Assembly: GCA_003219415.1 (NCBI GenBank) | Contig: QHOS01000027.1 | Span: forward strand, 1 to 36,802 | Source: Verrucomicrobiota bacterium | GTDB taxonomy: Bacteria; Verrucomicrobiota; Verrucomicrobiia; Chthoniobacterales; UBA10450 | DNA: 36,802 bases | Reading direction: 5' to 3' | Part shown: positions 1-36,802 of the stretch, in pieces | Layout: the number at the start of each line of letters is the position of its first letter | Position numbering within the stretch: the first letter of the stretch is position 1 | Notes under the pieces: generated by a model | Told to the model about the DNA's origin: nothing | The model's database searches: none | The model's input: only the letters and a program-made list of their open reading frames with translations | Translations under genes and position numbers: made by a program

Positions 1-1
1 G

Positions 2-532
2 AATTTTTTTTCCAGCGTTTTGCTGGTAGCAGCGTGGGGCTGGTTTCTATACGAGGGCGTGATCGATCCTCTTGGCGGCATCAACTCGCTTTGGCCGTTG
101 TTCGGGCTTGCAAATCAATTGCTGTCGGTGGTCGCACTCTGTCTTGGCACAACGCTTTTGATCAAAATGGGAAAGAGCAAATATCTCTTCGTAACCCTGG
201 TTCCACTTTGCTTCATGTGTGCGGTCACGTTTTCCGCCGGTTACTTGAAGGTTTTCTCACCGGATCCGAGGCTCGGTTTTTTGAGCGGCGCCCAATCGCT
301 TTTAAGTCAGGCGGCCGCGGTTACCGATCCAGTCAAAGCAGCTCCCTTGGCGCGGCAGGCAAACATCTGGCGATTCGACGCCTTTGTGGCTGTTTTCTTT
401 CTCGTGCTCGTGCTCCTCATCGTTTTGGGCTCGGCGAGGCAATGGTGGCAATTAATCCGCGGAACCAAGCGCGTGGTTTTGCACGAAAGCGAGTTCGTGC
501 CGCTTACTCCTGCACAGCTCGCACAGCTTTAG
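2..532 (+). CDS. cstA: CstA-family carbon starvation / pyruvate-peptide transporter, C-terminal part
   Basis: The window opens inside this gene, so the N-terminus is missing; the frame is open from base 2. The visible 176 residues contain the strongly conserved CstA stretch DPLGGINSLWPLFG followed by ANQLL, then two or three hydrophobic membrane segments and a short hydrophilic C-terminus. CstA proteins are inner-membrane carriers induced on carbon starvation and linked in E. coli to peptide and pyruvate uptake; the substrate cannot be told from this fragment. The stop lies 83 bases before the start chosen for the sigma-factor gene. Family assignment is firm; the role in this organism is inferred. 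Confidence 0.9.
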   Translation, partial: NFFSSVLLVAAWGWFLYEGVIDPLGGINSLWPLFGLANQLLSVVALCLGTTLLIKMGKSKYLFVTLVPLCFMCAVTFSAGYLKVFSPDPRLGFLSGAQSLLSQAAAVTDPVKAAPLARQANIWRFDAFVAVFFLVLVLLIVLGSARQWWQLIRGTKRVVLHESEFVPLTPAQLAQL

Positions 533-615
533 ATTGACGCCTGAGCTTGGCGCAAACCGTTGATCCTAAATTGTCATGGCTTGCTTTTGGCACAGCTTTT
601 TGTTTGGATCGCAAC

Positions 616-1383
616 GTGCCTCCTGATGATGAGGTTACTTCACTGACCGCGATTGGCGGAAACGCTTATCACGGTCCGGCCCTGTTTACTACCACGCACT
701 GGAGCGTAGTACTAGAGGCACAAGGTGAATCACCGGCCGCACAAGAGGCGCTCGAAAAGCTTTGCCGCATGTATTGGCGACCTATCTATAGCTTCGTTCG
801 ACGACAGGGAGCTAGGACCGAGGACGCAGAAGATCTCACCCAGGGTTTCTTCGCTTTATTGTTAGAGCGCAAAGATCTGAAAACTGTGCGTAAGGAAAAG
901 GGACGACTTCGTTCTTACCTGCTTACGTCGGTGAAACATTTTCTGGCCGACGAGTCGCGCCATGTGATGGCAGTCAAGCGCGGCAAGGGACAACGCTTAA
1001 TTCCGTTGGATGACATTCGTGAGCGTGAGCGGATCGATGTCGAACGAAGTGACAGGCTGACGGCCGACCAAATCTACGAACGTCGTTGGGCGTTTACGGT
1101 TCTCGAGCAAGTGATGGCGCGGCTGCGAGACGAGTATCGCAGCGCGGGCAATGTGCGGTTCTTTGATCAGATGAAAAAAATGCTGATGGACGAACCGGGC
1201 CGACCTTCGCAAGCCCAGGTCGCCAACGAATTCGACATGACTGAGAACGCGGTCAAACAAGCTTTCTACCGATTTCGTCAGCGTTACCAAACGCTATTGC
1301 GGGAAGAGATCGCGCATACGGTTGCAATGCCCAGCGATATCGAAGATGAGCTCCGCCATTTGATTGCTGTGGTCCGGGCGTAA
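616..1383 (+). CDS. ECF-like sigma-70 family RNA polymerase sigma factor
   Basis: A protein of about 255 residues. TTTHWSVV near the N-terminus, then DAEDLTQGFF (about residues 70-79), match sigma region 2; a helix-turn-helix of region 4 lies near residues 197-223 (QAQVANEFDMTENAVKQAFY). This type is common in planctomycetes and verrucomicrobia beside Ser/Thr kinases, and the next gene here is such a kinase. It would direct RNA polymerase to a dedicated promoter set; no anti-sigma gene is next to it, so control through the kinase is plausible but inferred. The start is uncertain: there is no in-frame ATG before the conserved part. GTG at 616 has a weak GGA upstream; the frame stays open back to a TTG at 547, but those extra residues look unconserved. 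Confidence 0.85.
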   Translation: MPPDDEVTSLTAIGGNAYHGPALFTTTHWSVVLEAQGESPAAQEALEKLCRMYWRPIYSFVRRQGARTEDAEDLTQGFFALLLERKDLKTVRKEKGRLRSYLLTSVKHFLADESRHVMAVKRGKGQRLIPLDDIRERERIDVERSDRLTADQIYERRWAFTVLEQVMARLRDEYRSAGNVRFFDQMKKMLMDEPGRPSQAQVANEFDMTENAVKQAFYRFRQRYQTLLREEIAHTVAMPSDIEDELRHLIAVVRA

Positions 1384-1412
1384 CCTCTGATAGAATTTTA
1401 CGCAGTACAAGA

Positions 1413-1435
1413 GGGGAGTGCGCGAGCGACTCTCC
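1413..1435 (+). promoter_or_regulatory. Hairpin holding the purine-rich leader of the kinase gene
   Basis: GGGGAGT (1413-1419) can pair with ACTCTCC (1429-1435), seven pairs including one G-U, over a nine-base loop. The only Shine-Dalgarno-like stretch before the kinase ATG at 1440 lies in its left arm. It could hide the ribosome site or bring it closer to the start; this is inference from the sequence alone. Confidence 0.3.
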
Positions 1436-1439
1436 GATC

Positions 1440-4133
1440 ATGATCAGCGCAACCAGACTTTGCCCCGCTGCGCCCCATAGTAAAAAAGCAGAGCACTTGG
1501 TGGAGATGTTGGGAGAGTTGGGCGACTACGAATTGGTGGAAGAGGTCGGTCGCGGCGGTCAGGGCGTGGTGTTTCGCGCGCGGCAAAAGAGTCTCAATCG
1601 CACGGTCGCGTTAAAAGTTATTAGCCTTGGTCAGTGGGCGAGCAAAGCGCATGTGAAGCGTTTTCGTCGGGAAGCCGAAGCGGCCGCCAGTCTCGATCAT
1701 CCGAGCATCGTTCCCATCTACGAAGTGGGCGAGCGCGATGGCTCCTGCTATTTCAGCATGAAATTCGTCGAAGGCGGTCAGCTTGACGAAGTAAGCAGGC
1801 GCACGCCGATGTCGATCCGGCACGCGGCGGAATTAATCGCGAAGGTAGCACGCACCGTGCATTACGCACATGAACACGGCATTCTGCATCGCGACATTAA
1901 GCCGGGGAACATTCTGCTCGATGACAAAGGCGAACCGCATCTCACTGATTTTGGTCTCGCTCGATTAGTCGAAGCTGAGAGCACAATCACACGCACCTTG
2001 GAGGTGTTGGGCACACCAAGTTACATGGCACCTGAACAAGCTGCCGGTAATAACACCCAGCTTACAAGTGCAACAGATGTGTACGGATTAGGTGCGGTCT
2101 TTTATCAATTACTGACAGGTCAGCCGCCGTTTGCCGGTGGAACAACCTACGAGACCATCAAGCTACTCTTGGATACCGAGCCGCGGCAACCGCGCCTCTT
2201 AAATCCGAAAATAGATCGGGACCTCAGCACAATTTGCCTCAAATGCCTCGAGAAACATCCAGAGCGACGCTACTCGTCCGCTCTTGCGCTCGCCGAAGAT
2301 TTGGAATGCTGGCTAAAGCATGAACCGATTCAGGCGCGCCGCACTGGGCTTTTCGCCCGAGGGAAGAAATGGGTGCAACGCAATCCAAGCAGCGCGCTAC
2401 TTGCAGCGTCACTGGTTGCACTGGCAGCAGCTGCTGGCTGGATCATTTGGAAAAGTGAATTGATCCGACAACCCCTAGCAACTGGAATCGCCGTTCTGCC
2501 GTTTGAAAATCTGAACGGCCAGAAAGAAAACTCCGTCTTCGCTGATGGTGTGCAGGACGACATTCTGACCAAGCTGGCGAAGATCGCCGATCTCAAAGTC
2601 ATCAGCCGGACCAGCGTGATGGAATATCGCGGCAAACGAAATATGCGCCAGATCGGCGATACGCTTCGCGTGTCTCACGTGCTGGAGGGAAGCGCACGCA
2701 GGAGTGGTGATCGGATTCACTTGAACGCCCAGTTGATCGACACACGCACCGACACCCACGTCTGGGCGGAGCAATACGACCGCGGTTTGAATGATTTGTT
2801 CGCAATCCAAGCTGAGATAGCGCAAAAAGTTGCTGACCACCTTCACGCCAAGCTGTCAGCTAGCGAGAAGGCGTCTGTTGAAGAGAAACCAACTCAGGAC
2901 TTCGTGGCCTATGATTTTTATGTCCGCGGTGTCTCCATAATTTACAACGCCCAGGTGGACTCTCTGGCGGACTTAGCGAATCTTTCCGAGGCTGTAGACC
3001 TGCTTAACAAGGCAGTTACTCGTGATCCTAACTTCTTTCTCGCCTATTGTCAGCTGGCCTTTGTGCACGATTTGGTTTATCAGGAAGAGAAGGACCATAC
3101 CCCCGCTCGTTTGGCCCTCGCAAAGTCGGCCATAGATTCTGCATTTCGGTTAAGGCCGGATTCGGGGGAAGCGCACCTGGCGCTGGGATGGCATCTCTAT
3201 TGGGGATATTCCGATTACGCCCGCGCCCACGCCGAACTTGCTCTCGCACAACAGGGTCTACCGAATAATCCGGTGGTTTACGAGTTAGCTGGATTGATTG
3301 ACCGCCGGCAGGGTCGCTGGGCTGACGCCACACACAATCTCGAGCGCGCATGTGAGCTCGATCCTCGAAACATCCCTAACTTGATTACCCTCGCAACTAC
3401 CTACCTGTGGCTACATGACTATGATCAAATGGCCAGAATTCTCGATCGTATCATTGCACTTGGACCAGACCGCAGGATAGCGCGGCTCATTCGTGCTCAC
3501 ATTGAAGTAGACCGGCGAGCGGACACAGGACCTTGGCGTGCCGCAACTGAAAAGATCCTGACCAATGAACCTGGGGCAGAGAAAGATCCAGTTCTCGTGA
3601 GCTGGCGCTTGGATCTTGCTTTGTGCGATCGCGACTTGGACGCTGCTGGCAGCCTTGCCGCGGCGCTTTCCCAGAAGGATGGGCGTGACTTTTCGCTGGG
3701 TTTAGTTGCTCGTTTGAAAGGAGACGTCGCGGCTGCCCGCGCTGCCTTTATGAGAGCGCGCACAGAACTGGAGGAAGAGATACGCGTTCACCCTGATAAT
3801 TTCAGTTTACTTTCTGATCTCGGGCTGATCGATGCAGCCTTGGGAAGAAAGCAAGAGGCGCTGAGCGAAGGCCGGCGCGCGATAGAACTGGTGCCCGCCG
3901 CCCAGGAAGCGATGAGGGGCCCATCGAATAACGAGGGATCTACAAGAACGCGGTTTGCCATGATTTGTGCCTGGGCGGGCGAACGTGACCTGGCCCTTGA
4001 GCAACTTGAGAGGCTCGCCGGAGTCCCGACGGGTCCAAGTTATGGCGACTTGCGCTTGGGTCCGATGTGGGATCCGCTGCGCGGCGACCCGCGCTTCGAA
4101 AAAATCGTTTCCTCTCTCGCGCCAAAAGAATGA
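1440..4133 (+). CDS. Transmembrane Ser/Thr protein kinase with TolB-like domain and TPR repeats
   Basis: An 897-residue protein in three parts. Residues about 30-295 are a Hanks-type kinase with an intact active site: glycine loop GRGGQG (37-42), lysine K59, helix-C E78, HRDIKPGN (150-157), DFG (170-172) and APE (197-199). One membrane helix lies at about 318-336. The outer part starts with a TolB/FlgO-like domain (about 348-475; AVLPFENLNG, then VLEGSARRSGDRIHLNAQLI), followed by TPR-like helical repeats to the end. The kinase should face the cytoplasm and the TolB-TPR part the periplasm, suggesting a receptor kinase. It directly follows the sigma-factor gene (56 bases), so phosphorylation-linked control of that factor is a reasonable but untested idea. 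ATG 1440 was chosen; the conserved domain begins only near residue 28. Confidence 0.92.
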   Translation: MISATRLCPAAPHSKKAEHLVEMLGELGDYELVEEVGRGGQGVVFRARQKSLNRTVALKVISLGQWASKAHVKRFRREAEAAASLDHPSIVPIYEVGERDGSCYFSMKFVEGGQLDEVSRRTPMSIRHAAELIAKVARTVHYAHEHGILHRDIKPGNILLDDKGEPHLTDFGLARLVEAESTITRTLEVLGTPSYMAPEQAAGNNTQLTSATDVYGLGAVFYQLLTGQPPFAGGTTYETIKLLLDTEPRQPRLLNPKIDRDLSTICLKCLEKHPERRYSSALALAEDLECWLKHEPIQARRTGLFARGKKWVQRNPSSALLAASLVALAAAAGWIIWKSELIRQPLATGIAVLPFENLNGQKENSVFADGVQDDILTKLAKIADLKVISRTSVMEYRGKRNMRQIGDTLRVSHVLEGSARRSGDRIHLNAQLIDTRTDTHVWAEQYDRGLNDLFAIQAEIAQKVADHLHAKLSASEKASVEEKPTQDFVAYDFYVRGVSIIYNAQVDSLADLANLSEAVDLLNKAVTRDPNFFLAYCQLAFVHDLVYQEEKDHTPARLALAKSAIDSAFRLRPDSGEAHLALGWHLYWGYSDYARAHAELALAQQGLPNNPVVYELAGLIDRRQGRWADATHNLERACELDPRNIPNLITLATTYLWLHDYDQMARILDRIIALGPDRRIARLIRAHIEVDRRADTGPWRAATEKILTNEPGAEKDPVLVSWRLDLALCDRDLDAAGSLAAALSQKDGRDFSLGLVARLKGDVAAARAAFMRARTELEEEIRVHPDNFSLLSDLGLIDAALGRKQEALSEGRRAIELVPAAQEAMRGPSNNEGSTRTRFAMICAWAGERDLALEQLERLAGVPTGPSYGDLRLGPMWDPLRGDPRFEKIVSSLAPKE

Positions 4134-4234
4134 TGCAGAAGCGCCGCGAGGACTAAGCCCGGCTAGCCTCGATTTAGCTTGCATGTAGCCGGTTCGGTTG
4201 CCCAGACTGACGCGGACCAGGAGAACAACTGCCA

Positions 4235-7200
4235 ATGAAAGTTGGCGTAATCCAACCGGCAATACGTCGAACTGCCTTCGCCGCTGCTGTCGGCGTTAAT
4301 CTGTTGATCGCACCTAAGGTTCCCGCTCAAGCGATTGTACCGGCGGCGTTAGCGTCGCCGCCTCCTGCGCAAGTGACAACGGGCGCGACGGCCGAAGTAA
4401 AGCGAGTCATTGTTACTGGCTCGAACATTCCCACCGCAGAAGAAGTCGGTCCTAATCCGGTGGATACGTATCGTCAGGCGGACATCGAAAAGCTGGGCAT
4501 TCGCAATGCAACGGACCTGACAACGTTTCTGCCACAGCAGGCGGGCGGGACCAAGAACCTGAACGGTCGCACTGGCGGGGACGGCACCGTCCAATTCAAC
4601 CTGCGCGGCTTGTTGTCCAAAGAAACCCTGGTGCTCGTTGACGGAAAACGTGTCGCCCTTGGTTCGTTGAACGCCGTCGGATTCAGCGGAGGCGTGGACA
4701 TTAACCTGATTCCGTTTCCCATGATCGATCACATCGACATCTTGAAGGACGGCGCCTCGGCGGTGTACGGCTCCGACGCCATCGCCGGCGTGGTTAACTT
4801 CTTTTTGGTCCACAAGTTCCGTGGGCTGGAGATCGGGGGTAGTTATGGGAACACGAACCTCGGAGCATCCAACGACATGGGTGAATGGGAGGCATGGATC
4901 AAGGCCGGCACGGGCGATGACAAGACCGATATCGTAGTCATTGCCGATTTCTGGGAACGTACCGGCGGCCTGTTTAGTCGTGACCGGGACCTAACGGCTA
5001 ACGCGTTTTACATACCTTGGGGAGGAATCGATGATCGCGACTTTGTTGGAACTGGCAGCGTAGCTAGACTCTTTTCTTTTTTTGGGTTCCGCCTGCTCCC
5101 GCGCATGTTTTTCGGTCCAGGCGGTACACCGCTACCCGGCGTAAACACGCCCCTTCCGCACTCGGCACCAAATGCTGCGACTTCGCCATTTTATAAGAAC
5201 GTCCTTGTGGTTAATCCCAATGCATACCCAGGCGCCCCCGGTATCCATAATCCGAGAGTACAATTTGACCAGACCGGCACGAAATATAGAGGAGGTGGCG
5301 ATTACTTCTTCTATAACTTCGCGGCTATAACACCAGAGCTTCCGCCGGCGGATCGCCAAGCCTTCTACGGTTCTTTCACGCGCGATCTGTGTGACAAGCA
5401 CCTCACGGTGTTTGCTGACTTTAAGTATGTCCGCTCATTTTTCGATTCGTCCCTCGCAGCGGCGCCGATTATTCCCGATCCATTCAAGATACCAGGCACG
5501 AATTTGCCTTTTAGTCCGCGCGCCTTCAGTGTGCCAATTCAGAATCCGTTTAACCCCTTCACAGTCGCCGATGCGACTATTCCAAATTTTTTTCCCGATG
5601 GAAGCGGCCTCCCCGTAAATACCGGAGTTGGGTTTCGTGCCATTAACGACACCGGTCCCAGACATGAAAAGTTCACTTACCACGACTATCTATTCGATGT
5701 TGGCCTGCGCGGCGAAATGGGAGAATTTGGCGATTATTTCAAGACGTGGAACTGGGAAACTGGTTTCCGTTATTCCCGGAACGAGGGGCAGAATCTGTCC
5801 GTCGGTGAAGTCAGCGAACCTGGATTACGGGAAGCACTTTTGGATACGGACCCAGCTACGGCATTTGATCCGTTCCTGAATTTCAATGCTCACAACACCA
5901 AGGCGGCCAGAGCGAAAGTTTATGTTAACCTGCATAACTCAGGCGAATATGAGTTACCCATAGGTTACGTCACTATTAACGGCGACCTGTTCAACCTTCC
6001 GGCCGAGCCGGTCTCATTTGCTCTAGGCGGTGAGTATGATGCGCCGAGATGGACGCTCGATCGTGACGCGCTCAATACAACGTTTCAAAGCATCGGCTCG
6101 ACAAATGGTGGAAGCGCCAGAGTGAACCGGGATGTTTGGTCAATCTACCAGGAAATACGAGTACCTTTCACCAGCCCAACGTGGAACTTCCCCGGCTTCT
6201 ATAGCTTCGAGGTTGACTTTGCCGAGCGGGAAGAGTGGTACAGCCAGAACACCTCTGCAGTTCTACCTTCTGGAGCCTTCCCGTTTCTGCCGGCGGCGCA
6301 CAGCCAGTATAATGCGCAGAAGCCAAAGGTGTCGGTTCGCTGGCAGCCGCTCGATCCCAAATGGATAGGGGCGCTGACCTTGCGTGGCAGCTACACCGAA
6401 GCGTTTCATGCTCCGGCTCTATCTGAGATTTCGCCCGCTTCCCTAGGAGTGCCGATAGGCGTCTCGGATCCGCTTTTGCATCGGTTCTATGGCGCGGAAG
6501 GACGCATTATAGGAAGTCCCAATCTGCAGCCGGAAGTAGCCTATGAATGGTCCTACGGGGCCGTTTACAGCCCGAAATGGATCAAGGGCCTGACGCTCAG
6601 CGCGGATTGGTGGCATATTGACATGCGATCAATCACGTCCTTGCTCGGGTTTCAATTCATTGTCGATAATGATATCCCCGGCCTGGTTTTCCGTGATCCT
6701 TCTCCGAGTCCTGGTACACCGGGACGAATCACCCTGGTCATTGATCCTAACAAAAACCTTACAGGCGCGATCTTTGAAGGTCTCGACTACGAAGCGACCT
6801 ATATTCTGGATTCTTCGATTTTTGGCCACGGCGATTTTGGCCGGCTAACGGCAACGCTCAACGGCACCTGGCTATCCCGGGCTGAGCTTCAGATTGCGCC
6901 TGATACAAAACGGTTCGGTATCGCGGGCGAAGTCATACCGCCGGGATTCAGCCTGACCGGCTCGCTGCCATGGAGCCGTGCCAATTTTAGTCTGTTCTAC
7001 GACGGCCCGGCCGACACGTGGCTGCAGGGTTTGGATATTGGCGCAGTGGTCCACTACACGGGCCAATACGAAGATGACAATGTCAGTCTGACCAGCTCGC
7101 CCGAACCACAAATGCCTAGAAGTGGCGGCTTCCCTGACTTTGGTGAAATACGCGCGCGGAAAGTGCGGGAGTGGATTACTTTCGACCTGATCGCGTCGTA

Positions 7201-7492
7201 CACGTTCAACCTGCCGCCGCCTGCTCCGGCGCCAGTGCCTGGCTTTGCCAAGGACGGAGGTAAAAATTTCAAGATGAAGGATGGCAAGGAGAAAAACATT
7301 CTGCCTGTATCCACCGCTGAGTACAATCCCTGTGGATGGAGCGCTTGGTTGAATAACACCACGATTTCCCTCGGAATGCAGAACGTGTTCGACGAAGACC
7401 CGCCATTTGCAGCTGGCGCAGGTGGCTACGACGCATCGCTTGCCACGATCAAAGGCCGCTTCTGGTACGTCCAGTTAAAGAAAAGGTTCTAA
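4235..7492 (+). CDS. TonB-dependent outer-membrane receptor
   Basis: A 1085-residue outer-membrane receptor. An N-terminal signal peptide ends near PAQA (about residue 32). The plug domain (about 55-190) contains VIVTGSNI, RNATDL, LRGL, LVLVDGKRV, then the typical DGASAVYGSDAIAGVVNF. The remainder is a beta-barrel rich in aromatic strands and ends in a terminal Phe (YVQLKKRF), the usual signal for barrel assembly. Such receptors import siderophores, vitamin B12, or oligosaccharides using TonB energy; the substrate cannot be read from sequence. AGGAG lies about ten bases before the ATG. It follows the kinase gene by 101 bases on the same strand, so it could be a target or part of the sigma/kinase module, but no shared promoter was identified. 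Confidence 0.93.
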   Translation: MKVGVIQPAIRRTAFAAAVGVNLLIAPKVPAQAIVPAALASPPPAQVTTGATAEVKRVIVTGSNIPTAEEVGPNPVDTYRQADIEKLGIRNATDLTTFLPQQAGGTKNLNGRTGGDGTVQFNLRGLLSKETLVLVDGKRVALGSLNAVGFSGGVDINLIPFPMIDHIDILKDGASAVYGSDAIAGVVNFFLVHKFRGLEIGGSYGNTNLGASNDMGEWEAWIKAGTGDDKTDIVVIADFWERTGGLFSRDRDLTANAFYIPWGGIDDRDFVGTGSVARLFSFFGFRLLPRMFFGPGGTPLPGVNTPLPHSAPNAATSPFYKNVLVVNPNAYPGAPGIHNPRVQFDQTGTKYRGGGDYFFYNFAAITPELPPADRQAFYGSFTRDLCDKHLTVFADFKYVRSFFDSSLAAAPIIPDPFKIPGTNLPFSPRAFSVPIQNPFNPFTVADATIPNFFPDGSGLPVNTGVGFRAINDTGPRHEKFTYHDYLFDVGLRGEMGEFGDYFKTWNWETGFRYSRNEGQNLSVGEVSEPGLREALLDTDPATAFDPFLNFNAHNTKAARAKVYVNLHNSGEYELPIGYVTINGDLFNLPAEPVSFALGGEYDAPRWTLDRDALNTTFQSIGSTNGGSARVNRDVWSIYQEIRVPFTSPTWNFPGFYSFEVDFAEREEWYSQNTSAVLPSGAFPFLPAAHSQYNAQKPKVSVRWQPLDPKWIGALTLRGSYTEAFHAPALSEISPASLGVPIGVSDPLLHRFYGAEGRIIGSPNLQPEVAYEWSYGAVYSPKWIKGLTLSADWWHIDMRSITSLLGFQFIVDNDIPGLVFRDPSPSPGTPGRITLVIDPNKNLTGAIFEGLDYEATYILDSSIFGHGDFGRLTATLNGTWLSRAELQIAPDTKRFGIAGEVIPPGFSLTGSLPWSRANFSLFYDGPADTWLQGLDIGAVVHYTGQYEDDNVSLTSSPEPQMPRSGGFPDFGEIRARKVREWITFDLIASYTFNLPPPAPAPVPGFAKDGGKNFKMKDGKEKNILPVSTAEYNPCGWSAWLNNTTISLGMQNVFDEDPPFAAGAGGYDASLATIKGRFWYVQLKKRF

Positions 7493-7606
7493 CCGGCTGG
7501 AACAACTTACCTAGGAGCTGCCAAGGGCGGAAGCATCCGCTGCGCTTTGATGCGCACTTTCTCGATTTAATGCCCCGCGTTCACCTCGCGCCAAAATAAA
7601 ATTCAC

Positions 7607-7633
7607 CACGGATTGCACGGATAAGACGGATAG
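7607..7633 (+). repeat. Three tandem 9-base units in a gene-free spacer
   Basis: Units CACGGATTG, CACGGATAA and GACGGATAG follow each other directly. They lie in the 381-base spacer 7493-7873, in which I see no gene. The same spacer holds a GGGCGC/GCGCC inverted segment near 7638 and A-rich text (about 7675-7705). From memory, unverified, this wording resembles dispersed intergenic repeats of soil verrucomicrobia. Confidence 0.5.
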
Positions 7634-7873
7634 GTAGGGCGCAACCGCCGGGCGCGCCGAATCTCTTTTGTTTGTAACAGAAGATAACAAAGAAAACAAA
7701 GGCTATGCTCGGCTGGAACCGAAATGCTTTCTTCGCTGCCTTCGTTTCTCTGTGAGAAATCCACACTTTCCGCGTAACCTCGTGCCGGATTTTACGCACT
7801 ACCTGAGTGAACGGCCAGAAATAACTTCTCACAACGAGGAGTTAGAGAAGGCCAAAACAAGAAGGAAGTTAAA

Positions 7874-8362
7874 ATGATGAATAAACCAAACATTGTAAGA
7901 CTGGCCCTCGTGCTTGCCTCGCTGGTTGCGGTAACAATCGCGTCCGGCCAGGACCCGCGCCCCGTTGGAACGGTGGGCGGAAGACTTCAAGGGACCTGGG
8001 AGATGCAGATAACTCTAACCGATTGCGCAGGTCACGTAATAAGGAGCCTCCCGTCACTAATAGAATTCGTGGCGGGAGGGACGGTGGTGGAGTCGAACGG
8101 AGGGACACCGCAGGCCCTGAAGACGCCTGGAGAAGGTGTTTGGCGCCATACCACTGACAGTAACTATGCGTTTCGCTTCAAATTCTTCACGTTTAATGCT
8201 CAGAACGTCTTTACGGGCTGGACGATCATTGCGGGGGAAACAACCGTGGATGAGACAGGAGACGCCAATACGGGGTCTGCGACCGTCGAGGTCTATGACC
8301 CAAACGGCGTGTTAGTTGCGAGTCTATGTGCTGAGACTGTTGGCACGAGATTCGAGCTCTAG
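7874..8362 (+). CDS. Small exported beta-sheet protein, function unknown
   Basis: A 162-residue protein with a Sec signal peptide (hydrophobic core about 8-24, likely cleaved after SGQ). The mature part is short strands rich in Gly and aromatic residues: LQGTWEM, GGTVVESNGG, GVWRHTTDSNYAFRF, then SATVEVYDPNGVLVA and a final TRFEL. The pattern of GTW start and repeated strands suggests a small calycin/lipocalin-like barrel, which is a guess from pattern rather than recognition. Two Cys (in TDCAG and SLCAE) could form a disulfide outside the cytoplasm. AAGGAAG lies just upstream of tandem ATGs (7874, 7877). It stands alone and converges with the amidase gene. Confidence 0.75.
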   Translation: MMNKPNIVRLALVLASLVAVTIASGQDPRPVGTVGGRLQGTWEMQITLTDCAGHVIRSLPSLIEFVAGGTVVESNGGTPQALKTPGEGVWRHTTDSNYAFRFKFFTFNAQNVFTGWTIIAGETTVDETGDANTGSATVEVYDPNGVLVASLCAETVGTRFEL

Positions 8363-8370
8363 CCGATTAC

Positions 8371-8405
8371 GGGGTTTGGCGTGTGACATCCGCGCGCCAA
8401 ACCCC
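8371..8405 (+). terminator. Hairpin after the small exported protein gene
   Basis: A perfect 11-base inverted repeat (GGGGTTTGGCG at 8371-8381 with CGCCAAACCCC at 8395-8405), extendable inward by four more pairs with two G-U, leaving a five-base loop. It starts eight bases after the stop codon. No T-run follows, so factor-independent termination is not assured; it may protect the mRNA end. Confidence 0.5.
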
Positions 8406-8419
8406 AGCCTAGCTCAATT

Positions 8420-8442
8420 AAAACTGAATCCGTTATCGGATT
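8420..8442 (-). terminator. Possible terminator of the minus-strand operon
   Basis: Read on the minus strand, AATCCG-ATAA-CGGATT is followed by CAG and TTTT. The stem is only six pairs, but the position, 28 bases past the amidase stop, suits the end of the moxR-bat-amidase transcript. Confidence 0.35.
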
Positions 8443-8470
8443 TAATTCGCCGTTCGGCATTCGAGCTTCG

Positions 8471-9268
8471 TCATTCTTGCCATTTGTATAAATCCTGTCG
8501 GCGATGCGCGAGCGACTCGACGCGGGTCCGAACCGAGAGGATGAGTTCCTGAGACACATCGGCTTGAATTAGTTCTTCGCGATCCGCGGATGCGGATGCA
8601 ACCGCGACTCCGCGCGGATCGATAATCGCAGAGCTGCCACAAAACCATAAGTCGTCATCCTTGCCGACACGGTTCGATGCGATCACGTAACTCTGGTTTT
8701 CGATTGCGCGCGCAAGGGCAAGCGTTCTGAAATGTTCGATGCGCGGGAACGGCCATGCGGAAGAAACGATAAGGACGCCGACATTCTGCTCAACGACCAA
8801 CTTCCGATACATCTCCGGAAACCGGAGATCGTAGCAGATACTCAAACCGAAGCGCAGGCTGTCTAGGGCAAAACTCGCGAACGTATCACCCGAAACAAAA
8901 CACTTCTCTTCTTCAACGGGTGCAACCGCATACAGGTGCGTCTTGCGATATTTCGCAGCGATTTTGCCGTGTTGATCAACAAGAACCAGGGAATTGTAAA
9001 TTGAAGTGCCATCGCGCTCTGATACGCCGCACACGATGGCAATGGAAAGGTTCGCGGCGATTTCCTGAAGTTCAGGGATGAAACCACTCGTCCAGGAATT
9101 AGCATGAGCTTGGATTACGGACATCGAGTAGCCCGTATCGGTCATTTCCGGAAAAACAATCAGTTCCACGCCACCGTCCCTGCCTCGGCGACAGAAGTCG
9201 CGAACTTTGAGCAGGTTGGCTTTTGGATCGCCGAGCGAACAAGAAATCTGAGCGGCCGCAACCTTCAT
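8471..9268 (-). CDS. Carbon-nitrogen hydrolase (nitrilase superfamily amidase)
   Basis: A 265-residue enzyme of normal length for the superfamily. The catalytic Glu-Lys-Cys triad is visible: E41 (VFPEM), K109 (YRKTHLY) and C145 (SICYDLRFPE). The CYDLRFPE form is typical of omega-amidase / deaminated-glutathione amidase relatives (YafV, Nit1/Nit2), so hydrolysis of a small amide such as a 2-oxoglutaramate-like compound is the best guess; exact substrate unknown. It is soluble and cytoplasmic. It follows the bat genes on the same strand after a 126-base spacer with a repeat, so co-transcription is possible. The last codons and the stop run into text (minus strand GAATGACGAAGC) that resembles a dispersed repeat, so the C-terminus may have been remodelled. 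Confidence 0.88.
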   Translation of the reverse strand: MKVAAAQISCSLGDPKANLLKVRDFCRRGRDGGVELIVFPEMTDTGYSMSVIQAHANSWTSGFIPELQEIAANLSIAIVCGVSERDGTSIYNSLVLVDQHGKIAAKYRKTHLYAVAPVEEEKCFVSGDTFASFALDSLRFGLSICYDLRFPEMYRKLVVEQNVGVLIVSSAWPFPRIEHFRTLALARAIENQSYVIASNRVGKDDDLWFCGSSAIIDPRGVAVASASADREELIQADVSQELILSVRTRVESLAHRRQDLYKWQE

Positions 9269-9288
9269 ATGAATCCGCCCACTAAATA

Positions 9289-9361
9289 CACGAAAGGACG
9301 CGAAATCTCATATATGACCATTCAGCGCCTGTTTTCCCTTGGTCCGTTTTGCGTTTTCGTG
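9289..9361. repeat. Imperfect inverted repeat between amidase and batE-like genes
   Basis: CACGAAAGGACGCGAAA (9289-9305) pairs with TTTTGCGTTTTCGTG (9347-9361) with one mismatch and a two-base gap. It fills most of the 126-base spacer. It belongs to neither of the other repeat types in the window. Confidence 0.5.
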
Positions 9362-9394
9362 AGCCAAGCAAATCAGAGAAGCGCGGGTAAGCAG

Positions 9395-10138
9395 TTACAA
9401 ACGCACCTGCTGCGCGTCTTTAGCTGGAATCCAACCGCGCAGGTTATTCGGTAACGCTGCATAGATCCAATCCCCACGGGTGCTCAAGATTTTGACTTCA
9501 CTGCCAGATGGCAACGCCAGGATGCTGTTCGCAGTATCCGCGGTTGCAAGACGCGCTTGGACGTTCTTGCCCGTTACTATGGCCAGGGCGCTTCCATTGC
9601 TCCCGCGTTCGAGTGTATACACAGCGTAGATCGCCACTGCGCTGAGTAGCAGGCAAAATATTAACGTGGCGATTAATGTGGCCGATCTGCGACGCGCAAA
9701 GATCAACATGACCATCGCAAACACTGCGAACCAAAAAGCAATAGCCGCTGCGATGCTGTATTGATTAACACTAGCAAATTCGAAGTAACGCTCCGGCCAG
9801 CTTTGCTGCAGCTCAAGCGAGCGCGCCTCGTCACGCGCGATCTGCAAATTGGCTATGGCTTCCGGGTGATGTCGCTCCAAGGCAAGCGCGCGTTCGTAGT
9901 TTAAAACAGCATGCCCAAAGTCGCCGACACGAAAATAGGCATTGCCGAGATCGTAAAATAGATTTGCGCTCCATTGTCCTGCACCAACGAGTGCCTCGTA
10001 CCCGGAGATCGCTTCCGCGAAATTGCCTTGGGCGTACTCCTGATTTGCTTTTGTGAAGTCGCCTTTTGCCTGCGCAAACGAAGATACTGTCGATACGGCG
10101 CTGCAAAAAATTGCAATAAAACCGGCGGACACTTTCAT
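9395..10138 (-). CDS. batE: BatE-like protein: TPR, two membrane helices, SH3-like domain
   Basis: A 247-residue envelope protein: signal peptide (1-22), TPR-type repeats (about 28-105; FYDLGNAYFRVGDFGHAVLNYERALAL in part), two membrane helices (about 125-147 and 153-172), then a bacterial SH3-like domain (about 185-245) with GKNVQARL, LPSGSEVKIL and RGWIPA. This TPR plus SH3 layout matches BatE of the Bacteroides aerotolerance operon. The ATG overlaps the batD stop as ATGA, which shows tight translational coupling. The SH3 part likely sits in the periplasm and may bind cell wall or a partner; that is inference from the family. Confidence 0.82.
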   Translation of the reverse strand: MKVSAGFIAIFCSAVSTVSSFAQAKGDFTKANQEYAQGNFAEAISGYEALVGAGQWSANLFYDLGNAYFRVGDFGHAVLNYERALALERHHPEAIANLQIARDEARSLELQQSWPERYFEFASVNQYSIAAAIAFWFAVFAMVMLIFARRRSATLIATLIFCLLLSAVAIYAVYTLERGSNGSALAIVTGKNVQARLATADTANSILALPSGSEVKILSTRGDWIYAALPNNLRGWIPAKDAQQVRL

Positions 10139-12000
10139 CTTAAATTCTCAATCAACTCCAGCACTTCTCGCCGGCTTTCAGGAGAAACTCTTCCGGGACC
10201 GTTATGAGCTCCACTGTATTGCCATTCGTCGCTTTGCTCGAACAACCTGCGGAGCCGGTCGCGTGAATCGCTATTAAGCTTGAAAGTCTCTGCCGCAGTC
10301 TCCACATCCACCATGTTTGGATCGATGCGGCGATTTCCTGACGCCATGGCGGCTTTTAAGCGAACGACTCTGGATGCTTCGGCATAATACTCTCGGGGGG
10401 ATACGTCGTTGCGATGCAACTTGTGCATTAGATCAGTCGCTTCATGTCGCAGCGCAGCGACACGTTGCGCCTCACGATTATCAATTCTTGTCCGGCGAAT
10501 TTTCCAACCTGCAAATCCAATTAACGCGAGCAACGGAATCAGCTCCGCAGCCCAGAAAACTCTTTGTGTGTAGATCGGCGCAAACGATTCCGCTGCCCGG
10601 GGCCGTTCGGTCAACTGATAAAGAATATCCTGCTGCTTGGTTGCAGTCGGGACGGGCGGACGTGCTGTCCCCGTGGACGGAGTGGGTGCCGCCGACTGGG
10701 CCGCACCCGCGTTTTGCGCAACCGCCGCACCTCCCTGCACATTGATCGGAATCGACTCACTGTGCAGGGTGACATATTGTTCCTTCACCGGGTCGAAGTA
10801 AGAGAACGCGAGCAGCGGGAGTCCCTGCTTTTTGTCGTTGGGGGAAAGCACCATCTCGAAAGTTTTCGTGCCACTCAGGCCGACCTCATCATCCTGCTTG
10901 AACTTGGATGACGGCGGATATTTGTGCCAGCCGCGCTCGTCTTCAATAACTGGGGCATTGACGCGGTCGAAATTGCCGCGTCCCGAAATTGTAGATGTGA
11001 TGGTGATGGGATCACCTACCTGCACGGTCTTTGGCTTTGCATCGGTCGTCATGGTGAAATTTCCAATTGCACCCGAAAAACTGGGGGGCGCATTTTTCGG
11101 CAAGGGCTTTACCTCGAGTGCCACAGGTTCACTCTTGATCTCCACGTCGCGGCGCTCCCCACGTTGACTGAACGGATTCGAGAAGAATGGATCGGAGAAT
11201 GGGTCATCTTGATCGAGCAGGTCGAAAGGCGAACGCGGGCGTGAGCGTGGCGCGCTCTGCCTGCGAGGAACGACAACTTGTGCCTTCGCTTTCACCGGCC
11301 CGATTTCAAATTTTCCCGCGCGCGCCGCGGCGATTGCAGTTTTAAATGTCACCACCTCATAAGGTCTCCCACTGATCGTTTCAGTATTTTCCCCGGACTG
11401 CTGCAACTTCTGCGCGGTAAATCCTTGCCCCGTGATTTCCGGCGGTTCGACGAGTCGCGGGCGAACGCGCGGATCAAATCCCATTCGTATCTGAACCGGA
11501 ACGATCTCACCCACGTACGCGGTCTTGCTTGGTACGATCAACTCTGCGAAAACCAGGCTGCTTGCGCTGGCTGCCGCTGCGTCACGGCCAGGCCGGGCGC
11601 CAGACGAACGACCGGGAGCATCCGCAACGTTTAACGTTAACGCCGGTGTACGCAGCGAATTGTTTCCGACGCGAATGGTTTGAGGCGGGATGGTGAATCT
11701 TCCCGCTCTCAACGGCATTACAGTATAATCATATATCACACTGGAGGTTAAGTTGAGATTGTTCATCTCGATGCGTTGTGACGTTCCCGTTCGCCGAATT
11801 TCGAGACCGTCCACCATGATATTCTCCGGCGCGTCTGCGCCATGTGCTCCGGCAACTCGAATTTCCAAATGCACCGTTTCGCCCAGTGCGGCTTCCGAAC
11901 TATTCAAAACCGCTGTCACGCTCGGCGAATCAGCACGCGCAAATTGCGCCGTTGCGATTATTCCGAAGACAGCAATAAAAATTCGTCTGGGCGTCGACAT
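10135..12000 (-). CDS. batD: BatD oxygen-tolerance protein
   Basis: From this start 621 residues: signal peptide (1-23, ending FARA), a long periplasmic part of beta-sandwich repeats (ALGETVHLEIRV; AYVGEIVPVQIRM; VQVGDPITITSTISG), one membrane helix (about 481-501) and a cytoplasmic helical tail. This is the BatD pattern; BatD works with BatA/BatB in the MoxR-linked envelope module. Asp/Phe/Pro-rich segment near the middle (DPFSDPFFSNPFS). The frame is open back to 12051, but those first residues (GFLDSARNDAC) are a translation of an intergenic repeat, so the start is placed at the ATG just before the signal peptide (12000); ATG 12012 is an alternative. Neither has a clear Shine-Dalgarno. Confidence 0.87.
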   Translation of the reverse strand: MSTPRRIFIAVFGIIATAQFARADSPSVTAVLNSSEAALGETVHLEIRVAGAHGADAPENIMVDGLEIRRTGTSQRIEMNNLNLTSSVIYDYTVMPLRAGRFTIPPQTIRVGNNSLRTPALTLNVADAPGRSSGARPGRDAAAASASSLVFAELIVPSKTAYVGEIVPVQIRMGFDPRVRPRLVEPPEITGQGFTAQKLQQSGENTETISGRPYEVVTFKTAIAAARAGKFEIGPVKAKAQVVVPRRQSAPRSRPRSPFDLLDQDDPFSDPFFSNPFSQRGERRDVEIKSEPVALEVKPLPKNAPPSFSGAIGNFTMTTDAKPKTVQVGDPITITSTISGRGNFDRVNAPVIEDERGWHKYPPSSKFKQDDEVGLSGTKTFEMVLSPNDKKQGLPLLAFSYFDPVKEQYVTLHSESIPINVQGGAAVAQNAGAAQSAAPTPSTGTARPPVPTATKQQDILYQLTERPRAAESFAPIYTQRVFWAAELIPLLALIGFAGWKIRRTRIDNREAQRVAALRHEATDLMHKLHRNDVSPREYYAEASRVVRLKAAMASGNRRIDPNMVDVETAAETFKLNSDSRDRLRRLFEQSDEWQYSGAHNGPGRVSPESRREVLELIENLR

Positions 12001-12021
12001 CCTAAAGTGCATCTCGCAAGC

Positions 12022-12103
12022 GTCATTCCGAGCGGAGTCGAGGAATCCCATGGCTTAATACACGGTCGAATTCACAGGATATCTCGACTTGGCTCGACAT
12101 GAC
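12022..12103. repeat. Hairpin repeat element, copy 1 (batB-batD junction)
   Basis: Arms 12022-12049 (GTCATTCCGAGCGGAGTCGA...) and 12077-12103 (...GGCTCGACATGAC) are imperfect inverted repeats around a 27-base loop. It has the same plan as the elements at 14393-14483 and 35012-35132: GTCAT plus a GAGC-type core at the outer ends. It fills the spacer and runs in frame into the 5' side of batD. Confidence 0.65.
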
Positions 12104-12112
12104 GAACCTGCC

Positions 12113-14338
12113 TTACCAGTCCTTATAGACATGGCGCGTTGCTCTGCGTTCATCAAGTTGAACCCGCGCCTCCTCGTCTTTCATCGATTCCAGAAGAGCT
12201 TCCGCCTGGCGCTCGCTCATCTGGCCCTCCTTTTCGGGTTCGGCTTCGGCAACTTGTGCGTTCCCGTCAGGCGGTGGCTTCTGTGATTTGTCTTCGCCGG
12301 CTCCCTTCACTTCACCCGCAAATTTCTTGGATTCTCCAGGAGTCGCGGAAGGTGTCGTATTTTCCCCTTCACCCTCTCCTGGGGATGGTGAGGGGGTTTC
12401 ATTTTCGCCTTCGCCCGGGCTCGGCGATTCTTCACCTTGCCGTTCTCCTGGCGAGGGTGAAGGCTGTTGACCTTGTTGCTTGTCGGCTCCCGGCGAAGGA
12501 GAAGGAGTCTCCCCAGGCTGCTGCTGTTTTTTTTGCGGCTCGTTCTTCGCCTGGGCTTGGTCGTTTTTTTCCTGTTGCTGATCTTTCTGATTTCCAGACT
12601 TGCCTTGTGATTGCTGATCTTGGGACTGCTGCTGGTCTTTTTGCTGCTGCTCGCCCTGACCTTGTTGTTGCTGCTGATTCTGTTGTTGCTGTTTTTGTTG
12701 TTCTTGCTGTTTTTGCTGCTGGTTCTGCTTCTGATCCTGCTTGTTCTGTTTGTCCTGTTTATTCTGTTCGTTCTTCTGCTGCGGCGAGGGGGAAGGGGAG
12801 GGCTGTTCTTGTTTTTTATTCTTCAGTTCTTCGATCTTCCGCTTCACGTAATCGTAATTGTCCTTCGCTTCCTTGTTTTGCGGGTCGAGCTTGAGCGTTT
12901 GCTCATAATGATCGAGCGCGTTTGTCCAGTCGCTGAGCTTTTTATCATCGCCCTTTTGTGCTTCGCCACGCTGATAAAGTGTGTTTCCAAGGTTATAATG
13001 GCCTTTGCTTTGCAAAGCGGTATCCCGGGAAAGCAATGCCTGGCTAAATGATTCCAGCGCCTTGCTGTAATCCTTCAGTTTGTAAGCAGCCGCACCTGAG
13101 TCGAACTGTAGCTTGTCCTCTGCGCGCGATTGCGGATGCGATTTTAACGCGTTCTGAAACTGGCTGTAGGCGTCTTCGAATTTTCCGCCGCGATACGCGT
13201 CGAGACCCGGCGCGGTGGCGAACGCGGGTGAAGACAGGAACATCACGAGAAGTGCGGTTGCCGCTGCGGCCCCGGCAGGCGCGTTGGCAACGCCACGCAC
13301 AGCCTTGCGAGCAGGCGCGACAGCGGAAGCTCTTTGTCGCGCCCGTTTTCGTTCGGGAATCAGGATCGACAGTGCGAGAGCGATTAACGCTGCGCCGAGC
13401 GGCCATTCGTAACGTTCAATCGGTCGACGCGACAAACGCACATCCATTTCGGCAGCCTGCATTTTTGCCAGGCCCTCATTCTGAATTTGCTGCATCGTGC
13501 GAGGTCCGTTTTCCAAGTGAAGATAAAAACCCCCAGTAGTCTGAGCGATTTCGCGCAAACGTTTATCATCCAGCTTCGATTTAACGACTTGACCGGATGA
13601 ATCTTTGACGAAGCTGGTTTGACCATCGTCGCCGGTCACCGGAATGAGTGAGCCCTGTGGTGTTCCAACACCTACCGTGAAAATTCGCACACCGGCGTCG
13701 GCCGCTTCTTTCGCGGTTTTCATGGCGTCCCCACTTAATTCTTCGCCGTCGGTGAAGATGACCAGAGCGCGATTTCCCATGGCGCTTTTACCGAAACTCT
13801 GCGTGGCGAGAGTAATCGCGCTCGAGATATTGGTGCCGCCTTCAGGAATTGTCTTGGTATCCAGATCGTTCACGGCCTCAACCACCGCGTCATAATCAAT
13901 AGTCAGAGGCGCCTGTAAAAACGGGCGGCCGGCAAAAGCGATCAGACCAACACGGTCGCCCTGCAACTGACTGATTAAGTCCTGGATCGCCAGCTTGACG
14001 CGATCGAGTCGGGTCGGCTGCACGTCATTGGAAAGCATGCTGCGCGACGTATCCACGGCGATCAACAAATCGAGACCCTTGCGTTTCACGTCTTCAAACG
14101 TGTAACCCCAGCGAGGCTGCGCCAGACTGACAATGGCCAAAGCAAGCCCGAGCAATTGCAACGCAAATCTTAATATCCGACGGGGACGATTCACCGTTCC
14201 AGCGAGCTGCGGCAGCAGCCGCGCCGAAACGAATTCCTGCAATCGTTTGAGACCGCGCCGTTCTGAGCGAATGAACAACGCAATCAGAAGCGGGATCACA
14301 AGCAATCCCCAAATCCATTGTGGCACGCCGAAAGTCAT
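12113..14338 (-). CDS. batB: BatB-BatC fusion: VWA domain, TPRs, Gln-rich tail
   Basis: A 741-residue membrane protein. Residues 1-330 are BatB: two N-terminal membrane helices (about 8-22, 55-72), a VWA domain with complete MIDAS (DTSRS 96-100, T169, D197) and a third helix (about 313-327). Next, residues 350-376 look like a second signal peptide ending AFATA, followed by TPRs (about 378-500) as in BatC, then a Gln/Lys-rich stretch (about 520-608), PSPSPGE repeats (610-670) and an acidic end. In Bacteroides BatB and BatC are separate, so this is a gene fusion that kept the BatC signal segment. It likely acts at the inner membrane with BatA, BatD and the MoxR ATPase. The start, 170 bases from the batA stop, is plain ATG. 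Confidence 0.9.
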   Translation of the reverse strand: MTFGVPQWIWGLLVIPLLIALFIRSERRGLKRLQEFVSARLLPQLAGTVNRPRRILRFALQLLGLALAIVSLAQPRWGYTFEDVKRKGLDLLIAVDTSRSMLSNDVQPTRLDRVKLAIQDLISQLQGDRVGLIAFAGRPFLQAPLTIDYDAVVEAVNDLDTKTIPEGGTNISSAITLATQSFGKSAMGNRALVIFTDGEELSGDAMKTAKEAADAGVRIFTVGVGTPQGSLIPVTGDDGQTSFVKDSSGQVVKSKLDDKRLREIAQTTGGFYLHLENGPRTMQQIQNEGLAKMQAAEMDVRLSRRPIERYEWPLGAALIALALSILIPERKRARQRASAVAPARKAVRGVANAPAGAAAATALLVMFLSSPAFATAPGLDAYRGGKFEDAYSQFQNALKSHPQSRAEDKLQFDSGAAAYKLKDYSKALESFSQALLSRDTALQSKGHYNLGNTLYQRGEAQKGDDKKLSDWTNALDHYEQTLKLDPQNKEAKDNYDYVKRKIEELKNKKQEQPSPSPSPQQKNEQNKQDKQNKQDQKQNQQQKQQEQQKQQQQNQQQQQGQGEQQQKDQQQSQDQQSQGKSGNQKDQQQEKNDQAQAKNEPQKKQQQPGETPSPSPGADKQQGQQPSPSPGERQGEESPSPGEGENETPSPSPGEGEGENTTPSATPGESKKFAGEVKGAGEDKSQKPPPDGNAQVAEAEPEKEGQMSERQAEALLESMKDEEARVQLDERRATRHVYKDW

Positions 14339-14352
14339 GTGTTCGTTAAAAC

Positions 14353-14504
14353 GTTGAAGGGTTGAAACGTTAAACTGGCCGTGAACATCATTGTCATTCT
14401 GAGCGAAGCGAAGAATCTCTGATTATTCCTCCGGCAGCGCCCTAAGACGGTAATCTGAGATGTTTCGCTCAGCTCAACATGACAGGGTGAACGCTTCAAC
14501 CTTC
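14353..14504. repeat. Nested hairpin repeat element, copy 2 (batA-batB junction)
   Basis: Inner arms 14393-14419 (GTCATTCTGAGCGAAGCGAA...) and 14457-14483 (...CTCAGCTCAACATGAC) pair imperfectly around a 37-base loop. Outside them a second pair, GAAGGGTTGAAACGTT (14356-14371) and AACGCTTCAACCTTC (14490-14504), also matches with one gap and one mismatch. The outer right arm ends three bases from the batA stop. The 169-base spacer is thus almost wholly an RNA-foldable repeat. Confidence 0.65.
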
Positions 14505-14507
14505 TTT

Positions 14508-15554
14508 TCACGGCAGTTTTTTCCAGATGGTTTGTGACAACAGGATCTGCGCCAGCAATAGCCCGCAGCCGCTCATCAGACACAGCGGGAACAAGTCGCG
14601 GTATTGTTGATATTTTTTCACGCTAACGGTCGATTTCTCCAGCTTGTCTATGTCATTATAAATTTGCTCCAGCGATTGTGTATCGGTCGCGCGGAAGAAT
14701 TTGCCGTCTGCAATTTTAGCCACTTCTCTCAGACCAGCCTCGTTAAATTCCACGCGCTGGTTTTCGTAGAGAATGTTACCTAATGCATCTGTTAACGGTC
14801 CTTTGGGAGTGAATATCGGGGCGGGGGCGATTCCGTTGATTCCTGCGCCGATTGCATAGAGGTGGATCTTTAACGCTTTGACTGCCTCGGCCGCAGTGTT
14901 TGGTGGAATTTTGCCAGCATTATTTTCTCCGTCGGTTAAGAGAACGAGCGCGCGACTTTTCGAACGTTTATCATTTAACCGGTTAGCTGCTGCTGCCAGG
15001 GCCGATCCAATGGCAGTGCCATCCTCAACCAGTCCAATCCGCACGCGATCCAGGTTTTGCAGCAGCCAATCGTGATCCAGTGTCATCGGGCTAACCACAT
15101 ACGGGCGACCCGCGAATGCGATGATGCCGATGCGGTCGTTTGGTCGGCCTTCGATGAATTTACGTGTGACTTCGCGGATCGCATCGACACGCGTCGCCTC
15201 TTGTCCGCCGATTGTAAAATCCTTGGTCAGCATCGATCCGGAGACATCCAGCGTCAGGATAATATCGATCCCACTGGCTTCGATCTGAGTAAGACTTTTG
15301 CCGAGCTGCGGACGCGCGAGGGCAATCACGAAGACCGCAATCGAAGCCAGCACCAGTGACCGCAGAATTTTGCCTGCACGCGCAGCGCTTTGTTTTCCGA
15401 TCGCCCGAAGGCTTGCTGTGGATGAAAAAGTCAGCGCAGCGGCCGGCCCGCGTTTTCCACGCAAATACGCGAGCAACGGAACCACCAAGAGCAGCAGGAG
15501 CAGCCACGGATGCGCGAAGGTCAACGCGCTATTTCCTGTGAACCAATCAACCAT
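14508..15554 (-). CDS. batA: BatA, VWA-domain membrane protein
   Basis: A 348-residue protein of usual BatA length: two N-terminal membrane helices (about 15-31, 65-80), a periplasm-facing or cytoplasmic VWA domain, and a C-terminal helix (about 322-341). The metal-binding MIDAS is complete: DVSGS (103-107), T180 and D208 (LLTDGEN). RPNDRIGIIAFAGRPYVVSP is typical of the family. It starts inside the end of the DUF4381-like gene (34-base overlap) behind a strong Shine-Dalgarno. VWA proteins of this class are thought to be partners of MoxR AAA+ ATPases in assembling or repairing envelope complexes; the client is unknown. Confidence 0.93.
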   Translation of the reverse strand: MVDWFTGNSALTFAHPWLLLLLLVVPLLAYLRGKRGPAAALTFSSTASLRAIGKQSAARAGKILRSLVLASIAVFVIALARPQLGKSLTQIEASGIDIILTLDVSGSMLTKDFTIGGQEATRVDAIREVTRKFIEGRPNDRIGIIAFAGRPYVVSPMTLDHDWLLQNLDRVRIGLVEDGTAIGSALAAAANRLNDKRSKSRALVLLTDGENNAGKIPPNTAAEAVKALKIHLYAIGAGINGIAPAPIFTPKGPLTDALGNILYENQRVEFNEAGLREVAKIADGKFFRATDTQSLEQIYNDIDKLEKSTVSVKKYQQYRDLFPLCLMSGCGLLLAQILLSQTIWKKLP

Positions 15555-16129
15555 GGTTGACCTCCTTTCACAAAGCGGATCGCTTCCTCAAGTAACGATT
15601 CACTGTCTGAAGTTGTTGCTTCGTACCTTGCAAACTTGATCAGGTCGCAGCGGTTCAAGAAATCTTCGAGCAGCGATTTTTCGTCGTCGGAGAACGGCGA
15701 TGAACCTCTGAGCCCATTCAGAAACTCGACAGACGTTTGCCGCGTGACGGGCAATCCGAACTGTTCCGTCACGTAGCGCCTGAGAATGTCCGACACACGG
15801 ATACTGAAGCGATATGGATCGATCGCTGTGATCTGTCCTCGTATTTGCTCGAGCAATGCAAGTGCGCGCTCGCGGGGTGATTGGGGCGGTGTTGGGCGCC
15901 GAAAAGATTTTGCAACAAACCACACAATCAAACCGATCGCCGTGAGCAAGACGAACATTCCGAGAAAAACCAGCCACGGCGAAAGCAGCGAATAATCGAC
16001 AGGCGGCGCAATATCGTGAAACTCCTCAGCCAACAGCAAAGGAATAATGGAGTAGTGGAGTCGTGGAGTAGTGCCAGGCGAATTCATTTCATTACTCCAT
16101 TGCTCCACCGCTCCTCCGATCTCCCTCAT
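15521..16129 (-). CDS. DUF4381-like membrane protein of the moxR-bat operon
   Basis: A 202-residue protein: short N-terminal part, the motif FHDIAPPVDY that precedes the helix in DUF4381 proteins, one membrane helix (about 50-73), and a cytoplasmic helical domain (YRFSIRVSDILRRYVTEQFG, then DLIKFARYEAT). Small proteins of this type sit between DUF58 and VWA genes in such operons. The start at 16129 overlaps the DUF58 stop as ATGA, implying coupling. Codons from about residue 5 to 33, however, are a TGGAGTAGTGG-type repeat (see 16041-16118) read in frame. An ATG inside it (16087) has GGAG seven bases before it and could now be the real start. Confidence 0.78.
   Translation of the reverse strand: MREIGGAVEQWSNEMNSPGTTPRLHYSIIPLLLAEEFHDIAPPVDYSLLSPWLVFLGMFVLLTAIGLIVWFVAKSFRRPTPPQSPRERALALLEQIRGQITAIDPYRFSIRVSDILRRYVTEQFGLPVTRQTSVEFLNGLRGSSPFSDDEKSLLEDFLNRCDLIKFARYEATTSDSESLLEEAIRFVKGGQPWLIGSQEIAR
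15560..15568 (-). promoter_or_regulatory. Strong Shine-Dalgarno of batA
   Basis: Minus strand AAAGGAGGT followed by five bases and the batA ATG at 15554. It is the clearest ribosome site in the operon and fixes the batA start despite the overlap with the upstream gene. Confidence 0.75.
16041..16118. repeat. TGGAGTAGTGG inverted repeat inside the 5' end of the DUF4381-like gene
   Basis: Plus-strand arm GTGGAGTCGTGGAGTAGT (16055-16072) pairs with ATTACTCCATTGCTCCAC (16091-16108), 14 of 18 bases, around an 18-base loop; similar text extends on both sides. It is translated in frame as the N-terminal extension of the neighbouring protein. Confidence 0.6.
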
Positions 16130-17010
16130 CGAACACGAATGCGGCGCTCGCGTTGTTTGAAAAAGGAGCGCAGCTGCGGCAGATAGTCTTTGCCGGTTTG
16201 CAGAGCGATCGCGTCGATATTGTTTCGGCGCAGCACGCGCGCAAGCTCCTGCTCGCGTTCATCCATAAGCCCGCTAAAACGCGCTCGCGTTGTGCGATCC
16301 GCCGTGTTGATCTCAATTTGATCCCCGGTCTCGGCATCTTCCAAGGTGATGATGCCGATATTTGGCAATACTCGTTCTCGTTCATCGTGGATATGGATGG
16401 CCACGAAATCGTGCCGCCGTCCACTCACCGCCAGCGCTCGCGAAAAATCGGGCGCCTGAAAATCCGAAATGAAGAAAACCACAGCGCGTCGTGTGACAAT
16501 TTTATTCAGATAATCGAGGGCCAGCGCCGGCTCTGTGCCGCGTCCCTTTGGTTCGAAAAACAAAATCTCCCGGATAAGTCGTAGCGTATGGGAGCGGCCT
16601 TTCTTTGGAGGAATAAAAAGCTCGACCCGATCGGTGAAGAGGATGAGCCCGACCTTGTCGTTGTTCCTAATCGCGCTGAAAGCGAGCAAACACGCGACTT
16701 CCGCGGCCAATTCCCGTTTTGATTGCGTTGTGCTCCCGAAGTTTCCTGACGCGCTGACATCCACGACCAGCATTACCGTAAGCTCGCGTTCTTCTGTAAA
16801 TTTTTTCACAAACGCGTTGCCCATCCGCGCGGTCACGTTCCAGTCGATCGCGCGAATTTCGTCGCCGGGCTGATACTCACGCACGTCTTCAAAATTCATT
16901 CCCCGGCCTTTGAAAACACTGTGGTAATCGCCGGCGAACGCGGTCTCGACGAGCCCTCTCGTCTTTATCTCGAGAGTCCGGATTTTTTTGAGAATCTCCG
17001 CTGGTTCCAT
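16126..17010 (-). CDS. DUF58 / VWA-like protein of the moxR operon
   Basis: From ATG 17010 the protein has 294 residues. The DUF58 signature is plain: GRGMNFEDVREYQPGDEIRA (36-55), IDWNVTAR, then a VWA-like fold with DVSAS (84-88). DUF58 proteins are encoded directly after MoxR ATPases and before Bat proteins; here an extra gene separates them. The open frame continues 29 codons upstream, but these translate an ACTTCTCACT-type repeat (HNHFSLLTNHFSLP), so they are excluded. The repeat begins only four bases before the ATG and leaves no recognisable ribosome site, so expression may depend on read-through coupling or has been altered. Confidence 0.88.
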   Translation of the reverse strand: MEPAEILKKIRTLEIKTRGLVETAFAGDYHSVFKGRGMNFEDVREYQPGDEIRAIDWNVTARMGNAFVKKFTEERELTVMLVVDVSASGNFGSTTQSKRELAAEVACLLAFSAIRNNDKVGLILFTDRVELFIPPKKGRSHTLRLIREILFFEPKGRGTEPALALDYLNKIVTRRAVVFFISDFQAPDFSRALAVSGRRHDFVAIHIHDERERVLPNIGIITLEDAETGDQIEINTADRTTRARFSGLMDEREQELARVLRRNNIDAIALQTGKDYLPQLRSFFKQRERRIRVR

Positions 17011-17014
17011 CGGA

Positions 17015-17044
17015 AGTGAGAAGTGATTGGTGAGAAGTGAAAAG
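17015..17044. repeat. Left arm of inverted repeat around the S23-like gene
   Basis: Bases 17015-17040 are exactly the reverse complement of 17525-17550 (26 of 26); four more bases match at three positions. Each arm is built of two AGTGAGAAGTGA-like units joined by TTGG. This arm lies between the S23-like stop (17048) and the DUF58 ATG (17010). Confidence 0.9.
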
Positions 17045-17047
17045 TGA

Positions 17048-17512
17048 TTATGCGAAAAATTCGTCGATGTTGGATGACTGTTCGCTCGTCGAGTCATTCT
17101 CTTCTACGCGTGAAATCCCTCGATAATCCGTTGCTGGAGAATGCTTACAGAAGTCGTCGGCCCGATCGATCATTCGCGAAAGCATTTTCCCTATCGAAAC
17201 GTATTGGGAATCAAGCGGGTCGAATTGCTCAGGAAGAACATAGCCAGAATCTCGCGCGTCATCTAACCAGGACTGGGTCTCAGTGGCTTCGCCGAGTGCC
17301 TCATCGAGCTTGTTAACAAACACGGCCCTATAGCGCCGTCGGCCCCACGCCTCAGCAATCATTGCTTTAATAGCCCGTGAGCTGCGCCGAATCTGATCCG
17401 TTAAGGAATAACGTTCCTCGACGGGAAATTCGCGACTCAAGACGAATATGGTTCCTGCTGCATTTCGAGCTGCCTGGTAGACTTTCAAATCCCGAAACGA
17501 TCTCGCAATCAC
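17048..17512 (-). CDS. Four-helix-bundle protein (23S rRNA intervening-sequence / S23 family)
   Basis: A 154-residue soluble protein. The start SFRDLKVYQAARNAA, then FPVEERYSLTDQIRRSSRA, SIKA-like AIKAMIAEAWGRRR and FVNKLDEALGEATETQSWLD are the family hallmarks. Such proteins are encoded in intervening sequences of 23S rRNA (Leptospira, Coxiella) and, as the Avd relative, in diversity-generating retroelements; they are basic helical bundles thought to bind nucleic acid, but their role is unknown. The tail after about residue 120 is longer and more polar than usual. It starts with GTG; a GAGAAG in the right repeat arm could serve as ribosome site. It stands inside the moxR-bat operon, flanked by inverted repeats, with no rRNA or reverse transcriptase nearby. 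Confidence 0.85.
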   Translation of the reverse strand: MIARSFRDLKVYQAARNAAGTIFVLSREFPVEERYSLTDQIRRSSRAIKAMIAEAWGRRRYRAVFVNKLDEALGEATETQSWLDDARDSGYVLPEQFDPLDSQYVSIGKMLSRMIDRADDFCKHSPATDYRGISRVEENDSTSEQSSNIDEFFA

Positions 17513-17520
17513 TGTAGCGA

Positions 17521-17550
17521 CTTCTCACTTCTCACCAATCACTTCTCACT
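17521..17550. repeat. Right arm of inverted repeat around the S23-like gene
   Basis: Partner of 17015-17044. It lies between the moxR stop (17562) and the GTG start of the S23-like gene (17512). Read on the transcribed strand it is purine-rich (GTGAGAAGTGA units), so pairing with the other arm would hide the possible ribosome site. Confidence 0.9.
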
Positions 17551-17561
17551 GTTGGTCCTCA

Positions 17562-18548
17562 TCACGGCACCGGCAATCCAGCAAATATTCTCTCAATAAT
17601 CGTCTCGCTGGTCACTGCTTCTGCCTCGGCTTCGTAGCTAACAATGATGCGGTGTCGCAACACGTCGGGGCCAATGCTTTTGACGTCCTGCGGCGTGACG
17701 TAGCCCCGGCCGTTCAGAAACGCATGAGCCCGAGCGCCCAGCGCAAGATAGATCGTCGCACGTGGTGAAGCTCCGTAACGAATGAGCCCTTCGAGTCGTA
17801 AGTTATAGGCTGCGGGCTCACGCGTCGCCCAGACGACGTCCACAATGTAATCCTTCACGCGGTCATCGATGTAAATGCTGTTAACCACGTCCCGGGCAGC
17901 GATGATTTGCTTCGGATCAACCACTGGATCAACTCGCAAATCCGGCGAGGAAGTCGCCATCAAGTCGAGAATGTTTCGCTCCTCGGACTTTTGGGGATAA
18001 CCAATGTTCAATTTGAACATGAAACGGTCGAGCTGCGCTTCCGGCAGTTGATAAGTTCCTTCCTGTTCAATCGGGTTTTGCGTCGCCAAAACAAGAAACG
18101 GATCGGAAAGCGGATAGGTTTGCTCGCCGATGGTGACTTGCCGCTCTTGCATCGCCTCAAGCAGCGCGCTCTGTACCTTGGCTGGTGCGCGATTTATTTC
18201 GTCGGCCAGGATTAGATTGGAAAAGATCGGGCCGAGCTTGGTGGTAAATTCCCCGGTCCGCGGATTGTAAATGAGAGTGCCGATTAGATCTGCAGGCAAA
18301 AGATCTGGCGTGAATTGCAATCTTTGGAAACCGGTCTGGATACAGGCGGCCATCGTCTTCACCGTGAGCGTCTTGGCTAGCCCCGGGACGCCTTCGAGCA
18401 GGAGATGACCATTAGCGAGCAGCCCGAGGAGGAGACGATCCACCAAATATTTCTGGCCTATGATCACGTGACCGACCTGTTGGCGGAGCCCGGGAATCCA
18501 TTGGCCCAGCTCCCGAACTTCCTGCGTAATTTCCTGCGTAGATTTCAT
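17562..18548 (-). CDS. moxR: MoxR-family AAA+ ATPase
   Basis: A 328-residue cytoplasmic ATPase of normal length. Walker A GVPGLAKT (53-60), Walker B LILADEIN (112-119), followed by RAPAKVQSALLEAMQE, and the sensor ATQNPIEQEGTYQLPEAQLD are all intact; a helical lid follows. MoxR ATPases work as chaperones with VWA proteins encoded downstream, here DUF58, BatA and BatB. It is the first gene of the minus-strand operon and is divergent from the GT-C gene, so the operon promoter should lie in 18549-18693. ATG 18548 is the only sensible start; the ribosome site is weak. Confidence 0.95.
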   Translation of the reverse strand: MKSTQEITQEVRELGQWIPGLRQQVGHVIIGQKYLVDRLLLGLLANGHLLLEGVPGLAKTLTVKTMAACIQTGFQRLQFTPDLLPADLIGTLIYNPRTGEFTTKLGPIFSNLILADEINRAPAKVQSALLEAMQERQVTIGEQTYPLSDPFLVLATQNPIEQEGTYQLPEAQLDRFMFKLNIGYPQKSEERNILDLMATSSPDLRVDPVVDPKQIIAARDVVNSIYIDDRVKDYIVDVVWATREPAAYNLRLEGLIRYGASPRATIYLALGARAHAFLNGRGYVTPQDVKSIGPDVLRHRIIVSYEAEAEAVTSETIIERIFAGLPVP

Positions 18549-18693
18549 ACGGACTCGTGAGACACGCAGGCTTGGGAGAACGTTCGATCAAACGTGCCGC
18601 AACCTGCTGAATTTCTGCTCATTTCGCTCACGAATCCTCCCGGTCTAGTCGCGTGAGCGCAGCGGCAGAATAATGCTAAACGTTTAGATCGCA
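18549..18693. promoter_or_regulatory. Divergent promoter region with two palindromes
   Basis: The 145 bases between moxR and the GT-C gene must hold both promoters. ACGTTCGATCAAACGT (18580-18595) is a palindrome with one mismatched pair; CTAAACGTTTAG (18676-18687) is a perfect 12-base palindrome seven bases before the GT-C start. Both share an AAACGT half, which suits a dimeric repressor, but no regulator is identified. No convincing -35/-10 pair was found. Confidence 0.35.
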
Positions 18694-21549
18694 ATGTTCC
18701 TTCTCAAGCCATGGCATCGAGCGATTGGGGTAGCCGCGTTTGCAGGTGTCGCGATGTCGGTCCTTGCATGGATCGCCTGGAATGATCCGGCCATCAATTT
18801 TTTGAGCCGTGATAAACGAGCCGAGTGGATAGTCTTTCCTGTTGCAGTTGACACCCACGCGCATTGGTTCGCCAGTCTCGACGCAATATTCCGGCGCGAG
18901 TTTATTCTGACGGATCGACCGGCGACCGCGCGTTTGGGCGTTCGCTCAATGCGGCGCGCCGACGTAAGAATCAATGGCGTAGCCGTTCGCTTTCCGTCGA
19001 ATCGCAATTGGAAAGAGATTGTGAGCGTCGACGTTACCGGGCAATTACAGGGAGGCAGTAACGTGATCGAAGCTCGCGTCTTTAATCATAATGGACCCCC
19101 GGCGCTGTGGCTTACTTTGAATACGGATCAACTAAGCTTGCGCAGCGACAGAACTTGGGAAGTATCGTTTGCCGGTTCTTCATGGCGTCATGCCGCGTTG
19201 GCCGCGGCGGCGAAGACTCCAGGGCCCGGTAATTCCATTGCTGGCGGGGAAGGCACGTTTGATACGCTGCAAAAAGTTTGGCCTTTCTGGATAGTTCTCA
19301 TTGCAATCGCTTCTGTAGCCGTCTTTATCTGGAACCTCAGCCTTAAGAACTGCACAACACGATGGCTGGAAAAAACGCTCTTGCTCGTCCTAGCCGGCCT
19401 CTGGTTGCTGTTATTCTGGAATAATTCGCGGCTGTTGCCGTTTCACGCCGGCTTCGACGCGAAGGAGCATCTCAAATACATCAACTACATCCAGGAACAC
19501 CGAGCATTGCCGTTGGCGAGTGAAGGCTGGGAAATGTATCAGCCGCCGCTCTATTACTTGATTGCGGCGGCCAGCCTTTCAGCGTGCAAACTGTCGATCA
19601 ACGATCCTACGTCGATTTTATTACTGCGTTTGATCGGCGCGTTCTTGGGCATCGCCCAATTCGTCTTTGTTTTTCTTAGTTTACGGCTTTTGTTTCCTGC
19701 GCGAACCGCGTTCGTCGGACTTTTGCTCGCAGCATTTCTGCCGATGCACATGTATCTCGCGCAGTATGTGACGAATGAAATGCTGGCCGCCACTCTGGCT
19801 ACAGCGACGCTATATGTATGTTTGCGACTGCTGAAGAGCGATACGCCGCGCGTGTCGCAGTTCGCCTGGCTCGGATTCACGCTTGGCGCAGCGATGCTGG
19901 CGAAAGCGACCACCGTTTTGCTACTTCCCATCGCGATTGCTGCAATCGCCGGGAAGCTCGCTTACGCGCGAGTGCGACTCGCAATCTCGCTGCGCAACCT
20001 CGGGCTACTGCTTGCGATTTGTCTTACTGTATGCGGCTGGCATTACGCGCGCATCTGGCTGAGGTTCGGTACGCCGCTCCTTGGCAACTGGGATGTAGTC
20101 AGCGGATTCACCTGGTGGCAGGACCCCGGTTATCACACTGCGACTGATTACCTTCGTTTCGGCCGATCGTTGGCGCATCCACTCTTCAGCGGTTTCGCCG
20201 GATTTGCCGACGGAATCTATTCTACACTATGGGGTGACGCATTATGCGGCGGCGCGTCGAGCCTGAGCTTCGCCTGGAACCGGCAGCCAATGGTAGCCGG
20301 TTATTTGTGGGCGGTGATTCCCACGGTGTTGATTCTCGTAGGCGTCGTCGCCGCGATCGTTCGGTTTATTCGAAAACCTTCCGGCCAATTGTTCGTGTTA
20401 CTTGGTTTCTGGGCAGTACTCGTGCTCGGCTTAATTTTTATGACTCTCAAAGTTCCCTCGTACGCACAAGCAAAAGCGTTCTACGGGTTGTCAGCTCTCA
20501 CGCCGCTTTGTTTCTTTGGCGCGCTGGGTTGGGAAACGCTGACACACGGCAGTAAACGTCATCGATTTGTTCTTGCTGCACTTTTGCTCATTTGGACGAT
20601 GAACAGTTTCGCCACTTATTGGATTGTTCTTTCAGTGCCGCAGCATCTTTATGCCGCAAAAACCTTGGGCACCGATAATCAGATCGACCGCGCCGCCTCC
20701 GAAGCACTTAAAGCCGTAGAAGCAGATCCCGCGAATGCGACCGCGCGCGGGCTTCATGCACTGAGCTTGAGCGAGCTGGGAGAAGACCAGGAAGCCATCA
20801 AGGAAGCCGAGCGCGCGGTTGAACTGAATCCCACCAATTCTTCTGTCCACTTGGATCTAGCCGTTTCGGCAAAACGTAGTGACCCCGAGCGCGCAATCGC
20901 GGAAGCGCGGCGTGCAATCGAGCTCGGTCCGGAGAATTCTTCGGCCCAGCAGTTCCTGATGAATTGTTTTGTCGAATCACACCGCTACGGCGAAGCGAGC
21001 GATCTTGGACGCGAATGGCTGGCTGTGACTCCATATGACGCCGCTGCTCATTCCGCCCTAAGTGTGGCACTGGCAGAAACCGGCGATCTTACATCGGCAG
21101 CGCAGCACTTTGGTTACGTGATGATGTTACGGCCCGAAGCTGAACAAGCCCATGCACAATTGCGCCAGATTCTCCTGTCATTGGCCAGAGACCCGGATGG
21201 ATTGCAGCGACTCCGCGACATCGCTGCAAATGCGCCGGACTCACCACGAATGCTGGATGAACTTGCGTGGTTGCTTGCGACGTATCCCGATTCGAAATCG
21301 CGCGATGGGACCGAGGCAGTTCGCCTCGCGGAACACGCTTGTGCTCTGACCGAACGTCGGATCCCCGCTCTTCTCGATACCCTGGCTGCGGCTTATGCTG
21401 AGGCGGGAGATTTTCCGCGGGCAATCAGCGTAGCCGAAGAAGCGCTCAATGACGCGCGGTCCTCCGCCGACAATGATGCCGTCAAGCTGAGCGAAATCAT
21501 TCTTACATCACTTCGCGAAAGCCTTCCCTATCGCCAGGAGCCGGAGTAA
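18694..21549 (+). CDS. GT-C (family 39-like) membrane glycosyltransferase with N-terminal jelly-roll and C-terminal TPRs
   Basis: A 951-residue protein. A membrane helix (about 10-28) is followed by an external beta-sandwich (about 55-165; VRINGVAVRF, SVDVTGQLQGGSNVIEARVF) resembling carbohydrate-binding jelly-rolls. About ten membrane helices (195-620) follow with the GT-C-type first loop HAGFDAKEHLKYINYI (251-266) and MYQPPLYYLIAA, as in PMT/ArnT-like glycosyltransferases that use polyprenyl-phosphate sugars. The last third (about 655-935) is TPR repeats (AIKEAERAVELNPTNSSVHL). It could glycosylate envelope proteins or glycans; donor and acceptor are unknown. It is a lone gene, divergent from moxR and convergent with der (4-base gap). 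Confidence 0.8.
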   Translation: MFLLKPWHRAIGVAAFAGVAMSVLAWIAWNDPAINFLSRDKRAEWIVFPVAVDTHAHWFASLDAIFRREFILTDRPATARLGVRSMRRADVRINGVAVRFPSNRNWKEIVSVDVTGQLQGGSNVIEARVFNHNGPPALWLTLNTDQLSLRSDRTWEVSFAGSSWRHAALAAAAKTPGPGNSIAGGEGTFDTLQKVWPFWIVLIAIASVAVFIWNLSLKNCTTRWLEKTLLLVLAGLWLLLFWNNSRLLPFHAGFDAKEHLKYINYIQEHRALPLASEGWEMYQPPLYYLIAAASLSACKLSINDPTSILLLRLIGAFLGIAQFVFVFLSLRLLFPARTAFVGLLLAAFLPMHMYLAQYVTNEMLAATLATATLYVCLRLLKSDTPRVSQFAWLGFTLGAAMLAKATTVLLLPIAIAAIAGKLAYARVRLAISLRNLGLLLAICLTVCGWHYARIWLRFGTPLLGNWDVVSGFTWWQDPGYHTATDYLRFGRSLAHPLFSGFAGFADGIYSTLWGDALCGGASSLSFAWNRQPMVAGYLWAVIPTVLILVGVVAAIVRFIRKPSGQLFVLLGFWAVLVLGLIFMTLKVPSYAQAKAFYGLSALTPLCFFGALGWETLTHGSKRHRFVLAALLLIWTMNSFATYWIVLSVPQHLYAAKTLGTDNQIDRAASEALKAVEADPANATARGLHALSLSELGEDQEAIKEAERAVELNPTNSSVHLDLAVSAKRSDPERAIAEARRAIELGPENSSAQQFLMNCFVESHRYGEASDLGREWLAVTPYDAAAHSALSVALAETGDLTSAAQHFGYVMMLRPEAEQAHAQLRQILLSLARDPDGLQRLRDIAANAPDSPRMLDELAWLLATYPDSKSRDGTEAVRLAEHACALTERRIPALLDTLAAAYAEAGDFPRAISVAEEALNDARSSADNDAVKLSEIILTSLRESLPYRQEPE

Positions 21550-21553
21550 GCCT

Positions 21554-22951
21554 TTATTTCGCTCGCAAGCGTGATGTTGGCCTCGCACTCTGGGCGCGGG
21601 GACGTAGCGTGAGAATGATCGGTAACCCTGGAAAAGGTTGCGCCTGGCGGAGGCGAGAAGCCAAATAGCGCTCGTACGTTTGATTCAGTAATCGAGGATC
21701 ATTTACGAAAAGGACGAACTCCGGAGGCCGCAGCTGCTGACCTTCTTTGCCTTTCGATTGCGCAGCATAAAAAAGTTTGAGGCGCCGCGCTCTAATGATC
21801 GGTGGGGGGGTCGCTTCAAATGCCTGCCGCAGTAATCGGTTTAGAACTCCAGTACTGACGTGCTGCCGTGCGGCGCGTTGGATTTTTTCGATCGACCCAA
21901 ACAATTTGCTGACGTGTTCTCCAGTTAACGACGACGTAATTAGCACCGGCGCATAATCCAGAAAGAAAATTCGCTGACGCGCGACCTCCACGAGTTTGGT
22001 GATGGTCTGCTTTTGATTGCGGTTTGGTTTAACCAGGTCCCATTTGTTCAAAACGATCATCGCCGGCTTCTGCGCTGCTTGAATCAATCCAGCGATTCGT
22101 TTGTCCTGCGCAGTTACGCCCGCTGTGAGATCAACAATCAGAATGCAAAGGTCGGCCCGGCGGACGCTCCGTTCTGCGCGCATTGCACTGAAGATCTCAA
22201 CTGAAGTTGATTGCTTCCCGCGTCGGCGAATTCCCGCCGTGTCGATGAAAACGAACGCGCGCCCGCCGCGCTCATAAAGAACGTCAACGGTATCGCGCGT
22301 GGTTCCTGGCAATTCACTCACAATCGCGCGTTCGCTGTGCACGATGGAATTGACGAGTGAAGATTTTCCCACGTTTGGCCGGCCGAGAATCGCGACCGCG
22401 AGTGACTCGGGACTCGTGGGTCGTGAATCAACATTGGGCGAGGGGAGAAGACGATCGACTGTGTCTAGCAAATCCAGCGTGCCCCGATCATGTTCTGCGC
22501 TGATCAAAACATTCGATCCGAAGCCTAACGAATCGAATTCCGCCGCAAACGGCTCGTGTTTGTCATCGTCGATTTTGTTGATTACAAGGATCACAGGTTT
22601 TTGAGATTTGCGCAGCACGCGCGCAAGCTCTTCGTCTATCGGCGACAAACCTTCTTTTGCATCGACGACGAAAAGCAAAAGATCGCTGTCGCGAAACGCT
22701 TCCTCGGCGGCGCGGCGAACCTGCCTGGTCAGTTCCGCTTCACCCGCGCCAAAAATGCCGCCGGTGTCCCAAAGAACAAAAGGCCGTGTACCACTTGCGC
22801 AAACCGCGGAAATTCTGTCGCGTGTAATTCCAGGCTGATCGTGAACGATGGCAACTTTTCGCCGAATGAGACGATTGAACAGGGCAGATTTGCCCACGTT
22901 TGGCCGGCCCACGATCGCAACGGCAGGAAGCTTGTTCGGAGCGTCGTTCAT
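21554..22951 (-). CDS. der: Ribosome-assembly GTPase Der (EngA)
   Basis: A 465-residue double GTPase. First G domain: GRPNVGKS (15-22), DTGG, NKID. Second: GRPNVGKSSLVNS (about 190), DTAGIRRRGK, NKWD. A C-terminal KH-like domain follows (RRLKLFYAAQSKG, PPEFVLFVND). Both P-loops and specificity motifs are intact. Der binds the 50S subunit during maturation and is essential in most bacteria. It lies 18 bases after pgsA on the same strand, so the two are probably co-transcribed. The last residues are Arg-rich, as often in this protein. Confidence 0.97.
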   Translation of the reverse strand: MNDAPNKLPAVAIVGRPNVGKSALFNRLIRRKVAIVHDQPGITRDRISAVCASGTRPFVLWDTGGIFGAGEAELTRQVRRAAEEAFRDSDLLLFVVDAKEGLSPIDEELARVLRKSQKPVILVINKIDDDKHEPFAAEFDSLGFGSNVLISAEHDRGTLDLLDTVDRLLPSPNVDSRPTSPESLAVAILGRPNVGKSSLVNSIVHSERAIVSELPGTTRDTVDVLYERGGRAFVFIDTAGIRRRGKQSTSVEIFSAMRAERSVRRADLCILIVDLTAGVTAQDKRIAGLIQAAQKPAMIVLNKWDLVKPNRNQKQTITKLVEVARQRIFFLDYAPVLITSSLTGEHVSKLFGSIEKIQRAARQHVSTGVLNRLLRQAFEATPPPIIRARRLKLFYAAQSKGKEGQQLRPPEFVLFVNDPRLLNQTYERYLASRLRQAQPFPGLPIILTLRPRAQSARPTSRLRAK

Positions 22952-22969
22952 TATACGGAAACGTCGATC

Positions 22970-23575
22970 TCACTGTTTTGTCGCATTCGCGTGCCCTTCG
23001 GCTTGCAACTGGCGCACCCCGTCGGTGACGTAAACGATTCCTGAGATGAATGTGAACACCCCGGCTGCGATAACTACATACAGCAGCGGAAGAAAGTGAA
23101 GCTGTAGCATCACCCATCCAATCGCGATCATCTGCAAGACGGTCGCCACTTTTCCGGTCCAATTTGGTTTCACCTGAACCTTGCCATTGAGCAAATAAAG
23201 GACGATTGCGCCCACCAGGATGACGGCGTCACGCGAGATGACGAGAACGGGAAACCACGCCGGGAACCTTCCATAATCAGGATCAATGTCGCTCCAGTTG
23301 CTGATGCTTAGCGTAATTATGCCGCTCAAAAGCAGGCCCTTATCGGCGAGCGGATCGAGAATGACTCCCAGCGAGCTTCTCTGGTTATAATGGCGCGCAA
23401 CGTAGCCGTCCAAACCATCACTGACGGCAGCGATCACGAAAATGGCAATTGCAGTATAACGCAGCCACTCAAGCGGCGTGCCATGGTGGATGCTCTCGCC
23501 ATAATAGATCGCCATCGTCACAAAAACCGGGATCATCAAAATCCGGACGACGGTGATCTTATTGGCAGTGGTCAT
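22970..23575 (-). CDS. pgsA: CDP-diacylglycerol-glycerol-3-phosphate 3-phosphatidyltransferase (PgsA-like)
   Basis: A 201-residue membrane enzyme of the CDP-alcohol phosphatidyltransferase family. All motif residues are present: D53, D56, G57, A60, R61, G70, D74 and D78 (SDGLDGYVAR, then SLGVILDPLADKG). The start NKITVVRILMIPVFV is typical of PgsA, which makes phosphatidylglycerophosphate for phosphatidylglycerol and cardiolipin. About five membrane helices. The frame is open for 54 further codons upstream, but these translate the hairpin repeats at 23597-23693, so ATG 23575 was chosen. It precedes der by 18 bases. Confidence 0.92.
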   Translation of the reverse strand: MTTANKITVVRILMIPVFVTMAIYYGESIHHGTPLEWLRYTAIAIFVIAAVSDGLDGYVARHYNQRSSLGVILDPLADKGLLLSGIITLSISNWSDIDPDYGRFPAWFPVLVISRDAVILVGAIVLYLLNGKVQVKPNWTGKVATVLQMIAIGWVMLQLHFLPLLYVVIAAGVFTFISGIVYVTDGVRQLQAEGHANATKQ

Positions 23576-23596
23576 AACGCGGATGAGCGCAGAAAA

Positions 23597-23693
23597 TTGT
23601 AGGGCGTTTCTGTGAAACGCCAATGCCTGATTGGCGTCTGGCACAGACGCCCTACAACTTTGGCTACTTCGATCTGGCGTCTGACAGGACGCC
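23597..23693. repeat. Compound hairpin repeat (TAGGGCGT family) between pfpI and pgsA
   Basis: TTGTAGGGCGTTTCTGTG (23597-23614) pairs with CACAGACGCCCTACAA (23642-23657) with a two-base bulge; inside it ACGCCAAT (23617-23624) pairs with ATTGGCGT. A third hairpin GGCGTC-TGACAG-GACGCC follows at 23676-23693. The block reaches to within seven bases of the pfpI stop and fills the spacer. Confidence 0.75.
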
Positions 23694-23699
23694 CTAAAG

Positions 23700-24266
23700 T
23701 TACGCTGCAGCGGCTGCTGCGTGTCGGCCTTCGGCAAATTCTTCGATCATCTTTCTATTAAATGCCGGGATGTCGTCCGGTTTGCGACTGGAAACGAGTC
23801 CGTTGTCCACAACGACTTCCTCATCGATCCACTTTGCGCCTGCGTTGCGCATGTCGACCTGAATTGCTGGCCACGAAGTCATCTTTCTGCCGCGAACAAG
23901 ATCCGCGCTGATCAGGACTTGTGGTCCATGACATATGACCGCCACCGGTTTGTGCTCCCGGAAAAAATGCTGCGCAAACCCAAGTGCGTTTTGATCTGAA
24001 CGGAGCGCATCCGGATTGAACAAACCGCCCGCAATCATGAGCGCGTCAAACTCGTTCGGTCTCGCATCTTTAACTGCGAGATCCACATCGAATTTGTCGC
24101 CCTTGTCCGCATGATTCATCCCTTGGATTTTGCCGGGCTTAAGAGAAACGATCTTCGTTTGTGCACCTGCTTCATCCAGCGCCTCACGAGGTTTTGTCAT
24201 TTCCACTTGTTCAAAGCCATCCGCTACAAGAATGGCCACCTTCTTCCCATCGAGTTTTCGTACCAT
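23700..24266 (-). CDS. DJ-1/PfpI family protein (glutamine amidotransferase-like)
   Basis: A 188-residue protein from ATG 24266, chosen because GGGAGGT lies seven bases upstream. Features: KKVAILVADGFEQVEM with conserved Glu (E19), and the nucleophile elbow AVICHGP with C112 and H113. This matches PfpI/YhbO-type proteins, described as stress-linked deglycase/glyoxalase or peptidase-like enzymes; which activity applies is not settled by sequence. The C-terminus ends in six Ala. It stands upstream of pgsA but separated by the hairpin repeat block, so it may be its own unit. Confidence 0.9.
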   Translation of the reverse strand: MVRKLDGKKVAILVADGFEQVEMTKPREALDEAGAQTKIVSLKPGKIQGMNHADKGDKFDVDLAVKDARPNEFDALMIAGGLFNPDALRSDQNALGFAQHFFREHKPVAVICHGPQVLISADLVRGRKMTSWPAIQVDMRNAGAKWIDEEVVVDNGLVSSRKPDDIPAFNRKMIEEFAEGRHAAAAAA

Positions 24267-24273
24267 AAGATTT

Positions 24274-24280
24274 ACCTCCC
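24274..24280 (-). promoter_or_regulatory. Shine-Dalgarno fixing the PfpI start
   Basis: Minus strand GGGAGGT, then seven bases and ATG at 24266. It argues against the longer frame that would start near 24302. Confidence 0.7.
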
Positions 24281-24413
24281 GTTTATTGATTGATTCGGCC
24301 ACGCGAAATTGGCCGTACTAATGCTACGAAGCGCACCCGCCGATTGGATGGGGTTGCGAAGGTTCCCGGGTTTTTAGGGTAGCGGGTTTAGCCGCAATCG
24401 TCCTAAGCGTCAG

Positions 24414-27400
24414 TTAAGCGGAAACTGCCTGTTTCTCTGCGGTCGGAATTTTAAATCCTTCAATTTGCTTTTTTATCTCGTTTGCGAAGCTGGCTGCGCC
24501 GGCGCCGTTTACGACGCGATGATCGAACGTGAGCGAAAGTGTGGTGACTTCCGCACTTTCATTTTTCTTCCCGTTAGGAATTAACTCGCGATGCGCGGTG
24601 CCTACGAAAAGCGTGCCGACTGAGGGCGGCACAACAATAGGCGCACCTGCTTTGACCCCGAATGCGCCCAGACTGGTTATCACAACCGGGGCGTTCATCG
24701 CGTCGACGCGGCCGCTGCGAGTAGCATCGACTGTTTCGTTGTAAGTCTTGACGAATTCCGGCCAGGTCTTCTTGTTCGCATCAACGATCACCGCTGTTGC
24801 CAGGCGATCGCCTTCCATCGCTACCGCAATGCCCAGATCGAAATTTTCGTTCTCAACGATACGCTCGTCTTCCAAAATGAGGCGACGGAAGGGTGGATGT
24901 TTTTCCATGGCTCGCACCACTGCCCACGCGATCATCACGGAAGGAGAAGGGGCATGTTTTCCATTTTTTCTTTTGGCTGCGTCGCGCGCGTTGCGAATTG
25001 CGTTCCATCGCGCATCGATCTGCAAGTTGGCAGGGATCACGTGAATGAGCTTGCGTATGATCGTTGGCGAAAGCGCTGGTTCGATTGGTGTAGCCGGGGT
25101 CGTCGAGCCCAGCTGGGTAATCTCGCGCCTAGACACTGGATAGCCGCGATCAGCGCCCGCGGCTACAGCGTCGCCCGCCGATTCTTTTGCTGTCTCGTGA
25201 AACTGGTCAGCTAGCGATGGCTCGGCCGTCACGATCGTACCAAGCTCCTGGCCGATCTCGACCGTGTCGCCTACCTTTGTTTTCCATTCACCCATCGCGC
25301 CGGCAAAGGACGACTGAATGGGATAAACGGCTTTATCGGTCTCCACTTCGCAGAGGTCATCATCGAGCGCGATGGTGTCGCCGGGATTTTTCAAAAGCGA
25401 AACGACTTTTGCATTGCGAATCCCTTCGCCCATGACTGGGACGGTGATGCTTTGTATGCGCTGCTTGCCAGTTTCCGCTGTAGCCGCAGGCACTGACCTC
25501 GGGGCCACCAGCACTGGCTCTGCAATCGGGGTGCCGCGATCAACGCCCGCGGCCACTGCGCGTTCCTGTTTTGTCGCAACCGAGCGCTGAATTGCGGAGA
25601 CGATCCGCTCGACGTCTGGTAACGCCGCGTACTCATAAATCGGGTTGTAACCGATCATGACGTTTGCCTTACTCACAAGAACCGGCGGGCTGATCATTTC
25701 GTTCCATAGCTCGGGTGCGCTCGCGATGTGAGAAATCAACATGTGCCCGACACTGCAATTTTCGGTGTCCTCCTGAACCACGACCAGTCGGCGAGTCTTG
25801 CGAACGGATTCCTCGATTGCCGATTTGTCCCACGGAACGATGGAACGCAGATCAATCAGCTCGACGCTGATCCCATTGTCGATTTTGTCTAAAGCCTCTA
25901 GTGATTTTTCGACGGTGTTGCCCCAAGCAACCAGCGTGACATCGGAGCCATCGCGTAACCTGCGCGCCTGACCCAAGGGAACAGCGCGAATTGGCTCCGA
26001 ATATTGGTGTTCCGCCCAAAGAAGATGTTTCGGTATCAGAAACATGACCGGATCCTCGCCGTGCATCGCTGTCCATAGCAATCCGGCGGCATCAGCTGGC
26101 GAGCTTGGGATTACAATGTTCAGACCGGGATAATGGGCGAGCGCTGATTCGTTCGCCTGGCTGTGCCACAAACTTCCGCCAGGCAGATAAGCTCCATATG
26201 GCGCATAAATCACCAGCGGGCATTTCCAATTGCCGAACGATCGCCAGCGCAAATTCGATATGTTCGTGACGAGCTGATTGAACCCCGGATAAATGAAATC
26301 AATAAATTGCAGTTCGAAAACGGGGCGTTTGCCGTACGCCGCCAGACCGCAGGCGACACCGAGAATCGTCGATTCGGCGAGAGGCGAATTGAACACCTGT
26401 TTTGGAAACTCGGTTGAAAGCCTTTGCGTGAGACGGAACACACCGCCCTTCGGATCTTCAATGTCTTCCCCGAACACGATGCGTCGCGAATCGTCCTCCA
26501 GACCCGCGCGCAATGTTTTATTCACAGTATCGCCAATGCGATATTTCCCAGGCGGGAGAATCTCCTTGTTAAGTTTTGGAGGTGATTCGCTAAGGTTGCC
26601 AAGTAAGTCGTTAGGCGATGGATTCTCGGCTTTTTCCGCCTCCGTGTACTCGCGGCGAATCCGCTCTTTAACCTCATTATCGAGCTTCGCGAATTCCTCA
26701 GCAGTGATCACGTCTTCCTGGATCAGCTGATCTTTCCAGCACTTAAGGGGGTCTGATTTCTCCAGTGCCTGCAATTCTTCGGCGCTCCGATAAAGTTTCT
26801 GATCATCGGAACTGGTGTGACTGGAAAGGCGCTCCATCGTGATCCAGAAAAAGAACGGCCCGCTACCTGCGCGAATTTTCTCGAACGCCTCTGCGGTTGC
26901 GTCATAAACCTGCTGCACGTCTTGTCCCTCGATTCGGCGCCAGTTGTCAGGTTGGAGAACGTTGAGCGCGAGCGGATTGTTCTTCCGCGTCGGCATGCTG
27001 ATGCCGTACCCGTTGTCTTCCACAAGGAAGAGCATGGGAAGTTTCTTCTCCGCGGCGAAACAGAGCGCTTCAAAAAAATCGCCCTGGCGTGTCGCAGCAT
27101 CGCCAACCGTGGTGACCACGAGATTCTTTTTGCCGTCGAGCTGAATGCCCCAGGCCATGCCACACGCCGGAAGTAACTGCGAACCGGTCGGAGTCGGCAC
27201 GCTCCAGATATGCAGGTCCGCATTGCTGTAATGCGATGGCATCTGCCGGCCGCCGCTTCCGGTGTTGCGCTTTGCAAAATATTCGAGGCCAAGCTGGCGC
27301 GTTGTCATGCCGCGCCCGAGAACAAGACCGCGGTCGCGATAATACGGTACGATGTAATCGCCTGATTCCGTTTGGATCGAGACCGCCGCAAGCGCCTCGT

Positions 27401-27530
27401 GGCCCATGCCAGAAACATGAAAATGTCCTTTTCCCTGACGATTCAAGTTCTGTTCCCGCAGATCTGCGTGACGACTTTCCAGGATCGTGGTTAAGAGTCG
27501 CAGCTTATCTTCCTTGCTCAGCACAGGCAT
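24414..27530 (-). CDS. One-chain 2-oxoacid dehydrogenase: E1-alpha + E1-beta + lipoyl + E2 acyltransferase
   Basis: A 1038-residue fusion. E1-alpha (about 1-300) has the thiamine-diphosphate motif from GDAATRQGDFFEAL (143) to EDN (171-173). E1-beta (about 327-655) has IVFGEDI, LAESTILGVACGLAAYG and LVVVQEDT. A lipoyl domain (about 693-770) carries EVETDKAVYP with K733 to be lipoylated. The E2 catalytic domain (about 815-1025) ends with SLTFDHRVVNGAGAASF; H1004 is in place, while the usual Asp of DHRVVDG is Asn (1008). I see no peripheral-subunit-binding domain between lipoyl and E2 parts, which makes sense if E1 is covalently attached. Substrate (pyruvate or branched-chain 2-oxoacid) is not resolved; E3 is not in the window. 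ATG 27560 is an alternative start. Divergent from thrC. Confidence 0.93.
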   Translation of the reverse strand: MPVLSKEDKLRLLTTILESRHADLREQNLNRQGKGHFHVSGMGHEALAAVSIQTESGDYIVPYYRDRGLVLGRGMTTRQLGLEYFAKRNTGSGGRQMPSHYSNADLHIWSVPTPTGSQLLPACGMAWGIQLDGKKNLVVTTVGDAATRQGDFFEALCFAAEKKLPMLFLVEDNGYGISMPTRKNNPLALNVLQPDNWRRIEGQDVQQVYDATAEAFEKIRAGSGPFFFWITMERLSSHTSSDDQKLYRSAEELQALEKSDPLKCWKDQLIQEDVITAEEFAKLDNEVKERIRREYTEAEKAENPSPNDLLGNLSESPPKLNKEILPPGKYRIGDTVNKTLRAGLEDDSRRIVFGEDIEDPKGGVFRLTQRLSTEFPKQVFNSPLAESTILGVACGLAAYGKRPVFELQFIDFIYPGFNQLVTNISNLRWRSFGNWKCPLVIYAPYGAYLPGGSLWHSQANESALAHYPGLNIVIPSSPADAAGLLWTAMHGEDPVMFLIPKHLLWAEHQYSEPIRAVPLGQARRLRDGSDVTLVAWGNTVEKSLEALDKIDNGISVELIDLRSIVPWDKSAIEESVRKTRRLVVVQEDTENCSVGHMLISHIASAPELWNEMISPPVLVSKANVMIGYNPIYEYAALPDVERIVSAIQRSVATKQERAVAAGVDRGTPIAEPVLVAPRSVPAATAETGKQRIQSITVPVMGEGIRNAKVVSLLKNPGDTIALDDDLCEVETDKAVYPIQSSFAGAMGEWKTKVGDTVEIGQELGTIVTAEPSLADQFHETAKESAGDAVAAGADRGYPVSRREITQLGSTTPATPIEPALSPTIIRKLIHVIPANLQIDARWNAIRNARDAAKRKNGKHAPSPSVMIAWAVVRAMEKHPPFRRLILEDERIVENENFDLGIAVAMEGDRLATAVIVDANKKTWPEFVKTYNETVDATRSGRVDAMNAPVVITSLGAFGVKAGAPIVVPPSVGTLFVGTAHRELIPNGKKNESAEVTTLSLTFDHRVVNGAGAASFANEIKKQIEGFKIPTAEKQAVSA
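25138..25166. repeat. In-frame palindromic segment, copy 1 (lipoyl-E2 linker)
   Basis: TAGCCGCG...CGCGGCTA is a perfect 8-base inverted repeat around nine bases (25141-25165). The 29-base block matches 25528-25556 at 24 positions. It encodes VAAGADRGYP in the linker after the lipoyl domain. Confidence 0.6.
25528..25556. repeat. In-frame palindromic segment, copy 2 (E1-beta-lipoyl linker)
   Basis: GCCGCG (25533-25538) and CGCGGC (25548-25553) flank nine bases. It encodes VAAGVDRGTP in the linker before the lipoyl domain. See copy at 25138-25166. Confidence 0.6.
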
Positions 27531-27592
27531 ACGGCATGATCTTACACGGCACTTAGACATCGACAATCACACGGATTCGCTTCGAATAGAAA

Positions 27593-28687
27593 ATGCACAC
27601 GGAAAGAACAACATCAAAATTTGGTCGTGGTGTGATCGAGCATTACCGCGAATATCTTCCTGTTGCTGAATCGATGCCGATTGTCTCCCTGGGTGAGGGG
27701 GATACGCCGCTGGTGTTTTGCCAACAATTGAGCAAACGCGTCGGTCGCGTGGTTTTCGTCAAGAATGAAGGTGTTAACCCAACCGGCTCGTTTAAGGATC
27801 GCGGCATGACCCTGGCCGTATCGAAGGCGATGGAGCGAGGCGTGACTGCGCTGATTTGTGCTTCTACAGGCAACACTTCGGCGTCAGCGGCGGCCTATGC
27901 AGCGCACGCAGGAATTTCATGCGTTGTGATTTTGCCTGCGGGAAAAATTGCGACGGGAAAATTGCTTCAAGCTTTTGCTTACGGAGCTAAGATCGTCGCG
28001 ATCGATGGCAATTTTGACGACGCACTGCGACTCGTGCGTGAGCTCGGCGAGGCCAGCGATCTTGCCATTGTAAATTCGATCAACCCGGATCGGATCGCCG
28101 GCCAGAAGACCGCCGCGTTCGAAATTGTCGACGTTCTCGGCGACGCGCCTGATTTCCATCTGTTACCGGTAGGCAATGCCGGAAACATCACTGCGTACTG
28201 GGCCGGCTATCGAGAATACCACGCGCTTGGATGGTCGACGAAGTTGCCGGCGATGATTGGCTTTCAGGCCGCAGGCGCTGCTCCGATTTTTTACAATCGC
28301 ATCGTCGAACAACCCGAAACGGTGGCGTCGGCGATTCGCATCGGCAATCCAGCAAGTTGGAAACAAGCCCGCGCCGCGATCACCGAATCACATGGAGCGA
28401 TTGATGTTGTTAGTGACCAAGAAATTCTTGCGGCGCAGACCTGGCTTGCACAGCACGAGGGAATTTTTGTCGAACCTGCAAGTGCGGCCTCCATTGCGGG
28501 GCTTTTTAAATGCTGCGATTCAAAAGAGGCAGCATATTCATTTCAGAAGATCCACGGACAGAGTCGAATTGTTTGCACCGTCACCGGACATGGACTGAAA
28601 GATCCCGATGTGATCGTTGGACAGATGAAGGAATTAAAATCTGTTCCGGCGACTATGAATGATGTGCGACGTGCGGTTGGGCTCTAG
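27593..28687 (+). CDS. thrC: Threonine synthase
   Basis: A 364-residue PLP enzyme converting O-phosphohomoserine to threonine. The PLP lysine is K68 in NPTGSFKDRGM; ASTGNTSASAAAYAA and the phosphate loop PVGNAGNITAYWAGY are typical of the short (class II, Bacillus-type) threonine synthases. SLGEGDTPL near the N-terminus is also characteristic. It is divergent from the dehydrogenase fusion with about 60 bases between, and is followed 90 bases later by aspartokinase, so the first and last steps of threonine synthesis are side by side. ATG 27593 has no strong ribosome site. Confidence 0.95.
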   Translation: MHTERTTSKFGRGVIEHYREYLPVAESMPIVSLGEGDTPLVFCQQLSKRVGRVVFVKNEGVNPTGSFKDRGMTLAVSKAMERGVTALICASTGNTSASAAAYAAHAGISCVVILPAGKIATGKLLQAFAYGAKIVAIDGNFDDALRLVRELGEASDLAIVNSINPDRIAGQKTAAFEIVDVLGDAPDFHLLPVGNAGNITAYWAGYREYHALGWSTKLPAMIGFQAAGAAPIFYNRIVEQPETVASAIRIGNPASWKQARAAITESHGAIDVVSDQEILAAQTWLAQHEGIFVEPASAASIAGLFKCCDSKEAAYSFQKIHGQSRIVCTVTGHGLKDPDVIVGQMKELKSVPATMNDVRRAVGL

Positions 28688-28717
28688 TTGCTGACGCGCG
28701 CCCTAAGCATTGCGATG

Positions 28718-28740
28718 CAAACCAAGTCTTAGTTTGTTTT
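28718..28740 (+). terminator. Weak terminator-like palindrome between thrC and lysC
   Basis: CAAAC (28718-28722) and GTTTG (28732-28736) flank a nine-base middle and are followed by TTTT. The stem is short and A/T-rich, so termination would be partial at best. Confidence 0.3.
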
Positions 28741-28777
28741 GGAACTTCTCGATCCTGTTCCGTAATCTATTCACGCC

Positions 28778-30028
28778 ATGCGCCTGATCGTTCAAAAATA
28801 TGGCGGCACCTCCGTCGGGACACCGGAGCGAATTTGCAACGTGGCCCGCCGAATTCTTGAGACGCAGCGTAAGGGCTGTCGGGTCGTGGCAGTCATCTCC
28901 GCAATGGCAGGAGTAACCGATCAGTTGGTCAAGCTCGCAAAAGCTGTCTCGCCGCAGCCGACAGAACGCGAGCTCGATATCTTGCTTGCCACAGGTGAAG
29001 GTGCTGCCAGCGCCTTGACTGCAATGGCCGTGAACGCACTCGGTGGAACAGCTATCTCGGTGACTGGTGCTCAGGCAGGAATCTTAACCGACCACCATCA
29101 CACCAAGGCGCGCATCGCGAATATCAGTCCGAAGCAGATTCACGAGATGCTGTCGGAGGATTACATCGTAATCGTCGCCGGTTTTCAGGGTCAAACTCCG
29201 GAAGGAGATATGACCACGCTGGGTCGAGGCGGCTCGGACTTAACCGCCATTGCGCTGGCGGGGGCGTTGAACGCCGATGCCTGCCAGATTTTTACGGATG
29301 TCGATGGTGTATTCACGTGCGATCCGCGCGTTGTCCTCGACGCCAAAAAAGTTAGCGAGATTGCCTACGATGAGATGCTCGAAATGGCGGGGAGCGGCGC
29401 CAAGGTGATGCAGTCGCGGGCGGTAGAGTTTGCTAAGAAATTCGGCGTCGAATTCGAAGTCCGGTCGACCTTTACTAAGAGGCGAGGGACCATAACTAAA
29501 GAAGAGACTCCCAGTATGGAAGACGTAGTGGTTCGGGGGATCAGTCTCGATCGGCATCAGGCAAAACTCAGCATCGCGGGCGTGCGTGACGAACCGGGAA
29601 TGGCTGCTCGAATTTTTTCGAATATCGCCGCAGCGCACATCATCGTCGACATGATCGTGCAAAACGCTTCGATTAGCGGAACGACTGACGTTTCGTTTAC
29701 GATTCATGAGGACGAACTGGAAAACGCCCGTACAATCCTGATGCCGGTGATTGGCCAGATTGGCGCGAAGCGATTGAACACCATAGCCGGCGTGGCCAAG
29801 TTGAGCGTGGTCGGAATCGGAATGCGATCGCACTCGGGAGTGGCAGCGCGAATGTTCGAGTGCATGGGGAAAAGCGGGATCAACATCCAGCTGGTTTCTA
29901 CTTCGGAAATCAAGATTGCAGTCATCATCGATGAAAAAGATGCGGAACGCGCTGCGCAATTGATCCACGCCGAGTTCGGTTTGGCGCGACTGCTGGCCTC
30001 TCCCTCTGCGACGCGGCCGCTCGCTTGA
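28778..30028 (+). CDS. lysC: Aspartate kinase
   Basis: A 416-residue single-function aspartokinase. KYGGTSVG (7-14) is the nucleotide/aspartate signature; TLGRGGSDLTA and FTDVDGVFTCDPR are conserved. Two C-terminal ACT domains (about 265-330 and 345-405; LSIAGVRDEPGMAARIF, LSVVGIGMRSHSGVAARMF) indicate feedback control by lysine and/or threonine. It catalyses the first step toward lysine, threonine and methionine. It lies 90 bases after thrC. The C-terminal ten residues are unconserved. It converges with the ArsS-like gene (26-base gap). Confidence 0.97.
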   Translation: MRLIVQKYGGTSVGTPERICNVARRILETQRKGCRVVAVISAMAGVTDQLVKLAKAVSPQPTERELDILLATGEGAASALTAMAVNALGGTAISVTGAQAGILTDHHHTKARIANISPKQIHEMLSEDYIVIVAGFQGQTPEGDMTTLGRGGSDLTAIALAGALNADACQIFTDVDGVFTCDPRVVLDAKKVSEIAYDEMLEMAGSGAKVMQSRAVEFAKKFGVEFEVRSTFTKRRGTITKEETPSMEDVVVRGISLDRHQAKLSIAGVRDEPGMAARIFSNIAAAHIIVDMIVQNASISGTTDVSFTIHEDELENARTILMPVIGQIGAKRLNTIAGVAKLSVVGIGMRSHSGVAARMFECMGKSGINIQLVSTSEIKIAVIIDEKDAERAAQLIHAEFGLARLLASPSATRPLA

Positions 30029-30054
30029 TCAGTAAGAAGCCTGTTTGTTAACCG

Positions 30055-31023
30055 TTACACGATCGCACCGCCACAACTGGAACCGGCGCCAGCGGTGCAA
30101 CCAAAACAATGGTTGCCTGTCGAGATCTCGCGATTTTCGATTTTGTCGGGATCAATGTCCCACAGAAATAAGCGCTCGCGAGTGCCATTGTCGGACCATT
30201 GCATCCCGAGTTGTTGATTAAAATCGCAATCATACACCTCGCCGCGCCAGCCGACACTGATCGTATTGCAGCACATCAATCCGCTAATCGTTGCTGGATT
30301 AAACGCGTGAATGAGCAATTGCATGTATTCCTCCAGTTTGCCGTTATGCCGGAGATAACTCGCAAAGCGGCCGATTGGAAGATTCGCGAGCGCATAAAGC
30401 TCATTAAACACGATTCCGAAATGTTCTTTGAGTTCGCGTTTGAAATCGACCTCAAGCTCGTCTTGCAGCGGCGGCAGAAATGTCCCCACTGGATTGTAGA
30501 CGAGATGCAGCGGTAATTCGGGATCGCTTCCGTAGCCTAACGAGTTGAGTAACTGCAGAGCAGCGATGCTGTCGTCGAAAACGCCTTCGCCGCGTTGCGC
30601 ATCTACATTTTTCGCCGAATAACACGGCATCGAAGCAATGATCTCGACTTTGTTCATCGCGAGGAACTCAGGCAGATCTCCGTAACCGTGCTGAAGCAAA
30701 ATCGTCAGATTGCAGCGGTCGATCATGTGTCGTGATGGCGCCAGCACTTTCACTCGCTCAATGAAATAGCGGAAATCTGGAATCATTTCCGGCGCGCCAC
30801 CGGTGAGGTCGAGTGTCGGAATCTGCGTTCTGGCCAGCCAATTAATGATTCGATCAACGGTCTTTCGCGTCATGAATTCTTTCCGCTTCGGCCCGGCGTT
30901 CACGTGACAGTGCATGCAAGTGAGGTTGCAAAGCTTGCCTACATTCACCTGAAGGATTTCAGGACGCGCGCGGCGGAGCGAGAGAGAATGCGCAGCCAGT
31001 TTCTCAGCGAAGCGATTCATCAT
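30055..31023 (-). CDS. arsS: ArsS-like radical SAM protein (arsenosugar pathway)
   Basis: A 322-residue radical SAM enzyme. The cluster-binding Cys are C32, C36 and C39 (CNLTCMHCHVNAGP); LDLTGGAPEM follows. The C-terminal half (DUF3641-type) has MCCNTISVGWRGEVYDCDFNQQLG and ends NHCFGCTAGAGSSCGGAIV. This is the ArsS / selenodomain-associated family, which adds the adenosyl-derived sugar to methylated arsenic. Some members use selenocysteine in the final GSSxGG motif; here that codon is TGT, so plain Cys. No arsM lies in the window, but the TIGR04283-like glycosyltransferase at 33749, a family named for this association, is close by. Function is by homology only. Confidence 0.9.
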   Translation of the reverse strand: MMNRFAEKLAAHSLSLRRARPEILQVNVGKLCNLTCMHCHVNAGPKRKEFMTRKTVDRIINWLARTQIPTLDLTGGAPEMIPDFRYFIERVKVLAPSRHMIDRCNLTILLQHGYGDLPEFLAMNKVEIIASMPCYSAKNVDAQRGEGVFDDSIAALQLLNSLGYGSDPELPLHLVYNPVGTFLPPLQDELEVDFKRELKEHFGIVFNELYALANLPIGRFASYLRHNGKLEEYMQLLIHAFNPATISGLMCCNTISVGWRGEVYDCDFNQQLGMQWSDNGTRERLFLWDIDPDKIENREISTGNHCFGCTAGAGSSCGGAIV

Positions 31024-31158
31024 TTTTACTGCCCGGCCAAAGCTCTCTTGCCATCAGGCAGATCATCCAGACTCGAAACGTAGCAAATCACTAGCTTCCT
31101 GGAAAGACTATGATTTATGGCGTCTCCGGAGCTGCCCAAACCTATTATTAGTTCGAAG

Positions 31159-32031
31159 CTACTCGGCTAGTCGATCCGCAGGTCGAATGGCACGATCCGG
31201 AAGCTCACCGTTCGGCAATCGCCACGGACGTTGCTTACGAAAAGGCAGCGCCAGGAGCTTCCCGACCGTCAGCTCGTGTTCCTCCCGATACGCAGCAACA
31301 CCAATGGTAATGGCATCTTGCGATACATCACGGCGTAATGTCCGATGCAGCTTGTCCCACCAACAAAAAATCGTGCCCCAATTTGAATTGGTCTCACGCT
31401 GCACGATGGAATGATGAATCCCATGCATGCGTGGCGTGACCATGATTAAGTTCAAAATCCGTTCGACCTGAATTGGTAGTCGCCAGTTGGAATGATGAAA
31501 GAGTGTCGCGGCCTCAAGGGTAATGAAGAACATCACCAGCATCACGGGCGCGATGCCAAAGATCATCACTGCAAGCGAAAGAAATCCGATGGAAAAAAAC
31601 ATCTCGCCAAAATGAAATCGCGCGGCGGTGGTCACGTCGAGATCGAGATCGGTATGATGCACATTATGAAACCGCCAGAATAGCGGCACCATGTGGTTGG
31701 CCCAATGCCACCACCAGTAAGCGTAATCCATCAGCAGAAACGTCGCGATGCCAGCAGCCCAACCAGGAAGGGAAAGCCAGTTCAGCAGACCGATACGTCG
31801 ATGTTCTGCCCAGATCGCGACCGCGATCGGAATTGGTAGCATGGCGAAGCGTACAATGGCAAAACCTGGGAGCGAGAGCACAAAATTGCGCACCAGTCGG
31901 TGCACCACGCTAAAATGCTGGCGACGCAGCGGGAAACGCCATTGCAGCAAGAGCAGCACAAGAAACATGCAAGCCAGCACTGGCCTGCCGATATAATCCA
32001 TCAAAGGAATCCTTGGCACGACCGGAGGCAT
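31159..32031 (-). CDS. Fatty acid hydroxylase / sterol desaturase family membrane protein
   Basis: A 290-residue membrane di-iron oxygenase. The His clusters are complete: H109/H113 (WHWANH), H122/H125/H126 (FHNVHH), H179/H180 (FHHSN) and H203/H206/H207 (HGIHH). Four or so membrane helices surround them. Members hydroxylate or desaturate lipids; the substrate here is unknown, and a hopanoid or fatty-acid role is only a guess. An ATG at 32001 (residue 11) has AAGGA upstream and may be the true start. Neighbours on the same strand are ArsS-like (134-base gap) and transglutaminase-like genes. Confidence 0.9.
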   Translation of the reverse strand: MPPVVPRIPLMDYIGRPVLACMFLVLLLLQWRFPLRRQHFSVVHRLVRNFVLSLPGFAIVRFAMLPIPIAVAIWAEHRRIGLLNWLSLPGWAAGIATFLLMDYAYWWWHWANHMVPLFWRFHNVHHTDLDLDVTTAARFHFGEMFFSIGFLSLAVMIFGIAPVMLVMFFITLEAATLFHHSNWRLPIQVERILNLIMVTPRMHGIHHSIVQRETNSNWGTIFCWWDKLHRTLRRDVSQDAITIGVAAYREEHELTVGKLLALPFRKQRPWRLPNGELPDRAIRPADRLAE

Positions 32032-32056
32032 GGCTGGTAAAGACTTAAGTGTATCC

Positions 32057-32116
32057 CTCTTACTCCTATTCCTACTCGTTGGAGCCAGTCGAGCACGAGT
32101 ATGAGCAAGATAAGAG
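32057..32116. repeat. Imperfect inverted repeat, TACTCCTA type
   Basis: CTCTTACTCCTATTCCTACT (32057-32076, continuing to 32079) faces ACGAGTATGAGCAAGATAAG (32095-32114, to 32116); about 16 of 22 bases can pair around a 15-base loop. It sits in the 121-base spacer after the transglutaminase-like gene. Confidence 0.45.
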
Positions 32117-32152
32117 AGAATAAGAGCGCGTTGCCGTTACTTTGTCAGTACT

Positions 32153-33097
32153 TCACGTGCCGGTGCGCCGGAATTTGAAAGTTGTTTCGGGCTTGACTAC
32201 TTCGCCGTTCATCTCCAGCAGCGGGTAGGCGAGAAAATTAATCGGGCCGCTCGCAGGCTCGGGATCGACGATCAGGTCGCGCCCCTTGGTTAGTTCGAAA
32301 CGATTAGCCGGATTATGCCCGAAATAGTAATTCGCCAGCTTTGGATTCTTCCACGCCTCGCTGATGTCAACGGGAACCCAGCGACCATCTGCCAGGAATT
32401 CAGCCCAACAATGATAACCGTCGATCCTGCCCTCGTTTTTGTCAGCAGGAATGGTTGCACCGATCGCAAAGCGAGCCGGAATGCCGATGCTGCGCGCCAA
32501 TGCAATGAAATAGGCGTGAAAATCCGTACAGTTACCCGTTTGTGCGTCACATGCGTACATAGCATCACCGCGGCCCCAGCCAGTACCGGATTTGTCGTAG
32601 CGCATTCGGCCCATAACGTGATCGTAAAGCGCTTTGGCGCGTTCAAGATCATCGGTTTTTCCCGCCGTCGCTTTCTGAGCAAGCGTCCTGAAGGTTTCGT
32701 TGATGGGCACAAGTTTTTCCGGGCGAAGGTAATGCGCAGTTTCCGCTTCGGTTGCGGAATAGGAGACCTTCTCTTTGCGGACGACGCGGTAGCGGACCTC
32801 CACCGTTTTGCCGCTATCGGAAGGCTGCGGATAGATCACGCAAATATCATTGCCGTAATCGCGGTCCTGCACTTTTTCCCATTTCATTGGGATACTCAGT
32901 TTTTCTTCGGTCACAGTTTGAAAAGCATCGGTCTTTGCCAGCGGGACCCAGACGCGGGCCTCGCCCTTGATCTCTGGAACTTTAACTTGATAGATGAATT
33001 CGAATTGATCTGTTCCTTTGATGATGCCCGGATTGTCAGCAGCGCGGGTCGCAACCGCGGTCGCCAGGAAAAATATCGGGACAGTCAGAAGTCGCAC
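32153..33097 (-). CDS. Exported transglutaminase-like (cysteine peptidase fold) protein
   Basis: A 314-residue protein with a signal peptide (1-20, ending TRAA) and the transglutaminase-like catalytic triad C190 (TGNCTDFHAYF), H229 (DGYHCWAEF) and D244 (PVDISEAW). The N-terminal half is a beta domain (VWVPLAKTD, VEVRYRVVRKEK). Bacterial members of this kind usually act as peptidases or amide hydrolases outside the cytoplasm rather than as cross-linkers; the target is unknown. The start is GTG at 33097, just before the hydrophobic core. The next gene upstream on this strand ends 24 bases before it. Confidence 0.9.
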   Translation of the reverse strand: MRLLTVPIFFLATAVATRAADNPGIIKGTDQFEFIYQVKVPEIKGEARVWVPLAKTDAFQTVTEEKLSIPMKWEKVQDRDYGNDICVIYPQPSDSGKTVEVRYRVVRKEKVSYSATEAETAHYLRPEKLVPINETFRTLAQKATAGKTDDLERAKALYDHVMGRMRYDKSGTGWGRGDAMYACDAQTGNCTDFHAYFIALARSIGIPARFAIGATIPADKNEGRIDGYHCWAEFLADGRWVPVDISEAWKNPKLANYYFGHNPANRFELTKGRDLIVDPEPASGPINFLAYPLLEMNGEVVKPETTFKFRRTGT

Positions 33098-33121
33098 GGA
33101 GATTAGGATCCGTTTGCAAGG

Positions 33122-33598
33122 TTAGCTCGCCGGCGCTTTGTGCCACGTGCCGTTCTCTTCTTTCCAATTGTAAAGCGGCTTGCCGTCGATCTTGTGAACC
33201 GACGTCTCGGTGACTTTCATTTTGCCCGGCTGTCCAGTTAAGAAGAAGTCGATGTCGTACGTTTTTCCATCGGTAGCTTTCATATCGACGCAGGCAAAGT
33301 ACTTGCCTCCACCGAGATCCTGCAGGCGATCATCGTGTACTTTTACCAAATCGAGCGCGAGATCTTGGCCCTCGTGATTGACGTGAAATTTCCCGTCAGG
33401 GCTCTTTTTGCTTTTCGCGTCGATATTTGTCTTGATGCCGGCAGAGATATCGGTCGTGCTGACTTGTTTTGCCTCCGTACCTTGTTTTGGATGCTCGGTG
33501 GTCTTTTGGGGATGCTCCGGATGTTCCTGGGGAAAAACCAGCGCTGCTGGTGCGAAGACCAGTGCAATAGCTGCCGTGATAATAAGTCTTAAGATCAT
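33122..33598 (-). CDS. Small exported protein with His/Pro-rich N-terminus, unknown
   Basis: A 158-residue protein. Signal peptide (about 1-22), then a His/Pro/Lys-rich linker (QEHPEHPQKTTEHPKQ) that could bind metal, then a compact domain (about 60-155) with KFHVNHEGQDLALDLVKVH, YFACVDMKATDGKTYDIDFF and a final WKEENGTWHK. I do not recognise the family. GGAGG lies seven bases before the ATG. It precedes the transglutaminase-like gene by 24 bases, so an exported two-protein unit is likely. Confidence 0.8.
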   Translation of the reverse strand: MILRLIITAAIALVFAPAALVFPQEHPEHPQKTTEHPKQGTEAKQVSTTDISAGIKTNIDAKSKKSPDGKFHVNHEGQDLALDLVKVHDDRLQDLGGGKYFACVDMKATDGKTYDIDFFLTGQPGKMKVTETSVHKIDGKPLYNWKEENGTWHKAPAS

Positions 33599-33748
33599 AT
33601 GAATTCCTCCGTTTTCGCTTCGTTTGTTGATAGTTGCATGGATGCTTCGCTAGCTTTCTGGCCTTGTGGCTGAGACAGCAGGGAGGTTCCTACTTCTACT
33701 GGTTGCGAGAGGCATCACGCAGCCGTTTTATTCCTCGGATTAATCTCC

Positions 33749-34474
33749 GTGGACCAATTGGTGAAAAGTACTCAAACGAAGGTCTCGATTATTGTCCCGG
33801 TCTTTAATGAGGCGGTACTTATACGACCATTTCTTCAGCATTTGCGGGACCGAGCGGCAGAAGCGGAAATTATTGTCGCCGACGGCGGAAGCACCGATGA
33901 CACAGCTGATCTCAGTGTGGGCTTTTGCGATCAACTCGTCCGGAGTGAACCCAATCGGGCCGTGCAAATGAATGCTGGGGCACGTGCCGCACATGGCAAC
34001 ATTCTTTGGTTTGTCCATGTCGATGCTGAAGTTCCGCGGGGATGTTTGCACGAGATCGAGCAGATCATGAATGAGCCGAAGGTCGCGGGAGGTTTTTTTC
34101 GAATTCGTCTGCCGCGAAGCTCCATTTATCGATTGACGGACGGCTTTGCGCATTATGCCGGGATCTTGCTGCGAATGCGATGTGGTGACCATGGGCTATT
34201 CTGTCGGCGCACGGCGTTCGTGCACGTTGGTGGCTTTCCAGAAGTGCCCCTAATGGAAGACGTGGAGTTTTTTCGCCTGCTTCGGCGGCGCGGGCGCGTG
34301 ATATGCAGCCAGAAGCGGATCTTGACGAGCCCGCGACGCTATGAAGCTATTGGACGGGTGCGTTTGACTCTGGCTTACGGATTGATCGCAATGCTTTACA
34401 TTTTCGGTATCCCGCTGTCGAAGCTTGCGTCGCTCTATCGGCGCGTGTGCTGCAAACCGTGTAACCAGAGCTGA
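33749..34474 (+). CDS. Family 2 glycosyltransferase, TIGR04283-like
   Basis: A 241-residue GT-A enzyme: VSIIVPVFNEA at the N-terminus, IIVADGGSTDDT for the nucleotide site, and the metal motif VHVDAE. GDHGLFCRRTAFVHVGGFPE and LMEDVEFFRLLRRRG match the subgroup named rSAM/selenodomain-associated transferase 2, which fits the ArsS-like gene 2.7 kb away. It ends in a hydrophobic segment (about 212-228). A role in arsenosugar or another small glycoside is inferred from that association. The start is GTG 33749; GTG 33761 is possible. The 150-base region before it is divergent and shows no obvious element. Confidence 0.88.
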   Translation: MDQLVKSTQTKVSIIVPVFNEAVLIRPFLQHLRDRAAEAEIIVADGGSTDDTADLSVGFCDQLVRSEPNRAVQMNAGARAAHGNILWFVHVDAEVPRGCLHEIEQIMNEPKVAGGFFRIRLPRSSIYRLTDGFAHYAGILLRMRCGDHGLFCRRTAFVHVGGFPEVPLMEDVEFFRLLRRRGRVICSQKRILTSPRRYEAIGRVRLTLAYGLIAMLYIFGIPLSKLASLYRRVCCKPCNQS

Positions 34475-34496
34475 CGGAATCGCGTACTGTCGCGTG

Positions 34497-34529
34497 GAGG
34501 CGGCCCGATGCGCCCGGTGAGGGCGCCTC
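34497..34529 (+). terminator. Terminator-like hairpin after the glycosyltransferase gene
   Basis: GAGGCGGCCC (34497-34506) pairs with GGGCGCCTC (34521-34529) with one bulged G over a 14-base loop; ATCCGTTTTCT follows. Position 22 bases past the stop fits factor-independent termination. Confidence 0.55.
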
Positions 34530-34575
34530 ATCCGTTTTCTATGTACAGGGAAAACAAATCAAAAAGGAGGCAGTC

Positions 34576-34947
34576 ATGAAAATAATGAGCCTGATTATTA
34601 CTTTGGTCGCGACGACGGCGCTCATTGCTCTTGGACAGGAAGGGACTGTGGAAGAGGTGAAGCACGGAGCGAAAAAAACAGGAGAGACAGTTAAAAACGG
34701 GCTTGAAACTGCGGGCAAAAAAACCAAGGAAGCTGCTGAAACAGTCGGAGAGAAAACGAAAGAAACGGCCCAGACCGTTGGCAGAAAGACCAAGGAAACC
34801 GCCCAAACCATCGGCGGGAAAACGAGGGAAAGTACGAGTTCGACTCACCGAAAATCCAAAAAAACATCGAGGAAGACCAAGGCAGAAACCAGCGAGCAAC
34901 AATCGACAAATCAGACGCCTAATACGCCAAGCCCCACCGATCGTTAG
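34576..34947 (+). CDS. Small exported protein with 11-residue Lys/Thr/Glu repeats (LEA-like)
   Basis: A 123-residue protein with a signal peptide (1-20). Residues about 33-89 are tandem 11-residue units of the form KTKExAxTVGx (KTKEAAETVGE, KTKETAQTVGR, KTKETAQTIGG), a period that forms amphipathic helix as in group 3 LEA desiccation proteins. The C-terminus is a basic, then Ser/Thr/Pro-rich tail. A role in protecting envelope proteins under drying or ionic stress is suggested by pattern only. AAGGAGG lies six bases before the ATG, so translation should be strong. It is a lone gene between two hairpins. Confidence 0.8.
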   Translation: MKIMSLIITLVATTALIALGQEGTVEEVKHGAKKTGETVKNGLETAGKKTKEAAETVGEKTKETAQTVGRKTKETAQTIGGKTRESTSSTHRKSKKTSRKTKAETSEQQSTNQTPNTPSPTDR

Positions 34948-35011
34948 AATCGAGCTCGCCTATTCCACTCGCGCACTGGGCCACGTGAGGTTCCGCTCTC
35001 ATCAGCTCGGG

Positions 35012-35132
35012 GATGTTGAGCCCTTCGGCTTTGCTCAGGACAGGCTGCGCGAAACATCTCTGACAGCGTTGCTGGCCGTCATAGCTGAAACAATCTGAGA
35101 TTCTTCTCCCGCGACTGCGGGATCAGAATGAC
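35012..35132. repeat. Hairpin repeat element, copy 3 (before pdxJ)
   Basis: GATGTTGAGC...GCGAAACATCTC on the left and CTGAGATTCTTC...TCAGAATGAC on the right follow the same order as the reverse complement of the 14393-14483 element, but each arm has an insert: CCCTTCGGCTTTGCTCAGGA on the left and the small hairpin TCCCGC-GACT-GCGGGA (35107-35122) on the right. It occupies most of the 281-base spacer 34948-35228, which holds no gene. Confidence 0.6.
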
Positions 35133-35228
35133 AACGGTGGTTTACAACTTTGTTCGTTTCTGACTTGCTCAGGCTGATTGAGTGAGTCCTATTTGGCCGC
35201 GATTAGTTCGCGAAATTTTCCGAGTCAA

Positions 35229-35981
35229 ATGAGCGGTCTGCGCCTGGGCGTCAACATCGATCACGTAGCAACGCTGCGGCAGGCGCGGTATGCGACGATG
35301 CCGGAATCCAAAAACGCGGAGCCTGATCCACTCGTCGCCGCGCGAATGTGTGAGCGAGCAGGGGCCGGAGGGATCGTGGCTCATTTGCGTGCCGATCGCC
35401 GCCACATCCAAGACCGAGATATCGAGCGGCTGCGCCAGAATATCATGACCAAACTAAATCTGGAGATGGGCAATACGGAGGAGATTATCGATATTGTGCT
35501 TCGGATTGTGCCGGATGAAGTCTGTCTTGTTCCGGAGAAACGCGAGGAGATCACCACCGAAGGCGGACTCGATGTCATCGCAAATCGCAAGACATTGGAA
35601 CCGACGGTGAAACGGCTTCAAACTTCTGGCATTAAAGTCAGCTTGTTTATCGATCCCACGTTGGAGCAAGTCGATGCGGCAGCCGAGCTAGGCGTGGAAA
35701 TGGTCGAACTACATACCGGGAGCTTGGCCAACGCGTTTACGGAAAAGATCCAAAAAGAAGAACTGGAACAACTGCGGGCCGCCGCGCGCGCCGCGGCCGA
35801 GTCACATCTTCAGGTCAACGCCGGTCATGGAATCAATTACAAAAATATCGAGCTCGTCCATCAGGTTCCGTGTTTGACGGAGCTTAATATTGGTCACTCC
35901 ATCGTATCGCGGGCCGTCTGGGTCGGGCTTGAAACTGCGATAAAAGAAATGCTCGCGGCGATGAAAAATTATCCGGGATGA
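35229..35981 (+). CDS. pdxJ: Pyridoxine 5'-phosphate synthase
   Basis: A 250-residue TIM-barrel enzyme that joins 1-deoxyxylulose 5-phosphate and aminoacetone phosphate to make pyridoxine phosphate. Landmarks: GVNIDHVATLRQAR (7-20), GIVAHLRADRRHIQDRD (48-64), MVELHTGSLANAF and VNAGHGINY. In the second motif the residue after HLR is Ala where Glu is usual; effect unknown. ATG 35229 was chosen because the family starts just before RLGVNIDH; the frame is open back to TTG 35178. The stop overlaps the acpS start, so the two are coupled. Confidence 0.96.
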   Translation: MSGLRLGVNIDHVATLRQARYATMPESKNAEPDPLVAARMCERAGAGGIVAHLRADRRHIQDRDIERLRQNIMTKLNLEMGNTEEIIDIVLRIVPDEVCLVPEKREEITTEGGLDVIANRKTLEPTVKRLQTSGIKVSLFIDPTLEQVDAAAELGVEMVELHTGSLANAFTEKIQKEELEQLRAAARAAAESHLQVNAGHGINYKNIELVHQVPCLTELNIGHSIVSRAVWVGLETAIKEMLAAMKNYPG

Positions 35982-36367
35982 GCGTGATCGGTACAGGCGT
36001 CGATCTAGTCGAGTGCGCGCGGATCCAGCGATCCATCGATCGATTTGGCGATCGTTTTCTCCAACGTGTTTTCACCGACGGCGAGATTGAATACTCGATG
36101 TCGATGAAATTCCCGGCGCGTCATCTGGCTGCGCGTTTCGCGGCAAAAGAGGCTGTTTCCAAGGCATTCGGCACCGGCATCGGCAAAGCAATCGGTTGGC
36201 GCAACATCGACATCCAGAAAAAGCCGAGCGGCGAACCATTTCTCGTTTTCTCCGGACCGGCCAACGAACTCGCCACACGACGCGGAGTCACTGCCGCACT
36301 CGTTACGCTTAGTCATACCGAGCATCACGCAGTCGCATGTGTCGTTCTGGAAGGTACGCCTTCTTAG
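35978..36367 (+). CDS. acpS: Holo-[acyl-carrier-protein] synthase
   Basis: A 129-residue phosphopantetheinyl transferase that activates acyl carrier protein from coenzyme A. Metal-binding D9 (GTGVDLVE) and E58 (RFAAKEAVSKAFG) are at the usual spacing, with GWRNIDI and TLSHTEHHAVA following. Length is normal. The start codon overlaps the pdxJ stop as ATGA, a pairing of pdxJ and acpS that is common in bacteria. Confidence 0.96.
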   Translation: MSVIGTGVDLVECARIQRSIDRFGDRFLQRVFTDGEIEYSMSMKFPARHLAARFAAKEAVSKAFGTGIGKAIGWRNIDIQKKPSGEPFLVFSGPANELATRRGVTAALVTLSHTEHHAVACVVLEGTPS

Positions 36368-36434
36368 CCGGGACAGAAGAATTACTAGGCGTGAAAATGG
36401 TCTCAATAGAGGACGATCACTGCCAGGCCCCTTC

Positions 36435-36802
36435 ATGAGCCGACACGCCATCCGCATCGCGCTTGTCATCGTCGCTTTCGGCGCAGCCGCCGCCATTGCG
36501 ATTGGCGATATCGCGCACCGGGCCGCGGCGCGCCGGCTGCGTGAGGCGATTCTTGCGGAGCTTCAGCCGGTCGTCTTGAAGAATTGTACGTTGAAGCGCT
36601 TCGGCAGCGCCAACGATGGCGGATACCTGATGTGCGAGAATCTGATCGAGCCGCTCGATGCAGCATACTCGTACGGCGTTGGTAGCAACGACGATTGGGG
36701 ATGTGAACTGTCGCGCCGCTATCACGTGCCGGTCCATCAGTACGACTGTTTTGATCCTGCACGTCCGACCTGTGACGGTGGCACGTTCGTGTTTCACAAC
36801 GA
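36435..36802 (+). CDS. Putative membrane-anchored FkbM/METTL24-like methyltransferase, 5' part
   Basis: The frame from ATG 36435 stays open to the window end (122 residues seen). A hydrophobic N-terminal segment (about 6-24) is a signal anchor. Then LKRFGSANDGGYLM, YSYGVGSNDDWGCEL and VHQYDCFDP resemble the DGGY, GxG and D motifs at the S-adenosylmethionine site of FkbM/METTL24-like proteins; this is pattern recognition, not certain. The gene runs off the window. Base composition appears more G+C-rich than its neighbours. Confidence 0.55.
   Translation, partial: MSRHAIRIALVIVAFGAAAAIAIGDIAHRAAARRLREAILAELQPVVLKNCTLKRFGSANDGGYLMCENLIEPLDAAYSYGVGSNDDWGCELSRRYHVPVHQYDCFDPARPTCDGGTFVFHN

Follow-up and report, generated by a model that had tools for sequence, protein, structure and literature searches.

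An S23 gene lies between moxR and DUF58 and is enclosed by inverted heptamer arrays

The window analysed is a stretch of 36,802 nucleotides from the genome of a member of the Verrucomicrobiota (contig QHOS01000027.1). On its reverse strand lie a gene for a moxR-type AAA ATPase (17562..18548; PF07726, E 6e-64), which ends with TGA at 17562, and a downstream gene for a DUF58 protein (16126..17010; PF01882). The listed open reading frame of the DUF58 gene carries 29 N-terminal residues that derive from one arm of an inverted repeat and from the tail of an S23 gene, and the ATG at 17010 (MEPAEILKK) was therefore taken as the true start; alignments of orthologs begin at the same methionine. With this start and the moxR stop codon, the insert between the two genes comprises 17011..17561, and the limits given in the preliminary description were thereby confirmed. 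In relatives this position is often occupied by a short spacer or by other content.

Read in the sense direction, the moxR stop codon is followed by 11 nt, the 5' arm (17520..17550, reverse strand; AGTGAGAAGTGATTGGTGAGAAGTGAGAAGT), 7 nt and the GTG start of an S23 (23S_rRNA_IVP) gene (17048..17512, reverse strand), which encodes 154 amino acids and ends with TAA. After a further 2 nt follows the 3' arm (17015..17045, reverse strand), an inverted copy of the 5' arm, and then, after 4 nt, the ATG of DUF58, and the S23 insert fills the operon junction exactly. Direct comparison verified the perfect 26-bp inverted repeat claimed earlier: positions 17015-17040 (AGTGAGAAGTGATTGGTGAGAAGTGA) are the exact reverse complement of 17525-17550, a match that chance would not plausibly produce within about 550 nt. 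The repeat can be prolonged to 17015-17045 and 17520-17550 (31 nt, 97%, one mismatch). Both arms are degenerate tandem arrays (AGTGAGA AGTGATT GGTGAGA AGTGAGA AGT) of the 7-nt unit AGTGAGA, a structure that adds to the preliminary description. A gene-less hairpin of the same kind as the S23 arms (16041..16117), built of the 8-nt units GGAGTAGT and CATTACTC, occupies the next junction of this operon. An Rfam scan of 16000-18700 gave zero matches, with nothing in the S23 insert.

Profile searches supported the earlier claim that an S23-family gene separates moxR from DUF58. The protein matched PF05635 with an E value of 1.3e-28 and 99.7 bits (curated cut-off 33.8) and TIGR02436 with 91.1 bits (curated cut-off 24). 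The AlphaFold2 model of the monomer was a four-helix bundle (pLDDT 88.8), and its nearest folds were 2gsc and 2rld, followed by Avd (4dwl). A homopentameric state is characteristic of the S23/23S_rRNA_IVP family. S23 orthologues gave dN/dS values of about 0.05-0.2 with dS mostly saturated, which points to a protein that is under strong purifying selection. S23/IVP genes were present in 141 of the 195 genomes sampled of the phylum Verrucomicrobiota, as well as in many other phyla; we know of no function for these genes, which are annotated as 'four helix bundle protein'.

The architecture is general and the array unit is private to each locus

The source genome contains about 11 S23 genes, mostly located between matching inverted short-unit arrays whose unit varies from locus to locus (e.g., GTTGAGA, AAAAGGTT, ATTGCGG, CCAACGC, TTTCAC). 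Since every locus has its own unit, the possibility that the same arm sequence recurs at other S23 genes was rejected. The pattern GTGAGAAGTGA occurred 18 times in the source genome and its reverse not once; the other sites that were read were gene-less hairpins and one single short array, with no S23 genes. In relatives, the copy number of GTGAGAAGTGA had no relation to the S23 gene at the moxR junction, and trans-mobilisation of gene-less copies alongside a cognate S23 gene is on this ground not supported. The earlier expectation that the arms would be linked to S23 genes elsewhere thus failed for the literal GTGAGAAGTGA sequence and held for the architecture with a locus-specific unit. In another genome of the order (G056), from which the choice of extra sequence was biased to one repeat, GTGAGAAGTGA was present in 94 copies versus 1 reversed, some of them in long arrays.

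A consensus protein was used as the query for scanning genome contigs, and the arms were scored by aligning the upstream flank locally with the reverse-complemented downstream flank and taking the best match, with a threshold of at least 14. This score was reached by 79% of 95 full S23 genes from the genus and the order, by 3.6% of swapped flanks, by 1.0% of 292 control ORFs (Fisher 5e-57 for S23 genes against control ORFs) and by 0.3% of random windows. Arms were likewise detected at 80% of 30 S23 loci from the same phylum and at 79% of 77 loci from diverse phyla (Bacteroidota, Desulfobacterota, Planctomycetota, Patescibacteria and others; swaps 6%). Eight diverse genomes with multiple S23 copies had arms at 24 of 30 loci, with a unit private to each copy. 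Detectable arms were absent at about 20% of S23 genes, and many of the genomes compared are draft assemblies. No rRNA was found at the 20 diverse S23 loci scanned. The S23 gene of the window is a member of a widespread group of small operon inserts with locus-specific inverted heptamer arrays.

Five S23 loci of complete cyanobacterial plasmids all had arrays (e.g., TAGGGAG, AAAAGGG); one of them, within a cas6-cas4 operon, had a more complex layout of direct and inverted arrays. This locus (L348:2280-3000) belongs to a Pseudanabaena plasmid; its S23 gene separates cas6 from cas4 in a type I-D operon, and its AGCTAAA and AGCCAAA arrays are very long and run in both directions.

The arrays have a fixed period and polarity and the gene lies in sense within operons

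As in STRR-like arrays, the S23 arms consist of tandem degenerate 7- or 8-nt units lying between genes. Where both arms were clear tandem arrays, the period was nearly always 7 or 8; it was the same in both arms of 53 out of 56 elements, and the median array had about 4.8 units. The 5' arm was richer in G than in C in 147 elements and the reverse was the case in 11. No universal unit motif rose above the null among period-7 elements, and the idea of one universal motif read by one protein was therefore rejected; period-8 elements showed a weak RG preference.

Neighbour orientation was called from the longest ORF, which is a heuristic. By this measure both neighbours ran in the same direction as S23 in 79 cases and both in the opposite direction in no case, and single-sided calls were concordant. 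A Nostoc plasmid provided an exception, with S23 antisense between ribonucleotide reductase genes. Because S23 is in sense with both neighbours, its expression is most simply explained by read-through from the host operon.

The element is patchily distributed and its history is uncoupled from that of its flanks

The moxR-DUF58 junction was surveyed in 30 genomes including the source genome. S23 was present at 11 of the 30 junctions, with arms of GTGAGAAG or GTGATCAG, and the 19 junctions without S23 comprised six short ones (15-27 nt), eight with a GIY-YIG nuclease, four with hairpin remnants and one with a single array (L056). The comparison of empty and filled junctions proposed in the preliminary description thus revealed that S23 is not fixed at this position. 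The GIY-YIG inserts lay in an unrelated long hairpin (GTCATTCCGAGCGAAGTCGAGGAATCC; e.g., L062:1121-1423); the family was confirmed in one of the eight and assigned by eye in the others, and two of the eight were visible at the 3' end only. One junction (L053) had a 5' remnant of the S23 element ahead of the GIY-YIG insert.

In the comparison of the source genome with one relative (G029), the flanks were 94-95% identical at the nucleotide level and the element 77%, with a sharp drop at the element borders; with another relative (G028), the values were 81.5% for the flanks and 85% for the element. Across 45 pairs, the identity of the flanks showed no significant correlation with that of the element (Spearman 0.24, p 0.12). 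Since the history of the element is uncoupled from that of its flanks, it has most likely been exchanged horizontally at this junction, and comparison of these sequences suggests that the S23 element is most likely a horizontally mobile unit; short-tract homologous recombination could mimic such an uncoupled history.

Presence/absence polymorphism and a flank-independent history are shared with classical transposons and MITEs. Terminal inverted repeats common to all copies were not found, the S23 arms being locus-specific. At the moxR junction no target-site duplication was definable, because the sequences of the empty junctions are too divergent, and no transposase, nuclease or reverse transcriptase was present within the S23 element. 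Across the genus, related S23 lineages (75-86% amino acid identity) at different loci had the same unit type, which argues that the gene and its arms travel together. Most S23 lineages were confined to one locus, and since they often remain there while dS saturates, movement between loci appears to be rare.

The two arms change in concert, probably at the DNA level

Among orthologous elements, the arms matched each other better within an element than between orthologs (18.4 vs 15.4, Wilcoxon 1e-5), and at one locus the corresponding values were 18.8 and 11.6. At one locus with S23 orthologs 63-92% identical, three unit types (AAAGGTTA, ATCGTGA and GTTGAAGC) occurred, each matched across the arms. 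Over these same comparisons synonymous sites were mostly saturated. The protein is constrained, and renewal or selection keeps the arms matched.

Mismatches between the arms of 160 elements comprised 160 G-U and 164 A-C pairs; tRNA stems from the same data, a control of small sample size but with a clear outcome, gave 14 G-U and 0 A-C. Because G-U is not in excess over A-C, selection on an RNA stem was not seen in the arms and was rejected, and the near equality of both mismatches favours copying at the DNA level. In the folding check that the preliminary description had proposed, the sense RNA of the element did fold with its arms paired (z -3.4). Given this predicted fold, cleavage of the transcript by RNase III would be possible; excision of the insert at the RNA level is not favoured.

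No RVT_1 reverse transcriptase was found in the source genome (96.5% complete), which accordingly lacks the reverse transcriptase that belongs to a diversity-generating retroelement. The action of such a retroelement or of a reverse transcriptase in trans was rejected, and mobilisation in trans with retroelement help, as previously suggested, was not borne out. What stands of the idea of a mobile IVS-like insert in an mRNA is a stem-bounded S23 insert in a protein operon, patchily present and with its own history; retroelement help and selection on an RNA stem are not supported.

Arrays also occur without S23 genes

The source genome had 10 gene-less tandem-armed hairpins in 380 kb, as against 2 in an equal length of sequence from two S23-free genomes (p 0.04). 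Within the order, one genome lacking S23 contained two of them in 180 kb. The content of the next junction of the operon, which in the source genome is a gene-less GGAGTAAT hairpin (16041-16117), differed among relatives, in which other hairpins, single GTTGAAGC arrays or nothing were present. Arrays were also found around two other genes, which were named from their translations: one for a universal stress protein and one resembling pdxA. The gene-less hairpins, the other enclosed genes and the hairpin at the next junction mean that arrays can exist without S23.

Strand polarity relative to genes was dropped for the gene-less hairpins, because an inverted repeat is identical when read on either strand. 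The arrays around the universal-stress-protein-like gene (L146:10354-11026) are inverted and have the heptamer unit TCGTCATTCG, and S23 is absent there. A second dispersed hairpin family (TGTCATTCTGAGCGAAGCGAAGAATCTC) was observed together with REP-like GTAG hairpins (L142, L150, L152, L155, L158), in a genome that encodes seven Y1 transposases.

A mobile unit of gene and arrays and its alternatives

Taking together the anatomy, generality, sense orientation, polarity, concerted arms, uncoupled history and protein constraint established here, we propose an S23 element of about 0.45-0.65 kb that would consist of an S23 gene and two inverted degenerate 7-8-nt arrays, with the G-rich arm leading. 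It would sit in sense within an operon, so that S23 could be read from the host transcript, and would spread horizontally, the gene being swapped or lost with its arms at fixed junctions. The arrays would drift to new units yet remain mutually matched, one of them probably being recopied from the other at the DNA level by snap-back or hairpin-templated synthesis when the DNA is replicated or the element moves. The S23 protein, with its nucleic-acid-binding Avd fold, most likely acts on the arrays by binding, protection or movement, probably assisted by host enzymes in a presumed mode of movement. We regard the case for this mobile unit of an S23 gene and two matched arrays, working at the DNA level, as evenly balanced. 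Classical 23S rRNA intervening sequences with S23 would form the rRNA branch of these elements, and DNA-level mobile inserts may include rRNA intervening sequences as a special case. More tentatively, S23 proteins could be the dedicated partners of inverted heptamer/octamer arrays across bacteria, in one ancient class of small mobile inserts that would include rRNA intervening sequences, many STRR-like repeats and the S23 genes of cas operons; in such a class, the arrays would be rewritten in concert at the DNA level, and period, polarity and mutual complementarity alone would be kept.

The arrays could instead be general intergenic heptamer repeats of the STRR kind, shaped by replication slippage and palindrome correction, with S23 genes as mere, if frequent, passengers in their loops that play no role in making or moving them. 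Gene-less hairpins built of the same unit types in the source genome agree with this, as do the next junction with its single arrays and variable hairpins, the arrays around genes other than S23, the GTGAGAAGTGA copies that do not track the moxR-junction gene and the tandem-armed hairpins in an S23-free genome of the order. We nevertheless consider it unlikely, as the association with S23 is highly specific across phyla (79% vs 1%), the sampled S23-free genomes are poorer in hairpins (2 vs 10 per 380 kb, p 0.04) and the arm type goes with the S23 lineage across loci.

Two further explanations place the function in the RNA, and both draw on the sense orientation. An insert that behaves as an intervening sequence in mRNA would have its arms paired and cut by RNase III, so that the S23 segment is removed or isolated and the operon message is split. 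The predicted pairing of the arms in the sense RNA fits, and a precedent exists in Coxiella, whose S23-bearing intervening sequence combines heptamers with a 28-bp stem and is cut by RNase III (PMC4990558); the mismatch counts (160 G-U vs 164 A-C, with 14 vs 0 in tRNA stems) and the cost of cutting to the operon message make it rather improbable. S23 could also be an operon-resident, RNA-binding regulator, a pentamer that binds the array in the mRNA leader in a TRAP-like manner and tunes the translation or stability of its own message and that of the downstream gene. Strict sense orientation, strong purifying selection, the S23/Avd fold and a purine-rich 5' array of about five units immediately ahead of the start codon would suit such a regulator. 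Against it, the arms pair equally at the DNA level with no G-U excess, presence is patchy among close relatives and no universal period-7 motif exceeds the null, and we judge it improbable.

Heptamer arrays, including STRRs, have to our knowledge been as unexplained as the S23 genes. The tight link between S23 and arrays renders both testable, as it joins one protein family with one kind of DNA site and offers hundreds of natural cognate pairs. Through this link rRNA intervening sequences gain a likely origin, and S23 genes within cas and other operons receive a simpler reading. The occurrence of S23 in short array-ended inserts of very different bacteria suggests that small mobile DNA of this kind is widespread and has largely escaped description.

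Comparison with known systems

Intervening sequences of rRNA are excised by RNase III without ligation. The insert of the window resembles the 23S rRNA intervening sequences with an S23 ORF (Leptospira, Coxiella) in protein family, size and inverted complementary ends, its 31-nt arms (97%) being able to form a stem; in contrast to these, it lies in a protein operon between moxR and DUF58 and not within an rRNA gene, and a genome carries many such inserts, the unit being particular to each. The Coxiella intervening sequence has 428 nt and a 28-bp stem that is cut by RNase III, and tandem heptamers (GACAGAT) with a strain-variable copy number directly precede its S23 start (PMC4990558).

The S23 protein and Avd of diversity-generating retroelements have a common fold (4dwl, TM 0.63/0.88) with an identity of about 11-13% in the structural match, and the sole phage matches of the S23 query were phage Avd proteins.

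No published join of S23 genes to arrays outside rRNA was found among the open-licence literature. The cyanobacterial STRRs and the GGGNATC heptamer repeats of Xanthomonas and Nostoc are tandem, 7-nt, intergenic and G-rich like the S23 arms, and 70-75 pairs in Xanthomonas are in convergent orientation, which is the polarity of the S23 arms (PMC4692102). These repeats form one species-wide family of units, whereas S23 arm units are locus-specific, and S23 is not mentioned in the text of PMC4692102. In Geobacter metallireducens, paired opposite-strand arrays of four to five 7-/8-nt units, some located between operon genes, were described as 'global regulator sites' and read as sites for unidentified regulators, with no link to S23 stated (PMC2700814). 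In cas loci, 23S_rRNA_IVP genes between operon genes (cmr3-S23-cmr2) were taken as a CRISPR-associated function (PMC3936711); in the present analysis, S23 inserts occurred in many kinds of operon, and a cas6-S23-cas4 arrangement was also present on the Pseudanabaena plasmid.
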